From positions 1-64,000 of the forward strand of contig JAOUOS010000014.1 of NCBI GenBank assembly GCA_029880285.1: DNA of 64,000 nt, given 5' to 3'. The position numbers and the translations under genes are program-made. Source of the stretch: Spirochaetia bacterium (lineage in GTDB: Bacteria; Spirochaetota; Leptospiria; Turneriellales; JAOUOS01). Shown one piece after another: positions 1-64,000 of the stretch; positions within the stretch are counted from its first letter, which is position 1, and each line of letters starts with the position of its first letter. The notes beneath the pieces are model-generated. The model was not told the DNA's origin. It was given only the letters and a program-made list of their open reading frames with translations, and searched no databases.

Positions 1-1
1 T

Positions 2-241
2 AATCACGGTAGAATCACTAAAAGAGGTTCTCAGGTAGCAAGAGCGACTTTAATTCAATGTACACTAATTGCGATTCGTTATTCGCCATATTTACGCGAT
101 TTTTTCAAAAAATTAAAAGCAGCTAAACGTGGTGGCAAGGCAATTATTGCTACTGCCCGAAAATTACTAGGTATTATTTATAATACATTGAAAAACAATT
201 GGGTTTTTGACGATTTTCCAAATTTTGTCGTTAAAGCTTAA
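2..241 (+). CDS. IS110-family transposase, C-terminal part (cut by window edge)
   Basis: The open frame enters from the left edge and ends with TAA at 239-241, giving 79 visible residues. They begin NHGRITKRGSQVARATLIQC, which fits the C-terminal Transposase_20 domain of IS110/IS1111 enzymes: a G-x-I-T-K-x-G-S motif followed by a basic helical tail. These enzymes are DEDD-type recombinases that move without long terminal repeats. The N-terminal catalytic domain lies outside the window, so I cannot tell whether the gene is intact. The natural stop and clean reading frame suggest an undecayed 3' end. Family assignment rests on motif memory. Confidence 0.75.
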   Translation, partial: NHGRITKRGSQVARATLIQCTLIAIRYSPYLRDFFKKLKAAKRGGKAIIATARKLLGIIYNTLKNNWVFDDFPNFVVKA

Positions 242-468
242 TTTACAAAAGAAAATAAATTTGGAAAAAAATAGAGTGATTCTAAAAAAGTCACTTTATC
301 ATAGGAGATACAGTTATGATTCATTAAAAGATTTCTTTTCGCAGGCATAACAGCAGTTTAAGAGATATGTGGAGAAGATAAGTCTCGAATTTAATACTGA
401 AAAAAAAATAATAGTAATAATATGTCTTGTTTAGTATATGTCCAACATATAAAAAAGGAGATTTAAAA

Positions 469-798
469 ATGAGAAGAATATTTATATTAATGATTCTAAT
501 AATGATCTTTTTAACAGCTTCATGTGCAAATATAACTGAAAGCTGTTCATTTCAAGGTTATTGTTTAGAATATAGTGAGAACTATAATAATGCGTCAAGC
601 GATTGTAAAGGCAAAGGTGGTACCTATGAAGAAACTGCTTGTGCTTTATCTGATTGTGTTGGGATGTGCTCGGATAGTGATTATGATACCTATTACTATT
701 CAAGTTATACACCAGAAAACGACCTTAATGATACCTTTATGGCCAGTTTAGCCTGTGCGCTTAAAGGTGGAGAGAGATTTGAAAATACATGTAAATAA
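469..798 (+). CDS. Cys-rich lipoprotein, paralogue of the one at 37707-38060
   Basis: The 109-residue product is predicted to be exported. It has a Met-Arg-Arg start, a hydrophobic stretch and a lipobox ending LTASC, so it should be lipidated and membrane-anchored. I chose ATG 469 because AAGGAG lies at 455-460; an upstream in-frame start at 427 would add a hydrophilic extension before the signal peptide. The mature part has eight further cysteines and a YYYSSYT motif, all shared with the lipoprotein at 37707-38060. Two C-x3-GG-x(6)-C-like units (around CKGKGGTYEETAC and CALKGGERFENTC) suggest an internal duplication. It sits between two insertion sequences. I know no function for the family. 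Confidence 0.8.
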   Translation: MRRIFILMILIMIFLTASCANITESCSFQGYCLEYSENYNNASSDCKGKGGTYEETACALSDCVGMCSDSDYDTYYYSSYTPENDLNDTFMASLACALKGGERFENTCK

Positions 799-804
799 AA
801 ACAT

Positions 805-840
805 ATTTTAAGAAGCTGCGTAAAGGCAGCTTCTTAAAAT
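805..840. terminator. Hairpin terminator after the Cys-rich lipoprotein
   Basis: A perfect 15-bp inverted repeat, attttaagaagctgc (805-819) and gcagcttcttaaaat (826-840), is separated by a 6-base loop. A/T tracts at both ends let it work on either strand. It begins six bases after the lipoprotein stop codon. Confidence 0.75.
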
Positions 841-1002
841 AACGTAAAATATAAATTCAATTAACCTTTTTCTGTAAATAAAAAATAAATAACGAACAGA
901 TTGGTATAAGAAATTTTCCTACTATGTTAACGATGAAAGAGTTAAGAATTCTCTAGATTAACTTATCAAGATAAACTATAAAGATACTTTATTTGTTTTC
1001 AT

Positions 1003-1050
1003 TCAAAGGTTTTTGGACAATTTAATAGTTTAACTAAGTTGTACTTTTTA
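1003..1050 (+). repeat. Left terminal inverted repeat of the IS3 element
   Basis: Aligned without gaps to the reverse complement of 2428-2475, it shares tcaaa, tttggacaa, aagttg and actttttaa-like blocks with scattered mismatches in between. It precedes orfA by about 25 bases. Confidence 0.7.
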
Positions 1051-1075
1051 GCGAAAAAAGACTAAGGAGTATAAA

Positions 1076-1426
1076 ATGGGGAATAGAAGAAAAAGTTCAG
1101 AATCGATTATAAGAGATATCAAGCGAAAGACACGTAGAAAGTTCAGCGCAGAAGAGAAAATACGAATAGTACTTGATGGAATAAAGGGGGAACTATCAGT
1201 TGCGGATCTTTGCAGAAGAGAAGGCATTTATACCACAATGTACTATAAGTGGAGTAAAGAATTTCTTGAAGCGGGCAAGCGACGATTAAACGGTGATACT
1301 ATCAGAGAAGTAAACTCTGAAGAGGTCTCTTATCTTCGTGTAGAAAATGACAACTTAAAGCAGTTAGTCGCAGATTTAAGTCTAAAAAATAGGGTCTTAA
1401 AAAAAAGCTTACAGGGTTTGGAATGA
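1076..1426 (+). CDS. IS3-family transposase OrfA (HTH DNA-binding protein)
   Basis: The 116-residue protein has the transposase_8 helix-turn-helix layout. A basic N-terminus is followed by KFSAEEKIRIVLDGIKGE, then the recognition region VADLCRREGIYTTMYYKWSKEFLEAGKRRL. The C-terminal part (from about residue 85) is leucine-zipper-like, used for OrfA multimerisation. AAGGAG sits just upstream of ATG 1076. Its stop overlaps the start of orfB (ATGA), so OrfB could be made by coupled re-initiation. That differs from the programmed -1 frameshift of many IS3 elements, although slippage cannot be excluded. Confidence 0.9.
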   Translation: MGNRRKSSESIIRDIKRKTRRKFSAEEKIRIVLDGIKGELSVADLCRREGIYTTMYYKWSKEFLEAGKRRLNGDTIREVNSEEVSYLRVENDNLKQLVADLSLKNRVLKKSLQGLE

Positions 1427-2430
1427 GAATTAATAAATATATGACGTATACATCATCAGAAAAAGCAGAAATAATCAAGATTGTAGAAGAATCAAAAGTC
1501 AGTATAAGCCAAACATTAAGAGAGCTAAAAGTTAGCAGAAGTTCTTTTTATGATTGGTACCATAAGTATAATGAATATGGTATTGAAGGTCTTAAAAAGA
1601 AAACTAAAACACCTCAAAAGTTCTGGAATGCAATACCAGAGTGGGAAAAAGATAGGGTGGTTAAAGCAACTCGTAAATATCCAGAGAAATCATGTCGTGA
1701 AATAGCTTTTCATATTACGGATGAAATGGGCTATTTTATAAGTGAATCAAGCGTTTACAGGATATTGAGAGAGCGAGAAATTATTACTACACCTGTTTTT
1801 CATGTTATATCAGCCAAAGATAAATTTCAAAATCCGACTACGGCTCCTAACCAGTTATGGCAAAGCGATTTTACTTATTTGAAAGTTTTAAATTGGGGAT
1901 GGTATTATCTTTGTACGGTTATGGATGATTATTCCAGATATATTCTTTCATGGAAGTTATGTCGCACGATGTCGACTGATGATGTAAAACAGACTCTTGA
2001 TATAGCGCGAAAGAATTCTGGGTTTAATAATGTTAAAGTTAAACATAGACTTCGCCTTTTAAGTGACAATGGGCCATGCTACATCTCTAAAGAGCTCAGT
2101 AATTATCTTGCAAAGCATGAAATAAAACATACTCGCGGAAAACCATTTCATCCGCAGACACAAGGCAAGATCGAGCGGTATCATCGTTCTATGAAAAATC
2201 TTCTCTTGCTTGATAATTATTATACACCACTAGAACTTGAGAAGCAAATTGAGAGATGGGTAGAATATTATAATCACCATCGATATCATGAAGCTATTAA
2301 TAATATCAAACCTGTTGATAAATACTTTTCAAGAGAAAGTGTAATTCAAAAAAAACGTAGACTTCTAAAAATAAAAACTATAAAAAATAGAAAACAAATT
2401 AATTTAAATTATTATGCAAAAACAAGTTAA
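1423..2430 (+). CDS. IS3-family transposase OrfB (DDE integrase)
   Basis: The 335-residue protein starts with a second helix-turn-helix (SISQTLRELKVSRSSFYDWY), then an HTH_21-like region. The rve-type catalytic core follows: the first Asp in QLWQSDFTYLKV, the second in LLSDNGPCY, and the Glu in HPQTQGKIERYHRSMK. All three DDE residues are present and the frame is uninterrupted, so the element may still be active. The protein ends with NYYAKTS inside the inner edge of the right inverted repeat, as expected for a compact insertion sequence. Confidence 0.92.
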   Translation: MRINKYMTYTSSEKAEIIKIVEESKVSISQTLRELKVSRSSFYDWYHKYNEYGIEGLKKKTKTPQKFWNAIPEWEKDRVVKATRKYPEKSCREIAFHITDEMGYFISESSVYRILREREIITTPVFHVISAKDKFQNPTTAPNQLWQSDFTYLKVLNWGWYYLCTVMDDYSRYILSWKLCRTMSTDDVKQTLDIARKNSGFNNVKVKHRLRLLSDNGPCYISKELSNYLAKHEIKHTRGKPFHPQTQGKIERYHRSMKNLLLLDNYYTPLELEKQIERWVEYYNHHRYHEAINNIKPVDKYFSRESVIQKKRRLLKIKTIKNRKQINLNYYAKTS

Positions 2431-2475
2431 AAAGTGCAACTTAAATAATTACACTATTTGTCCAAATACGTTTGA
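2428..2475 (-). repeat. Right terminal inverted repeat of the IS3 element
   Basis: The reverse complement matches 1003-1050 in register. The innermost bases overlap the last codon and stop of orfB. Confidence 0.7.
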
Positions 2476-2781
2476 CAACATACAAGTTTATTTTTTTATT
2501 TTTCTATTATCTTCAGAAAAAGGTTTTTTTGCCATTGAAAATATTTGGGTAGTACAAATGCTTATGATTATTAAAAATTTTAGGTTTGTTAATGATGAGT
2601 TCATTATATTATTTTAGAGCAATTACCGAAGAAAAACATCTATTAAAATATAATACCTATCAACAATAATGTAAACAGGTAAAATATAGATTTATACCGG
2701 GAATTTTATAAAAAATTCGTCAAAAAATCTTTATTAATATATTATGATTAAGTAATATTTGTAAATAAGGAGAAATATTGA
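2476..2781. other. Gene-free stretch between IS3 and the haem lipoprotein
   Basis: About 300 bases of very AT-rich sequence. I see no credible coding frame, hairpin or RNA. The region next to 2782 contains a possible ribosome binding site (aaggagaaata) for the downstream gene. Confidence 0.5.
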
Positions 2782-3390
2782 ATGAAAAAAAGAATACTTA
2801 TTGTATTATTAACTGTATTATCAGTAATCAATATAAATTGTAAAGAATCAATTTCAGAAGAAGAAAAATTAAAAAAAACAGCAGAAATATCAAAAATATC
2901 CGCGAGGTTGTATGGCGGTCCTTTGGTTGATATGCTTTTTATGACCATGCATGATAAAGGCGTTAAAAACGCGGTAGAATATTGCGGGGGATACGCCACA
3001 GAATACACGAAAAAGACTGTACCTAAAATAGAGCAAAGGATGATACAAGATTTTAATATAAAATCACTAGATGTAAGAAGAACAGCTCTAAAATTAAGAA
3101 ATCCGGGCAATAAGCCGTCAGAGACTGAAGAAAAAGTTCTTCTTGAATGGGAAGAAAAATATAAAAAAAATGAAGAAATAAACCCCGCTTTTTTTAATGA
3201 TAACGGTATTTATAAAGGAATGCTGCCCATTAAAATGACATCGCCCGATTGTCTAAACTGTCACGGCAGCGAAGAAAGAAGACACAAAGAAGCCTACGCT
3301 AAAATAAAAGAATTATTTCCTGAAGATAAAGCCGTAGATTATGAATTAAATGATATTAGAGGCGCTATTTTAGTGAAAATAGAGTTTTAA
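2782..3390 (+). CDS. Haem-c DUF3365 (Tll0287-like) lipoprotein
   Basis: The 202-residue protein has a signal peptide ending in ININC, with Cys20 as the probable lipidated residue; Asn before the Cys fits relaxed spirochaetal lipoboxes. The rest fits DUF3365: an N-terminal helix and the region around MHDKGVKNAVEYC, then a C-terminal C157-L-N-C160-H161 motif that should attach one c-type haem covalently. Family members are haem-binding PAS-like domains, often the sensory part of kinases or stand-alone periplasmic redox or gas sensors. Here it stands alone, so its partner is unknown. AAGGAG is upstream of the start. The 3' end overlaps the convergent methyltransferase gene by four bases. Confidence 0.85.
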   Translation: MKKRILIVLLTVLSVININCKESISEEEKLKKTAEISKISARLYGGPLVDMLFMTMHDKGVKNAVEYCGGYATEYTKKTVPKIEQRMIQDFNIKSLDVRRTALKLRNPGNKPSETEEKVLLEWEEKYKKNEEINPAFFNDNGIYKGMLPIKMTSPDCLNCHGSEERRHKEAYAKIKELFPEDKAVDYELNDIRGAILVKIEF

Positions 3391-4034
3391 TTTTTTTGAG
3401 CGGCTATAATATCCATTGATAGACCAAAGAACGTTAATCGTAGACTTTTCGTAATTTGAAAGCCAGCTGATGAAAGCAGTTTTTCTGTAAAAATTGGCTG
3501 GCAATCAATATATTGCGGGAATGTGTTATGTATCTTCATATATATTTTTTGCATAAAGTTATCTTTATTAGGTTTCGCCAGAGTAACCAATACAATTCGT
3601 CCATTTTTTTTTAATGTTCTTAAACATTCTTTTAGTACAATAGGTATTTCTTCGAATGAAAAAAGTTCGAGTGTAAAACTCATAAAAACCGCGTCAAAAG
3701 AATTATTTTTATAAGGTAATTTTACGGCGTTTCCTGTTTGAAGATTAACTCGATCAATTAAATGGGCTTTTCTCAAGCGTTTTTCAGTTGCCTTAAGCAT
3801 ACCTGTAGAAAGGTCAATGCCGTATACTTTACCCGTTTTACCTATTGCTTCAGCTAATTTTTTTTGGCAGTATCCTGTTCCAAACCCTATTTCAAGTACT
3901 TTTTCACCCTCTTTAAGAGTAAGGAGTTCAATTCCTTTTTTTTGGTATTTTCTTTCAAATATTCCTGCAAAATAGTCATAAGAAGAGCTTAGTTTATCAT
4001 AATATTTTTTTGTTTTTTCAATGCTTCGTATCAT
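3387..4034 (-). CDS. Class I SAM-dependent methyltransferase (UbiE/MenG-like)
   Basis: The 215-residue cytoplasmic protein has the Rossmann SAM-binding pattern: motif I VLEIGFGTGYCQKKL around residue 45, an acidic end to the next strand in YGIDLS, and LPYKNNSFDAVFMSF for motif II. The overall pattern resembles the UbiE/COQ5 and Methyltransf_11 groups. The substrate cannot be read from the sequence. It is a single gene transcribed toward the haem lipoprotein, and the two stop codons overlap. Confidence 0.85.
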   Translation of the reverse strand: MIRSIEKTKKYYDKLSSSYDYFAGIFERKYQKKGIELLTLKEGEKVLEIGFGTGYCQKKLAEAIGKTGKVYGIDLSTGMLKATEKRLRKAHLIDRVNLQTGNAVKLPYKNNSFDAVFMSFTLELFSFEEIPIVLKECLRTLKKNGRIVLVTLAKPNKDNFMQKIYMKIHNTFPQYIDCQPIFTEKLLSSAGFQITKSLRLTFFGLSMDIIAAQKN

Positions 4035-4396
4035 TTTTAGTGAGTATTTTACAAGTTAATATATTGTATAGCGCTTTTTAAAATGTAAATTTTCAGATAT
4101 CTCAATTTGTGTGTATTCTATAGTTATAGCCACAGAGTAACAAGAGAACACAGAGGTTTTAAATGGAGCAATCGAGCAACGAATTTTTTCAGGCAGAGAT
4201 TTGTACAAGGTGAGAATTCAAAAGAATTTCAGCGCTTTGCGCACTTTGTCTTTGTGGCCTCTGTGTGCTCTGTGGCCTTTAAGATGCTCGTACCTGTATT
4301 CCCGAATTTTCATTTTCAATTCTAAAAAACCTTTACATTGTAACTCTCATGTAGTTTTTGGCCGCTGTAGAAATAAATTAAGGAATATACAGTAAA
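4035..4396. other. Intergenic region with CACAGAG-type repeat
   Basis: No credible gene precedes the small ORF at 4397. The region holds the inverted CACAGAG element described separately (4129-4276) and the probable upstream region of the moxR operon. Confidence 0.6.
4129..4276. repeat. Inverted CACAGAG/CTCTGTG repeat element
   Basis: The left arm has gccacagag (4129-4137) and cacagagg (4149-4156). The right arm has the complements cctctgtg (4258-4265) and ctctgtggc (4268-4276). The right arm is preceded by repetitive ctttgcgcactttgtctttgtgg-like text. The arms could pair to make a long hairpin of about 150 nt. I found no second copy in this window. Frames running through it are not protein-like. 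Confidence 0.6.
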
Positions 4397-4489
4397 ATGC
4401 CTTGCGGTAAAAAAAGAAAACGCTGGAAAATAAATAACCATAAAAGAAAAAAGAAAAGACGCGCGAATCGTCATAAAAAGAAAAAATAA
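4397..4489 (+). CDS. AURKAIP1/COX24-family small basic protein (bS22/mS38-like)
   Basis: A 30-codon ORF encodes a highly basic peptide that starts MPCGKKRKRWK and ends RHKKKK. This matches the short bacterial family annotated as AURKAIP1/COX24 domain (DUF1713), related to the mitochondrial small-subunit protein mS38 and mycobacterial bS22. AAGGA at 4380-4384 is a spaced ribosome binding site. The stop lies nine bases before moxR, so the two are probably co-transcribed. A ribosomal role is inferred from the family; nothing in the sequence proves it. The length is easily missed by gene callers. Confidence 0.75.
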   Translation: MPCGKKRKRWKINNHKRKKKRRANRHKKKK

Positions 4490-4498
4490 TCTAAAGCT

Positions 4499-5494
4499 AT
4501 GAAAAAAGCTCTCAAAATAAGAGAGCAGGTAAATGAAATTGCCGCTTTCAGAAAAAAAACAATTGAAGCAGCAGAAAAGTATCTTATAGGTTTTGAATCA
4601 TTAATTGATGATATTTTAACTTGTTTTTTAGCAGGCGGGCATGTTCTCTTAATAGGTGTTCCCGGACTAGGTAAAACTCTGTTAGTAAGAGTTTTAAGCA
4701 GGATATGGGGATTAACATTTTCAAGAATACAATTTACGCCAGATCTTCTTCCCTCAGATATTACAGGCACAGAAATTCTTCAGGAAAAAATAAGTAAAGA
4801 GAAAAGAGTAATAAGAGAATTTGAATTTCAAAAAGGTCCCATTTTTGCCAATATAGTATTATCAGATGAAATAAACAGAACTCCCCCAAAAACACAAAGC
4901 GCTCTTTTGCAGGCTATGGAAGAAAAAGAAGTTACCATAGGCAGGCGAACGTTCAATTTGCCTGCGCCCTTTATGGTTATGGCAACACAAAATCCCATTG
5001 AAATGGAAGGCACATACCCTTTACCAGAAGCTCAACTTGACAGGTTTTTTATGTCGTTAAACATGAAATATCCCGAATCTTCGCAGGAAAAAGAAATCGC
5101 GCTTTTAAGCTTAGATAATCAAAAAACTTTAAATTCATTAAAATCTATTGAAAAACCCCAAAATATAATGAAGTATAGTGATCTAATAGAAAGCGTTGTC
5201 ATGCCAGAATCGGTTCTTGAAAAAATTGTTCAATCGGTTAGAAACACAAGGCCCGAATCTGGTCATTCTTTCGCGGTGAGATTCGGAGAATACGGCGCCG
5301 GTCCGCGCGCCAGCCAGTATCTGGTAAGAGCCTCTAGAACCAAAGCGCTTCTTTTGGGCGAAACAATTGTTACCGAAGAAATTTTTGAAAAAGTATATTA
5401 TAATGTCTTAAGGCACAGAATTATATTAAATTACGCGGCTCTTTCAGAAAAAATATCAGTAGATGAATATTTGTCAGATTGCTTGATGAAATGA
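4499..5494 (+). CDS. MoxR-family AAA+ ATPase
   Basis: The 331-residue protein has all MoxR landmarks: Walker A GVPGLGKT (53-60), Walker B LSDEINRTPP with D123-E124, the sensor-1 region ATQNPIEMEGTYPLPEAQLDRF (about 163-183), and the C-terminal AAA lid. MoxR proteins act as chaperone-like ATPases working with a vWA-domain partner. That partner is most likely the DUF58 protein encoded next, 22 bases downstream. No Shine-Dalgarno is visible before ATG 4499, consistent with translation following the small gene just upstream. Confidence 0.95.
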   Translation: MKKALKIREQVNEIAAFRKKTIEAAEKYLIGFESLIDDILTCFLAGGHVLLIGVPGLGKTLLVRVLSRIWGLTFSRIQFTPDLLPSDITGTEILQEKISKEKRVIREFEFQKGPIFANIVLSDEINRTPPKTQSALLQAMEEKEVTIGRRTFNLPAPFMVMATQNPIEMEGTYPLPEAQLDRFFMSLNMKYPESSQEKEIALLSLDNQKTLNSLKSIEKPQNIMKYSDLIESVVMPESVLEKIVQSVRNTRPESGHSFAVRFGEYGAGPRASQYLVRASRTKALLLGETIVTEEIFEKVYYNVLRHRIILNYAALSEKISVDEYLSDCLMK

Positions 5495-5516
5495 AGGCAA
5501 TAATAATTATTGTATC

Positions 5517-6401
5517 GTGAAGGTCGTTTCATTCTTAGATATCATTCCTTATTTAAAATCTAGATCACAGCTTATGGAATACCGCTCTTTTGCTCTTTCG
5601 CATGGGGCGCACTTTGGTCTTAGGCGGGGGTTTGAAGACGATTTAAATGAATATAGAAACTACGTACAAGGTGACGATTTAAGGTTTCTTGACTGGAACT
5701 TATTTGCCAGAACAGATAAATATTATATTAGAGAAGGATACCAAAGATCAAGACAGAATATTTTTATATGGCTTGATAACTCCTTATCTTTAAAATTTAG
5801 CCCCGAAAAATACAATACGGCATGGCTTTTGGCATTATCTTTAGGATATCTATTTAGACAGCAGAAAGATCGTGTGTATTTATTTGCTGAAGATTTTCAA
5901 TTTGAAAAAAATAAAAATGTTGTAAATTTAAAATCTCCTGCTGATTTTATCAGGTTAGATAAGTATTTTAGCGAAGAGACAATTAAAAAAATAAAAACCA
6001 AACGGAATAAAAATTCTTTTTTTTCTTATTTTAATGAAGCCGGTAAGTATTTAAAACACTCAAATAAGGTTATATGGATAACAGATTTTTATGTTCCTAT
6101 AAAAGAATTTGAACAAATCTTAAACGAGACCCAAAAAAAAGGCTGGAAGATGTCTTTGGTTCATCTTACGCAGAAAGATGAATGGGACTGGAAAAAATTT
6201 AAATCAGGATTTCTGCAAAAAATGGTAGATGTTGAAACAGGAACTTGGATTTCTTCAAATAAAATTAAAAATTATCCATTAATATGGGAAGAAGCCGTTA
6301 AAAAAAGAACTCGAATGTTATTAGCAAGAAATTTTATTTACCGAAGGGGAGAAGTAGAAGCGGGCCCTATTCATATTTTAGGCGGTATGAAAGGGATATG
6401 A
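5517..6401 (+). CDS. DUF58 vWA-like protein (MoxR partner)
   Basis: The 294-residue protein has the DUF58 signature YVQGDDLRFLDWNLFARTDK (about 50-69), followed by IFIWLDNSLSL. There D87, S89 and S91 form a MIDAS-type D-x-S-x-S. The GTG start at 5517 keeps the family N-terminal region; the next in-frame ATG would remove part of it. No good ribosome binding site is visible. DUF58 proteins are the usual companions of MoxR ATPases in stress-tolerance operons. The stop overlaps the next gene as ATGA, indicating translational coupling. Confidence 0.9.
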   Translation: MKVVSFLDIIPYLKSRSQLMEYRSFALSHGAHFGLRRGFEDDLNEYRNYVQGDDLRFLDWNLFARTDKYYIREGYQRSRQNIFIWLDNSLSLKFSPEKYNTAWLLALSLGYLFRQQKDRVYLFAEDFQFEKNKNVVNLKSPADFIRLDKYFSEETIKKIKTKRNKNSFFSYFNEAGKYLKHSNKVIWITDFYVPIKEFEQILNETQKKGWKMSLVHLTQKDEWDWKKFKSGFLQKMVDVETGTWISSNKIKNYPLIWEEAVKKRTRMLLARNFIYRRGEVEAGPIHILGGMKGI

Positions 6402-8002
6402 ATTTTAACCAGCCCCAGTATCTATGGCTGTCATTGGCGGCTTTAATCCCCTGGATTGTTTATTTATTGCAAATATTTTTTGCCTTAAAACAGCGCGTTC
6501 CATCTTTAATTTTCGCGCAAGAGGCTTCTAAGTCGGGTTTTTCGGCTAGAAAAAGATTTTTAATATATTGTATTCAAAGCATTATATTATTTTTACCGGG
6601 AATTATTATGTCGAATCCTCAAAAAAAAATTATAGATAAAAAATACTTTTGTATTGTGGATGATTTAGAAAGAACCCAATGGAATAAAAAGAAATATGAA
6701 GAGATGAAAGATGAACTTAATGTTCCCTGCGATTATAAATATTATTCTCTTGTTTCTTTATCTCAAAATAAAATTTCTTTAACTGATGAGAGAAATTTAC
6801 ATAGAAATGAAGTGGTTCATTTGCAAAAAACGCTTTTATACTGGCAGGAAACCCTTAAAGATAAAATAACTTTATTAATTGTTCCTGAAAATAACTATGA
6901 AGAAAATATAGAGAAAGCGGTAAATTTTCCTGTGTATTTTTATACCGTTCCTGTTGAAGAAAAAAAAAACAGATATTTTGAAAAAGTTAATATCAGTCTG
7001 CATCCGTTTGATTACCGTAAAAGAGAATTATTCATTAAAGCCAATTTACCTTTTTCAAAAAACAGCCGTATTGTTATAGAAAGAGAAGATGAGCAGATAT
7101 CAGCTTTTTTAGATGATAACGCTGAATACCGCGCGACCTTAGACGTTAATTTTAAAAAAGAATTTGAAGAAATAAAAATTATACTTCACGGCGATGAATA
7201 TTTTAATGATAATACAAGTTATTCACTTATACTTAAACACGGGCCATATTCTTTTAAACCCTTACCAGCGGGCATACCTAAAACAGCCCTTTCGGTTTTA
7301 AACTTAAGTGAATTAAAGTTCCCTTATAGATGGTTTCAAAAGACAAACGCGAAAAAAGAAATAAAAATAGGATATTCCAAAAATATTCTTAATGAAGATA
7401 ATATAATTTATTTTACGACAGGAGAATTAAGAAAAGGCCACCGTTTCTTAGAGTCATCTTTTGATTTAACTTCAGATATTTGGCAAAAATACTTTATTAA
7501 AACGACTTATGACTTTTCAAATGTTGAAGAGCCTTCGCAAATTTTAGGAAGATTTACGGATGGTACCGCGGCTGTTTTAAAATTTATAAATAAATCGGCA
7601 GGGCTTTTTTTGTTTGATCCTGATTCAGCTGAAGACGAACTTCAAACATCTATCTATTTTCCTGCTCAGTTGTTAGAGCATATATTAAATATGATTTCAG
7701 ATAAAATGATTATCACAATTTTAACAGAAACCGAAAGAAATATTCTTTTTTCGATTTTAGATAAAGAACCATATATTCCACGAATTATAGAAAAAAAAGA
7801 AAATAATAAAACCAATGCCTATATTATAGCGCAAAAGCATCCTTTGGCCAGTTATATTACCCAAAAAAATTATCCCGATGAATATCTTTATAAAATCGAA
7901 AAAGAAAATAGAAAAAATATATATAGAGATTTATTTTTATCAGTTTTTATTATTTTAATGAGTTTTGCTGTGTATTTAGACGCGAAAACATGGCAAAAAT
8001 AA
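6398..8002 (+). CDS. BatA-like membrane protein without vWA domain
   Basis: The 534-residue protein starts like the aerotolerance regulator N-terminal domain (BatA): QPQYLWLSLAALIPWIVYLL is a first membrane segment, and a second lies near 53-72 (FLIYCIQSIILFLPGIIM). The long middle is hydrophilic and presumably extracytoplasmic or cytoplasmic beta-rich. A last hydrophobic segment near the C-terminus reads LFLSVFIILMSFAVYL. No D-x-S-x-S metal site is visible, so this is the vWA-less type. It overlaps the DUF58 gene by four bases. The expected BatB, BatC and BatD genes are absent, so this is a reduced version of the operon. Confidence 0.75.
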   Translation: MNFNQPQYLWLSLAALIPWIVYLLQIFFALKQRVPSLIFAQEASKSGFSARKRFLIYCIQSIILFLPGIIMSNPQKKIIDKKYFCIVDDLERTQWNKKKYEEMKDELNVPCDYKYYSLVSLSQNKISLTDERNLHRNEVVHLQKTLLYWQETLKDKITLLIVPENNYEENIEKAVNFPVYFYTVPVEEKKNRYFEKVNISLHPFDYRKRELFIKANLPFSKNSRIVIEREDEQISAFLDDNAEYRATLDVNFKKEFEEIKIILHGDEYFNDNTSYSLILKHGPYSFKPLPAGIPKTALSVLNLSELKFPYRWFQKTNAKKEIKIGYSKNILNEDNIIYFTTGELRKGHRFLESSFDLTSDIWQKYFIKTTYDFSNVEEPSQILGRFTDGTAAVLKFINKSAGLFLFDPDSAEDELQTSIYFPAQLLEHILNMISDKMIITILTETERNILFSILDKEPYIPRIIEKKENNKTNAYIIAQKHPLASYITQKNYPDEYLYKIEKENRKNIYRDLFLSVFIILMSFAVYLDAKTWQK

Positions 8003-8065
8003 AAGTTACTTATTTTAGAAAAGGGTTCTACCGCGTCGATTTATATATGAAAGCCTTTTAAATAT

Positions 8066-9304
8066 ATGTTCTTAGAAATAATACAAGATGAGTTTAAAGA
8101 TGCAAATGTTGAAACAGATGTTCATCGAGTATTAAATTTACTTTTTCTTATAAAGGCCAAAGGGGTTAACTTACAGATCAATTATTCAAGTTTGGTTTAT
8201 CAGGGTAAACTGGTTCAAATTGAAGATGAATATATAAGAGTAATTTCTCCCGGTTTTAAAAAAACTCAGGAAAGAAGAGCAGTTTTAAGCGTAGAAATAT
8301 TAAACCGTTATTATTCATTTAATGTTTTTATAAATAAAAGCAATTTAGAAGGAGTTTTCTTAAGCTTCCCTCAAGAAATGAAATATCTTCAAAGGCGCCT
8401 TTATAAACGTATAGAATTTGATGATTTATTCGCGAGATTTATTATTTTATATTCTCCTATTATGCAGACCAATCAAGAAGAAAAGATTTTAGAAACCAGA
8501 TATCGATATTTTTTACAAGAGGTTACCCGCGATAAACCTAATATAAAAGTATTATACCAGCTGTTAATGTCAGAAATAAAAGAAATTACAAAAGATTTTT
8601 CATTAAAATTTGTTTATAAAGATGATATACCTCAATTAACTTTAAGTGAAAAAATAATGTTAAGAAATAACAAAGCATTTTTTATTGAAGATACCTCAAA
8701 AATTGAAAGTTATATAGAACCCATAAAATCAAAAAAAATAACTAATTATTCAGATGAATTCGAAAAATTAATTAAAGAAAAAGGCAAAGCCTTAGCAAAA
8801 AAAGAATTCGAAATACTATTAAAAGAAGATAATAAAAATTTTATTGTTTCATATTTAATGATTCCCGTTAATTTATTAGACAGACCTATTGGCTATTTAA
8901 AGCTTGAAACAAATCAGTTTGAGAAGCACTTTATTACGTTAATGCAGGCATTAGGTATAATTACGGTTGTTGAAATATTTTCTTATGCTTTAACAAAAAT
9001 TAGAATTCATGGTTCTCATTTTAATAAAGCCTCTATAAAAACAAGGGTTGTAAATATTTCTATGAGCGGACTTCTTTTTGAAATTGATGATGAATCGGTT
9101 TATAAATATCTGCAAAAAAACAGAAGAATTAAATTAATGATTCCTATTTTAGGCGAAGAACTTGAAATATACGCAGAAATTGTAAGATATTTTCCAAGAG
9201 ATGGTTCTTATTATATGGGGGTTAATTTTTTTAAGAACCGTCCCGGAAATATGGAAAGATTAGAAGCTTTTTTATTTGAAAATTCTCATTTTCAGTTTTT
9301 TTAG
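8066..9304 (+). CDS. PilZ-domain protein, probable c-di-GMP receptor
   Basis: The 412-residue protein appears to have a YcgR/PilZN-like N-terminal beta region (about 30-105) leading to QRRLYKRIEFDD (109-120), which resembles the arginine switch that binds c-di-GMP. A middle helical/GAF-like part follows. A C-terminal PilZ-like barrel (about 325-400) contains VNISMSGLLFEI, an N-x-S-x-x-G form of the usual D-x-S-x-x-G. The arginine switch and PilZ-like barrel are therefore separated by roughly 200 residues, an unusual architecture. It follows the moxR operon by 63 bases without a visible ribosome binding site. It may relate to long PilZ-type proteins of Leptospira, but I could not verify that. 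Confidence 0.65.
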   Translation: MFLEIIQDEFKDANVETDVHRVLNLLFLIKAKGVNLQINYSSLVYQGKLVQIEDEYIRVISPGFKKTQERRAVLSVEILNRYYSFNVFINKSNLEGVFLSFPQEMKYLQRRLYKRIEFDDLFARFIILYSPIMQTNQEEKILETRYRYFLQEVTRDKPNIKVLYQLLMSEIKEITKDFSLKFVYKDDIPQLTLSEKIMLRNNKAFFIEDTSKIESYIEPIKSKKITNYSDEFEKLIKEKGKALAKKEFEILLKEDNKNFIVSYLMIPVNLLDRPIGYLKLETNQFEKHFITLMQALGIITVVEIFSYALTKIRIHGSHFNKASIKTRVVNISMSGLLFEIDDESVYKYLQKNRRIKLMIPILGEELEIYAEIVRYFPRDGSYYMGVNFFKNRPGNMERLEAFLFENSHFQFF

Positions 9305-10089
9305 CAGTATTTTAAGCATTCATCATAAAGGGCGTCTACTTCACTATCATTATAAATAAAACGACAGGGTGTTTGAGATAAATACTCATAGTATAATCCA
9401 GTTCTTTCCTGACCTATGGGTTCTGTAGCCAGCCATACAGGAGTTTCTGCTCCTTTATCAGCAGATTCATGCCCGCCAAAACCCAAAGAGTTGCTAAGCG
9501 CCGAGTTCACCTCACCGGGATGACAAGAATTAACAGAAATATTAAATTTCTTAAGCCTTTCAGAGAAAGCGAAACTCAGCATTCTATTTGCCTGTTTAGA
9601 TTGTCTATACGCTAAATTATTATTATAAGGTCTTTTTTCAAAATTTAAATCGGCTATGTTTAAGTCTCCAGCCCAGTAGCTGGCAACATTAACAACTCTT
9701 GAAGGAGCTGATTTTTTTAATGAATCAAGAAGTTCTAGGGTCATCCAAAAATAGCTCATAATATTTACCGCGAATTGAATTTCAAGACCTTCTGGTGTAA
9801 AAGTTTTAGTTCTTGGCGTTACAGCAGCATTGTTAATTAAAACATCTAAAGAACCATCTATTTTAGACGAAAATCCTTTTATATTATTATAGCTTTCAAG
9901 ATTAACAATTTCATATCGAACATTGTTATTTTTTGATTTTTTTATAATATCTTTTACTGCTTTTTTAGCTTTATCTTCATTTTTAGCGACTAAAATAGTT
10001 TCATAATTTTTTTCTGCCATTAAGCGCGAAATAGAAAGTCCAATAGCGCCCGTGGCTCCGGTTATAACTGCTTTCTTCTGTTTAGACAT
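9301..10089 (-). CDS. Short-chain dehydrogenase/reductase (retinol dehydrogenase-like)
   Basis: The 262-residue NAD(P)-dependent oxidoreductase has the cofactor motif GATGAIG (11-17), the structural NNAAV motif, VNVASYW carrying the catalytic Ser, and the active-site Y-R-Q-S-K. The pattern, including HPGEVNSALSN, resembles the RDH/WWOX-like SDR subgroup. The substrate is unknown. Its stop codon overlaps the convergent PilZ gene by four bases. It lies 12 bases downstream of the next minus-strand gene, so the two may share a transcript. Confidence 0.9.
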   Translation of the reverse strand: MSKQKKAVITGATGAIGLSISRLMAEKNYETILVAKNEDKAKKAVKDIIKKSKNNNVRYEIVNLESYNNIKGFSSKIDGSLDVLINNAAVTPRTKTFTPEGLEIQFAVNIMSYFWMTLELLDSLKKSAPSRVVNVASYWAGDLNIADLNFEKRPYNNNLAYRQSKQANRMLSFAFSERLKKFNISVNSCHPGEVNSALSNSLGFGGHESADKGAETPVWLATEPIGQERTGLYYEYLSQTPCRFIYNDSEVDALYDECLKYC

Positions 10090-10101
10090 ATTTTTTCTAA
10101 T

Positions 10102-10743
10102 TTAGTCAATTTTCAGCATTTCACTGCATTCGTCAAATAAGAGGTTAGCAAAATCTTCTAATTCATTATTTTTTAAATGATGCACAGTCTTTTCAAGACT
10201 CATGTCTTCATTATTTGTTAATTGGGTGGCAAAACAAGAATTTACTATAAGAGAGTATTTTCTTTTTTTGCTTGTCAATAAAAAGCGTAATTTTTCATAA
10301 TAATTAATTACAGGTAAAAGATATTTTACATCATAAATATCTAAAACATTACCCTCTAGATTAAATCCTTGATGTTCTAAAGGGAATAAAATTGCCCATG
10401 CCGCGTATTTGTTTTGCCTTTCAATAGCGAGATATAAAAGGTGATCTAAACCCTCCGTTTCAAGATCAATAGAGCAGATATCTTCTTTAATTAAGAAACG
10501 TAAATTAATCAATTTTATTAGTAAATACACTTCTTCTTTTGTATTTTCGCCAAAGTTACGCGTAAACACAAGGCGGCATTTTCTAGCTACTATATCTTTG
10601 TGTAATAGTCGAATTCCATGCCAGCCGTTTAATTCACTTACTTTTTTAGGAAGTTTAACATCAAGCATAAGAGTTTTTAGTTCAGCGGTAAGCGAATTTA
10701 TACCTGTAAGGAATAATATCAAAATAACTACGTATTTTTTCAT
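10102..10743 (-). CDS. Exported protein of unknown function
   Basis: The 213-residue product begins with a clear signal peptide (MKKYVVILILFLTGINSLTA, cleavage likely after Ala). The mature part is mixed alpha/beta without a motif I recognise. It has only three cysteines, none in a lipobox, so it is probably periplasmic. It is encoded directly upstream of the SDR gene, 12 bases apart, and may form an operon with it. Start ATG 10743 lacks an obvious ribosome binding site. Confidence 0.6.
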   Translation of the reverse strand: MKKYVVILILFLTGINSLTAELKTLMLDVKLPKKVSELNGWHGIRLLHKDIVARKCRLVFTRNFGENTKEEVYLLIKLINLRFLIKEDICSIDLETEGLDHLLYLAIERQNKYAAWAILFPLEHQGFNLEGNVLDIYDVKYLLPVINYYEKLRFLLTSKKRKYSLIVNSCFATQLTNNEDMSLEKTVHHLKNNELEDFANLLFDECSEMLKID

Positions 10744-10864
10744 ATTTTAGCCAATTTCAAATATCCTTTATACTTTGAAAATCTTTTTGTAAAAAAAGAT
10801 TAATTAAATATATGTTCATATATATTACTTTTCAATAATAATTAACATTTTTTTTAAAATTAAT

Positions 10865-11485
10865 TTAATATTTTCTTCGTGAATTAAAAATATCTATATA
10901 TTTTATTCTGTTTTCATTAAACACAAATCGAATTCCTCTTGAATAGATAATCAATTTATTTTTTAATTTAATATGCGGTGGATTATCATATTTTTTTATT
11001 ATCAAATTCATTTGTTCTTGTATACTCATATTGTCTAATTGAGTTTGATGAAGATTTAAGGCGGTAAACCATTTGATAGATTCTATATTATTTTTATGTA
11101 TAATATATCGTATTTGTATAATTTTCCCTTTGTAAATTATAAAACTTCCTTCAAAATCAATGCTTTTATATGATAATCTTTCAGGAATTTTATAATCTCT
11201 AAAAAGAGGTTTCCCGTTTATTTGATAGAGTTTTTCTTCACTTTCTCCCAATAACATTTTTAAGCCGCCTTTGCCTTCCACAAGATATCCGGCATTATTT
11301 CGTAAGCGTATAATATCCCATTTATCACGGCTGATATTCCATGAATTAAAATTATTTATTGCTAAAATAAAATCAGGCGGTAAAAAGAAAAAGCCGATAT
11401 TTGATAATGTGAAAAATAAAAAACAAGAAATTATTAAAGCATTTTTAGATACTGAATTTTTAAATTCTTCTGACGCACGTCCCAT
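10865..11485 (-). CDS. Membrane-anchored protein of unknown function
   Basis: The 206-residue frame has one N-terminal transmembrane or signal segment (ALIISCFLFFTLSNIGFFF, about 16-34), followed by a beta-rich, mainly hydrophilic domain of unknown family. The length and consistent hydrophobicity support coding. The only in-frame ATG is at 11485, inside the oppositely transcribed LOG gene (start 11409), so the two genes overlap at their 5' ends by up to 77 bases. A shorter protein from a non-ATG start would still overlap by about 30 bases. Confidence 0.5.
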   Translation of the reverse strand: MGRASEEFKNSVSKNALIISCFLFFTLSNIGFFFLPPDFILAINNFNSWNISRDKWDIIRLRNNAGYLVEGKGGLKMLLGESEEKLYQINGKPLFRDYKIPERLSYKSIDFEGSFIIYKGKIIQIRYIIHKNNIESIKWFTALNLHQTQLDNMSIQEQMNLIIKKYDNPPHIKLKNKLIIYSRGIRFVFNENRIKYIDIFNSRRKY

Positions 11486-12251
11486 ACGAATATTATCGGA
11501 ATATCTTTATCCTCGTAAAGTATTTCATAAACATGGTGTCGATGATACTATTGTTTTTTTTGGTTCTGCAAGGGCCCCCTCGAAAAAAAAATTAAGAAAA
11601 ATATTAAAAGATAAAGAAAATGTAAAGTTAGATAAGGCAGAAAGAAACCGTCTGGAAAAACAAAAAATAATGTCAGATTATTACCGTGATGCCACTCTTC
11701 TTTCTTATAAGCTTACAAAATGGTCAAAAACGTTGCCAAAAGGTTCACGACGCTTTTTAATAGCAACAGGCGGTGGGCCTGGTATAATGGAAGCGGCAAA
11801 TAGAGGAGCTTCTTTGGCCCGTGGTATATCCATGGGGTTAAATATAGCGCTTCCTTTTGAACAGGTATCAAACCCATACATTACACCAAAACTTAATTTT
11901 GATTTTCACTATTTTTTTATGCGTAAGTTGTGGTTTATGTATTTAGCAAAAGCGCTGGTTATTTTTCCGGGAGGATTTGGAACCTGTGATGAGCTTTTTG
12001 AACTTTTAACCTTAATGCAAACAGGAAAACTTACAAAACCGCGGCTTATTGTAATTTACGGTAAAGAATACTGGAAGAGTGTTATAAACTTTGATGTTTT
12101 TTTAGATTGGGGTACTATAAGCAAAGAAGATTTAGAGTTTGTTCATTTCTCTGACTCTGTTGACGATGCCTATGACTATATAGTAAGCCATTTAACCAAA
12201 TTTTACATTCATAAACCCGCTTCTACAGAAATTGTGACAGAACTGCCTTAA
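11409..12251 (+). CDS. LOG-family protein (putative nucleotide phosphoribohydrolase)
   Basis: The protein has the LOG hallmarks: GGGPGIMEAANRGA, which binds the nucleotide phosphate, and PGGFGTCDELFE (the PGGxGTxxE catalytic motif). LOG enzymes release the free base from nucleoside monophosphates and are often misnamed lysine decarboxylases. I chose GTG 11409, giving a 280-residue product that keeps the N-terminal segment FLNSSDARPIRILSEYL. A longer frame opens at 11271 but would run almost entirely across the minus-strand gene and looks non-conserved and basic. No ribosome binding site is visible, and the 5' end overlaps the divergent gene. Confidence 0.85.
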   Translation: MKNKKQEIIKAFLDTEFLNSSDARPIRILSEYLYPRKVFHKHGVDDTIVFFGSARAPSKKKLRKILKDKENVKLDKAERNRLEKQKIMSDYYRDATLLSYKLTKWSKTLPKGSRRFLIATGGGPGIMEAANRGASLARGISMGLNIALPFEQVSNPYITPKLNFDFHYFFMRKLWFMYLAKALVIFPGGFGTCDELFELLTLMQTGKLTKPRLIVIYGKEYWKSVINFDVFLDWGTISKEDLEFVHFSDSVDDAYDYIVSHLTKFYIHKPASTEIVTELP

Positions 12252-12260
12252 GTAAAATAA

Positions 12261-12635
12261 TTATACGGCTTCAATTCTTTTAATAGCATCAAAAATTCTT
12301 TTTGTATAAAATGGTTTTACAATAAAACCTTTCGCACCAATGCTAAGGCATTTTTGAATTATATTTTCTTTACCCATTGAACTTACCATAATAACATTTG
12401 CTTTAGGATTTATTTCTAAAATTTTTTCGAGAGCTTCAATGCCATCCATAACCGGCATCGTAATATCAAGCGTTACTAAATCTACATTTTCTTTTAATTC
12501 TGAATAATATAAAACAGCTTCACTGCCATTTACCGCCGTACCGATAATCTCATAACCGCCTTCTTCTAGTATACTGGTAAGTTGTTTACGTGTTAAAATC
12601 GAATCATCGGCCACAAAAATTTTTTTAATATTCAT
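12261..12635 (-). CDS. CheY-like single-domain response regulator
   Basis: The 124-residue protein is a complete receiver and nothing else. It has the acidic pair VADDS near residues 8-12, the phospho-acceptor Asp in DLVTLDITMPVMDG, the switch Ser in VMVSSMGKE, and the conserved Lys in FIVKPF. It is likely the target of a kinase encoded elsewhere, controlling an interaction rather than transcription. A monocistronic gene facing the LOG gene, with the two stops nine bases apart. Confidence 0.9.
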   Translation of the reverse strand: MNIKKIFVADDSILTRKQLTSILEEGGYEIIGTAVNGSEAVLYYSELKENVDLVTLDITMPVMDGIEALEKILEINPKANVIMVSSMGKENIIQKCLSIGAKGFIVKPFYTKRIFDAIKRIEAV

Positions 12636-12829
12636 ATTTACCTCATTTTTTATTAATTAATATATTTCTGCTGGAAAGAAAAATTAATATTCTTGAAAAT
12701 ATAAATAAATCATCAAAATAAGACAAATAAATATTATAAAATATGGTGTTTTTTGATTTTTTTTCAAGATATTTGAAAAAAGTATAAAAAATCAGGTATG
12801 ATTTTTAAAAAAAGGGGTATTACAAAAAT

Positions 12830-13126
12830 ATGATAGCATTAAAAATAAATTCATTTTTAATACACAAGCTCATAAAGAAGTGTGGACAAAATAAAGAAAA
12901 TTGGGAAGAACTTTTCTCAAAAATATCAGGTTTTAAAGTTTGCCTGCCATATTTTTTTTGGGAGGTAGAGCTTTTAAATTATTCAAAAAAAAAATACACT
13001 ACGCTTACACTTGAATTAAACACACAAAAAAACTGGATGCAGGTCTTTTTCCAAAAAAATTTAAGTTATGAATTAAAAAGGCATATTAAATCTCGTCTTT
13101 TTTCTATTCATAATAAGTGTTTATAA
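12830..13126 (+). CDS. Small protein of unknown function
   Basis: The 98-residue frame starts at ATG 12830 after a plausible purine-rich site (aaaggggt, ending near 12819). The product is basic, with many Trp, Phe and Tyr, and has no signal peptide or recognised motif. Its last 23 bases overlap the 3' end of the convergent lytic transglycosylase gene. The ribosome binding site and isolated position favour a real gene, but coding evidence is modest. Confidence 0.45.
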   Translation: MIALKINSFLIHKLIKKCGQNKENWEELFSKISGFKVCLPYFFWEVELLNYSKKKYTTLTLELNTQKNWMQVFFQKNLSYELKRHIKSRLFSIHNKCL

Positions 13127-15455
13127 AAAGTTTATATCCCTCATAAAATAAACGGGTTATTTTAACGTAATGATTTGTTTCTCGGAATGGTATCCACTCA
13201 AGAAAAAGCTCACCGTTATTGTCTTGAAATTCTTTTTCCCATTGTTTTAATCTGCCGGGACCCGCGTTATAAGCAATGGCAGTTTTTTCAAAGGAATTAT
13301 CCAGTCTTTTATTTAAATCGGCATAGTATTTTACACCAAGCCAAATAGAATGCGCAGGATTAAAAAGATTTAGTTTTTGTATTTTTATGGTTTTATTAAG
13401 CCAGACGGCGGTTTTGGGCATAAGCTGCATTAGTCCCTTGGCCCCAGATCTGCTTACCGCGCTTGGATTAAAACTCGATTCCTGTTTCATGAGCGCGTAA
13501 ATTTGGGCTTCATCCATATTAAATTTTTTTGAAAAATTTTTAACTTCTTCTCTATAGGGTACCGGATATAAAAATTCAGCGGCAAGGGGTGATAAAAGAA
13601 ATAAATCGGCTTGTTTATTTATCATGCGTAGATATGTTTTTAAATACGCATACTTTAAAAATGTATCTTCCGTAAGAAGACCGGTTTTTTGACTTATTAA
13701 AAACCTTTCAGGCAAAGTTACAACAGCTTCTAGATATTCAACGGCTTCTTCATTTAAACCCATGGCTAAAAACAAGGCCCCTTTTTTAATTTCTTCAGAA
13801 GAATTTTCATTTAGAATTTCAAGATCCTTTTCCCATTGAATCCAAAACGGATCTATACCGTATCCTTTTTTTTCTTTCTTTTTCAAGAAGAAGTTTTTTA
13901 CAAGTTCATCATCTGATCCATTTTTTAAAACCCATTCCTGATATTTTAATACAGACTTACTGCCTGTTTCATCATGAGGCAGTTCTTTACTGCTTGTTTT
14001 ATTATATTCTTTTAATTTATCGAGACTAGCAAAAACATAAGCTGAGTCGGGTGAATTTAAATATACACTTTCATAATATTCAATGGCTTTATTAATATCT
14101 TTTTTTTCTTCAGTAAGGCGGGCCAAAAAATAACGGGAACGTCCTCCTGATGTAGCATTCGTTGTAATCTTTCTAAGATTGCTTAAACAATCTTCGGCTT
14201 TACTTAAATCACTGTTTATAAGATATCCAAGGCATACATTAAAATAAACTGTTTCAGAAATTTCTGAGTCTTTATCAAAATTTTCAAGATAGTATCCAGC
14301 TTCTTTTTCCTGTCCTTCTTGAAAATTTTGAGTTAAAACTTTTAATCGAACCAGCATTGCCTTTTGACTTTTGCAATCTGGCGGTACAATGCGAAGTATG
14401 CTATGATAGGCGCCTTCTGCGTATAATTTTTCAGCACTGTCATCTAATAGTTCTAAAAATTTTTCTTTTGAAAGTTTGTCAGATGAATTTTTTATCTCAG
14501 TTAATGCATTGTCAAAATTTTTGTTGTCTATAAGTAATTTTATATAATTTTTTGCGTAAATAAAATATGAATCTTCTGAAAGTTCTTCTTTTTTAATTAA
14601 TTTAAACCAGTTTGCGGCAATATTTCTTTTTTTCATTAATCTAAAACCTTCGGCAAGTTTAATGCTTTGAATATCGGTAAGATCATTTTTTAGATGATTA
14701 TTGTGTTCAAGAATTATATTGATTCTTTTTGTGGCTTCAATGTAAGACCAGTCAGATTTTGAGAGATCAAACACTTTAAAATAAATATTCAAGGCTTCTT
14801 TATAATTTTTTTCAGTTTCAAGTAAAAACGCGTACTTTATTAAATATTGATCTTTAATTTCTATTTTTAACAGAGCTTCAAATTTTTCAACAGCTTCTTG
14901 CTTGTTTTCTTTCGAGCTTAGCAGCGCTTCAAGAAATAGTATTTTTATTTTTAATACTTTATCCATTGAGTTTTCAGGTATTAAAGAAAGAAACTTTTTA
15001 GCATAATCTAATTCACTAGAATCATATAAAAGAACACATATTTCATAAATTGCGTTTGTAAATAAAGGCGATTTCACGGCGCCGGTTTCATGTTTGGTTA
15101 TAATGGTCCTGTAAATTCTAAAAATTGATTTACTTTCGGGGATTTTATTTGGTTCTAAAAAGGCGGCTTTCATAAACCATGCTATAGCAGGCAGTATTTT
15201 TTTTTCTTTTTTCAATATATTTGCTTTTAAGTAAGCTTCAGCGTAATTAATATTTTCTTTTTCTAAGATATATTTTTTAATTTGTTTTTCATCCTGTACT
15301 CTTTTTAGTTTTAATATATCTTTAAATCCTTTGATATCGGCTAATTTTATTTTTTCATGTATATTTTCGGCCCCAATTGAAAATATTAAGAAAGTAAAGA
15401 TAAATAAATTTACTATAATTGGTCTTATTTTCTTATATTTTTTAACAGATTTCAT
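13104..15455 (-). CDS. Soluble lytic murein transglycosylase with TPR-like N-terminal region
   Basis: The protein is about 783 residues from ATG 15455, chosen because it places a typical signal segment (KKIRPIIVNLFIFTFLIFSIGA) at the N-terminus; an upstream start at 15491 would add 12 residues. Residues about 40-600 form a long array of helix-turn-helix repeats like the Slt70 superhelix. The C-terminal 150 residues are an SLT domain with MKQESSFNPSAVSRSGAKGLMQLMP, where the first E is catalytic, and AYNAGPGRLKQW. The enzyme cleaves the glycan strands of peptidoglycan in the periplasm. Confidence 0.92.
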   Translation of the reverse strand: MKSVKKYKKIRPIIVNLFIFTFLIFSIGAENIHEKIKLADIKGFKDILKLKRVQDEKQIKKYILEKENINYAEAYLKANILKKEKKILPAIAWFMKAAFLEPNKIPESKSIFRIYRTIITKHETGAVKSPLFTNAIYEICVLLYDSSELDYAKKFLSLIPENSMDKVLKIKILFLEALLSSKENKQEAVEKFEALLKIEIKDQYLIKYAFLLETEKNYKEALNIYFKVFDLSKSDWSYIEATKRINIILEHNNHLKNDLTDIQSIKLAEGFRLMKKRNIAANWFKLIKKEELSEDSYFIYAKNYIKLLIDNKNFDNALTEIKNSSDKLSKEKFLELLDDSAEKLYAEGAYHSILRIVPPDCKSQKAMLVRLKVLTQNFQEGQEKEAGYYLENFDKDSEISETVYFNVCLGYLINSDLSKAEDCLSNLRKITTNATSGGRSRYFLARLTEEKKDINKAIEYYESVYLNSPDSAYVFASLDKLKEYNKTSSKELPHDETGSKSVLKYQEWVLKNGSDDELVKNFFLKKKEKKGYGIDPFWIQWEKDLEILNENSSEEIKKGALFLAMGLNEEAVEYLEAVVTLPERFLISQKTGLLTEDTFLKYAYLKTYLRMINKQADLFLLSPLAAEFLYPVPYREEVKNFSKKFNMDEAQIYALMKQESSFNPSAVSRSGAKGLMQLMPKTAVWLNKTIKIQKLNLFNPAHSIWLGVKYYADLNKRLDNSFEKTAIAYNAGPGRLKQWEKEFQDNNGELFLEWIPFRETNHYVKITRLFYEGYKLFINTYYE

Positions 15456-15501
15456 AAATTTAAGCGAATAAACAATGATAAAATATATCAATTTTAGAAA
15501 A

Positions 15502-16407
15502 TTATTTAATAATGCTTTGTAAAGCTTTTTTCAACGAATCAAATTTATAGTTATATTGATTTTTAATTAATATATCGGGTATTACATACTGAGAACCTAA
15601 AGCTAACTGTGATGCTTCACCTAGAATAATTTTTAATGCGAAAGCAGGGGTTTTTATAAAAGACGGCCGAGACAAAGTGTTACCGAGAAGTTTTGAAAAT
15701 TCATTATTTGTAACCGGCAAGGGTAATACAAAATTTACCGGCCCTTTTATTTTTTTATTATGAAGGCAAAATTCAGCGGCGTCTGTCCAGTCATCAACAT
15801 GAATAAAACTCATAAAAGCTTTTCCGCTGCCTAAAGCCCCGCCTAGACCAAGCTTAAAAACGGGTATAAGTTTTTTTAAGATCCCTTCTTTTCCTAAAAT
15901 TATGCCGGTTCTAATATTTACAACGCGCCGCGTGGGTGTACCGGCTTTTTGCGATTCTTTTTCCCAGTTATACGCTGTTTTTTCTAAGAAAGAATGTGGA
16001 GATTCTAAAATAAATTTTTCGGTGTATTTTTTTTCAAGACTGTCAGGATAATATCCAATGGCCGAGGCACAAAAAAAATGTTTTACCGATTTAGGCAGGG
16101 CCGATACCAGTTTTTGGGTTGAAAGTACGCGAGAATTGTAAATTTCGTCTTTTCTTTTTTTACTCCATCTGCCAGAGCCTATATTTTCGCCCATTAAATG
16201 AAATACAGCCTCAATATTCTTTAAGGCTTCCAAAGGGAAGTCTTCTGTTTTGTAGTTCCATGAAAAATAACTCCCTTTTAAGTTTAATTTATTTTTTGCT
16301 TTTTCTTTATTTCTTGAAATATAAGTCAAAGAATGTTTCAAAGCCGTAAGTTTTTTAGCAAGTTCATATCCAAGATAACCCGTGGCGCCGGTAATAAGTA
16401 TGTTCAT
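15502..16407 (-). CDS. TIGR01777-family NAD-dependent epimerase/sugar-nucleotide-like protein
   Basis: The 301-residue extended SDR has GATGYLGYELAKKL at the N-terminus (cofactor binding), HLMGENIGSGRWSKKRKDEI, and the C-terminal DUF1731-like part near residues 240-290. These features fit the YfcH/TIGR01777 group, whose substrate is not established. The gene lies 46 bases upstream of the transglycosylase and may be co-transcribed. It is divergent from gpsA, with an 86-base shared promoter region. Confidence 0.9.
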   Translation of the reverse strand: MNILITGATGYLGYELAKKLTALKHSLTYISRNKEKAKNKLNLKGSYFSWNYKTEDFPLEALKNIEAVFHLMGENIGSGRWSKKRKDEIYNSRVLSTQKLVSALPKSVKHFFCASAIGYYPDSLEKKYTEKFILESPHSFLEKTAYNWEKESQKAGTPTRRVVNIRTGIILGKEGILKKLIPVFKLGLGGALGSGKAFMSFIHVDDWTDAAEFCLHNKKIKGPVNFVLPLPVTNNEFSKLLGNTLSRPSFIKTPAFALKIILGEASQLALGSQYVIPDILIKNQYNYKFDSLKKALQSIIK

Positions 16408-16493
16408 AAAATGAATATGATAAAATATAGTCTGGTTGTCAAAAACATTAATTTTTTTCTTTACACCTCCATAGATGTTTAAGCTTTTAATTT

Positions 16494-17525
16494 ATGAATG
16501 TAGTGATATTGGGCGCGGGATCATTTGGCACGGCGTTAGCTCTTGTATTGGCAGATAATGGGCACAGAGTTAAAATATGGAGCCATCTTGAAGAAATTGC
16601 CAAAGAAATTAATGAAAAAAGAGAAAACGCAATTTTTTTGCCCGAAGTTCCCCTTTCAAATACTATAACCGCTACTCATCAATTTGAAGAAGCTTTTGAA
16701 AATGCCGAGCTTGTTCTTTCGGTTGTTCCCACACAGGTTACTCGTGAGGTATGGGAAAAAGCAAAAAATCATCTTCCGCCCGAGGTTCTTATAATATCAG
16801 CATCAAAAGGTATAGAGCAGGGTACCTTAAAATTAGTAAATGAAATTATAATAGATGAAATAGGCGTAGAAAATAAAGACAGGCTTCTTTTTCTATCTGG
16901 ACCTTCTTTTGCTAAAGAAGTCGCGCGAAAAATTCCTACATTAGTTACAATAGCCGGGAACAATAAAGAAAATATTATGAAAGCTCAGCATATTTTTAAA
17001 AATGCTTATTTTAGAACTTATGGTACCACAGATGTCATTGGTGTTGAACTTGGCGGCGCGTTAAAAAATATTATTGCTCTTGCCTGTGGTATAAGTGACG
17101 GGCTGGGTATGGGCCATAACAGCCGGGCTGCCATTATGACAAGAGGTCTGGCCGAAATCGCCAGACTTGGCATAGCTATGGGCGCTAAACCTGTTACTTT
17201 TATGGGTCTAGCCGGGGTTGGTGATTTAATTTTAACATGTACGGGTGATCTTTCAAGAAACAGAAGTGTAGGTTTGCAAATAGGTTTTGGTAAAAAAGTG
17301 GATGAAATATTAAAAGATATGCGTATGGTTGCTGAAGGTGTTACAACCACAGAAAGCGCCTATCAGCTGTCGAAAAAGAAAAATGTAGAAATGCCCATAA
17401 CAGAATATGCCTATGAAATACTTTATAAAGGCAGATCTCCGGCTGATACATTAAAAGATATGATGAGCAGAAAGCTTAGATTTGAAGAAGATAATGTAGA
17501 AGATAATGAAGAAGCTCTCCTTTAA
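16494..17525 (+). CDS. gpsA: Glycerol-3-phosphate dehydrogenase [NAD(P)+]
   Basis: The 343-residue protein has GAGSFGTALA (7-16) for NAD(P) binding, a VVPTQ-type motif, LSGPSFAKEV, and the catalytic Lys in GGALKNIIALACGISDGLG. The C-terminal motif GLAGVGDLILTCTGDLSRN completes the family pattern. It reduces dihydroxyacetone phosphate to sn-glycerol 3-phosphate for phospholipid synthesis. The gene overlaps the acyltransferase gene by 20 bases, linking two lipid-synthesis steps. No ribosome binding site is visible before ATG 16494. Confidence 0.97.
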   Translation: MNVVILGAGSFGTALALVLADNGHRVKIWSHLEEIAKEINEKRENAIFLPEVPLSNTITATHQFEEAFENAELVLSVVPTQVTREVWEKAKNHLPPEVLIISASKGIEQGTLKLVNEIIIDEIGVENKDRLLFLSGPSFAKEVARKIPTLVTIAGNNKENIMKAQHIFKNAYFRTYGTTDVIGVELGGALKNIIALACGISDGLGMGHNSRAAIMTRGLAEIARLGIAMGAKPVTFMGLAGVGDLILTCTGDLSRNRSVGLQIGFGKKVDEILKDMRMVAEGVTTTESAYQLSKKKNVEMPITEYAYEILYKGRSPADTLKDMMSRKLRFEEDNVEDNEEALL

Positions 17526-18426
17526 AAAAAAAATTATTAAATTTATAGAATTTATAATTGTACGTTTAATTTTTTTTTTATTTAGTATTGTTCCCTTTTC
17601 ATTAAGAGTAATTATTACAGAAAAAATAGGGCTTTCATTGTATTATCTCTCTAAGAAATACAGAAACAAAGTTTTAGAAAACCTTTCTTTTGCTTTTCCC
17701 GAAAAAGACAACAAGTGGAAAACGCATACAGCTAAAAAAAATTTTATGAATCTAGGAAGATTTTTTTCTGAGTTTATACAACTAAATCATCTTAGTAAAA
17801 AATTTTTAGCCAAGTGGTTTGTGGTTGACGATGAAGAGTTAAAAGATGAATTAAAAGACGGATGTATTGCGATTTTAGGTCATTTAGGAAATTGGGAGTG
17901 GATTGGAGTTTATGCGGGAATGTTTTGGGAAGATAAAGTTTTTACTCTGGCGAAACCGCAGTCAAATCCCTGGTCAAATAGATTTATAGATAAAATTAGA
18001 ACTAAATATGGATTAAAGATTATTTATACGAACGAAAGTTCCTTGAAAATTTTTAGAAAAATAAAGGAAACAAAAGTACTAGGCTTTATAGCCGATCAAG
18101 ACGCGGGAAGCAGAGGAAAGTTTTTTTCTTTTCTTGGCAGAGCGGCGTCAACATTTATGGGGCCTGCTAATTTCGCCAGAATGGGTAATTTACCCGCTTT
18201 TTTTTATTGGTCCTACCGTGATGAAAAAAAAAGACTCGTATTAAAAAGCCAGAAAATTTCACTGCCTGCCATAGATAAAGAAAAATATCCTGAAAAATGG
18301 GAAATTGAATTTACTAAAGCATGGGTAAAACTTTTAGAAGAGAAAGCAAAAAAACATCCAGAGGATTATTTCTGGGTTCATTCACGCTGGAAGACAAAAC
18401 CTAAAAATAATGATATTGTTTATTAA
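17506..18426 (+). CDS. LpxL/HtrB-like lipid A acyltransferase
   Basis: The 306-residue protein has an N-terminal membrane segment (about 14-35) and the LPLAT catalytic motif H126-x4-E131 in GHLGNWEW, followed by AKPQSNPW and IADQDAGSRG-type motifs characteristic of LpxL/LpxM. These enzymes transfer an acyl group to lipid A precursors at the inner membrane. The gene starts inside gpsA (20-base overlap), implying coupled expression. I cannot distinguish primary from secondary acyl specificity. Its presence supports an LPS-type outer membrane. Confidence 0.9.
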   Translation: MKKLSFKKKIIKFIEFIIVRLIFFLFSIVPFSLRVIITEKIGLSLYYLSKKYRNKVLENLSFAFPEKDNKWKTHTAKKNFMNLGRFFSEFIQLNHLSKKFLAKWFVVDDEELKDELKDGCIAILGHLGNWEWIGVYAGMFWEDKVFTLAKPQSNPWSNRFIDKIRTKYGLKIIYTNESSLKIFRKIKETKVLGFIADQDAGSRGKFFSFLGRAASTFMGPANFARMGNLPAFFYWSYRDEKKRLVLKSQKISLPAIDKEKYPEKWEIEFTKAWVKLLEEKAKKHPEDYFWVHSRWKTKPKNNDIVY

Positions 18427-18430
18427 AAGA

Positions 18431-19297
18431 TTATTTATTCTTTATAAACTCACAAACTATCATATCGCCCATGTGATTTTGTTTCGCCAATGAGTCGAAA
18501 ATTATTTTTAAGAATTTATAAAAAAAACCTGCATTTTCTTTTGTTGTAAATCCTGAGCCGTATGTAAAAGAAGTTGTCATAGAAAATCCGTTTGTTTTTG
18601 CCAGCTCTTTGAGAGATTTTCGGGTAAAAAACCAAATATGTTCCGGCACATTTAAGTAACGCCAGTTTTTTTTCTTTATCCGCGCGAAAAAGCCCAGATG
18701 ACAGGTCGAAAGGTATAGTTTTCCGTTTGGTTTTAATATTTTATTTATCTTATTTAAAAACGCCGATGGATTCTCAAGATGTTCAATAGAGGCCCATAAA
18801 GTAACAAGATTATATTTTAAAGAGGGGAATTTTTTTTTCAAAAAATCTGCATTGTAAATTGTTAACTGTTTTTTTTTGGCGGCATTTGTCATTTGAGAGG
18901 CAATATCAATGCCTTCTGCCTGCCAGTTTCTATTTTTTAAATATTCAACAAAGTAACCTGCCGCACAGCCTATATCAAGAGATAATTTATTTTTATCAGG
19001 CATCAATTTTTCCCAGCTATAAAAATTTAAATCGTTAAGATTTTTTTCAACAGTTCTGATAATTGTCTTTTTTACAGCTGTGCTTTCATAGTTATTATAT
19101 CCCCTGTCTGATCTTTTTTGAAAATACTCTTTTTGGTATAATTTGCGCGTTTCTTTAGAGTCAGGGATTGGATTTATCTGCCTAACTTTACAGTTTTTGC
19201 ACTGATAAATATTATAATTGTGTTTTGTTGATTGTGAATAAATTTTCCATAAAAAAGAAATATTATCGTTACAAATTGCGCAAGTATTTTTTTTCAT
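18431..19297 (-). CDS. Methyltransferase with N-terminal zinc-ribbon-like motif
   Basis: The 288-residue protein starts with two CxxC pairs (C-A-I-C near residue 6 and C-K-N-C near residue 34) that could bind zinc. A class I SAM-methyltransferase fold follows, with SLDIGCAAGYFVEYL and LVTLWASIEHLENP. This layout occurs in sugar or surface-polysaccharide methyltransferases, which fits the neighbouring lipid A acyltransferase, but the substrate is unknown. It faces the acyltransferase gene, with the stops four bases apart. Confidence 0.85.
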   Translation of the reverse strand: MKKNTCAICNDNISFLWKIYSQSTKHNYNIYQCKNCKVRQINPIPDSKETRKLYQKEYFQKRSDRGYNNYESTAVKKTIIRTVEKNLNDLNFYSWEKLMPDKNKLSLDIGCAAGYFVEYLKNRNWQAEGIDIASQMTNAAKKKQLTIYNADFLKKKFPSLKYNLVTLWASIEHLENPSAFLNKINKILKPNGKLYLSTCHLGFFARIKKKNWRYLNVPEHIWFFTRKSLKELAKTNGFSMTTSFTYGSGFTTKENAGFFYKFLKIIFDSLAKQNHMGDMIVCEFIKNK

Positions 19298-19430
19298 GCT
19301 TTATATGAGCTTTTCTTTTATACATTTGGCGTCAATATTTTTATGATATTTTAAATAGACAGATGATTTTATTTAAAATAATCTTTGTATTTATTGAAGT
19401 TATGTATGAAAAGCAGTCAATTTCGTTGAT

Positions 19431-19446
19431 TTATTGTCGACAATAA
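19431..19446. promoter_or_regulatory. 16-bp perfect palindrome, candidate operator
   Basis: The sequence ttattgtcgacaataa is its own reverse complement and lies 92 bases upstream of the PAS kinase start. A symmetric site of this size is typical of dimeric regulator operators. No copy was noticed elsewhere in the window, so the regulator is unknown. Confidence 0.35.
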
Positions 19447-19537
19447 CGTTTTAATAAACATATTGACCATATAAACATTTTTTCAAAGAATCATTTTCTA
19501 TAAAATATAAAGATAAAAGAAAAATGAGAAGAGTAAT

Positions 19538-21025
19538 ATGAAAACTGATAACTTAAAAGATATATTTCAAATTTCACAAAGTATAAATCGTGAATTTGTT
19601 AATTCTTTGCCGCAGATAATTATAGAAATAAGTTCTTCGGGCAGTATTCTTTTTACGAATCAAAAGGCTTTAAAAGTTTTGGGATACAAAAAAAAAGCTT
19701 TTCTCAAATTAAATATATTTGATTTGCTGGTTTCCACAAAAAAAGAAGATACAAAAAAAAATATTCAAAAAATAATAAGAAAATTAAAACCAAGCGACTC
19801 TAAATTTAATATAATAAAACACGATAAAAAACTAATTCCCTCACAAATTTATTTTATTCCGCAAAAAAAAAATAGAAATATTACAAGTATCTGGTGTGTT
19901 GTAACTGACACTTCAGAAGTTTATAAACTACAGGAAGAAAGTACAAAATTATTAAAAGCCGTAGAATACAGCCCGTCTACTATTTTAATAACAAATAAAG
20001 CGGGAAAAATTGAGTACGCGAACCAAAAGTTTTGTGAACAGACTGGTTATTCTTTAAGTGAAATAATAGGGAAAAATCCTCGTATGTTTAAATCAGGTCA
20101 AACAGAACGAAAAGTTTATATAGATTTATGGATGCATCTTTATAACCAGAAAGAATGGCGGGGAGAGTTTATAAATAAAAAGAAAAACGGAGAAATTTAT
20201 ATAGAAGAAGCCAGAATTGCACCTATAATTGATAGTACAGGTAAAACTGTTAATTATGTTGCTTTTAAAGATGATATTACCGTACAAAGAAAAGCTCAAA
20301 AAGAAATTGAGAAATATATGAAAGCGCTAGAACGAGTAAATAAATATAATGAGACATTAAATCATTTTAAACAGCTTTTTATTGATATCATTAGGCATGA
20401 TATATTAAATTCTGCTTTTTCGATAGATATTTGTATTAAATTTATTTTAGAGGCAAAAAGTGAAAAAGAACAAAAAGAAGCATATGAAATTTTATTAAAT
20501 ACTTCAAAGCAGTTGATAGATCTAATCGAAAACACAGCCAAATTTTCAAATTTAGAAGATATATCGAAAATTGATTTTAAACTAATTGATTTAAATCAAA
20601 TTTTAACAACAGCAGTTAAAAATAACGAAAAATATGCTAAAGAAAAAAATCTTAAAATTATAAATCTTGCGAAAGGAAAGTTTGCTGCTCTTGTTAATCC
20701 TTTATTGACAGAAGTATTTAGCAATGTTATCTCTAATTCTATAAAATATGCTTCTAATAGTGAAAAAATTGAAATTGATATTAAAAAACAAAAAGAAAAC
20801 TATATTATTTCATTTGCAGACTTTGGAGAAGGGGTGCCGGATGAATATAAAAAGAAAATTTTTGAACGCTTCGAAAGGCATAAAAAAGAAGGAATCTTGG
20901 GAACAGGATTAGGCTTAGCGATTTGTAAACGTATTGTAGAGTTTCATGAAGGAAAAATATGGGTAGAAGATAATCCTATGGGTGGTTCTATATTTAAGGT
21001 GAATATTCCTAAAAATAAAAAATAA
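19538..21025 (+). CDS. PAS-PAS sensor histidine kinase
   Basis: The 495-residue cytoplasmic kinase has two PAS domains (about 20-130 and 145-265, the second with NKAGKIEYANQKFCEQTGY and GKNPRMFKSGQT), then a coiled linker. The dimerisation helix carries the phospho-acceptor His in DIIRHDILNSAF, and the ATPase domain has N, G1 (DFGEGVPDEY) and G2 (GTGLGLAICKRIVEF) boxes. No receiver or membrane segment is present, so the cognate regulator is encoded elsewhere. The LytTR regulator nearby is convergent and has its own terminator-separated unit. Confidence 0.93.
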   Translation: MKTDNLKDIFQISQSINREFVNSLPQIIIEISSSGSILFTNQKALKVLGYKKKAFLKLNIFDLLVSTKKEDTKKNIQKIIRKLKPSDSKFNIIKHDKKLIPSQIYFIPQKKNRNITSIWCVVTDTSEVYKLQEESTKLLKAVEYSPSTILITNKAGKIEYANQKFCEQTGYSLSEIIGKNPRMFKSGQTERKVYIDLWMHLYNQKEWRGEFINKKKNGEIYIEEARIAPIIDSTGKTVNYVAFKDDITVQRKAQKEIEKYMKALERVNKYNETLNHFKQLFIDIIRHDILNSAFSIDICIKFILEAKSEKEQKEAYEILLNTSKQLIDLIENTAKFSNLEDISKIDFKLIDLNQILTTAVKNNEKYAKEKNLKIINLAKGKFAALVNPLLTEVFSNVISNSIKYASNSEKIEIDIKKQKENYIISFADFGEGVPDEYKKKIFERFERHKKEGILGTGLGLAICKRIVEFHEGKIWVEDNPMGGSIFKVNIPKNKK

Positions 21026-21045
21026 AAAATATTATTATTAAAAAT

Positions 21046-21080
21046 AAATTCGCGGGTCATTTAAAATGACCCGCGAATTT
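21046..21080. terminator. Bidirectional hairpin terminator
   Basis: A perfect 15-bp inverted repeat, aaattcgcgggtcat (21046-21060) and atgacccgcgaattt (21066-21080), has a 5-base loop. It lies just after the PAS kinase stop and before the convergent LytTR regulator, and can serve both. Flanking A/T tracts are present. Confidence 0.7.
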
Positions 21081-21260
21081 AAGTTGATTCGGTTAAGATT
21101 TATTGGTTGGTGAACTAATTAATATTAATCCTTAATTTAACATAATATAAACACATTTATTTTAAAAAGAAAGTGATTTTTCGTAAAAGGTATTATTTGA
21201 TTCGTGAAATGCAGTTTGAGTTCGTGAATTGTTTGAATGAGTAATGATTAAAACAATTTT

Positions 21261-21974
21261 TTAAATAATTTGATTTTTTATTTTCTTAAAATGACCACGA
21301 CTAATGGGAATTTGAGCCTCATTATGTAATATCGCCAAATAATTACCATTAAAAAGAGGTTCTATTTGCTTTATAACTGATTTTCTAAGCACATATTTTC
21401 TATGAACTTGAATAAAATCTTTTTTATCAAGAAGATTAAAAATACGAGACAAAGACTTACACACCCGGTATCTTTTTTTTTCAGCGAATAAGTTGGTGTA
21501 TTTATCATCTGCTTCAAGATAAATAATATCAGAAATGGCTATTGGTAAAATTTTTTCTTCTAATTTAAGCCATAGATAATCAATCAATTCATCTTTTTTT
21601 TCTTTCTTAAGATTTAAAACATTAATGGCCCGGTTTAACGCAGTAAATAATCTCGATTCGTTAAAGGGTTTTACTATATAATCGACAACTCCAATTTCAT
21701 ACGCTTTTATGGCATACTCATCGTATGAAGTAATAAATATAATTAAAGGCAGATTATCAATTTCTGATAATACATCAAGGGTGTTTTTTATCGGCAGGTC
21801 AATATCTAATAAAGCTATATCAGGTTTGGTTTCTATTAAAAGTTTTTCTAATTCTAATCCATCTTTAGCTACACCGGCGAGTTTAAATTCTTTCTTTTGA
21901 GATAAAAGTTTTTGAATATAAACACGAATAGGGAGTTCATCTTCTGCAATAATAACAGTAGGTTTAGTTTTCAT
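21261..21974 (-). CDS. LytTR-type response regulator
   Basis: The 237-residue protein has an N-terminal receiver (IIAEDELPIRVYI, phospho-acceptor Asp in DIALLDIDLPI, Lys in IVKPFN) and a C-terminal LytTR DNA-binding domain (about 140-235, with DIIYLEADDKYTNLF and FIQVHRKYVLRKSVI). LytTR regulators bind direct repeats and often control cell-envelope or signalling genes. Its sensor kinase is not adjacent in an operon. The gene is convergent with the PAS kinase and divergent from doxX. Confidence 0.93.
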   Translation of the reverse strand: MKTKPTVIIAEDELPIRVYIQKLLSQKKEFKLAGVAKDGLELEKLLIETKPDIALLDIDLPIKNTLDVLSEIDNLPLIIFITSYDEYAIKAYEIGVVDYIVKPFNESRLFTALNRAINVLNLKKEKKDELIDYLWLKLEEKILPIAISDIIYLEADDKYTNLFAEKKRYRVCKSLSRIFNLLDKKDFIQVHRKYVLRKSVIKQIEPLFNGNYLAILHNEAQIPISRGHFKKIKNQII

Positions 21975-22130
21975 ATATAATAATGGAGCAGATACCTAAA
22001 CCATTGGAGAAAAACCTAATAATTTGTAAATAAAACAAATTACAAGGCAGCCCTTAAAAATATTTAGTCATTAAAAAAAAAAATAACTAAATTATTAACA
22101 TAAAAACTAAAATATATAATAGGAGACTTT

Positions 22131-22499
22131 ATGAGAGTATTAACGGTACTTATAGCTAGAGTTGTTTTTGCTGTACCTATGGGTTTTTTTGGTGTATCTC
22201 ATTTCTTAAAAGCAGGGAATATGACAGGTATGGTACCCCAGTGGCTTCCGTATCCTATTGCTTGGGTTTATTTTACAGGTGCCTGCCTAATCGCGGCGGC
22301 AATAGGTATTGCCGTTAATAAAAAAGGCAGAATGGCTGCCTTCTTACTTGCTATACTTATTCTGTCTTTCGTACTATTCGTTCATGTGCCGGGATTATCA
22401 GATGAAGCCAGAAAACAATTTGCTATGATAAGTTTAATGAAAGATATTGCTATAATAGGGGGCGCGTTAACTCTCGCTGGCGTGATGCCGCCTGAATAA
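22131..22499 (+). CDS. DoxX-family membrane protein
   Basis: The 122-residue protein has four predicted membrane helices and the DoxX-like N-terminal pattern RVVFAVPMGFFGVSHFLKAG, with two Pro-rich loops. DoxX proteins are small inner-membrane proteins whose biochemical role is poorly defined; some are linked to redox or thiol stress. A clear ribosome binding site (ataggagact) precedes ATG 22131. The next gene starts one base after its stop, suggesting co-transcription. Confidence 0.8.
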   Translation: MRVLTVLIARVVFAVPMGFFGVSHFLKAGNMTGMVPQWLPYPIAWVYFTGACLIAAAIGIAVNKKGRMAAFLLAILILSFVLFVHVPGLSDEARKQFAMISLMKDIAIIGGALTLAGVMPPE

Positions 22500-22500
22500 A

Positions 22501-23148
22501 ATGAAAAAAATAATTTTTATCTTAATATTCATCAGTTTAACCAATTTAGGCAAAATTTTCGCGAATACAAACTATTCTTCATTTATTGTGACAAATTCAA
22601 TGTCGCTAGATTATGAGCCAACTTCAAGCAGTAAAATGGATGAAATATCTCCAATAAACATGGCGTTATTAGACTCTTTAATTCCAGGATACGGATTAAT
22701 CTCTTTGGGTGAAACCAGTTGGGGATTGAGTTATATGGGCATAAAACTTATGGGGGCGGGATTTATATATTTTTCTTACTATGATTATTTGTATAAGAAT
22801 TCAGTTTATAAAGCAGCGAAGATAAGGCAGGCAGATGAACCAGGGATACTTTATTTTAAGTATCCCAAAAATAGGAAAAAATTATATTCTGTTAATGATT
22901 TAAGAAACAGTTCGGAATCGGCTTTTTTATTGTTTTTGTTCTCGTCTTTATTTGAGACAATTACATACGCTGTAAACTTTTATCATACATATGTAACTGC
23001 TGAACAAAAACAAAGACTAAGCGGCCCCTATTATAAATTAAAAATAACAGAAATGAAAACCAGCTATTTAAAAAAATCTGACAACTTGAATGCCAGATAT
23101 GTAAACTTAAATATTGGGCTGGGCTGGCAAAAAAAAATAAATATCTAA
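22501..23148 (+). CDS. Exported membrane-associated protein of unknown function
   Basis: The 215-residue protein has a signal peptide (KKIIFILIFISLTNLGKIFA). Hydrophobic segments around 60-95 (LLDSLIPGYGLISLGETSWG, MGIKLMGAGFIYFSYYDYLY) and 140-165 follow. The glycine- and tyrosine-rich PGYG region resembles the DUF5683 / P13-like outer-envelope proteins of spirochaetes, but I am not sure of this. It starts one base after doxX and probably belongs to the same transcript. Confidence 0.6.
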   Translation: MKKIIFILIFISLTNLGKIFANTNYSSFIVTNSMSLDYEPTSSSKMDEISPINMALLDSLIPGYGLISLGETSWGLSYMGIKLMGAGFIYFSYYDYLYKNSVYKAAKIRQADEPGILYFKYPKNRKKLYSVNDLRNSSESAFLLFLFSSLFETITYAVNFYHTYVTAEQKQRLSGPYYKLKITEMKTSYLKKSDNLNARYVNLNIGLGWQKKINI

Positions 23149-23552
23149 AAATCAGATAAGTTAAAATTTAACGGCATAATTTGGTTAGTGTCTGGTATAT
23201 GATCGCCTGTTATAGCTGCTAATGCGATAGGTAGTTCACCTCTAGAAAGAGAGCGGGCGGTTTGAATTAGTTTTTGGCCTTGATAAAACTGAATTAAAAA
23301 CCCCTTACCAGTTTTTTTTAATTTAAAAATAAAAAAAGCAGATGTATCAGATTTATATTCCAGAGGATAGTGTCTTTTTTTATTAATTTCATAAATAGAT
23401 AACTCAACAGTTTCAATATCAATATCCGCGTCTATAAAAAAAGATAAGGTTGAGTTTATTTGACTATTTTTTTTCTGCTTTTTTTGAGGTGTCTGGCAAT
23501 TGAAAAATCCTAAGGCCAGAATAAGCACTGTCAGTTTCAAATATACCATCAT
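23145..23552 (-). CDS. Lipoprotein of unknown function
   Basis: The 135-residue product has a signal peptide of about 20 residues with a lipobox ending GFFNC, so Cys should be lipidated; Asn before Cys fits relaxed spirochaetal lipoboxes. The remainder is a short beta-rich domain with no recognised motif. The start lies 89 bases inside the upstream REC-HATPase gene in another frame, so the signal peptide is encoded in the overlap. The 3' end overlaps the convergent exported-protein gene by four bases. Confidence 0.6.
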   Translation of the reverse strand: MMVYLKLTVLILALGFFNCQTPQKKQKKNSQINSTLSFFIDADIDIETVELSIYEINKKRHYPLEYKSDTSAFFIFKLKKTGKGFLIQFYQGQKLIQTARSLSRGELPIALAAITGDHIPDTNQIMPLNFNLSDF

Positions 23553-24432
23553 AGATAGTTATTATTTCGGTTGATTTATTGGGATTAATTATAAAATAAT
23601 GTTCACCTGTAAGACGCCTTATTAAATCAAGCCCTCTGCCGCTGGTTGAAATTTTTTCACTAACATCAATCCCTTTTTTTATGGAATCTTCAATTAAAGC
23701 TTGTTGTTTAGCCGCTTTTTTTAAAGGATTTATTATCTTATCATAAATTAAAGTTCCGCAGTAATCTCTTACAGATATTCCAAATTTACTATCAGACATT
23801 CCATATTCTACAATTACTTTATAAGGTGATGGGAGTTCCAGTGGTTCACCCGCTTCTTTTTTGTCACTGAATCCGTGTGAATGGTAAACTGCGTTAGTAA
23901 GAATTTCTTGTAATACAAGGCTTATTTCCATTTTCATGGTAGAGGCGAAATTCATTTGAGTGATTAACGACATTACTTCTGCGATAACACCTCTTATTTG
24001 GTTTGAAGAGATTATTTCTATTTTATGAATTTGTTTTATATTTGAAAGATAATTAGTTAAGCCGAAAAGATTTTTTTCGCTGAAATTGCATAATTTATTA
24101 GCGATAGTTAAAAGTTCATCAGATTTTATGGGTTTAATTAATATTTGCATAATTTCATGTTTTAAAATAAAATTATAATGCTTCTCGATATTTTCATCAC
24201 ATGTTAAAACCAGAGGAACTTTGTATTTTTCTATAATAGTATCAATAATTTTTTTTGCGTGTTTTGCGATATCTAAATCGATTAGTACAAATTTGAATTT
24301 ATTATTTTCTAATGAACTAAGACCTGATGTTTCATCTTCATTAATGATACAATTATAGCCATTTTTTGATAGTATTTGCTTTAATACATTCTGGTAAACT
24401 GGATTTTGTTCTAATATTAATATACTATTCAC
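23464..24432 (-). CDS. Receiver-like domain fused to RsbW-type HATPase
   Basis: The 322-residue protein has an N-terminal receiver-like fold (LEQNPVYQNVL, VLIDLDIAKH holding the candidate phospho-acceptor Asp, and the conserved Lys in LIKPIKSDE). A C-terminal GHKL ATPase domain like anti-sigma kinases follows, with the N-box LQEILTNAVYHS and the nucleotide loop STSGRGLDLIRRL. The usual G1 D-x-G-x-G reads DYCGTL here. The architecture suggests a phosphorylation-controlled partner-switching kinase. No sigma factor or anti-anti-sigma gene is adjacent. The 3' end overlaps the downstream lipoprotein by 89 bases. Confidence 0.8.
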   Translation of the reverse strand: MNSILILEQNPVYQNVLKQILSKNGYNCIINEDETSGLSSLENNKFKFVLIDLDIAKHAKKIIDTIIEKYKVPLVLTCDENIEKHYNFILKHEIMQILIKPIKSDELLTIANKLCNFSEKNLFGLTNYLSNIKQIHKIEIISSNQIRGVIAEVMSLITQMNFASTMKMEISLVLQEILTNAVYHSHGFSDKKEAGEPLELPSPYKVIVEYGMSDSKFGISVRDYCGTLIYDKIINPLKKAAKQQALIEDSIKKGIDVSEKISTSGRGLDLIRRLTGEHYFIINPNKSTEIITIYDGIFETDSAYSGLRIFQLPDTSKKAEKK

Positions 24433-24545
24433 TAATTTTTGGATTCTTACTTCTTAATCAATAGGTCAAGAATTATTTTATTTTTTATTTTTAATTAAAA
24501 TGTAAAAAATATTGCCTGTATGTTCTATTTTTAAAAAAATGATGT

Positions 24546-25775
24546 ATGAAAAATTTTATATCAAAAAGACTTCAAAAAATTGAACCATCACCAACTTTAG
24601 AAATTACGGCACTTGCCAACAGATTAAAATCTGAGGGTAAAGATATTATAGGCTTTGGCGCGGGAGAGCCGGATTTTGACACGCCCAATCATATAAAAGA
24701 AGCCGCAAAAAAAGCTCTCGATGAAGGTTTTACAAAATACGCGCCGGTGGCCGGGTTAAATTCGCTTCGTGAAGCAGTGTGCCATAAATTTAAAAAAGAT
24801 AACGGTTTATTGTTTTCGCCAAATCAAATAATTATTGGCACAGGGGGTAAACAGGTTTTGTATAATTTTTTTATGGCTGTACTTGACGCAGGTGATGAGG
24901 TAATTATTCCCGCGCCATACTGGGTTAGTTATAAAGATATTGTTTCTTTGTCAGAGGGAAAGGCTAAAATCATCAATACTTCTTATGAACAAAAGTTTAA
25001 AATAACTCCTGAGCAGCTTGAAAAATCTATAAACGAAAAAACAAAAGTATTTATAATGAATTCACCTTCAAATCCTACCGGGTGTGTCTATTCTAAAGAA
25101 GAACTTGAAAAAATTGCTGCTGTACTTGAAAAATATAAAAATATATTAATTGTAACAGATGATATATATGAAAGCCTTATTTATGATAATTTATCTTTTT
25201 TTAATTTGCCTATGGTTTCAGAAAACTTATTAGAAAGGACAGTAATAATAAACGGGCTTTCAAAAACATATTCAATGACTGGCTGGCGTTTGGGCTACGG
25301 AGCCAGCCAAAGAGTTGAAATTATAAAAGCAATGGATACACTTCAGGGACAAAGCACTTCGAACGCTGTAACATTCGCGCAAAAAGGAGGAGAGGTCGCT
25401 CTTATAAGTTCACAGGATTGTGTTGAAGAAATGAAAAAAGCCTTTGTAGAAAGAAGAAATTATATGGTAGAAGAATTAAATAAATTAAAAGGTATAAAAA
25501 CACATAAACCAGAGGGCGCATTTTATGTGTTTCCCAATTTTTCTGAATTAATTGAATCAAGGGGATTCAAGCGCCTATTAAACGAGAATAGAGAAGAAGA
25601 AAGCAAAAGCAAAATATTAACAAAAATTTTAATTGAAAAATATCAAACTGCCATAGTACCAGGTGTTGCTTTTGGTTATGACAATGGTTTTAGAATGAGC
25701 TATGCGTGTTCATTAGAAAATATAAAGAAGGGATTAGAGAGAATTCATTCTTTTGTTGATGATATGCATAAATAA
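24546..25775 (+). CDS. Pyridoxal-phosphate aminotransferase (aspartate type I)
   Basis: The 409-residue protein fits class I aminotransferases of the bacterial aspartate group: GFGAGEPDFDTP (37-48), the PSNPTG motif with N176 for PLP, D205 and Y208, the PLP Lys240 in NGLSKTYSMTGWRLGYG, and a C-terminal FRMSYACS with the substrate-carboxylate Arg. It transfers amino groups between aspartate/glutamate and 2-oxoacids. There is no strong ribosome binding site. Exact substrate preference cannot be read. Confidence 0.95.
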   Translation: MKNFISKRLQKIEPSPTLEITALANRLKSEGKDIIGFGAGEPDFDTPNHIKEAAKKALDEGFTKYAPVAGLNSLREAVCHKFKKDNGLLFSPNQIIIGTGGKQVLYNFFMAVLDAGDEVIIPAPYWVSYKDIVSLSEGKAKIINTSYEQKFKITPEQLEKSINEKTKVFIMNSPSNPTGCVYSKEELEKIAAVLEKYKNILIVTDDIYESLIYDNLSFFNLPMVSENLLERTVIINGLSKTYSMTGWRLGYGASQRVEIIKAMDTLQGQSTSNAVTFAQKGGEVALISSQDCVEEMKKAFVERRNYMVEELNKLKGIKTHKPEGAFYVFPNFSELIESRGFKRLLNENREEESKSKILTKILIEKYQTAIVPGVAFGYDNGFRMSYACSLENIKKGLERIHSFVDDMHK

Positions 25776-25873
25776 AGAATAATGAATTTAATCACAAATA
25801 CTTTACCTGATGTTTCATTTTTTAAATGATACTATAAAAATATTTTATTCCTGTATAATATAAAAGAAAGCAA

Positions 25874-27121
25874 ATGGAAGAAGCAGCAGTACAATCAATA
25901 GGCATCGCTTTTTTAGGCGGATTAATTGCCTCTTTAAGCGCGTGTGTGTATCCTTTAATACCTATTATTACGGCAATTTTTGGCGCCGCTCAGGTGAAAA
26001 ACTGGGCCAAGGGCTTCAGTTTATCTTTAATCTATGTATTAGGAATGTCTATAACATATGTTACTCTGGGCATAGCCGCTTCATTAGGCGGCTCTGTATT
26101 TGGGGCATATATGGGTAATAAATGGGTAATTATATCTTTTGCGTTAATTTTCTTTTTTCTAGGGTTATGGTTTATAGAAATTATTCCAATTCGTTTGCCA
26201 AATTTTGCCGAAAAACTCCAGGTAAAAAATAAAAATATAATTTTGTATCCTTTGTTGTTGGGAATATTTTCAGGATTTATAGCGGCACCCTGCACGGCTC
26301 CTTTATTTGGAGCCTTGCTTACAGATATTGCCATTAAGGCTGCCAGCGATCAAAGTATTTTACCAGGGGCCATTAGAGCTTTGGCATTTAGCCTTGGCAT
26401 GGGATTACCCTTCTTATTAATAGGCGGATTCGCTATTAGACTGCCAAAACCCGGCAAGTGGATGCAGATAGTAAAATATTTAGGAGCGGTCATTTTATTT
26501 ACAGCAGGATATCATTATCTGCAAGACTTGACTTCTAATTTTCCGCCTCGGGAATCTTTAGCTGCCATAGCTGTAACAGGTTTTTTTATTTTTATAGTTT
26601 TTTTTATTCTTTCTGATCCTTTGAGTTCACCCGATATTGATAAAAGCATGACAAAACCGCAAATTTTAACATATTTGATGATTGCCGCCTTTGGTTTGTT
26701 CTTAGCGACTTCACCTCTTGCCAATCAAACAACAGATATAAATGAAAAGAGTACTTTAAAATGGTATACAAGTTTAGACGAAGGCATCTCTCAGGCCGAG
26801 AAAGAAAATACTCTTGTTATCATTGATTTTTGGGCAGAATGGTGTACCGCGTGCCATGAGATGGATGAAAAACTATTTAAATCTAAGGAATTTGAAGAAC
26901 TTGTTAAAAAAGATAAAGTTGTACTTATTCGCCTTGACTTTACTGATGAAACTGAATCGAACTTAAATTTATCTCAAAAATATGATATAAAAGGCCTGCC
27001 TACAGTAGTTCTTACCGATAAAAAAGGCGAAAAGTTAACAGAAATGATAGGCTTTTATTCAAAAGAGCACGCCTTAACAAAGTTAGAGCGAGCATTGAGA
27101 TTTTATAAATCGCAGATGTAA
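25874..27121 (+). CDS. DsbD-like thiol:disulfide interchange protein with fused thioredoxin domain
   Basis: The 415-residue protein has eight or so membrane helices with the DsbD-type redox cysteines C24 (LSACVYPLIP) and C140 (APCTAPLFGA). A periplasmic thioredoxin domain follows, with the active site W-C324-T-A-C327. It lacks the N-terminal DsbD-alpha domain, as in CcdA-thioredoxin forms. It should carry electrons across the inner membrane to periplasmic thiols, for example to haem-c apoproteins such as the DUF3365 lipoprotein. TATAAT at 25854-25859 lies only 14 bases before the start, so the leader may be very short. Confidence 0.9.
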   Translation: MEEAAVQSIGIAFLGGLIASLSACVYPLIPIITAIFGAAQVKNWAKGFSLSLIYVLGMSITYVTLGIAASLGGSVFGAYMGNKWVIISFALIFFFLGLWFIEIIPIRLPNFAEKLQVKNKNIILYPLLLGIFSGFIAAPCTAPLFGALLTDIAIKAASDQSILPGAIRALAFSLGMGLPFLLIGGFAIRLPKPGKWMQIVKYLGAVILFTAGYHYLQDLTSNFPPRESLAAIAVTGFFIFIVFFILSDPLSSPDIDKSMTKPQILTYLMIAAFGLFLATSPLANQTTDINEKSTLKWYTSLDEGISQAEKENTLVIIDFWAEWCTACHEMDEKLFKSKEFEELVKKDKVVLIRLDFTDETESNLNLSQKYDIKGLPTVVLTDKKGEKLTEMIGFYSKEHALTKLERALRFYKSQM

Positions 27122-27154
27122 ATTAAAATCTTTCAAACAAAAAAATCTTTTTAC

Positions 27155-27183
27155 TTGTCATAATGAATTGAATTTACGATAGT
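27155..27183 (+). promoter_or_regulatory. Candidate sigma-70 promoter of the dUTPase gene
   Basis: TTGTCA (27155-27160) matches TTGACA at five of six positions. After a 17-base spacer, GATAGT (27178-27183) matches TATAAT at four of six. The GTG start is seven bases after the -10 box, so the transcript would be essentially leaderless. Confidence 0.4.
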
Positions 27184-27190
27184 AAAATTT

Positions 27191-27643
27191 GTGTCAAAAA
27201 TTTCTATTAATTTTGTAAAATTAGACAACTGTGTACACACTCCTGAAAAAACAAGTGAAGGAGCTGCCTGCTATGATATTAGAGCCTTTTTAGAAAAGCC
27301 CGTCATATTAAAACCCAGAGAAAGATTTTCGATTCCAACGGGAATTAAAGTGCAAATTCCTGTCGGATTTATGCTTTCAGTAAGACCTAGATCGGGTTTA
27401 GCCATAAAAGAAGGTCTTACATTGATAAATTCGCCCGGCACAATTGATTCTGATTTTAGGGGAGAGATTCATATTCTAGTAATTAATTTAGGCGAAAGTG
27501 AGATTAAAATTTCAAATGAAGAAAGAATTGCTCAGCTTGTATTAGAAAAAACTTATGAAATAAAATGGGAAGTTAAAAAAGAAGATGATTTATCAAGTAC
27601 TAAAAGAGGCGAGGGCGGCTTTGGATCAACGGGAAAAAAATAA
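27191..27643 (+). CDS. dut: dUTP diphosphatase
   Basis: The 150-residue trimeric-type dUTPase contains motif 1 GAACYDIRAF, motif 2 RPRSGLAI, motif 3 INSPGTIDSDFRGEI, motif 4 RIAQLVL, and the C-terminal glycine-rich motif 5 RGEGGFGSTG. It hydrolyses dUTP to dUMP and pyrophosphate, keeping uracil out of DNA and supplying dUMP. The start is GTG 27191, with no Shine-Dalgarno but a promoter-like sequence immediately upstream. The RNase J gene follows after 14 bases. Confidence 0.97.
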   Translation: MSKISINFVKLDNCVHTPEKTSEGAACYDIRAFLEKPVILKPRERFSIPTGIKVQIPVGFMLSVRPRSGLAIKEGLTLINSPGTIDSDFRGEIHILVINLGESEIKISNEERIAQLVLEKTYEIKWEVKKEDDLSSTKRGEGGFGSTGKK

Positions 27644-27645
27644 AA

Positions 27646-27651
27646 AAGAGG
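27646..27651 (+). promoter_or_regulatory. Ribosome binding site that decides the ATT start of RNase J
   Basis: AAGAGG lies six bases before ATT 27658, an ideal spacing, directly after the dUTPase stop. No other start codon in this frame is near it. Confidence 0.55.
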
Positions 27652-27657
27652 TTAAAT

Positions 27658-29274
27658 ATTAAATTATTAAAACAAAAAAACAAATTATATGCCGCTTTTG
27701 GCGGTGGAATAGGAAAGTTTGGAACCAACTTTTCTATTTTTTCTATAAATGAAAGCTGTATTTGGATAGATGTTGGTATTGGTTTTCCTAATAAGCATAT
27801 TCCAGGGGTTTCAAAAACTCTGCCTAATTTAGAGCTGGCTGAAAAGTTTGCTCCTTCTGCTATAATTTTAACGCACGCGCATGAAGATCATGTGGGGGCC
27901 TTGCCTTATTTGTATAAACTAATACCAGAAAAAACACCTCTTTTTTTAAGTTCTTTTACGGCAGAACTTGTTAAAAATAAATTAAAAGATCATGGCTTTT
28001 CTTTAGATAAGTTTCAAGTAAGAATTATTGACGAAAATATGATTTTTCAGCATGGCGATTTTCAGGTTCAAATATTTTTTATGCCCCATTCTATACCGCA
28101 GGCCTTTTCAGTAGGTCTTACTTTAAAAAAGCCTGATTTGAAAATATTTTATACCGGCGATTTTAAGACTAAAGGGGCAGAAAAAGAATTTAAAGAAAAT
28201 GATTTAAAAAAGTTTGGTCCTGTTGATATGCTTTTTTGTGATTCTACCGGCGCTCTGTTTACAGGATATTCAGAAAATGAATTAAATATAATAAAAAACT
28301 TAGAAAAAACTATTAAAGAATGGGAGGGCAGAGTTTTTGTAACAACTTTTTCATCTCATATTCAAAGAATAAAAGCATTGTTTCAAATTGCTGAAAAAAC
28401 AGGTCGGCAAATTGGAATTCTTGGCTATTCTATGAAAAATCATTTGAAAGCAGCTTTTGAATCAGACAATTTTGATATTCCGCCTGAAAAAATAAAAAAC
28501 CCGTCAGTTAAAAATGAAAAAGTTTTATGGCTTATCGCAGGGTGTCAGGCTGAAGATGGTTCATCATTAAATAAACTTTCTACAAAAGAAATTGAAAGGT
28601 TTAATATAAACGAAAATGATTTAATAATTTACTCTGCCAGTATGATACCGGGTAATGAAGAATCAATATATGAGGCTTTAAATGAATTCTCTGAGAAAGG
28701 AGCTTATATAAAAGGACTTTCGGGCGAAAAATTACATGCTTCTGGCCATGGCAGGCAGGAAGATATTTTAAATTTATTTCAGATGCTTTCTCCTAAGAAT
28801 GTAATTCCAATTCATGGAGATCCGCTTCATTTTTATGCTTTCCGTGATTTAATCAATCAAAGCAGAAAAAAAATATCGCTTCATATAGTAAAAACCGGAG
28901 GAATATATGAGCTTGAAAAAGAAGTAAATGAAGTACTTTCTGTAAATTCAAGTTTGTATTTTGTTGAAAACGGAGAAATTCATTCAGATATTGTTTTATA
29001 TCATAGAAGAAGAGAATTATCTAAAGATGGTATTTGTAACCTTGTAATAGATAAAAAAGATTATAATCTTAAAAATTTAAATTATGTGGGCTGCATATCT
29101 GAAGAGATGTACCATAATAAAGTGGAAAATCTTAAAATTGAGATTTCTTTTCAGTTAGAAATAATAGCAAAGTTAGAAACAGATAAAAAAGAAAAAAGAA
29201 TAAAAGAAAAAGTTTATAAAATAAACAAACTTTTATTAAAAAAAGCACCTTTTGTAAATATTCTTTGGGTATAA
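27658..29274 (+). CDS. Ribonuclease J-type metallo-beta-lactamase/beta-CASP nuclease, ATT start
   Basis: From ATT 27658 the product is 538 residues, normal for RNase J. The metal-binding motif H73-A-H75-E-D77-H78 (ILTHAHEDHVG) and N-terminal GGGIGKFGTNF are only present when translation begins upstream of the first ATG/GTG at 27892. The frame is open from a stop at about 27600 and contains no ATG, GTG or TTG before 27892. AAGAGG (27646-27651) is six bases upstream of ATT. Later motifs are typical: MPHSIPQAF, YTGDFK, SASMIPGNEE, and HASGHGRQEDILNLFQMLSPKNVIPIHGD. RNase J is a 5'-3' exonuclease and endonuclease in RNA decay. A frameshift or sequencing error is the alternative to ATT initiation. 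Confidence 0.85.
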   Translation: MKLLKQKNKLYAAFGGGIGKFGTNFSIFSINESCIWIDVGIGFPNKHIPGVSKTLPNLELAEKFAPSAIILTHAHEDHVGALPYLYKLIPEKTPLFLSSFTAELVKNKLKDHGFSLDKFQVRIIDENMIFQHGDFQVQIFFMPHSIPQAFSVGLTLKKPDLKIFYTGDFKTKGAEKEFKENDLKKFGPVDMLFCDSTGALFTGYSENELNIIKNLEKTIKEWEGRVFVTTFSSHIQRIKALFQIAEKTGRQIGILGYSMKNHLKAAFESDNFDIPPEKIKNPSVKNEKVLWLIAGCQAEDGSSLNKLSTKEIERFNINENDLIIYSASMIPGNEESIYEALNEFSEKGAYIKGLSGEKLHASGHGRQEDILNLFQMLSPKNVIPIHGDPLHFYAFRDLINQSRKKISLHIVKTGGIYELEKEVNEVLSVNSSLYFVENGEIHSDIVLYHRRRELSKDGICNLVIDKKDYNLKNLNYVGCISEEMYHNKVENLKIEISFQLEIIAKLETDKKEKRIKEKVYKINKLLLKKAPFVNILWV

Positions 29275-29284
29275 AGAATTGTGA

Positions 29285-29313
29285 TTGACGCTTTATTAAA
29301 AATATATTTTATG
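29285..29313 (+). promoter_or_regulatory. Candidate promoter of the omega-like gene
   Basis: TTGACG (29285-29290) matches five of six bases of the -35 consensus. With a 17-base spacer, TTTATG (29308-29313) is a weak -10 box. The transcript would begin about 35 bases before ATG 29355. Confidence 0.3.
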
Positions 29314-29354
29314 ACAGTCTCCATATAAAAAGGTCAATATTAAAATAAAAATTT

Positions 29355-29600
29355 ATGAAAGAAATAGAAATTGCAAAAGTATTAGGTTTGGCGAAAAAAC
29401 AAAAATATGAAGTAACATGCGCCAGCTTTGATTTAGTAGATCATATATTCAAAGTAGATCTCCCCAGATCTTTAAAAAATAGAAAACTTGCCGTACAGGC
29501 AATGTCACTTTTAGCTGAGGGTCATATAAAATATGGCTTTGAAAAATTCGAAGATAACCCAAAAGAAGAAACAGCTAAAAAACAATCAGAAGAAGAATAA
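29355..29600 (+). CDS. rpoZ: Probable RNA polymerase omega subunit
   Basis: The 81-residue protein has the spirochaete-like omega pattern YEVTCASFDLVDHIF, then K-N-R-K-L-A-V-Q-A-M-S-L-L-A-E-G-H-I-K-Y-G, which parallels the conserved K-x-x-x-x-A-x-x-E-x-x-x-G-x-I segment. The C-terminus is acidic. Omega stabilises assembly of the polymerase. Identity is inferred from motif resemblance and the length of about 80 residues; the family is short and divergent, so I keep moderate confidence. It lies between RNase J and the convergent clpB. Confidence 0.55.
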   Translation: MKEIEIAKVLGLAKKQKYEVTCASFDLVDHIFKVDLPRSLKNRKLAVQAMSLLAEGHIKYGFEKFEDNPKEETAKKQSEEE

Positions 29601-29601
29601 A

Positions 29602-32187
29602 TTATTTATTTAAAGTAAATTCAACTTTTTCTTTATTTAAAGAAATATTAAGTTCTACCGTATCTGGAATATTCTCTCGCAACATAAATTCAGAAAGAGA
29701 ATTTAATATATATTTTTGAATTACTCTTTTTAAGGGCCTTGCTCCATATACAGGATCATACCCCTCATTTATAATTTTATTAATTAGATTTTTGTTTACG
29801 TTTAAATGAATTCCTTTTTTTTGAAGTCTTTCATTTAAGTTATGAATTTGAATTTGAACAATTCTCTCTAATTGTTCTTTTTTAATAGAATGAAAAATAA
29901 TTGAAGCGTCTAATCTATTTAAAAATTCAGGCTTAAAAACCATAGATAACTCTTTTTCTATTGCTGATATTTTGTCTTTGTTAGTCATTTCTACAGAGGC
30001 TATAGTTTCTGAAGCTATATTCGAAGTCATTATGATAATCGTATTTTTAAAATTTACCATATGCCCTTTTGAATCTGTTAATCTGCCATCATCCAGTATT
30101 TGTAAAAAAAGATTAAAAACATCTTTGTGTGCTTTTTCAATTTCATCAAACAAAATAACGCTGTAGGGTTTGGTTCTTATGGCTTCAGTCAATTGTCCGC
30201 CTTCATCATAACCTATATATCCGGGAGGGGCCCCTATTAGTCTCGCGGTGGAATGTTTTTCCATATATTCTGTCATATCTATACGTACCATAGCTTTTTC
30301 ATCATTGAATAGTATTTCAGCTAAGGCCTTGGCAGTTTCTGTTTTTCCCACACCTGTTGGGCCTAAAAATAAAAACGAACCTATTGGTTTATTTTCTTCA
30401 GATAATCCCGCTCTGTTTCTGCGAATGGCCTCTCCCAGAGCTTTTAAAGCGTCATCTTGTCCTACAATTCTTTTTCTTAGATAGTCTTCAATATTTAAGA
30501 GTTTTTCTTTTTCTTTTTCAAGCATTTTATTAACGGGTATGCCTGTCCATTTTGAAACAACTTCTGCTATATCTTCTTCAGATACTTCTTCTTTAGTAAA
30601 TCTTCTATTTTGCTGTTTCTTTTTAAAATTATTTTCAAATTCTTCTAATTTTTTTTGAAGCTGCGGCAATTTTCCGTATCTTATTTCAGCTACCTTATTT
30701 AAATTACTTTCTCGTTCATACCGGTTTTCTTCTGTTTTAAGCGCGTCAATTTGTTCTTTAATTAAAGCCACATCAGTAATAGATTTTTTTTCTTCTTCGA
30801 AAATAAATTTCATGGCATTAAAATTCTCTAGAAGGTTTGCCAGTTCTTTTTTTAAAAATTTTAAACGCTCTATTGATTTATCATCTTTTTCTCTTTTAAG
30901 AGCGGTTTCTTCAATTTCTAATGAACGTATTTTTTGTTGAATTTCTTCCATTTCTTTGGGAAAAGAACCTATTTCAATTCTTAATTTGGAACACGCTTCA
31001 TCTATTAAATCAATAGCCTTATCGGGAAGAAAACGTTCAGAAATATATCTGTCTGAAAGAGTTACCGCGGCGATTATAGCTTGATCGGTAATTTGAATTC
31101 CATGATGAACTTCATATTTTTCGCGAAGACCTCTTAAAATAGTAACAGCATCTTCTATTCCGGGTTCCTTTATTAGTATTGGTTGAAATCTTCTTTCTAG
31201 GGCCGTATCTTTTTCAATATATTTTTTATATTCTTTTACGGTTGTTGCGCCTATCATACGCAGTTCGCCTTTCGCGAGAGCCGGTTTTAGTAAATTGGCC
31301 GCGTCCATAGCACCTTCGATAGCTCCCGCGCCTACAACAGTATGAATTTCATCTATAAATAAAATAATTTTTCCATTTGACGATATTACTTCATCAAGAA
31401 CTGCTTTTAGTCTTTCTTCAAATTCACCTCTGAATTTAGCGCCTGCAATTAGAGCCCCCATATCTAAGGTTATAATAATTTTATTTTTAATGGCTTCTGG
31501 TACATCGCTCTGGATAATGCGGTTGGCAAGTCCCTCGGCAATTGCGGTTTTTCCTACTCCGGGTTCTCCTATTAAAAGTGGATTGTTTTTTGTTCTTCTC
31601 GATAAAATTTGAACACATCTTTTTATTTCTTCATCTCTGCCAATAACGGGATCCAGTTTTCCTTTTTCGGCCAACTCGTTTAAGTTTTTGCCGTATTTTT
31701 TAAGCGTGTTATATTTAATCTCGGGGTTGTTGTCTTTCACGGTTTTTCCTCCTCTTAATATTTTTATAATATTTTCTATTTTATTTCTAGTAAAACCAAT
31801 TTTATTAAGTTCTTCGGTTAAATAAAAATTTTTAGAAATATAAGCGAATAATATATGTTCCAGTGACAAGTAGTCGTCATTAAATATTTTTAATTCTTCA
31901 AAAGAAAGCTGAAGAAGTCTGTTAAAATTAACAGACGCGTATTCAGCGTATGTCATATTCCCCTCAACGGCTGGATATGAATTAATATATTTTATAATAA
32001 TATCATTTATTGACTCAATATTGTTTAAAACTTGAAATGATATTTGATAAGGAAGACCTTCTTTATCTTTAAAAATAGACAGAAGTAAATGTTCGGCTAG
32101 AATTTCAGTATGTTTTTTTTCAATAGCAATATTACGGGCATTTTCAATAGCTTCTATTGTTTTAGTTGTCATTTTTTCTGTATTCAT
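29602..32187 (-). CDS. clpB: ATP-dependent disaggregase ClpB
   Basis: The 861-residue protein has two Clp_N repeats (1-145), the first AAA domain with Walker A GEPGVGKT and Walker B FIDEIHT, the middle coiled-coil insertion (about 405-525) that distinguishes ClpB from ClpA/ClpC, a second AAA domain with GPTGVGKT and [10 protein letters not shown], and the C-terminal D2-small domain with [15 protein letters not shown]. With DnaK it rescues aggregated proteins. The length is typical. The start at 32187 gives the expected [12 protein letters not shown] opening. It is a single gene. Confidence 0.97.
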
Positions 32188-32286
32188 AAAAACAGCAGTC
32201 GGTATATTGTAATGATAGCACTTGAGTCGCTATACTGCTATAATAATAAAGAATCAAAATATTTTCAAATTTTTTTATTTCTTTTC

Positions 32287-33798
32287 TTAATTTTTTTTTC
32301 GAAATTTTTCAGAATTTTCAGCTTCTTCTTTAAGATATCGCAGGGTTTTTTCTGAAATTTGAGTTTTGTTTTCTTTCTTTTTTTTCTTTGAGAATATAGA
32401 AAAAATCTTTTGAAAAAATGAAAGTTTCACTGTTTGTACGCCAACTATTTTATATATTTCTTCAGATTTTTTTTCTTTTATTTCGTTATAAGATATTTGA
32501 TTTGTTTTTTTATGTATATTTTTATGCCTATTTGTTTTTTTGTCTTGTTGGCGATACTTGACTTCTGATTTAAATTGTTTTTTGTGAAAGTGAGTTTTCG
32601 ATTTTGTTTCTTGTCTTATTTTCGATCCGTTTGTTCTACTTGAAATATGAGCTGTTTGCAGTAAATTTGCGTCTGGTTTTACTATTGGAAGTTTATATTT
32701 TAAATAATTTTCTAATTTTATGAGTTCCTGGTAATCTACCTCTGAGCAAAAACTTAAAGCGTATCCTTCTTTGCCGGCCCTTGCGGTTCTTCCTATGCGG
32801 TGTACATATGTTTCTGGATCTTGCGGAATATCGTAATTAATCACTAACTTTATATCGTCAATATCAAGACCACGGCTGGCTACATCAGTAGCGGTTAAAA
32901 CACCAAATTTTTTATTTCTAAAACCATTTAATACGGCCAATCTTTTGTTTTGAGTAAAATCAGAAGATAAACCTTCAGAAGCTATACCATTTTTATTCAA
33001 AGTATGGGTGATAGTGTTTACGAAACGTTTGGTATTTGTAAAAATAATTACGGGTGATAGATTAACACTTTTAAGAAAAGAAATCAAATATCCCATTTTT
33101 TCATTGTTTCCCAGATGAATAAGTTCCTGCTTAATTTTTTCGTGATCGACCAGTTCAGGATTTATTAAAATTTCTTCAGGGTGATTCATATACTCTGACA
33201 TGCTATAAAAAGCTTTCATATTATAGGTTGCTGAAAATAAAGAAAGGGTTCTTTTTTGAGAAGTTTCTTTAACAATTTTTTTTACGTCATCTATAAATCC
33301 CATATCAAGCATTTTATCAGCCTCATCAATAATAACAAACTCTACTGATTTTAAGAATAAATCTTTTCTTTGCATAAAATCAAGTATTCTACCGGGAGTT
33401 CCAATAATAATCTCAGGTTTTTTCAATAGTAGTTTTTTTTGTTTTAATAGGTCCTGTCCGCCGTATACAGAACAGCTTGATAGACTGGTTCCTTCTAGTA
33501 GATATTTTGCTTCTTCATAAATTTGAACCGCTAACTCTCTGGTGGGGCTCAGTATAAGCGCTAATGGGTTTTTTTGTATACTGGTATTTTCTTTTTTCTT
33601 AATATCTAAAATTTGATTAATAATTGGAATTAAATAAGCCAAAGTTTTACCAGAGCCTGTTTTGGCGCAGGCGATAATATCTTGTTTTTGAAGCAATATA
33701 GGAATAACCTGATTTTGTATTGGCGTAGGTTCCGTAAAATTTTTATTTTTTAATTTACTTAGTATAAAATCAGATAAGTGTAATTCATGAAACGACAT
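32287..33798 (-). CDS. DEAD-box RNA helicase with basic C-terminal tail
   Basis: The 503-residue protein has the Q motif PTPIQ (25-29), Walker A AKTGSGKT (45-52), PTRELAVQ, the DEAD box in VIIDEADKMLDMGF, SAT, and HRIGRTARAGKEG. The C-terminal 130 residues are Lys/Arg-rich and low-complexity, as in RhlE/CshA-type helicases where they hold RNA. It unwinds RNA, possibly in cold-stress or RNA-decay complexes with RNase J. It is transcribed toward clpB with a 99-base gap. It has no operon partner. Confidence 0.93.
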   Translation of the reverse strand: MSFHELHLSDFILSKLKNKNFTEPTPIQNQVIPILLQKQDIIACAKTGSGKTLAYLIPIINQILDIKKKENTSIQKNPLALILSPTRELAVQIYEEAKYLLEGTSLSSCSVYGGQDLLKQKKLLLKKPEIIIGTPGRILDFMQRKDLFLKSVEFVIIDEADKMLDMGFIDDVKKIVKETSQKRTLSLFSATYNMKAFYSMSEYMNHPEEILINPELVDHEKIKQELIHLGNNEKMGYLISFLKSVNLSPVIIFTNTKRFVNTITHTLNKNGIASEGLSSDFTQNKRLAVLNGFRNKKFGVLTATDVASRGLDIDDIKLVINYDIPQDPETYVHRIGRTARAGKEGYALSFCSEVDYQELIKLENYLKYKLPIVKPDANLLQTAHISSRTNGSKIRQETKSKTHFHKKQFKSEVKYRQQDKKTNRHKNIHKKTNQISYNEIKEKKSEEIYKIVGVQTVKLSFFQKIFSIFSKKKKKENKTQISEKTLRYLKEEAENSEKFRKKN

Positions 33799-33916
33799 AA
33801 AACTTTCTTACTTTTCAATTGTGCGATGTCAAGTATTGTTTATCTTTATTATTTTTATTTTGTAATAAGTTAAGAAGTTTTGCTTGCCGCATAAATAACA
33901 AATAACATTCTGACTT

Positions 33917-35566
33917 GTGATTCGAGATATAAAGCGGCTTACAAACGAAGAATTTGATATTTTAATTATAGGCGGCGGTATATCAGGAGCAGCGATTGCA
34001 TGGGATGCCGCGCTTAGGGGGCACAAAACAGCATTAATTGAAAAAAATGATTTTGGTTCAGCTACCTCGGCTGCTACATCAAAATTAATTCACGGCGGCT
34101 TGAGATATTTATCAAAACTAGATATTCGGGTTGTTCGTGAATCGTTAAGAGAAAGAAGGCTTTTAGAGCAAAATATTTCGTATCAGGCTTTTCCGCTGTC
34201 TTTTTTATTGCCTGTTTACAATTATTACTCAAAACCGGGATGGATGATTAATATAGGTCTTAGTTTATATGATATTTTATCTTATGATAGAAATGATTTA
34301 AAAGATCCTGATAAACATCTGGGTAAACACAGGTGGTTAAGTAAAAAAGAGGCATTAAAGCTAGAGCCTGCCTTAAGCGAAAAAGGGCTTAAAGGGGCCT
34401 ATCATTATTATGATGTTTTAAACAAACATCCAGAAAGATCGAACCTTGATTTTATTTTGTCTGCCGTAGAGAAGGGTGCTGTTGCGGTTAATTACATGAA
34501 CTTTCAAAAGTTTTTATTAAATTCAATCAATGACAAAAAAACAGTAACCGGTATTACGGCAAAAGATGAAATAACGAAAACTCTCATAGATATAAAGGCT
34601 AAAGTAACAGTTAACGCAACGGGACCATGGGGTGATATTGTTCTTTCAAAACTGCACAAAAATCCCGTAAAAACTCTTACTCGCTCAAAAGGAATTCATA
34701 TTCTCGTGCCTAGAATTCAAAAAAACACAGCTATCACCTTAGAAACAAAAGATAAGCATCACTTTTTTATAATTCCCTGGCTGGATTATTCATTAATTGG
34801 AACAACAGATACAGCTTTTACGGGTAATTCTGATGATCTTAAGGTTACAAAAAAAGATATTGAAAGTTTTATTAAAGTAATTAACGATAATTATCCCGTA
34901 AATTTAAAATATGAACAGGTATTGCATGCGTATGCTGGCATTCGTCCGCTTGTTTCTGAATCTAAAACAGCGAATACGTATGAGACTTCCCGTAAACATG
35001 AAATTGTGGACCATAAAAAAGTAGAAAACATAAAAGGTCTTGTTTCAGTCTTTGGCGGTAAATGGACAACTTCGCGATCTTTAGCAGAAGAAACTGTTAA
35101 CAAACTAGAAAAATTAACCGGTTTAGAGCGAATAAAATGCAAAACAGATTCTACTTCTTTAAACGGAGATGATGTTGGTGAAAGGCTTTCAAATTTTATT
35201 GATGAAGCCGTAGAGAAATGGTCAGGTAAATTTTCTATTAAATTAATACATCATCTTATTGAATATTATGGTTCTTATTATGAAAAAATCTTAAAATTGG
35301 CGCAAAAAAATCCAAAACTTCTAGAACCCCTTGAAAAGGGACTTTTGCATATTAAAGCAGAAATTATTTATGCCGTAGAAGATGAATCAGCAGTTAAATT
35401 AAGCGATGTTTTATTAAGAAGATGCGGTATAGGTAATAGGGGCTTACCTTCTGATAATTGTATAAACGAAACGGCTGATCTTATGGCTAAGATATTAAAA
35501 TGGGATAAAAAAACAAAAAATGATGAAATAAGCTCATATAAAGAATCGCAAAAAATCACGGATTAA
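33917..35566 (+). CDS. glpD: Aerobic glycerol-3-phosphate dehydrogenase (FAD)
   Basis: The 549-residue protein has the FAD-binding GGGISG (19-24), the SATSKLIHGGLRYL motif, and the central and C-terminal domains of the DAO/GlpD group. It oxidises sn-glycerol 3-phosphate to dihydroxyacetone phosphate and feeds electrons into the quinone pool at the membrane. Together with gpsA elsewhere in the window it gives both directions of G3P metabolism. Start GTG 33917 has no ribosome binding site. A weak promoter-like pair (TTGCTT 33880, TAACAT 33903) would make a leaderless mRNA. Confidence 0.95.
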   Translation: MIRDIKRLTNEEFDILIIGGGISGAAIAWDAALRGHKTALIEKNDFGSATSAATSKLIHGGLRYLSKLDIRVVRESLRERRLLEQNISYQAFPLSFLLPVYNYYSKPGWMINIGLSLYDILSYDRNDLKDPDKHLGKHRWLSKKEALKLEPALSEKGLKGAYHYYDVLNKHPERSNLDFILSAVEKGAVAVNYMNFQKFLLNSINDKKTVTGITAKDEITKTLIDIKAKVTVNATGPWGDIVLSKLHKNPVKTLTRSKGIHILVPRIQKNTAITLETKDKHHFFIIPWLDYSLIGTTDTAFTGNSDDLKVTKKDIESFIKVINDNYPVNLKYEQVLHAYAGIRPLVSESKTANTYETSRKHEIVDHKKVENIKGLVSVFGGKWTTSRSLAEETVNKLEKLTGLERIKCKTDSTSLNGDDVGERLSNFIDEAVEKWSGKFSIKLIHHLIEYYGSYYEKILKLAQKNPKLLEPLEKGLLHIKAEIIYAVEDESAVKLSDVLLRRCGIGNRGLPSDNCINETADLMAKILKWDKKTKNDEISSYKESQKITD

Positions 35567-36501
35567 TGAATTTAAATATTATAAAAAACTATTTAGTAAA
35601 AAACAATTTCTCTTTTTCTGAAAACGAATTAATGTCAAATTACACAACTTTTCAAACCGGCGGTTTGGCTAAAGTTATGGTTTTTCCTAAAAATAAAAAA
35701 GAGTTAATTAATATTCAAGAATTTATTTTTAAAAATAATATTCCTTTTTTTTATCTTGGGGGAGGGTCAAATATTTTAGTTTCAGATAAAGGTATCGATA
35801 AACTTATTATACATCCAAAAATTGAAAATACTTATAATATAATTAGTGAGAACAAAGAAAATGTTATTGTTGAAACCACCGCGGTATCACGAGGCGGATG
35901 GTTCGCCAAGAAGATGCAAATTTTAGGTTTTTCAGGTGTAGAGTTCTTAAGTACGATTCCTGGAGAAATTGGCGGAGCGGTTATTCAAAACGCGGGATGT
36001 TTTGGAACAGAAATTAAAGATGTAGTGTGCGAAATAAAAGCTGTTAAAGAGGGAAAACTCATTGTTTACGAAAATAAAGACGCTGATTTTTCATATAGAA
36101 ATAGTTTTTTTAAAAAAAATCCAAATATTTGGATTTTATCAGCCAGTTTTTTATTAAAAAAGAAAACTTCAAAAGAGATTGAATCTTTAATATTAAATTA
36201 TAAAACATTAAGACTTAAATCACAGCCCAAAAATAAAAAATCAGCCGGTTCTATTTTTAAAAATCCTGAGAATTCTATTTCAAATGAAAGAGCCTGGCAG
36301 TTAATAGAAAAAGCGGGTTTAAAAGGTAAATCATTTGGTGGGGCCGTTATATCTGAGAAACATTGTAATTTTATATTAAATGAGAAAAAAGCGAAATCTT
36401 CTGATATTTATTCTTTGATATGCCTTGTTGAAGAAGAAGTAAAAAAAAAATTTGGAATTTCTTTAGAAAAAGAAGTTATATTGTTAGGTGATTTTGCTTA
36501 A
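35566..36501 (+). CDS. murB: UDP-N-acetylenolpyruvoylglucosamine reductase
   Basis: The 311-residue protein has the FAD-binding YLGGGSNILVSDKGI region, STIPGEIGGAVIQNAGCFG, the YRNSFFK motif, and KSAGSIFKNP, where Ser is the catalytic proton donor. The short form without the extra Tyr loop is a type II MurB. It makes UDP-MurNAc in cytoplasmic peptidoglycan synthesis. ATG overlaps the stop of glpD by one base (TAATG), so the two are translationally coupled. Confidence 0.95.
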   Translation: MNLNIIKNYLVKNNFSFSENELMSNYTTFQTGGLAKVMVFPKNKKELINIQEFIFKNNIPFFYLGGGSNILVSDKGIDKLIIHPKIENTYNIISENKENVIVETTAVSRGGWFAKKMQILGFSGVEFLSTIPGEIGGAVIQNAGCFGTEIKDVVCEIKAVKEGKLIVYENKDADFSYRNSFFKKNPNIWILSASFLLKKKTSKEIESLILNYKTLRLKSQPKNKKSAGSIFKNPENSISNERAWQLIEKAGLKGKSFGGAVISEKHCNFILNEKKAKSSDIYSLICLVEEEVKKKFGISLEKEVILLGDFA

Positions 36502-36542
36502 TTTAGATTCTGGTGAATTTAGCAAAAATATAAAATACAATT

Positions 36543-37393
36543 TTATTTTAATTTTAATAATAAGTAAGATAACGCCACAATAATTTGAAGCAAACCAAAA
36601 TACTTTTTCATTTTTTCAGGGGGTGTTTTTAAATTTATTTTAGCTCCCAAAAACGCGCCCGGAATAGTACCTAAAGCCGCAATTAAAGAGATACTAAAGT
36701 ATATATGATTAATATAAATATAATATAATGTTATTAAAAAAGATAAAATGAAGATACAAAAAAGAGATGTAGCCGCCGCTTCACTGGGCTTAAGTTTTAA
36801 ATAGTAAATAAAAAAGGGTACCGTTAAAAAGCCTCCTCCTATACCAAAAAGCGCGCTTATAACCCCAAAACAAATTCCCATACCAAAAATAGTATAATAT
36901 AATCTATTTTGTTTAATTAAATTTAATTTATTCTCATTTTTAGATTTTAAAATTCCATATGTTCCTAAAGAAAATAGCAAAAGGCTGTAAAAAACAGCAA
37001 TAAAAGCATCGGCATATGTTAAATGTTTATAGAAAATATTTTGACCAAAAGCTGTATCTTCAATATGCCCAATAAAATAAGCGGTAATCTGCGCCGCAGG
37101 GATAGATGAGAAAAGAAGTAAAAACGCGTATTTATAATTTATTTTTCTTTGAAAATAATATTTTAAAGCTCCCGAAGAACTTAAAAAAGGCATTTGCCCC
37201 ATTGAAGTAGAAATCGCAAGAGATGCAGGAAGGTTTAATATCGTATGAAAGAAAGGCGTAAAAAAAAACCCCCGCCAACACCGAATAATGATGCTATAAT
37301 TCCCACAAAAAAACTTAAAAATGTTAATACCAGAAAAGATAGAATAGGATTGTCAGAGATAATTAAAAGAGGGGTTATATCAAAAATGTTCAT
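36543..37393 (-). pseudogene. TauE/SafE sulfite-exporter-type permease, split by a frameshift
   Basis: A good TauE/SafE permease is encoded in two frames. The 5' part starts at ATG 37393, reads NIFDITPLLIISDNPILSFL, and reaches the first repeat motif GVGGGFF. It then meets a run of nine A (37260-37268; T on the coding strand) and soon stops. One extra T would continue as TPFFHTILNLPASLAISTS into the remaining frame, which ends at 36543 and holds the second motif GIGGGFLTVPFF. About eight membrane helices would result. The ATG overlaps the NIL gene stop (ATGA), supporting the 5' start. The defect may be a sequencing error, a true mutation or reversible slippage. Confidence 0.75.
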
Positions 37394-37614
37394 TTAAGTT
37401 CACTTACTTCTATAGATAATTCACGCAAATAGGCGATACTTTTTCTCATGTTATCTTCAGTACCCTCAAGTTCTAAAATTATCTTACCTGTAGATTCACC
37501 TTCAAGTCTGGCCTCTAAAATATTAGGTTTTACCTTGTATTGAGTGATAAGTTCATAAACAATGGGCTTATGAACCAGCTTGGTGGGTATTTTTAATGAA
37601 AGTTTTTTTACCAC
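37390..37614 (-). CDS. NIL-domain protein
   Basis: The 74-residue protein is essentially one NIL domain, a ferredoxin-like fold first named from MetN C-termini: KLSLKIPTKLVHKPIVYELI, VKPNILEARLEG, TGKIILELEG. Stand-alone NIL proteins appear with sulfur and methionine metabolism or transport genes. Its stop overlaps the ATG of the split TauE/SafE permease (ATGA), suggesting joint expression in a sulfur-related function. Confidence 0.85.
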   Translation of the reverse strand: MVKKLSLKIPTKLVHKPIVYELITQYKVKPNILEARLEGESTGKIILELEGTEDNMRKSIAYLRELSIEVSELK

Positions 37615-37676
37615 ATTTATACCATAAATGATAATAACACTTTGTCAAGAATAATTGATAAATGATCTAAAATAAA

Positions 37677-37700
37677 AAGAAGCGGCTTTTACCGCTTCTT
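37677..37700. terminator. Hairpin terminator of the Cys-rich lipoprotein gene
   Basis: Inverted repeat aagaagcgg (37677-37685) and ccgcttctt (37692-37700) with a 6-base loop, seven bases beyond the lipoprotein stop on the minus strand, followed by an A/T-rich tract. Its sequence resembles the terminator of the paralogue at 805-840 only in general form. Confidence 0.6.
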
Positions 37701-37706
37701 CAATTA

Positions 37707-38060
37707 TTACTGGCAGGTCGTTAGAGTTGATAATTCTGCCGCACATTCTGAATTTGAATCGGCCTCGGCATTACCTGTTAATCCTGAAGTATAGTTAGAA
37801 TAATAGTATATTTGAACATCATTATCTAATACATTAGTTGGTACACACATTCCTATGCAGTCGGCTAAAGGACATACCGCTTCTTTATAAGTACCGCCTT
37901 CTCCTGAGCAGTTTGCTTTAGCGTCATCTTCTGACCAGTCGGTATCAGCCGTATAGTCAATGCACTTGCCCGTTATAGTACAGCTCGCTGTAACGCCAGA
38001 ACTGCATGAGATTATAATACTTACCATAAATGTGAGTATTAAAAGTAAAAGTTTTTTCAT
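37707..38060 (-). CDS. Cys-rich lipoprotein, paralogue of the one at 469-798
   Basis: The 117-residue product starts at ATG 38060, preceded by gaggg about six bases upstream; a longer frame from 38111 would put charged residues before the signal peptide. The lipobox is SIIISC. After it come eight cysteines in the same order as in the 469-798 protein: C-x5-C, then C-x11-C-x4-C-x3-C, and a distal pair. YYYSNYT matches YYYSSYT. Central residues GGTYKEAVCPLADCIGMC correspond to GGTYEETACALSDCVGMC. Four disulfides and an anchored, exposed location are likely. I know no function. Confidence 0.8.
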   Translation of the reverse strand: MKKLLLLILTFMVSIIISCSSGVTASCTITGKCIDYTADTDWSEDDAKANCSGEGGTYKEAVCPLADCIGMCVPTNVLDNDVQIYYYSNYTSGLTGNAEADSNSECAAELSTLTTCQ

Positions 38061-38262
38061 TTTTTCCCTCTTGTAGTTTTTTTTAATAAGGCAAACTTTT
38101 TTTGTAAACAAAACTATATAATACTTCTTGTTGTTTTTTTGTATTTATTATATTTTTTTCTGAAGTTATTGATTATAGATGTTTGAATTTGCCTGATTTC
38201 TGTATTATATTAAACAATTTTGATAAAATTGACCATAAATTATTGGTAAAAAAATATCCTAT

Positions 38263-38613
38263 TTATTTAATATGCTTAACATCTTTAATATTGCCCCTAT
38301 GATATTTCGCTTGAAATTCAGTAACTTTCTTTTTCCATTCTTCTTCGGGCACAACTTGTATTTCTTTTGAAAATTTCCATTTTCGATATTTAGTAAGACT
38401 AACAATTAATGTATCACTAATAAAATATATATTATTGCCGTATTTTACCAGCCCTCCGTTAAAAGTTGCGTGTTTGCCTTTGAAATATATTTTACCCAAC
38501 TCTTGAACTTTTGTCCAGTCTTCAACGTTTTTAATCATGGGAACCTTGTATAAATAAAGTTCTCGTATTCTATTATGTTCTAATCCATCGGTCACTAATT
38601 TTTGTAAATCCAT
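38263..38613 (-). CDS. Small cytoplasmic protein of unknown function
   Basis: The 116-residue protein is basic, with no signal peptide or membrane segment. A strong ribosome binding site (ggaggt) lies just before ATG 38613, supporting translation. Residues 50-75 look beta-rich (FNGGLVKYGNNIYFISDTLIVSL), and the C-terminus is helical and basic. I recognise no family. It is divergent from the hydrolase gene, with a 56-base spacer. Confidence 0.55.
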   Translation of the reverse strand: MDLQKLVTDGLEHNRIRELYLYKVPMIKNVEDWTKVQELGKIYFKGKHATFNGGLVKYGNNIYFISDTLIVSLTKYRKWKFSKEIQVVPEEEWKKKVTEFQAKYHRGNIKDVKHIK

Positions 38614-38669
38614 AGTACCTCCGTAATGATTAATTTTTTATTAATTTATATTAACAAAAAATACTTTCT

Positions 38670-39740
38670 ATGAAACAATATAATATTTTAACTGTAATTT
38701 CAAGTGTTTTTTTAAAAAAGATGTCCATAGTAACCAGCATTTTTTTTCCATCGTATAAATATTTTATTATGCCCATTGTTAATAAATTAAATTATAATCC
38801 TTCTTTTCTATTTAAAAGCCGTCATTTTAATACTGTTTATCAAACATTATTTAGAAATATCAATAATGTTTACTATGAAAGAAAACGAATTCAAACGCCG
38901 GATAATGATTTTTTAGATATTGATTTTTCATTCGTGAAGTCAAATAAAGCGGTAATTTTATGCCATGGCCTTGAAGGCAGCTCACGCGCTCAATACATGA
39001 AGGGAATGGTTAGGGCTTTGAATGAAAATAATTTTAATGCCGCTTGTATGAACTATAGAGGATGCAGTGGCGAGCCTAATAAAAAAATAGGCGCGTATCA
39101 CAGCGGTAAAACAGAAGATTTGCATTTAATTATAAAACATATAGAAAAAAAATATAAAGAAATTTATTTAATAGGTTTTAGCCTGGGCGGTAATTTAGTG
39201 TTAAAATATCTGGGCGATATGAAGCATAAGAAACCTAAAAATATAATGAAAGCGGCTGTGATATCGGTACCCTGTGATTTAAGTTCTGCCTCAGATGAAC
39301 TTAGTAAAACAAAAAACTATATTTATCAAAAAAGATTCTTGAAAAGGTTTCACGAAAAAATAAAAGATAAGATGAAAATTATGCCCGATAAAATAAATGA
39401 TAAGGCATTTAAGAAGATAAAAACCATCCGTGATTTTGATAATTGTTATATAGCGCCAATTTTTAAATATAAGGACGCCGAAGATTATTACCAAAAAGAA
39501 AGCTCAAGAAGATATATTTCTAAAATAAAAATACCAACTCTAATCATAAATGCAAAAGATGACCCTTTGCTGACAGAAAAATGTTTTCCTTTTCTTGAAG
39601 CAAAAAACTCGAAAAATGTTTATTTATCAGCGCCACGATATGGCGGGCATGTGGGATTTTGTTCTTTTAAGAAAGATATTTACTGGGTAGAAGAAAGAGT
39701 AATTAATTTTTTAACGAAAAATTTTCACAGTATTGTATAA
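38670..39740 (+). CDS. YheT-family alpha/beta hydrolase
   Basis: The 356-residue protein has the YheT pattern: LCHGLEGSSRAQYMKGM, NYRGCSGEPN, the nucleophile elbow GFSLGGNLVLKYLG, the acid Asp in NAKDDPLL, and the catalytic His in GGHVGF. The family includes esterases of unclear physiological substrate. The N-terminal 33 residues before PIVNKLNYN are hydrophobic and may be a real anchor, or the start may be ATG 38769; neither has a ribosome binding site. Confidence 0.85.
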   Translation: MKQYNILTVISSVFLKKMSIVTSIFFPSYKYFIMPIVNKLNYNPSFLFKSRHFNTVYQTLFRNINNVYYERKRIQTPDNDFLDIDFSFVKSNKAVILCHGLEGSSRAQYMKGMVRALNENNFNAACMNYRGCSGEPNKKIGAYHSGKTEDLHLIIKHIEKKYKEIYLIGFSLGGNLVLKYLGDMKHKKPKNIMKAAVISVPCDLSSASDELSKTKNYIYQKRFLKRFHEKIKDKMKIMPDKINDKAFKKIKTIRDFDNCYIAPIFKYKDAEDYYQKESSRRYISKIKIPTLIINAKDDPLLTEKCFPFLEAKNSKNVYLSAPRYGGHVGFCSFKKDIYWVEERVINFLTKNFHSIV

Positions 39741-39809
39741 AAAGAGTTGACAATTTATTATATAAATGCTCTTCTACTTAAGAAAAATTAATGGGAAAAG
39801 AGGTATTAG

Positions 39810-40565
39810 ATGAAGTATTTAAATAAAAGAAATATAAAGAAATTTTTATCGATTGGAATTTTATTTCTAGTGAGTGTAATATTTGGGGGTTGCGGCGCAA
39901 GTATGAAGGGTGTTAGAGTTGACAAAAGTTTTACATACCAGTCGGTTGTGTCTTCTCAAATGGTGGTAGGTGGCGTAACTTCTGTAATTTCAGATATACA
40001 ATTAGATGAATCAAATATGCTGTCAAATCTTCTTAAAACTTATTTTTTAGAAAGAAGAGAAAATTATAAGCTTATGCCTACGGGTGTAGTATCAAATAAA
40101 TTAGGCGAAAAACCCTATAAAGACTTATTAGAAGAATATAAAAACAATGGTGCCCTAAGTGAAAAATCAATTAATGTACTTCGGGAAAAAACAAATGGCG
40201 TAAAATATATTGCATTTGTTAGAATAGAAAGTGATGATATTACTAAAAGCCGAAATGAAATCAAAGTAAAAAAATCTGCAGACCAAATGGAATCAAAAGT
40301 AACCAGATCCGTGTCAGTTTCAATGACAATTTACGATATAAATAGTAATATTATTGCCTGGAGCGGAACAGGTTCTACCAGTAAAACTAATACGAGCAAA
40401 TATGATATAGAAACTGATAATGCGCTTGTAGCATTGGTTAAAGTCGCGGCCGGCACAAAAGAAAAATCAATTGATGAAAAATATCCATTTCCTCAAGAGC
40501 CAAATTTAAAAGACGTGCTAGAAAGAATATTTGATACTTTCGCCGATAATATGCCAGAAGAATAA
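39810..40565 (+). CDS. Lipoprotein of unknown function
   Basis: The 251-residue product has an N-terminal hydrophobic stretch and lipobox VIFGGC with C28 lipidated. The mature domain alternates beta strands and short helices (residues 50-230), with VKYIAFVRIESDDI and RSVSVSMTIYDINSNIIAWSG suggesting a curli-CsgG or LPP20-like beta fold; this is only a resemblance. AAAGAGG lies upstream of ATG 39810. It is a monocistronic gene. Confidence 0.75.
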   Translation: MKYLNKRNIKKFLSIGILFLVSVIFGGCGASMKGVRVDKSFTYQSVVSSQMVVGGVTSVISDIQLDESNMLSNLLKTYFLERRENYKLMPTGVVSNKLGEKPYKDLLEEYKNNGALSEKSINVLREKTNGVKYIAFVRIESDDITKSRNEIKVKKSADQMESKVTRSVSVSMTIYDINSNIIAWSGTGSTSKTNTSKYDIETDNALVALVKVAAGTKEKSIDEKYPFPQEPNLKDVLERIFDTFADNMPEE

Positions 40566-40703
40566 TATCAGGTTTTTTCTTTCAGTTATTTTCTAACAAA
40601 AGCAAAAAAGGGTCGCCGTTTGAAAAGTTATTTATTTTCCCTACTTTTTGAACTCCCACCCAGCAAAAAATTAATATCAACTATATATTGACGGCCTATC
40701 AAA

Positions 40704-42998
40704 ATGGTATTTTTAGACAACATGAAAACTGAATTTGCCGATAGAGAAGGTACTTTAGAAGAAGCCGTAAAACTGGGCTTATTAAAAGAAGAGTTTGAAC
40801 TCATAAAAGAAAAAATCGGCAGAACGCCCACTTTTACCGAGTTGGCCATGTTTTCAGGTATGTGGTCTGAGCATTGTTCTTATAAGAATTCTATTTTACT
40901 ATTAAAAAAATTATATTGCGAATCAGAAAGGCTATTGGCGTCGCCGGGTGAAGAAAATGCCGGCGCTCTTCGAATAAACGATAAATATGCCGTTGTATTT
41001 AAGATTGAATCGCATAATCATCCATCGGCTATTGAACCGTACCAGGGAGCTGCCACAGGAGTAGGCGGTATCATGCGTGATGTTTTTACAATGGGCGCCC
41101 GTCCCATAGCCACATTAAATTCGCTTCGGTTTGGCATGCCCGATGCAGCCAGAAATCGTTATCTTTTACGGCGCGTGGTAAAAGGTATTGGCGATTACGG
41201 TAATTCGCTGGGTATTGCCTGCTCGGGCGGTGAACTTTTTTTTCATAATTCTTACACAAAAAATCCTCTGGTAAACGCCATGACGGTGGGTATCGCTAAA
41301 GTAGAAAATCTGGCGTCTTCGAAAGCTTCGGGCATTGGTAACAGCGTTTTATATGTGGGGGCCAAAACAGGGCGTGACGGTATTCACGGTGCTAGTTTTG
41401 CCTCAAAAGATTTAAGCGAATCTTCGGCAGAAGAAAGAAGCGCGGTTCAGGTTGGCGATCCGTTTCTTGAGAAACTAGTAATGGAAGCCACTCTTGAATG
41501 TATTGAAAAAAAGCTGGTTATAGCCGTTCAAGATATGGGGGCCGCTGGGCTTTTAAGTTCATCAAGCGAGATGTCTTCTTCAGGTGATGTGGGGATGGAT
41601 TTGTTTCTTGAAAAAGTCCCTGCCCGCGAAACAGGTATGCTGCCATTTGAATTTATGCTTTCAGAATCGCAAGAGAGAATGTTAATGGTGGTAAAACCTG
41701 AAAATATATCGAAAGTAAGAGAGGTCTTTGAAAAGTGGGAACTCGATTCGGCAGAAATTGGCATAATAACCGATAGAAAAAAACTTAGAATTTTTTATAA
41801 TAATGAAACATACGCCGATGTTCCGGTTCATGCGTTAACTGTAAACTCGCAGGGCGCGCCACGATATACCAGAGAAAGTAAAAAACCAAATTTAAAAATT
41901 AGCGAACAAATACAAATTGATGATTTTGAAAAAGCTATTGAAAATAAAGATATTGATAGTTTATGCAGTATTATTAAAGAAATAATCTCTCATCCCAATT
42001 TAGCCAGCCGTCATCCGGTATATGAACAGTACGACACAGATATTGGCAATATGCGGGTTATTGGCCCAGGGCAAAATGCCGGGGTATACCGCCTTGAAGA
42101 TGGCAAAGAAGCGTTATCAATGACAACAGACGGTAATGGTTTTTATATTGCTTTAGAACCTTATAAGGGCGCAGTTCATACAGTGGCCGAAGCCTATCGT
42201 AATCTTGCATCTTGCGGTTCTATGCCTTTGGGTATTACAAACTGCTTGAATTTTGCGAATCCTTATAAACCAGAAAATTATTATTTTTTTAAAGAAGCCG
42301 TAACCGGTATGTCAGACGCAGCTAAAGAATTTAAGTTACCCATTACCGGCGGTAATGTTTCGTTTTATAATGAATCAGAAGACGGCCCTGTTTTACCAAC
42401 GCCTACTATTGGCATGGTAGGGTTAATTGAAAATGCCGATAAGACACTACCGGCTCATTTGATATCTGAAGCACAAGTTTTTATTATTGGTAATTTTCAT
42501 CCTTCATTAAATGCTTCGCAATATGTTTATATTAGAGAAAAAAAATCAGCGGGTCCTTTGCCTGAGATAAATGTAGAGAACGAAATAAAATCTGCAGAAT
42601 TGATATTTGAAGCTAATAATAGAGAATTAATTGCTTCTGCAACAGATGTTTCATCGGGCGGTATTATGACGGCTGTTCTTGAAATGATTTTTTACGCTAA
42701 AAGAAGAGGTGAAAATTTGGGATTTTCTTTTTGCGAAAAACTTTTTGAAAACCGGTATTTTACACAACAAAAACTAAATAAAGATATGTTTTTCTTTGGT
42801 GAAAGCGCGCATACTTATTTAGTATGTGTTTCTCTTGAAAAAAAAGAAGATTTTATTAATTTATTAAAAGAAAAAAATCTGCCATACGCGTATTTGGGTA
42901 CATCTAATTCAAGTGAGTTTCTAAAGCTAGAAAATATGAATTTGCCTTTAAATGATTTTTATGAAGCCTGGTTAAATGGTCTTGCCGAATATTTTTAG
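40704..42998 (+). CDS. purL: Phosphoribosylformylglycinamidine synthase subunit PurL (small type)
   Basis: The 764-residue protein fits the small PurL of the PurLQS complex. It has [13 protein letters not shown] with H57, [22 protein letters not shown] for ATP/FGAR binding, [29 protein letters not shown] and the C-terminal AIRS-like half. It converts FGAR to FGAM in purine synthesis and needs PurQ and PurS, which are not in the window. The start might instead be ATG 40722, which gives a shorter, more typical opening. GC content is higher than in its neighbours. Confidence 0.96.
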
Positions 42999-43083
42999 GC
43001 CGAACATTTTTAGGTAAGATTAAAAATATTAGATAGGCTTAATAAAATTAAGAATTAATAATATTTAGTGATTATTTTAGTAT

Positions 43084-43488
43084 ATGAAAATAGAATGGCG
43101 ATCAAAGTATCAAATAGGAATCGAGGCGATTGATAACCAGCATAAATATTTTTTAGAGCTTATTTCTAGAATAAACGAACAGTTATATTTATCACCTGAT
43201 GCCGAAACAATTAAACGTTTTATGAATGAATTAATAAAATACGCGGAATTTCATTTTTGCAGTGAAGAAAATATTATGTATTTTGAAAAATATCCCGGTT
43301 TAAAAATACATCATAATTTACACAGCGAAATATTAACCCAGCTTCATGAACGTATGATATTTAGTGATATAGCTCTTGATTTAGAATCAATGAAATTATT
43401 GGTTCAATTTTTAATTGATTGGTTCTCAAAACATACTATTGAAGAAGATAAAGCTTTTGCAGATTTCTTAAAGAATAAAGAAGTTTAA
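43084..43488 (+). CDS. Bacteriohemerythrin
   Basis: The 134-residue protein has all seven diiron ligands of the hemerythrin four-helix bundle: H20, H57, E61, H76 or H77, H80, H117 and D122, in the H-x3-E, H-x3-H and H-x4-D motifs. It binds O2 reversibly and may act in oxygen sensing or delivery. It is a single-domain cytoplasmic protein and an obvious companion to the redox and gas-sensing proteins elsewhere in the window. Confidence 0.93.
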   Translation: MKIEWRSKYQIGIEAIDNQHKYFLELISRINEQLYLSPDAETIKRFMNELIKYAEFHFCSEENIMYFEKYPGLKIHHNLHSEILTQLHERMIFSDIALDLESMKLLVQFLIDWFSKHTIEEDKAFADFLKNKEV

Positions 43489-43524
43489 GAGCGTATATGA
43501 TATCTTGTTGTAAAATAATTTTTC

Positions 43525-43553
43525 TTGTTTTCAAGTTAAACCCTCGCTATATT
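43525..43553 (+). promoter_or_regulatory. Candidate promoter of the CDF transporter gene
   Basis: TTGTTT (43525-43530), 17-base spacer, TATATT (43548-43553). The -10 matches five of six consensus bases. The ATG at 43564 is ten bases downstream, so the leader would be only a few bases. Confidence 0.35.
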
Positions 43554-43563
43554 TTGTTATTAA

Positions 43564-44454
43564 ATGGGTTCTCATCATAACAAAGAAAATAAAAATTCAT
43601 CCTTATCAAATATTAAAACAGCGTTTCTATTAAATTTTTTCTTTACCATAATTGAATTCGCGGGGGGAATTTTTACCAATTCTATTGCCATTATCTCAGA
43701 CGCTATTCATGATCTTGGCGATACTTTGGCACTGGGGCTATCGTATTTTATGGAAAAACTTTCGCGAAAAAAAAGAGACGCTAAATATACTTACGGATAT
43801 AAAAGATTTTCTCTTCTTTCTGCTTTGGTAAATTCAGTAGTTTTAGTAACAGGTTCTATTATTGTTTTTACAGAGGCCATACCAAGGCTTTTTAATCCGC
43901 CTGAGGTAAACGAAAAAGGAATGTTTATTCTTGCTATTTTAGGTATTTTATTTAATGGTATAGCTTATTTAAGATTAAAAAAAGGCGATTCTCTAAATGA
44001 AAAAGCGGTATCGCTTCATATTCTTGAAGATACGGTCGGATGGATTATAATTCTTTTAGGCAGTATTTTTCTTTTCTTTTTTGATTTTCGTTACCTTGAT
44101 CCTATTATGTCAATAGTTTTAGCTGTTATTATCATTATAAACGGGTTTAAAATTTTTAAAAAAACATATAAAATATTTTTACAAAGTATTCCCGATGCTA
44201 TTGATGTTAATAAAATTGAAAAAGAAATTTTATCTGTTAAAGGAGTTCTTTCGATTCATGATACCCATATTTGGACCTTAGACGGTAATTATTTTGTATT
44301 TACATCGCATGTTGTTATACCTGAAAAAGTATCTGTTCAAAAATTAACAGAAATAAAATGTAAAGTAAAAGATATTATAATTAAAAATAATATTGAGCAT
44401 GAAACCATAGAGATGGAAAGAGAAAACGAAGACTGTAAGCTAAAAAACTGCTAA
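43564..44454 (+). CDS. Cation diffusion facilitator (zinc/cobalt efflux) transporter
   Basis: The 296-residue inner-membrane protein has six helices and the metal-site motifs of CDF transporters: SDAIHDLGD in helix II and HILEDTVGW in helix V, plus a C-terminal cytoplasmic ferredoxin-like domain with HDTHIWTLDG. It exports divalent cations such as Zn2+ by proton antiport. A second His-rich loop is not prominent. Its 3' end lies five bases from pabB, perhaps sharing a transcript. Confidence 0.93.
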   Translation: MGSHHNKENKNSSLSNIKTAFLLNFFFTIIEFAGGIFTNSIAIISDAIHDLGDTLALGLSYFMEKLSRKKRDAKYTYGYKRFSLLSALVNSVVLVTGSIIVFTEAIPRLFNPPEVNEKGMFILAILGILFNGIAYLRLKKGDSLNEKAVSLHILEDTVGWIIILLGSIFLFFFDFRYLDPIMSIVLAVIIIINGFKIFKKTYKIFLQSIPDAIDVNKIEKEILSVKGVLSIHDTHIWTLDGNYFVFTSHVVIPEKVSVQKLTEIKCKVKDIIIKNNIEHETIEMERENEDCKLKNC

Positions 44455-44459
44455 AACTC

Positions 44460-45434
44460 ATGCTAAAAGAAATGAATACTTTAGGGGCCAAAAAGGTTCC
44501 GTTTTTTTTTATTATTGATTTTGAAATAAAAAATCCTATTATTGTGCCGCTTGAAAAAATAAATCCGGATGAAATTCTATATAAAATTAATGAAAAAAAT
44601 AATTATGAAAAAATAAACCAACTTGACAAACCTGAAAAACAAAAAGAAAAAATAATTTTAAAAAAGTATCCGCCGGCCTTTACAGAATATAAAAAAGCCT
44701 TTCATAAAGTAATTGAAAATCAAATAGCCGGTAACTCGTATTTATTGAATTTAACATTTTCAACAAAAATAAAGATAAATAAAAGCTTAAAAGAAATATT
44801 TTTAATGAGCGAAGCGCCGTATAAACTTTTCTTTAAAGATGAGTTTATTGTTTTTTCACCTGAAAGTTTTGTTAAAATAAAAGACAATATAATATCTTCG
44901 TATCCCATGAAAGGAACCATTGACGCGAAAGAACCCAATGCCGAACAAACAATTATAAATGACGAGAAAGAATACGCCGAGCATGTAACCATTGTAGATT
45001 TAATAAGAAACGATTTAAGCATAAAAGCCAAAAACGTGAAAGTAGAAAAATTCAGATACATTGATAAAATAAAAACAGCAGAAAAAGAGCTATTGCAGGT
45101 AAGTTCTAAAATAACCGGCGAGCTTGAAAATAATTATCATAAAAATCTAGGGAATATCTTTTTATCGCTTTTGCCCGCGGGTTCCATAACGGGAGCGCCC
45201 AAGAAAAAAACAATTGAAATAATAAAAGAAACAGAAACACATAACCGAGGTTTTTATACAGGTGTTTTTGGTGTTTTTGACGGTCAAAATCTTGACAGCG
45301 CGGTTATAATAAGATACATAGAAAAAAGAGAAAATCAATATTTATATAAAAGCGGGGGAGGGATTACCGTTTACAGCGAAGCCAAAAAAGAATATAAAGA
45401 AATGATGGATAAAATATATGTACCCATTGCTTGA
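44460..45434 (+). CDS. pabB: Aminodeoxychorismate synthase component I
   Basis: The 324-residue protein has the chorismate-binding core: FSPESFVKIKDN, SYPMKGTIDAKEP, LIRNDLSIKA, the catalytic loop LLPAGSITGAPKKKTIEII, and GGGITVYS near the end. The N-terminal tryptophan-regulatory domain of longer PabB is reduced, as in compact bacterial forms. It makes 4-amino-4-deoxychorismate for folate synthesis, with an amidotransferase that is not in the window. It overlaps pabC by 17 bases. Confidence 0.92.
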   Translation: MLKEMNTLGAKKVPFFFIIDFEIKNPIIVPLEKINPDEILYKINEKNNYEKINQLDKPEKQKEKIILKKYPPAFTEYKKAFHKVIENQIAGNSYLLNLTFSTKIKINKSLKEIFLMSEAPYKLFFKDEFIVFSPESFVKIKDNIISSYPMKGTIDAKEPNAEQTIINDEKEYAEHVTIVDLIRNDLSIKAKNVKVEKFRYIDKIKTAEKELLQVSSKITGELENNYHKNLGNIFLSLLPAGSITGAPKKKTIEIIKETETHNRGFYTGVFGVFDGQNLDSAVIIRYIEKRENQYLYKSGGGITVYSEAKKEYKEMMDKIYVPIA

Positions 45435-46074
45435 AACCATTCAAATAAAAAACGGTAAAATTCAAAATCTTTTTTATCATAATAAAAGATTAAACCATTC
45501 AAGAAAAGATTTATTTGGTTTGAAAAATAAAGTGGACCTAAAAGAAAAATTACAGATAAATAACGATAAAAATAAAAATTTGATTTTACAAGTAAAAACT
45601 TTTAACAGCAATGAAAGTTTTGAAAATATTGAAATTGAAAAACAATCTGAAGTTTATAAACTAAGATTAATTTATAGCAAAGAGTTATTAAAAGCCGAAG
45701 TATTACCCTATGAAAAAAAATCCATCCGTAGTTTAAAAATAATTGAGTGTGATAATATTGACTATTCTTATAAATATGAAAATCGGGATATTATAAATCA
45801 ATTGTTGTTAAAAAAAGAAAACTGTGACGATATATGCATTGTAAAAAATGGATTTATAACCGATTCTTCTTATGCGAATCTGGTTTTTTTTGACGGTCAA
45901 CATTATATTACGCCCAAAATGCCTCTTTTGAATGGAACAAAACGTGAAAAATATTTGGCCGAAAATAAAATACTTGAAAGTGAAATAAAACCGGAAGATT
46001 TAGAAAAATTCAAGCAAGTGTATTGTATAAATGCTATGGTTGATTTATTTGAAATGCCGGTTGAAATAAATTAA
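45418..46074 (+). CDS. pabC: Aminodeoxychorismate lyase-like class IV aminotransferase
   Basis: The 218-residue PLP-dependent protein has the expected K-K-S-I-R region for the cofactor Lys and KNGFITDSSYANLVFFDGQH, a class IV signature, followed by TPKMPLLNGTKREKYL. It is short compared with most PabC (about 270) but all core elements are visible. It releases pyruvate from aminodeoxychorismate to give p-aminobenzoate. The start overlaps pabB, and the pair is a typical folate operon. Confidence 0.85.
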   Translation: MYPLLETIQIKNGKIQNLFYHNKRLNHSRKDLFGLKNKVDLKEKLQINNDKNKNLILQVKTFNSNESFENIEIEKQSEVYKLRLIYSKELLKAEVLPYEKKSIRSLKIIECDNIDYSYKYENRDIINQLLLKKENCDDICIVKNGFITDSSYANLVFFDGQHYITPKMPLLNGTKREKYLAENKILESEIKPEDLEKFKQVYCINAMVDLFEMPVEIN

Positions 46075-46104
46075 AATTCTAATATTTTATACAAATCGTA
46101 TTTC

Positions 46105-47733
46105 TCATAAAAAAATTTGGTCTATAATTTTCAAGAATTTATCAATTCTTACTGGTTTTACGAGATATTCTGTTATATCATACTTGTGACCTTTTTTAAT
46201 ATCATTTTCCATTGCGTTCGCGCTTAGTATCACAACAGGTATTTTATTAAGCGTATCACTTTTTCGAATTCTCTCAAGAAACTCAAAGCCATTCATTCCC
46301 GGCAGGTTAATGTCAAGTAAGATCATTTTAGGCTCCATAGAAAGCGCCATTTCAAAACCCATTTCTGCTGTTCGCGCTGTCCATAAGGTTATGTCTTCTC
46401 TTCTTTCTAAAATTTGTTCAATTAACATTATATTAGACGGATTGTCTTCGATGTATAATAAATTATTCTCTTTTATTTTTTTCTGGGGATTTATTTTAGC
46501 GAAATTGTCTCCTTTTATTAATTTAGGAATCTTTTGCCCTTCAACAATATCAAGTTCAAGCCAAAACTTACTGCCAACACGGCGTTCACTTTCTACGTCA
46601 ATATCGCCGTTCATCATCCGCGCGAGTTTTCTACTTAAGTGTAATCCTATACCTGTTCCCTGTATATTCGTAGATTCTGCGTTTAGTCTTTCAAACGGTT
46701 CAAATAAAAGTCCTGTTTTTTCTTGTGCAATGCCAAGGCCTGTGTCTTGAATGAAAATTCTTAATCTTTTATTTTTCTGTAGTAGGCAATAGATAATTAC
46801 TTTTCCATTTTTTCGGTTATACTTTATAGCATTTGAAATAAGATTCATTAGAATTTGCTTTAACCTTAAATAATCGGCCTTTACTTTAAGTTTACATTCT
46901 TCTTCGCTTTCAAATACCAGCTTTATGTTTCTTTCATTCGCCTGGTTTAAAAGCAAATTAATACAGCTTTTAATTACTTCTACTACCGATACTTCTTCCA
47001 TTGAGAGGGTAACCTTGCCGGCTTCTATTTTACTGAGATCCAGTACTTCATCAATAAGAGATAATAGGTGCCAGCCGCCGCTTAAAATTTGTTCTAAAGC
47101 GTCTTTAACAGAAGAATTTTTCTCGAACTCTTCTTTTGTCTGTAAAATTTGAGCAAAACCCAAAATAGCGTTCATTGGGGTTCTAAGTTCATGGCTCATT
47201 CGAGATAAAAATTCTGATTTCGCCCTATTTGCCTTTTCTGCCATAAGTTTTTGTTTTTCTAAAGATTTGTTAAGTTCTTCAAGTTGAAATGTTCTTTCTT
47301 TTACTTTGTCTTCAAGATTTGTTCTTGCTTCAATTAGTTCTTGCTCATTTATTTTTAGCCTAGTTATATTATGGGCCACCGCGTAAATAATTCCGTTTTC
47401 AGGCTCTGAAACAGAATTCCATAAAAGAAAAATCTCATCTCCGTTTTTTTTGATATACCGGTTGCTGAAAGAAATAACAACCTCTCCTACTGCTAATCCG
47501 GCGGCAGCTTCGATAGTCGGCTGTACGTCATCAGGATGAATAAATTCAATATAAGGTTTTGAATATAGCTCTTGCATTGTAAACCCGAGAGCTTTTTCCC
47601 ACGCGGGATTTAAAAGTTTAAAATAACCGTCAGTGCCGGCTATACAAAGCATATCCATAGATAAATTAAAAAATTTTTCTATATCATATTTTAAATTTGA
47701 AATTGTATTTGGTTCGGCTAGCTTTTGATTCAT
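46105..47733 (-). CDS. PAS hybrid histidine kinase (PAS-HK-REC)
   Basis: About 542 residues from ATG 47733, which has caggag upstream at good spacing; the longer frame to 47778 has none. A PAS domain (DMLCIAGTDGYFKLLNPAWEKALGF and IHPDD) leads through a short coiled region to the dimerisation helix with His in SRMSHELRTPMNAILGFAQIL. The ATPase has DTGLGIAQEKTG and GTGIGLHLSRKLARM. The C-terminal receiver has Asp in MILLDINLPGMNG and ends in LVKPVRIDKF. No membrane segment, so it senses an internal signal. Confidence 0.94.
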   Translation of the reverse strand: MNQKLAEPNTISNLKYDIEKFFNLSMDMLCIAGTDGYFKLLNPAWEKALGFTMQELYSKPYIEFIHPDDVQPTIEAAAGLAVGEVVISFSNRYIKKNGDEIFLLWNSVSEPENGIIYAVAHNITRLKINEQELIEARTNLEDKVKERTFQLEELNKSLEKQKLMAEKANRAKSEFLSRMSHELRTPMNAILGFAQILQTKEEFEKNSSVKDALEQILSGGWHLLSLIDEVLDLSKIEAGKVTLSMEEVSVVEVIKSCINLLLNQANERNIKLVFESEEECKLKVKADYLRLKQILMNLISNAIKYNRKNGKVIIYCLLQKNKRLRIFIQDTGLGIAQEKTGLLFEPFERLNAESTNIQGTGIGLHLSRKLARMMNGDIDVESERRVGSKFWLELDIVEGQKIPKLIKGDNFAKINPQKKIKENNLLYIEDNPSNIMLIEQILERREDITLWTARTAEMGFEMALSMEPKMILLDINLPGMNGFEFLERIRKSDTLNKIPVVILSANAMENDIKKGHKYDITEYLVKPVRIDKFLKIIDQIFL

Positions 47734-48094
47734 TGGTATACTCCTGCTTTTACTTGATAAGTAATTATATAGGTACAAATATACTTTTTATAGCAAGAAG
47801 AGACAAATATAATTGTTAAAATAATTAATATTTTTATACAATTATTAAAATTTAGATAATTTATTTAATTATAAGCCAGTTGTAAAAGGCATTAATCACA
47901 GGCATATTTAATTTGGGTACCAATTCGTTTATTGATCAAAGGTTTTAAGAACCAACCGCAAACGACATAGATAGACCTTATGAAGAAAGTGATTTTCGGC
48001 AAATGATATTACTTGATATTTACCTGCCAGATGCGATTTTGAGTGTTTTGGGGTCATAAATCAAATACTTTATGAACAGTGCAAAGCCTTTGTT
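47734..48094. other. Gene-free stretch between two hybrid kinases
   Basis: AT-rich; no convincing coding frame. A short open tract near 47960-48058 reads LLDIYLPDAILSVLG but lacks a start and is interrupted upstream by a stop, so it may be a remnant of something or chance. Confidence 0.4.
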
Positions 48095-49849
48095 TTAATA
48101 CTTATTTACAGTATCCATTAGCTTTTGCAAATTTATAGGTTTTGTAAGAAAGTCGTCAAATGAAGATTCTTTGATTCTCTCAATCATTTCAGTAGTTGCG
48201 TAAGCGCTTACCGATATAACCGGTATTGCCGCGGTTTCTGAATTATTTTTTAATATTTCATTTACTTTAAAACCGTCTATGCCCGGTAGATTTAAATCTA
48301 ATAGAATAAGATCAGGTTTTTCTACTGAAACCTTGGCAATACCTTCTTCGCCCGATTCAGCTGTTGTTAAAGTATGTTCTTTGTTGTTTTCAAATAAATT
48401 TTCAAGCAGGTTTCTATTATGCTTATTATCTTCTATGTATAATATTTTTTTTTGTTTATACAATTTGGGCCTAAAAACCTGTACTTCTTCATCTATAAGG
48501 TTGTCTATTTCAGCCTCAGACAAAAAGGGAATATCAATCCAGAAGGTAGAACCCTGTTCATATACCGAAGTAAAACCAATCTGACCCCCCATGGCCTCAA
48601 CAATGTTCTTGGTTATACTAAGGCCTATACCGGTACCTTCTATGTTTGATGTTTTTGCGCCGCCTCTTTCGAAAGCGGCAAATATATTGCTTTTATCTTT
48701 TTCTTGTATACCTTTGCCCGTATCAATAACTTCAATTCGTATACAGGGTATATTCATCTCTCTATTTTTAATTATACTCTCGTGACAATTTATGGTTACG
48801 CTGCCCTGCGGTTTGTTATATTTTATCGCGTTTGTAAGAAGATTAACAATGGCCTGCCTTAGGCGTGCCCTATCTACCATTAAAACCCAGTCTTTCTTGT
48901 TTTGAAGTATAACATCAATAGAATATCGTTCTGCAAAAGGCTGAACAATATTAATAGATTCAGCTAAAATTTCAGAAAAACGTGCCTTTTCAGAGATAAA
49001 TTCAATTCTCCCTGTTTCTATTTTTGAATAATCAAGTATATCACTAATTAATCTGAGAAGATGATGGCCGCTTTCATAAATTATTCTTATACTCTTTTGC
49101 TGGGTCTCGTTTAGTTTTTCTTTTTCCATAAGCAGTATCTGCGCAAAACCTAAAATACCGTTTAGCGGTGTACGAAGCTCGTGACTCATTCTCGATAAGA
49201 ATTCGTTTTTAGCCATATTTGCTTTTTCAGCGTTATCTTTTGCCTTTATTAAATCTTCTTCCATTTTTATAGACTCAGAGATATCATGAATCACAAGATG
49301 AAGACAGCCTGTTACCGAAGAGTCTTCTGAAATAAATGAATAATCGTCTACAGAGCGCATTTCAACGAGAGCCGTAAAATACTGATTAGGAAAGCGCCTA
49401 AAGGTCATTTTCATTTTCTGGTTTGCTTCATTTTTTAAAAGAGATTTAAACTTCATTCGAAAGGCGGTATGTTCTTTCTCATGCAAAAGGTGGGTAAAAT
49501 GTTTTTTTTCAACCGCTTTTATGCTTGTATAAACCATATCTGCCATTTTTTGATTTGTCTGAATGACAATACCATTTGAGTCGAGTGTAATATAACCGGC
49601 AGGTGATTGATGGTAAAGCTGATAAAAAATATCTCTGGTTTTTTTTAATTCAAAATTTGTTTTACGAAGCTCGGTTTCTGAAACATGCAGTTCTTCGTTT
49701 TGAAGTTCAAGTTCAATTTGATGAACGCTAAGTTCGTGAAGTAATTTGCCAACTTCGTCGGGATTAATCTCGCCTTCAGGTTTACTTATTTTAAGAATAA
49801 GGTCTTCTGCTTGTTTTCGCAGTGTTAGAAAATTCCTATCGGTGGTCAT
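48095..49849 (-). CDS. PAS hybrid histidine kinase (PAS-HK-REC)
   Basis: The 584-residue cytoplasmic protein has an N-terminal coiled region (ELSVHQIELELQNEELHVSE), a PAS domain (QSPAGYITLDSNGIVIQTNQ), the dimerisation helix with His in SRMSHELRTPLNGILGFAQIL, an ATPase with DTGKGIQEKD and GTGIGLSITKNIVEAM, and a C-terminal receiver with Asp in LILLDLNLPGIDG. Kinase and receiver cores strongly resemble the kinase at 46105. It lies 11 bases after the CheB-CheR fusion gene and is probably in its operon. Confidence 0.94.
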   Translation of the reverse strand: MTTDRNFLTLRKQAEDLILKISKPEGEINPDEVGKLLHELSVHQIELELQNEELHVSETELRKTNFELKKTRDIFYQLYHQSPAGYITLDSNGIVIQTNQKMADMVYTSIKAVEKKHFTHLLHEKEHTAFRMKFKSLLKNEANQKMKMTFRRFPNQYFTALVEMRSVDDYSFISEDSSVTGCLHLVIHDISESIKMEEDLIKAKDNAEKANMAKNEFLSRMSHELRTPLNGILGFAQILLMEKEKLNETQQKSIRIIYESGHHLLRLISDILDYSKIETGRIEFISEKARFSEILAESINIVQPFAERYSIDVILQNKKDWVLMVDRARLRQAIVNLLTNAIKYNKPQGSVTINCHESIIKNREMNIPCIRIEVIDTGKGIQEKDKSNIFAAFERGGAKTSNIEGTGIGLSITKNIVEAMGGQIGFTSVYEQGSTFWIDIPFLSEAEIDNLIDEEVQVFRPKLYKQKKILYIEDNKHNRNLLENLFENNKEHTLTTAESGEEGIAKVSVEKPDLILLDLNLPGIDGFKVNEILKNNSETAAIPVISVSAYATTEMIERIKESSFDDFLTKPINLQKLMDTVNKY

Positions 49850-49860
49850 TGTTTTACTTT

Positions 49861-52800
49861 TTATATTTGGATATTAAGGGTATTTTTGAAAACTTTTTTC
49901 AAAGATTCAGGCAGACTGCCACCGTTGCCAGATTTGTTTATTACGGTAATTCTCTCAGGCAGGGAGCCATGATTTTTTATCTCTTCGTTATCCATGGCTG
50001 AAAGCACGCATATGGGCGTCGCTTTCAGCAACGGGTCCCTTTCAAGATTTTGAATCATTTGAAACCCATCCATGCCGGGCATTATGAGATCGGTAATAAT
50101 TAAAACGGGGTTATGCCTGGCGGCAAGCATTATGCCCTCGCAGCCGTTAGCGGCCGTAATTACCTCATATTTGTTTTTTAAAATCTGAAGAATCATATTT
50201 TTTATAGCGTTTGCCTGATTTTTGTCGTCGTCAACATGCAGAATTTTACCCGATGAAAGCTTCATTTTACGTATTTCTTCTTGAAGAGATTTTTTCTCGG
50301 TAATCTCTTGTATCATACCAATAATATATCTCGTTTGATTTTGTTCGTCATGGTATAATTCGCCTTTTCTGATAACCCATTTTATTTGTTTATCAGGGCA
50401 GATAATTCTATGTTCGAGACTATAAGGCTTTTTTAATTCTATAGCCTTCAGCATGGCCGATTCTACTTCATTGATATCTTCAGGATGAATGAGTTTCATG
50501 AAATTTTCATATTTTCCGTTGAACTCTTTTGGCGTTAATCCAAAAATACGGTATAAATTTTCTTCTAAATGAACACTGTTTTCGTCTATGTTCCATTCAA
50601 AAATGCCCATGTTTGAAAATTTATGGGCCAGCGAGTTAAGCCTCTTGCTTCTTTCGAGAGCCATTTGAAAGTTTTTCTGTATGGTAATATCAATAAATAA
50701 AACCACCACCCCTGAATAGACTTCAGAAGCGATTTTATAAGGTAAGAATCTGACCAAATACCACTTTTCTTGAATTGATCTGAATTCAAACTCGTTTAGT
50801 TTTTGAGAGCTTAAAACTTCTTTCGCGATTTCGGCCAAATTTGCCTTGCCCAGATTATGAGAAATATGCCGAATTGGGCGGCCAATATCGGTATCAATTA
50901 TATTTAAAAGTTCAGTCAGTTTTTTTGAAAAACGACGAATTTCAAGATCTTCGTCTAAAAATAAAGAGCCTATATGGGTGCTTGCCAGAAGATTGTCAAG
51001 GTCGTTATTTACCTCGGTAAGCTCTGTTATTTTTGACTGGTATTCGGCATTTACGGTATAAAGCTCTTCGTTGACCGACTGCAGCTCTTCGTTTGTAGAC
51101 TGCAGTTCTTCATTTGAGGCCAGCAGTTCTTCGTTTGTGGCCTGAAGTTCTTCGTTAGAGGTTTCAAGCTCTTCTACAGTTGCCTGAAGATTTTCTCTGG
51201 TAAATTGCAGTTCCTGTTCAAGATCAATAATTCTGTTTTCGGTTTCTTTGCTTACGTCATAAGAAATATCTTCTGTGGCCGATGAATCGGCGGAGTGCAT
51301 TTCTTTAATGTATACCCCCACAAGAGGATCCTGCCCCTTTTTTTGATTCAGGGGCTTTATTCGCATTTCTATATTATGAGGTTTATCGTCAATGGACAGG
51401 CGAATTTTTGAAAAAGTAAGCGGCTGACCTGTTTTAAATACTTTTTGAACACCCGTAGAAAGGGGTATGGCAAGCTCTTGGGGCATCAGTTTACCGGCAT
51501 CTGTCGTCATGGTACCCGGCTGCATTCGAAGAAAAGTGGCAGTATCGCCTATCGCGTGAATAACATCCATATTGCTGTTCAATACCGTAGCAAATAAAAC
51601 AAATTCTGAAGCAAAGGACTGTATAAAACGGTCTAAAATTCGTTCTTCTTCATGCTGAAGTCTTACGGCGGCCTGGTTGCCCGCAAGGCGGGAACGGGCG
51701 ATGCGAGTCTGGTCAAAAAGGGTCGCAGGGGCCACATGCATGCCTGATTGTTTTCGTTTGCCAACAGATCGGTAAAGGCGCCATTTTTGGTTTAAGGTTT
51801 TATAGTAGTCTTGCATTTCTCCTATAGATTCACTGCTGCCAAGAAACATTATACCATTTTTTACTAGAGAGAAATTGAAAAGTTCAAGAGCTTTTTGCTG
51901 TAGAACCGGCTGAAGATAAATTAACAGATTGCGGCAGCTTATAAGATCGATATTCGTAAAAGGAGGATCCTTAATTATATTATGAGGGGCGAAAACCACC
52001 ATCTCGCGCACCACCCGCGAAATCTGATAGCCCATATCGGTATTGTTGAAGTATTTGGCCAGATAATTTGCGGGTACATCGGGGGCAATTCCCGCCGGGT
52101 ATTTTCCCATACTTGCCGTATCAAGGGCGTGTTTATCAATATCGGTTGAAAAGATTTTAATATCTCTGTGTGTTCCGGTTTTTTCCATTATGTCAAGACA
52201 TAAAATAGCGAGAGAATAAGCCTCTTCACCGGTAGAACATCCGGCGACCCAAATTCTTAAATCTTTTTTTTCAGCGTTTACAATAAGTTCCCGAAGATAT
52301 TTTTCGCGCAGCAGATCAAAAGCTTCAGGGTCGCGGAAAAAATTCGTAACCCCAATTAAAAGTTCGCCGTATAGAGTATCCACTTCGTGCTTATGAAGTT
52401 CAAGATATCTAATATAATCGTTAAGATCAAGTACATTGTTAATCATCATGCGCCGCTCAATGCGTCTTTTAACGGTCGCGGGCTTGTAAAAAGTAAAATC
52501 GACGCGGGTACGCTCTCTTAAAAGAGCGTAAATTCTCGTTAAGCCGGTTTCGTTTGATATGTTCGATTCGTTATGTTCCTGTTTTGTTTTATATGGATGG
52601 TTTATAAAAGAAACCAGCTGACGGGGCATTTCAATTGGTGGTAAAATAAAATCGGCGAGGCCGGTGGCGATAACCGAGCGGGGCATTCCGTCAAATTTTG
52701 CCGATTCTTCATTTTGAACCATGACCATGCCATCGTTTTCTTTAATGGCCTTAATGCCGCGGGTACCGTCAGAACCGGTGCCCGAAAGAATAATACCTAT

Positions 52801-53244
52801 GGCTCTTGTGCCTTTGTCTTCAGCAAGAGATTTAAAAAAAATATCAATAGGAAGATGTAAAACGTCTCTTTCTTTTTGATCGGTTAAAATAAGCTTTCCG
52901 TGAAAGATTTTCAGATTCTTTTTTGGGGGTATTAGATATACATTATTGGGCAAAGCCAGCATGCCATCTTCAATTCTGTGAACGGGCATGGTGGTTCTGC
53001 GGGTCATTAGCTCAGGCATTAAGCTTTTATAATCAGCTGAAAGATGTTGTACTATGATAAATGTAGCGCCTGAATCGTCAGTCATTGATTTGAAAAAAGA
53101 TTCAATGGCTTCAAGACCCCCGGCCGAGGCGCCTATTCCCACATAATAAGAGGGCGTATTTTTTTCTTCTAATTTTTCGTCAGATGTTTTCGCTTTTGGT
53201 TTGGTTTTTGGTTCAGTATTCTCTTCTTTTTTTTTCTTTGGCAT
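49861..53244 (-). CDS. CheB-CheR-PAS-PAS-REC fusion protein
   Basis: From ATG 53244 the protein is about 1127 residues; a GTG six bases upstream is possible. In order: a low-complexity Lys/Glu leader; CheB methylesterase (about 35-215) with GASAGG, QHLSAD and SGTGSDGTRG; CheR N- and C-domains (about 235-500) with AGCSTGEEAYSLAI; a long coiled coil rich in TNEELQS repeats; a PAS domain; a PAS_3 domain with GLTPKEFNG and IHPED; and a C-terminal receiver with Asp in IITDLIMPGMDG. There is no kinase core. The hybrid kinase 11 bases downstream likely phosphorylates the receiver. Confidence 0.94.
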   Translation of the reverse strand: MPKKKKEENTEPKTKPKAKTSDEKLEEKNTPSYYVGIGASAGGLEAIESFFKSMTDDSGATFIIVQHLSADYKSLMPELMTRRTTMPVHRIEDGMLALPNNVYLIPPKKNLKIFHGKLILTDQKERDVLHLPIDIFFKSLAEDKGTRAIGIILSGTGSDGTRGIKAIKENDGMVMVQNEESAKFDGMPRSVIATGLADFILPPIEMPRQLVSFINHPYKTKQEHNESNISNETGLTRIYALLRERTRVDFTFYKPATVKRRIERRMMINNVLDLNDYIRYLELHKHEVDTLYGELLIGVTNFFRDPEAFDLLREKYLRELIVNAEKKDLRIWVAGCSTGEEAYSLAILCLDIMEKTGTHRDIKIFSTDIDKHALDTASMGKYPAGIAPDVPANYLAKYFNNTDMGYQISRVVREMVVFAPHNIIKDPPFTNIDLISCRNLLIYLQPVLQQKALELFNFSLVKNGIMFLGSSESIGEMQDYYKTLNQKWRLYRSVGKRKQSGMHVAPATLFDQTRIARSRLAGNQAAVRLQHEEERILDRFIQSFASEFVLFATVLNSNMDVIHAIGDTATFLRMQPGTMTTDAGKLMPQELAIPLSTGVQKVFKTGQPLTFSKIRLSIDDKPHNIEMRIKPLNQKKGQDPLVGVYIKEMHSADSSATEDISYDVSKETENRIIDLEQELQFTRENLQATVEELETSNEELQATNEELLASNEELQSTNEELQSVNEELYTVNAEYQSKITELTEVNNDLDNLLASTHIGSLFLDEDLEIRRFSKKLTELLNIIDTDIGRPIRHISHNLGKANLAEIAKEVLSSQKLNEFEFRSIQEKWYLVRFLPYKIASEVYSGVVVLFIDITIQKNFQMALERSKRLNSLAHKFSNMGIFEWNIDENSVHLEENLYRIFGLTPKEFNGKYENFMKLIHPEDINEVESAMLKAIELKKPYSLEHRIICPDKQIKWVIRKGELYHDEQNQTRYIIGMIQEITEKKSLQEEIRKMKLSSGKILHVDDDKNQANAIKNMILQILKNKYEVITAANGCEGIMLAARHNPVLIITDLIMPGMDGFQMIQNLERDPLLKATPICVLSAMDNEEIKNHGSLPERITVINKSGNGGSLPESLKKVFKNTLNIQI

Positions 53245-53632
53245 GTGCACTCTTTCTACAGTTTTATATTTTTTTTTAGGGGGATATAGTAAATTATTTG
53301 TTATTATACATATGTATCTTTTTTTAATACTTGTATATGACGATTATATTATTAAAGAAATAACATTTCGTCAAAAAAAAAAAATTGCATTTAAATTATT
53401 TGATATATTTTTGAAAACGCAGCTTAAATCATTTTTTCAAAAGCAGCTTCTTTATCTATACATTCAGTAATGATGTCTTTTATGGAACCATAAAAAAATA
53501 TTGAAAAAAGAAAAAAAGGATTGTAATATAAAGCATATTGACACGAAATACACATTATAAAAATATCAGGTCTAAAAAAAACAGTTACAGTCATCTGTTT
53601 TTAACGGATAATATTTACCTCAAAAAATAAAT
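53245..53632. other. Divergent promoter region between signalling genes
   Basis: About 390 bases of AT-rich sequence separating the CheB-CheR fusion and the transmembrane kinase, so both promoters should be here. A TTGACA occurs near 53538 but no convincing -10 follows at the correct spacing. aaacag (near 53578) and ctgttt (near 53595) form a weak inverted repeat. Nothing further is supported. Confidence 0.4.
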
Positions 53633-56600
53633 ATGACAAAACTTATAAAAAAAGTAAAAAATTTATTTGTACTTAGAATGATCGCAGCCTTTATTTTTTT
53701 AGCGGCGCTCTTTTATATGATTTTTTTGGTGAGGTATACCTATAACTATAAACTTTTTGTAAGTCATGCTGAAGAAGACGTAAATAGTCATTCTGAACTG
53801 GTTCAAAACGCGGTTTATAATATATTTTCCGATATTCTCATTCTTTCAAAATCAGATGAGATTATTGAGTTTTCTACAAACTATCGCAAATACGATAAAG
53901 AAAAATCGGCGCGGGGTTTCTTAAGGTTTATGCGTTATAAAAATATTTATGATCAAATACGCTTTATTGATAATAACGGTTTTGAACAAATTAGAGTGAA
54001 TTATAATGACGGTAAGCCGGCAATTGTAGAAACCGTAAAGCTACAAAATAAAAGCAGCAGATATTATTTTAAAGAAAGTATTGAATTAAATCAAGACGAA
54101 ATCTATATTTCGCCGATGGATTTAAATGTAGAGGGTGCAGAGATTGAAAAACCCATAAAACCTGTAATTCGAATAGCGACGGTGATCTTTGATAAAAATG
54201 AAAGAAAAAAAGGGATAATTATTATAAATGTATTGGCAAATTACATTTTAAAAGCAGTAAATTCTCATGGCAAAGTTGAATCTGATATTCATAGTCTATT
54301 AAATGCCGAAGGATATTGGTTAAAAAGCGACTCAGAAGAAAAAGAATGGGGATTCATGTATGGCGACAAAAAAGATGTTAAATTTCAAAAAGAATATCCT
54401 AAAGAATGGGATAAGATAAGTGTAATAAAAGAAGGAACCATTGAAACAGAAAACGGTATTTTTGTTTTTAAGCAAATTTTTCCGGCTCGGTTTATGGTAA
54501 ATCTCGCCGAGAAGAAGGCTGTTTCGATTGATAAAAAATCCGAAAAATATCACTGGTTTCTTATTTCACAGGTACCTTTATTTAAAATAAACAAAAAGAG
54601 TAAAAGTATTCAATATGAGTTAATTCTTATATTTTCAATCGTTTATATTATAATTTCAGTAATTCTTTTTTTTATGTCAAAATACCAGAATAAAGAACGT
54701 TTAGCAAAAGAAGTCTTAAAAACTGCTCAATCACAACTGACCGAAATAAATAAAACCTTTTTAACTTTCACTCAAAATCATGAAGAGAACATCAATAAAA
54801 TTACGGTTCTGGCAGGCAAACTGCTTGGCGGATCCTGCGCTTTATATAACCGTCTTTCAGAAGGCATGCTTTGTTCACTGGGAATGTGGAACGCGCCGTC
54901 TGATTTTAATCCCTTTGATGAACCCGAGGGCCATATATGCTGCGATGTTATTCGGCAGAAAGAAGAAGGCGTTTTGCTTATACGAGATCTACAGAATACA
55001 GCGTACGCAAAAAGTGATCCTAATGTGGTATTATATAAACTTAAAACATATGCGGGTCACGCAGTAAAGCGTTACGATGAGGCAATTGGCTCTCTATGTG
55101 TTGTGTTCCAACAAGATATAGATCTATCTGAAAACCAGCTTGAGGTTTTAGGCATCTTAGCTTCGGCCATAGGTCTTGAAGAAGAAAGAATGGATGATAA
55201 TGCCGCTCTTATTAATGCCCGCATGAAAGCCGAGCAGGCGAGCCGGGTTAAAAGCGAGTTTTTAGCAAACATGAGCCACGAAATAAGAACCCCCATGAAT
55301 GCCATTATGGGTTTTACAAATCTTTTATCAGAGCAAGTAACGGAACAAAAACAGAAGTCATACGTAAATTCGGTACAGCTAGCCAGTAAAACGCTTCTGC
55401 AATTAATTAACGATATACTTGACTTATCAAAAATTGAAGCCGGCGCTTTTCATATTGAAAAAAAGAATTTTAATGTGCGTGATCTTTTTAATGAAATGAA
55501 AATTATTTTTTCTCAAAAAATTTCTGAGAAAAAGATAGACTTTCTGCTAGAAATAGAAAAAGAAATACCCGCGGCTATTGTTCATGATGAAATTCGGCTT
55601 CGTCAAATATTGCTTAACCTGCTTGGCAACGCGATAAAATTTACAGAGAAAGGTTATGTTAAATTATCTGTGACGAAAGAGTATGTTAAAGATAATGAAA
55701 ATATGTTCAATCTTAAATTTTCTGTTGAAGATACGGGTATTGGTATTAAAGAAAAAGATCAAAAAGCGGTATTTGAACCATTTTTTCAATCTAAAGAGCA
55801 GTCTCACTCTAAATATGGCGGCACGGGTCTTGGTCTTGCCATAACCAAAAGACTAATAGAAATGATGGGAGGATTTATTTCAATGCAAAGTACGGCAGGC
55901 AAAGGAACTATTTTTTCTGTAACAATAAAAAATGTCGTCGCGGCCGAACTTGAAAAAGAGCCGCAAAAACAAGAAAAAGTTTTACAGAACTATATTTTTG
56001 ATAAAGCAAATATTCTTATTGTTGATGATGTTTCTGAAAACCGGCTGTTAATTAAAGCATATCTTGAAAAATATGGTTTTACTATTTATGAGGCAGAAAA
56101 CGGTAAAGAAGCTGTAGAATTTGCCGAAAAGTTTTTTCCCAATTTAATTTTCATGGATATGCGCATGCCGGTAATGGAGGGTCATGAGGCAGTTAAAATC
56201 TTAAAAGAAAACGAAAAAACAAAGAAAATCCCCATTGTTATTTTAACGGCCTCTGTGATAAAAAGCGAGCAAAGTAATATTAAAGAAATGTGCGAAGGTT
56301 ATTTAAGAAAACCTATTCATAAAACAGATTTAATAGAAGAAACGGCAAAGCATCTTTCACATCGCATTGAAGATAAAACTCTGGCCCCAGAAGAAGACAG
56401 CCCTCTTCTTAACTATGAAAAATATATTGCCGGTAATGAGAAAGTTGACGAATCTGTACAAGATAAAACTTTAATAAATGAAATAATGCAAAAGATAAAA
56501 TATGAAATTGAACCTGAAAGCAAACAGCTTTCAGATGCCTCGTCAATAAGCGATTTTAGAGAATTTTCAGAAAAAATAAAAGAAATAAATAAAAAATATG

Positions 56601-56725
56601 AAAATCTATATCTTACGTATTTTACCGATAAACTTAATTATCATATAAATTTATATGACGCACGCGGCCTTTATGAAACAGTAAAAGACTTGTCTTTGGT
56701 AAAGGCAAAAATTAGAGGTGTCTAA
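53633..56725 (+). CDS. Transmembrane hybrid histidine kinase (Cache-GAF-HK-REC-tail)
   Basis: The 1030-residue protein has membrane segments at about 16-38 and 326-349 enclosing a periplasmic Cache-like sensor (YDQIRFIDNNGFEQIRVNY), a GAF domain (about 390-520, with conserved CxxxG-type Cys residues and HICCDVIRQ), a kinase core with His in NMSHEIRTPMNAIMGF and ATPase motifs DTGIGIKEKD and GTGLGLAITKRLIEM, a receiver with Asp in LIFMDMRMPVMEG, and a 100-residue helical tail (FREFSEKIKEINKKYENLYL). The tail is also in the kinase at 60877. It lacks an obvious HPt His, so further phosphotransfer is uncertain. Confidence 0.94.
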   Translation: MTKLIKKVKNLFVLRMIAAFIFLAALFYMIFLVRYTYNYKLFVSHAEEDVNSHSELVQNAVYNIFSDILILSKSDEIIEFSTNYRKYDKEKSARGFLRFMRYKNIYDQIRFIDNNGFEQIRVNYNDGKPAIVETVKLQNKSSRYYFKESIELNQDEIYISPMDLNVEGAEIEKPIKPVIRIATVIFDKNERKKGIIIINVLANYILKAVNSHGKVESDIHSLLNAEGYWLKSDSEEKEWGFMYGDKKDVKFQKEYPKEWDKISVIKEGTIETENGIFVFKQIFPARFMVNLAEKKAVSIDKKSEKYHWFLISQVPLFKINKKSKSIQYELILIFSIVYIIISVILFFMSKYQNKERLAKEVLKTAQSQLTEINKTFLTFTQNHEENINKITVLAGKLLGGSCALYNRLSEGMLCSLGMWNAPSDFNPFDEPEGHICCDVIRQKEEGVLLIRDLQNTAYAKSDPNVVLYKLKTYAGHAVKRYDEAIGSLCVVFQQDIDLSENQLEVLGILASAIGLEEERMDDNAALINARMKAEQASRVKSEFLANMSHEIRTPMNAIMGFTNLLSEQVTEQKQKSYVNSVQLASKTLLQLINDILDLSKIEAGAFHIEKKNFNVRDLFNEMKIIFSQKISEKKIDFLLEIEKEIPAAIVHDEIRLRQILLNLLGNAIKFTEKGYVKLSVTKEYVKDNENMFNLKFSVEDTGIGIKEKDQKAVFEPFFQSKEQSHSKYGGTGLGLAITKRLIEMMGGFISMQSTAGKGTIFSVTIKNVVAAELEKEPQKQEKVLQNYIFDKANILIVDDVSENRLLIKAYLEKYGFTIYEAENGKEAVEFAEKFFPNLIFMDMRMPVMEGHEAVKILKENEKTKKIPIVILTASVIKSEQSNIKEMCEGYLRKPIHKTDLIEETAKHLSHRIEDKTLAPEEDSPLLNYEKYIAGNEKVDESVQDKTLINEIMQKIKYEIEPESKQLSDASSISDFREFSEKIKEINKKYENLYLTYFTDKLNYHINLYDARGLYETVKDLSLVKAKIRGV

Positions 56726-56781
56726 AAGAATGTTTATATTTACTCGCGCAAAATGAAATTGTAACACAAATTATAATCTTT

Positions 56782-57162
56782 TTACGTAAAATCAGGAAAG
56801 TGTTTTTTTATTTTTTCAATTAATGTTTCTGTATTGTAGGGTTTGCCCAAAAAATCGTCGGCGCCATAATTTATTGCGTCTGCAATATCTTCTTTGTTTT
56901 TATTTGAACTACACATTATTACTTTTACGTTTAAATTATTATCACTCGCGAATTTTTTTATTCTTCTTAAAGCGACATATCCTGAAACGCCCGGCATTCT
57001 TATGTCAAGAAAAACAAGAGGGGGGGTTAGTTTTTCGTATAGTCTAGCTCCCTCGGTACCGTTTTTAGCGATATTTATTTCAACATTATGCGATTGTAAG
57101 CTTTGCTTAAAAATTTCTGCAAATAACGGTTCGTCTTCTATATATAAAATACGAAGTTTCAC
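56782..57162 (-). CDS. CheY-like single-domain response regulator
   Basis: The 126-residue receiver has IEDEP near the start, Asp in LVFLDIRMPGVSG, switch Ser in IMCSSNKN, and Lys in FLGKPYN. There is no output domain. It is encoded 12 bases downstream of the REC-first kinase gene, so the two may form an operon and a phosphorelay. Confidence 0.92.
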   Translation of the reverse strand: MKLRILYIEDEPLFAEIFKQSLQSHNVEINIAKNGTEGARLYEKLTPPLVFLDIRMPGVSGYVALRRIKKFASDNNLNVKVIMCSSNKNKEDIADAINYGADDFLGKPYNTETLIEKIKKHFPDFT

Positions 57163-57174
57163 TTTTATAACAAT

Positions 57175-58281
57175 TTATGACGATTTTAATGTAATTTTTA
57201 CTTCGGTACCAACCTCTCCCGAAGTATCACCTTTTTCCCATGAATTAATTTCAATTTCACCGCCGTATGAGTTAATAAATTTTTTAACCAAAGGCATACC
57301 AAAACCGGTACCTTGTTCATTTTCGGTTCCGGTTCTTGTTGTTACTGAATTTAATTTAAAAAGGTTCTCTTTAATGCTTTTAGGCATTCCCATGCCAAAA
57401 TCTCTAATAGTTAATTGAGTGTTATCATTAACACTTTGGGACGAAATGTTAATACTTGATCCTTTTTCTGAAAATTTTATAGCGTTTGTTAATAAATTAT
57501 TAATTACTGAGTTTATAAAAGTTGTTTTTTCAACTTTTACCTTAACATCAATAGGCACATCAATATCCATCTTTATATTTTTTTCTTTTATTTTTGAGTC
57601 AATAATTTTAGCTGATTCTTCAATTAAAGGTTTAAGCTGAAAGACTTCTGTTTCAAATTTTAATTTGCTTTCTTCAAGAGCTCTTAACGTTTTAATCACT
57701 TCTATAATATTTCCCGCGTTTTTAATTGCCGTTTGCATTGTATCAATATTATCAAGCATAAAATCTTTGTCTTCTGAACCTAGTTCTAGAATACCTTGTA
57801 CCGCATAAATAGGATTACCTAAGTCATGACATAAAATATGCACGAGTTCCTTAAAGCTTGTATTGCTTTGTTTTAGCCTTTCTGTTGTGCGTCTTAACGT
57901 TGTATGTGTTTCAATGCGTTTTAAAAGTTCAGAAGAATTAAACGGTTTAGTTACATAATCTACGCCGCCAACTTCAAAACCTTTAACGATATCTTCAGTT
58001 TCAACTTTTGCCGTTAAAAAAATTACGGGAATATTTTTTGTTTTTTCAGATTCTTTAAGCTTTTTGCATGTTTCAAAGCCGTTTAGCTCTGGCATCATGA
58101 CATCTAGCAGTATAATATCATGAATTTTTTCATCAGCTATTTTTAATGCCTGTACCCCGTTTTGAGCGGCGTATATTTTATAGTTTTTTGATTCTAAAAG
58201 ACTTCCTAATACCTGAATATTTTCTGGCGTGTCGTCTACTATTAAAACTGAAACCGGCATGTCTTTTATTGTTTCTGGCAT
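57175..58281 (-). CDS. REC-HK protein (receiver-first histidine kinase)
   Basis: The 368-residue protein has an N-terminal receiver (IVDDTPENIQVL; Asp in IILLDVMMPELNG; Lys in VTKPFNS) followed by a kinase domain with His in HILCHDLGNPIYAVQGIL and ATPase motifs RDFGMGMPKSIKE and GTGFGMPLVKKFI. It has no sensor domain, so it is probably a relay: the receiver gets phosphate from another kinase and gates its own activity. It lies 73 bases after the 58355 kinase gene. Confidence 0.93.
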   Translation of the reverse strand: MPETIKDMPVSVLIVDDTPENIQVLGSLLESKNYKIYAAQNGVQALKIADEKIHDIILLDVMMPELNGFETCKKLKESEKTKNIPVIFLTAKVETEDIVKGFEVGGVDYVTKPFNSSELLKRIETHTTLRRTTERLKQSNTSFKELVHILCHDLGNPIYAVQGILELGSEDKDFMLDNIDTMQTAIKNAGNIIEVIKTLRALEESKLKFETEVFQLKPLIEESAKIIDSKIKEKNIKMDIDVPIDVKVKVEKTTFINSVINNLLTNAIKFSEKGSSINISSQSVNDNTQLTIRDFGMGMPKSIKENLFKLNSVTTRTGTENEQGTGFGMPLVKKFINSYGGEIEINSWEKGDTSGEVGTEVKITLKSS

Positions 58282-58354
58282 TTTATTTTCCTTAATAAGT
58301 CATTTGTAAAAATATTGTCAATTTTATTTTTAATTTCGTATTGTCATCAAATTA

Positions 58355-60805
58355 TTAGGCTGTAAATCTTCTTACGCGCGGCTCAAGATTTTCTATGGTA
58401 ATGGGTTTTGTAATAAAATCGTCTGCACCGTATGTAAATATTTGATCCCGTGTTTCTATTTTATCTTCTATAGTAATTACAAGCGCCGGAATTGTTTTAA
58501 GTGTTTCTTTTGACTTTAGGTATTCTAAAAATTCAAAACCGTTCATGTCGGGCATGTTTATATCTAATAATATTAAATGAGGAATTTCTTTGTCAAGAAT
58601 TTTTACAGCCTGCCTGCCGTTTTCAGCTTCTGTGAAATTCAAATTTAGTTTTTCAAGATATTTCTTAAGTAAATTTCTTTCGGCCTTTTTGTCTTCTACT
58701 ATAAGTACCCGCGGCGTAATATTTGGCAATTCTAAAAAGAAAGTGCTTCCTTTTTGTAGAGTCGATTCTACATATATATTACCGTCATGAGCTTTAAATA
58801 TATCATAAACCAGAGGCATGCCAAAACCGGTGCCTAATTCGCCGTGCGTTCCTATGGTAGTGGTTTTTTCTTCATATTTAAAAAGATGGGGTATTGACTT
58901 TGGATGAATGCCAACACCGGTATCTTCTACGGCAATTGTAATTGGATTTTCTTTCGCCAGATATATCTTTATAATATCATTTTCTTTACAAAACTTTATG
59001 GCATTTGACATAACATTTGAAACTGCTTCTGTAAATAAACGCTCATCGGCAAAAATTCTTGTATAGAGAGGGAGTTCATTAATTATTAAAATCTTTTTTT
59101 TATTAGAAATTGATATAAAGTTTTTAATAACTTTTTCTACAATTGATTTTGCGTTAAAGAATTCATGTTTAATTTTAATTTTTCCGCTTTTAATTTTACT
59201 TAAATTTAATATTTCGTTGATTAAGTTATTCATTTCTGAAGATGCTCGTAAGCCTTCATTTATCCAGTCTTTTTCTTCTGCCGTATGCGAAGTAACAGAT
59301 TGAAGAAGTTGAAAATATCCAGATACGGCATTTAAAGGATTTTTTAAATCATGTGAAACTAAAGCCACAAATTTATCTTTTAATGAATTGGCTTCTTCAG
59401 CGTCATTTTTGGCTTTTCTTAGTTCAAATTCAGCTTTTTTTCTTTCTGATATATCTTGAAAAGCTACCTGAATTACTTTTTCACCTTTATATTCAACGGG
59501 AGCGGCCGCTACTTCAACGTCAATTGTTTTGCCGTCAAGGCGTATAAATTTTTCTTCAACAATAGGCTGGGGCTGGTTTGTTTTCATCATTGTAATAATT
59601 CTTTCGCGAACAGTTTCTATTGAGTCGGGATGTACGACCTGCATTACCTGACCATCTAATACTTCTTGTTCGCTTGATGCCTTTAATATTTTTACTGCCA
59701 TTTCATTAACCAAAAGAGGATTTTTACCGTCATGCAGTATAATGGCAAAAGGCGCCATTTGTACCAGCCTTTTATACCGTTGTTCGCTTTTTTTTAGTTC
59801 TGTCAAATTGCTTATGAACGCAAAGCATCCTATTGGTTTATTATTATTATCTTTTAACGTAGTAGCGTGAAAAAATGTGTGTATATCTTTGCCGTTTTTA
59901 TGTTTTAGATCAACTTCATATTCCCTATGAAATGTTACAGAAAGTCTTGCCATTTGTTCTTTTAAGATATTCGCGTTTTTTTCATCTACAAAGTCAAAAG
60001 GTTTTTTCCCCAGCATTTCTTCACGTGTGTAACCTAACATTTTACAAAGAGAATCGTTAACGTCAGCCGTTTCTTGATTTTTGTTTGTTAACCAGTAGCC
60101 TTCCTGCGTAGTATTTATTATATCTCTGTATTTTTTTTCACTTTCAGTCAAGGCTTTCTCAATCTTTTCTTTTTTAAAAATTTCATTTTTTAGCGAATTG
60201 TTTGTTTTTGTTAATTCAGCAGTTCTTAAAGCAACTTGTTCTTCCAGTGCCGATATATAATTTTGCTTTTCTTGATATAAAACAGCGTTTTCAACAGCTA
60301 ATGCCATCTGGTTAGAAACAGTATGATATAAGGTTATATCAGAATCAGAAAAAACTCTTGGTTTGCCTATGGTGCCTAAAATAAGAACTCCTACCGAGCG
60401 GTTTTCTACTATTAAAGGCAAATATAATAAAGAATGTAAATTTCGTGCTTGAATAATTTCTTTTTCTGCAGTAGATAATTTTACGCTTGAAACATTGTCT
60501 ACTGCGATAGGGTATCGTTTTGATATTGATTGTTCAATATGAGGATGATCCTTAAGTTTTGCCTTGCGAAAATGCTCAGGAAACTCAGGCGGCAGGGGAG
60601 GGGTTGTCGCTCCCAAATATAATTCATCTTTTTGAACAAGGTAGATGGCGCCACTGTCAAGTTTTGCCAGTTGAGAGGCGTTGTCAATTACCGTTTGAAG
60701 AACGGTTTCTAAATTTAATGTTGTGGTAAGTGTCTGGCTTATGTTAAATAAAGCCGATAAATCGTTTTGGTTTTCTTTCACAATCTCTTTAGATTCTTTC
60801 AGCAT
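58355..60805 (-). CDS. GAF-PAS-PAS hybrid histidine kinase with receiver
   Basis: The 816-residue cytoplasmic protein has a GAF domain (about 25-180), a coiled linker, two PAS domains (about 230-345 and 350-460, with PAC segments such as GCFAFISNLTELK), a kinase domain with His in LVSHDLKNPLNAVSGYF and ATPase motifs DTGVGIHPKS and GTGFGMPLVYDIFKA, and a C-terminal receiver with Asp in LILLDINMPDMNG. The GTGFGMPLV ATPase motif is also in the neighbour at 57175, so the two are likely related by duplication. Confidence 0.94.
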   Translation of the reverse strand: MLKESKEIVKENQNDLSALFNISQTLTTTLNLETVLQTVIDNASQLAKLDSGAIYLVQKDELYLGATTPPLPPEFPEHFRKAKLKDHPHIEQSISKRYPIAVDNVSSVKLSTAEKEIIQARNLHSLLYLPLIVENRSVGVLILGTIGKPRVFSDSDITLYHTVSNQMALAVENAVLYQEKQNYISALEEQVALRTAELTKTNNSLKNEIFKKEKIEKALTESEKKYRDIINTTQEGYWLTNKNQETADVNDSLCKMLGYTREEMLGKKPFDFVDEKNANILKEQMARLSVTFHREYEVDLKHKNGKDIHTFFHATTLKDNNNKPIGCFAFISNLTELKKSEQRYKRLVQMAPFAIILHDGKNPLLVNEMAVKILKASSEQEVLDGQVMQVVHPDSIETVRERIITMMKTNQPQPIVEEKFIRLDGKTIDVEVAAAPVEYKGEKVIQVAFQDISERKKAEFELRKAKNDAEEANSLKDKFVALVSHDLKNPLNAVSGYFQLLQSVTSHTAEEKDWINEGLRASSEMNNLINEILNLSKIKSGKIKIKHEFFNAKSIVEKVIKNFISISNKKKILIINELPLYTRIFADERLFTEAVSNVMSNAIKFCKENDIIKIYLAKENPITIAVEDTGVGIHPKSIPHLFKYEEKTTTIGTHGELGTGFGMPLVYDIFKAHDGNIYVESTLQKGSTFFLELPNITPRVLIVEDKKAERNLLKKYLEKLNLNFTEAENGRQAVKILDKEIPHLILLDINMPDMNGFEFLEYLKSKETLKTIPALVITIEDKIETRDQIFTYGADDFITKPITIENLEPRVRRFTA

Positions 60806-60876
60806 ATTATCAGTTTGCTTGCTTTATAAAAAGTATTATATAAAATAAGTTCATATAATACTAATAATTTTTATTA

Positions 60877-63825
60877 TTAACTATTTAATTTATCCATTAA
60901 ATTTTTTGCTGCATTGACGGTTTTTAATAAACCCAGCATATCAAATAAATTTAAATGATAATATAGCTTGTCAATAAAGATTAATAAATATTCATTATTA
61001 TAGCTCGTATTTATTTCTTTAAGTTTTTCGGTAAAAATTCTAAAATCAGAAAAAGAAGAGCTTTCAGATAAAGTGTCATTGTTTGCTTTTATCACAATTT
61101 CAACTTGGTTTATTAATTCTTGTATTATTTCGCTGCTTTGATTTTGGGGTCTTTCAATTTTGTCATCGCCCAGAATGTATCTTTGAAATTGTTTATTTAT
61201 ATCTTCTTCGTCTTTAATACTTTTGCCTTCTTTATTATTCTGGTCACTTTTTTCTAATTCTTTATAAGAAATATGTTTTGCTATTTCATTAATTAAATCT
61301 TTTTTATGAATGGGTTTTCTTAAATAACCTTCTGTAATTGTTTTTATTTTTTCTTCAGAAGATTTCATGCCCGAAGCGGTTAAAGCAATAATTGGTATTT
61401 GTTTTGTGTTTTCTTTTTCTTTTAAAATTTTAATGGCATCGTATCCATCCATAACTGGCATGCGCATATCCATAAATATTAAATTAGGCTGATGTGTTTC
61501 GGCAAGATTTACCCCTATTTCTCCGTTTTCAGCCTCTATCATATCAAAATCATATTTTTCAAGATATCCTTTTACCAGTTCGCGGTTTTCAGCGATATCA
61601 TCAACCACTAGAATTTTTGCCTCTTCGAAAACAAAATTTTTATCATTGATATTATCTTTTTTCTTATCAATTTCAATAGAAGCGATGGCCACATTTTTTA
61701 TGTTTAAGTAAAATTTTGTACCTTTGCCTTGTTCGCTTTCTAAAGAAATAGTTCCGCCCATCATTTCTACCAGTCTTTTGGTTATAGTAAGCCCAAGGCC
61801 CGTGCCGCCGTATTTAGAATGAGATTGATCTTTTGACTGAAGGAACGCTTTAAAGATATTATCCTGATCTTCTTTTTTTATGCCTATACCGGTATCTTCA
61901 ACGCTGAATTTTAAGTTTATTTTACTTGTGTCTTCTTCGGTATATTCTTTTGTAACCGATAATTTAACATAGCCTTTTTCGGTAAATTTAACGGCATTGC
62001 CTATTAAGTTTAATAAAATTTGTCTTAATCTAATTTCATCGTGAATAAGGCCGCCGGGTATTTGAGGTTCTATATCAAGAATAAATTCTATATTTTTCTC
62101 AGAAATTTTTTGTTCAAATACCGATTTTATATCTTTTAACATTTCATGCGGATTAAACGCGTTATACTGAATATCTAATGCTCCGGCTTCAATTTTAGAC
62201 ATATCTAAAATATCATTGATTAAAGTTAAAAGAGTTTTGCTGGCAGAATTTATTGATTTTAAATATGACTTATGCTGAGGGTCAGAAATTTTTTCATTTA
62301 AAATGTTAGTAAAACCCATAATAGCGTTCATGGGGGTTCTTATTTCGTGGCTCATATTGGCCACAAAATCACTTTTGGCTTTATTGGCGGCCTCAGCGGC
62401 TATTTTGGCTTTAATAAGATCTTCTTCTTTTTTCTTTCTCTCTGATATATTTTTAAAATAACCAAAGTGGCACATTCTACCTTTGTACATAACGAAATTT
62501 AAAGAAATTTCTACGGGAACTATTTCTTTACCGCCTTTTATCTTATGCTGCGATTCTATAAATAAATTTTTAATTTTTTTAACTTCTTCAACATGTTCAT
62601 CCAGTTTATCAAACGAAAAATTAGGATCCCAGTCGGGTATGCGCCAGGTTAGTATTTCTTCTTTAGGTACGCCAAAATGAGTAACAGCGGCCTCGTTAAC
62701 ATAAATCATTTTACATTTATCGTTATCGTCAATTAAAAATATGGGGTCGCCGCTTTTTTCAATCATTAATCTATATAATTCAAGGTCGTCATGGGCTCTT
62801 ACGCGTTCGGTTATATCAAGACATGAACCGTATGATACTAAAGGATTTTTATTCTCATCATATTTTGTTTCGAGTCTTTCATAAATATATTTTATGCGAT
62901 TATCTGCCATTAATAATTTAAATTCAAGGTCAAATGCTTTGCCTGTTTCAATCGCTTTAAGATATGTTTTTTTTACCAATTCTTTGTCTTCAGGATGAAC
63001 AATACTTAAAAATAAATCAAAGTTTGGTTTTTGGTTTAGGTTAACTTCATAAATATAATGTTTTTCTTCTGACCAGGTAATTTCGTTTTTCAAATGGTCA
63101 ATTTTAAAGGAACCCAGCTGGGCAATTCTTTGCGCTTCGTTTAAAAGTTTTTCAAATTCTTCTCTTCGGTTTAATTCATTTTTAAGAATTGAAATATTAT
63201 TTCGAAAAATACCCGCGCCTATAATAGATACAGTCATTAAAAACATTAAAAATAATAATAAATGCGCATTTTTTATTTTGTTTATGGTCTTCTCTGTTTC
63301 AATTTGATGAACTTGAGCGTTAGAATCAAGAAGTTTAATGAAAATATCAGCTGTTTTTATAATAGCTGTACTTAAATATTCAATAGTTTGATATTTTTCT
63401 TCAGAAAGTATTTTTTCAACTTCAAGCAAAAAGGCTTCAGAATCTCTGATGGTAAAGGCGGTACCGCCATAGTATAAATCTTTTTCATCTTGTGTTAAAG
63501 TAATGCTTTTATTTTTTATTTTTGTTTCACCTAATAAAAAATTTAACTGGTTTTTATAAGTTGAAATAAGGTTTTTTATTTCACTTTTGTAAAAAGTTTT
63601 TCTGTTTTCGTCTTCGGCTTCTACCAGTTGGTGAATTTTTACCATAATACTTTGCGAAATCATTCTTTGACGGCCGGCTATATTTATTTTCATGGCCGTA
63701 TTCTGCTCTAAAGATGAAACAAAATATCCAATGAGTATTTCAAAAACAGCAAATAACAATAGTATGCCAAGAACAAGATACTGTCTTTTTCTAATTGATT
63801 TAATGATATTTGTGTTAGCTTTCAC
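60877..63825 (-). CDS. Transmembrane hybrid histidine kinase (PilJ-like-PAS-PAS-HK-REC-tail)
   Basis: The 982-residue protein has membrane segments at about 15-36 and 192-212 bracketing a PilJ/NarX-like helical sensor (INIAGRQRMISQSI), two PAS domains (about 225-345 and 350-480), a kinase core with His in NMSHEIRTPMNAIMGF and GTGLGLTITKRLVEM, a receiver with Asp in LIFMDMRMPVMDG, and a C-terminal helical tail (FRIFTEKLKEINTSYNNEYL) shared with the kinase at 53633. From the dimerisation helix onward the two proteins are clear paralogues with different sensor halves. Confidence 0.94.
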   Translation of the reverse strand: MKANTNIIKSIRKRQYLVLGILLLFAVFEILIGYFVSSLEQNTAMKINIAGRQRMISQSIMVKIHQLVEAEDENRKTFYKSEIKNLISTYKNQLNFLLGETKIKNKSITLTQDEKDLYYGGTAFTIRDSEAFLLEVEKILSEEKYQTIEYLSTAIIKTADIFIKLLDSNAQVHQIETEKTINKIKNAHLLLFLMFLMTVSIIGAGIFRNNISILKNELNRREEFEKLLNEAQRIAQLGSFKIDHLKNEITWSEEKHYIYEVNLNQKPNFDLFLSIVHPEDKELVKKTYLKAIETGKAFDLEFKLLMADNRIKYIYERLETKYDENKNPLVSYGSCLDITERVRAHDDLELYRLMIEKSGDPIFLIDDNDKCKMIYVNEAAVTHFGVPKEEILTWRIPDWDPNFSFDKLDEHVEEVKKIKNLFIESQHKIKGGKEIVPVEISLNFVMYKGRMCHFGYFKNISERKKKEEDLIKAKIAAEAANKAKSDFVANMSHEIRTPMNAIMGFTNILNEKISDPQHKSYLKSINSASKTLLTLINDILDMSKIEAGALDIQYNAFNPHEMLKDIKSVFEQKISEKNIEFILDIEPQIPGGLIHDEIRLRQILLNLIGNAVKFTEKGYVKLSVTKEYTEEDTSKINLKFSVEDTGIGIKKEDQDNIFKAFLQSKDQSHSKYGGTGLGLTITKRLVEMMGGTISLESEQGKGTKFYLNIKNVAIASIEIDKKKDNINDKNFVFEEAKILVVDDIAENRELVKGYLEKYDFDMIEAENGEIGVNLAETHQPNLIFMDMRMPVMDGYDAIKILKEKENTKQIPIIALTASGMKSSEEKIKTITEGYLRKPIHKKDLINEIAKHISYKELEKSDQNNKEGKSIKDEEDINKQFQRYILGDDKIERPQNQSSEIIQELINQVEIVIKANNDTLSESSSFSDFRIFTEKLKEINTSYNNEYLLIFIDKLYYHLNLFDMLGLLKTVNAAKNLMDKLNS

Positions 63826-64000
63826 TATTTCTTATTTGTTTTTATGTAATTGTTTATGACGAATTTGTATTAAAATATTAAACAATTATTGTATACCAGT
63901 TAAAATTTTTCTTAATTCCATTATTAAAATTCATTTTATGCTGCCATCAATTTTTTTTTAAATTTATACAGAAATTTGTTATTCTGCATAAAAATAATTA

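Follow-up and report, generated by a model that had tools for sequence, protein, structure and literature searches.

A probable AUU start codon for RNase J after apparent loss of a dut/rnj overlap in a spirochaete

AUU start codons are known in bacteria and are rare. Both infC and pcnB of Escherichia coli start at AUU, and the AUU of infC serves the autoregulation of IF3. The original prediction for the locus described here took such starts to be known mainly from infC, which is too narrow a view, as they have also been reported for pcnB, Borrelia pncA, Yersinia pestis rcsD and Staphylococcus aureus cvfC1. In Borrelia burgdorferi, PncA (BBE22) is initiated at AUU, and for that reason the protein is truncated in its database entry (PMC13398362). 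In Y. pestis rcsD, AUU initiation takes place downstream of a frameshift and was tested by changing the AUU to GGU and to AUG (PMC10191623). PMC5559785 also refers to ATT starts in Deinococcus deserti and Xanthomonas.

The window, which is the whole 64,000-nucleotide stretch of DNA that was analyzed, contains an RNase J gene (rnj) with a candidate AUU start directly behind the dUTPase gene dut. It corresponds to contig 17 of the genome of an uncultured spirochaete (G000; 3.3 Mb, 102 contigs), which was compared within an order-wide set of 18 genomes. G001, a sister genus, is the only other compared genome of the same family, and 16 order members lie outside the family. The features of the locus are as follows.

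27191 to 27643, + strand: dut (dUTPase), the upstream gene, above the cut-offs of NCBIfam NF001862 and TIGR00576 and matching Pfam dUTPase; stop codon TAA at 27641-27643.
27621 to 27662, + strand: putative remnant of the ancestral rnj start, a TTG in dut motif V opening a 13-codon frame, LDQREKNKKEVKY, whose TAA at 27660-27662 overlaps the ATT.
27634 to 27647, + strand: A7-T-A6 run, where a one-base change or an assembly error would explain the frame difference from relatives; it holds the in-frame A_AAA_AAA of dut.
27646 to 27651, + strand: SD-like AAGAGG, read from the sequence and rare before ATT.
27658 to 27660, + strand: proposed start codon ATT (AUU), read from the sequence, with a parallel AAGAGG-6-ATT in an amidohydrolase gene.
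27658 to 29274, + strand: rnj, encoding RNase J, 538 residues counted from the ATT, assigned by Pfam domains and structure matches.
27874 to 27891, + strand: HAHEDH, the catalytic metal-binding motif, invariant in a five-genome alignment except for its second residue (A or G).
27892 to 27894, + strand: GTG, the first canonical start codon of the rnj frame; its product would be without HAHEDH.

The GTG at which dut itself starts has no SD and follows a promoter-like TTGTCA-17-GATAGT by a few bases (window 27155-27191); the dut mRNA may be leaderless.

Domains and structure matches identify the rnj product as a divergent RNase J. The Pfam domains RNase_J_b_CASP (PF22505, E 1.9e-28) and RMMBL (PF07521, E 1.5e-10) both score above their gathering thresholds, and the solved RNase J 3bk1, of the Thermus thermophilus type, matches with an E value of 3.5e-62 from residue 21 of the translated frame onward. 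The catalytic motif and the domain order are common to both proteins; HAHEDH aligns with THGHEDH of 3bk1 and conforms to the metallo-beta-lactamase HxHxDH motif. The divergence from known RNase J is seen in NCBIfam, where TIGR00649 is the best family at 269.6 bits, below its curated cut-off of 400.

The rnj frame is open from 27604 to 29271, between a TAA at 27601-27603 and its own stop at 29272-29274. As originally predicted, no ATG, GTG or TTG precedes essential RNase J sequence: 96 sense codons without a canonical start separate the TAA from GTG 27892, which lies directly 3' of HAHEDH, so that a protein started there would lack the catalytic motif. Since solved RNase J structures match from their N-terminal strand onward, translation must begin at or before approximately 27700. 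The AAGAGG described in the same prediction is present and is followed by the spacer TTAAAT and ATT 27658. Among the near-cognate codons of the frame upstream of the conserved FGGG, this ATT is the only one with an SD match at 5 to 8 nt. The combination is rare by chance: across approximately 130,000 ATT triplets in 1.7 Mb of the window genome, AAGAGG lies exactly 6 nt upstream of 0.028%, and GAGG lies 5 to 7 nt upstream of 0.34%. SD spacings in this genome peak at 4 to 7 nt, and the 6 nt of rnj fall within that peak. We consider it very probable that rnj has a genuine AUU start at 27658.

There is good support for the proposed initiation, part of it being the recurrence of the same AAGAGG-6-ATT arrangement in an unrelated gene of two genera. 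A codon-model scan of approximately 1.6 Mb, about half of the window genome (1361 coding segments, 72 kb masked), placed rnj among only about five strong ORFs in which coding clearly begins before any ATG, GTG or TTG. The others were genes for an amidohydrolase, MnmE and an OmpH-like protein, and a frameshifted argS; most of the remaining "start-less" candidates were antisense shadows of real genes. The starts of the first three are listed here.

Amidohydrolase gene, start column of the order-wide alignment: ATT in L247 (G000), L248 (G001), L259 (G003) and L261 (G009); ATA in L250 (G014).
mnmE, L266, G000 contig 42 from 17607: ATA behind AAGAAGG, with no ATG, GTG or TTG at the start; ATG at the same column in five orthologues.
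OmpH/Skp-like gene, L296, G000 contig 13 from 183748: ATT behind AGGT, with a signal peptide preceding the first canonical start; the support is weaker than for the other two.

In both genera of the family the amidohydrolase ATT stands 6 nt behind AAGAGG with no usable ATG, GTG or TTG (AAGAGGCAATTTATTAATATATTTCAG in the window genome, AAGAGGCAAAGTATTAATATTTTTCAA in G001), and ten orthologues have ATG at this column. In G003 and G009, which belong to another family, the ATT follows GGAGG. No canonical start follows the preceding stop codon in G003, whereas in G009 an ATG, four codons upstream of the ATT, overlaps the SD. In G014, which has ATA, an upstream TTG may be the start instead. Assembly error is a poor explanation for an ATT that recurs in several genomes. 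AUU initiation is thus very likely to be genuine in this lineage, and it is accordingly the simplest reading for rnj as well.

The arrangement of dut and rnj in the relatives suggests how the rare start arose. Every one of the 16 order members outside the family has rnj in the +1 frame with respect to dut. The open frame of rnj extends back into dut, where a TTG start candidate is found within the codons of dUTPase motif V (G004 also has an ATG two codons before the TTG). This TTG is located 24 to 28 codons ahead of the RNase J FGGG (SGGG or FAGG in three), and in many of these genomes the codons for the preceding RGEG supply the SD-like purine stretch. The FGSTG of motif V is encoded exactly as TTT GGT TCC ACA GGT (TTTGGTTCCACAGGT) in 10 of the 16 genomes (L005-L020; window 27605-27643), a codon combination with a probability of approximately 0.0004 under rnj codon usage in eight of these genomes. 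Shared ancestry contributes to these near-fixed codons, which would also fit selection on the second frame (M-V-P-Q-V). A conserved overlap with near-fixed synonymous codons suggests dual coding and coupled expression.

Both members of the window's family depart from this arrangement. The window keeps the TTG at 27621 with its SD, but a one-base shift of the rnj frame against the ancestral arrangement means that the frame opened by this TTG ends early, at TAA 27660-27662. In G001 the old TTG is destroyed (TTTCGG), stops interrupt the frame, and the sole canonical candidate for rnj is a TTG without an SD, 11 codons before FGGG. The window's ATT, 13 codons before FGGG, is close to that position. 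The overlapping start was thus lost in different ways in the two genomes, and the family appears to have abandoned it. The AUU itself is not kept in rnj orthologues, and none of them has, at the ATT position, the ATG that had been named as evidence against the prediction: G001 has a TTG candidate near it, and the 16 others start upstream inside dut, at the TTG (in one also ATG).

From sequence, homology and recurrence we infer the following course of events. The ancestral rnj start would have been a UUG inside dUTPase motif V. The overlap would then have been lost in the family, by a one-base frame change in the window and by loss of the TTG together with in-frame stops in G001, and a new rnj start behind dut would have taken over. 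The acceptance of AUU and AUA as starts in several genes of the order may have made this change tolerable. In the present arrangement, AAGAGG 27646-27651 would pair with ribosomes arriving from the dut stop at 27641-27643 or newly recruited to the mRNA. Six bases further on, the usual initiator tRNA would decode the AUU, yielding a 538-residue RNase J that begins 13 residues ahead of the conserved FGGG. The gap of 14 nt between the dut stop and the ATT suggests translational coupling of rnj to dut. Reporters in S. aureus show reduced initiation at AUU (PMC13009471), so the AUU of rnj probably keeps RNase J at a low level.

The main rival to the AUU start is an assembly or sequencing indel at the A-runs beside the old TTG. 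The true genome would have one base fewer there, and rnj would start at the ancestral TTG 27621 in dut, which is intact together with its SD and lies 25 codons plus one base from FGGG, as against exactly 25 codons in G006. The single-copy argS of the window assembly, intact in G001, likewise shows an apparent frameshift at an A-run. This gene, the only argS found in the window genome (L235/L319, contig 49, approximately 2184-2771, minus strand; the A-run is short), represents either an assembly indel or real frameshifting. However, indel-like frameshifts in strong genes amount to about 1 per 1300 coding segments scanned, so that, a priori, an AUU start is far more likely than an indel inside the 40-nt junction; such an indel would leave AAGAGG-6-ATT as a coincidence, and G001 lost its overlapping start in another way. 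We therefore regard an indel as unlikely.

Alternatively, the frame difference could be real and bridged by recoding, either through slippage on the A-runs by ribosomes started at TTG 27621 or through a -1 shift at A_AAA_AAA 27634-27640 that would produce a dUTPase-RNase J fusion. The heptamer is in frame with dut and immediately precedes the dut stop, and a -1 shift there does enter the rnj frame. However, in-frame A_AAA_AAA is common in this AT-rich genome (1345 occurrences in 981 strong genes, 12 of which end with the heptamer), it is absent from G001, no stable structure lies downstream (fold z -0.91), and no dUTPase-RNase J fusion was found among the relatives, which together make recoding very unlikely. 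Slightly less credible again is another near-cognate start such as ATC 27625, which follows the old TTG by four bases and would use the ancestral SD in dut: it would give a leader of 24 residues, near the ancestral 25, and has GAGG 10 nt upstream, but this spacing is long for the genome, and AUC starts, unlike AUU starts, were not found elsewhere in the clade. A sequencing substitution at 27658 is possible for rnj and cannot account for the amidohydrolase ATT in several genomes.

Beyond the AUU start of rnj, the other genes raise the possibility, which we advance only tentatively, that this spirochaete order has relaxed start-codon discrimination, with AUU and AUA forming a small but regular class of starts (rnj, the amidohydrolase gene across two families, mnmE and the OmpH-like chaperone gene). 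If so, database genes would be mis-started and starts could drift between ATG, ATT and ATA. The AUU and AUA starts occur in metabolic and tRNA-modification genes without obvious common regulation. The suggestion that rnj is regulated through its start codon in the manner of infC gained no specific support: in each of the 15 order genomes where infC was found, the gene has ATG where its start is expected, and its product IF3 has its full length. An altered initiation machinery was considered and rejected, with one initiator-type anticodon arm (GGGCTCATAACCC) in most order genomes, including the window's, alongside the full-length IF3; a 17-base initiator-tRNA pattern gave no match, its outer stem probably being too specific. 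Within the order genomes, all IF3s (L033, L305-L318) carry a G in the C-terminal domain at the residue that corresponds to E. coli R99. An RNA element was likewise rejected, as there was no Rfam match in the window and the fold z was that given above.

With rnj, an RNA-decay enzyme joins the short list of AUU-started bacterial genes. Relative to the open-access papers, three things are new: the gene concerned, the way in which its start would have arisen (through decay of the conserved dut/rnj overlap, which our comparison suggests as one origin of a rare start) and the amidohydrolase AUU kept across genera. The latter shows AUU starts persisting within a spirochaete lineage. With gene finders restricted to ATG, GTG and TTG, the RNase J of this locus would be annotated as an inactive protein with its active site cut off.

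Among the described systems, infC and pcnB of E. coli resemble rnj in that they serve RNA metabolism or translation and have an SD ahead of their AUU. They differ in that E. coli infC uses its AUU for IF3 autoregulation, whereas the infC of the window genome starts with ATG. The pncA gene of B. burgdorferi is, like rnj, a spirochaete gene with an AUU start in which a conventional start would remove catalytic residues (PMC13398362). It is a different gene in a different order, and its AUU was proven genetically, biochemically and by structure (PMC13398362), whereas that of rnj is predicted from sequence. The Y. pestis rcsD-Hpt shares with rnj an AUU with a ribosome binding site used downstream of a frame change (PMC10191623), but there the AUU is the internal start of a short domain, whereas in rnj it would be the start of the whole enzyme.
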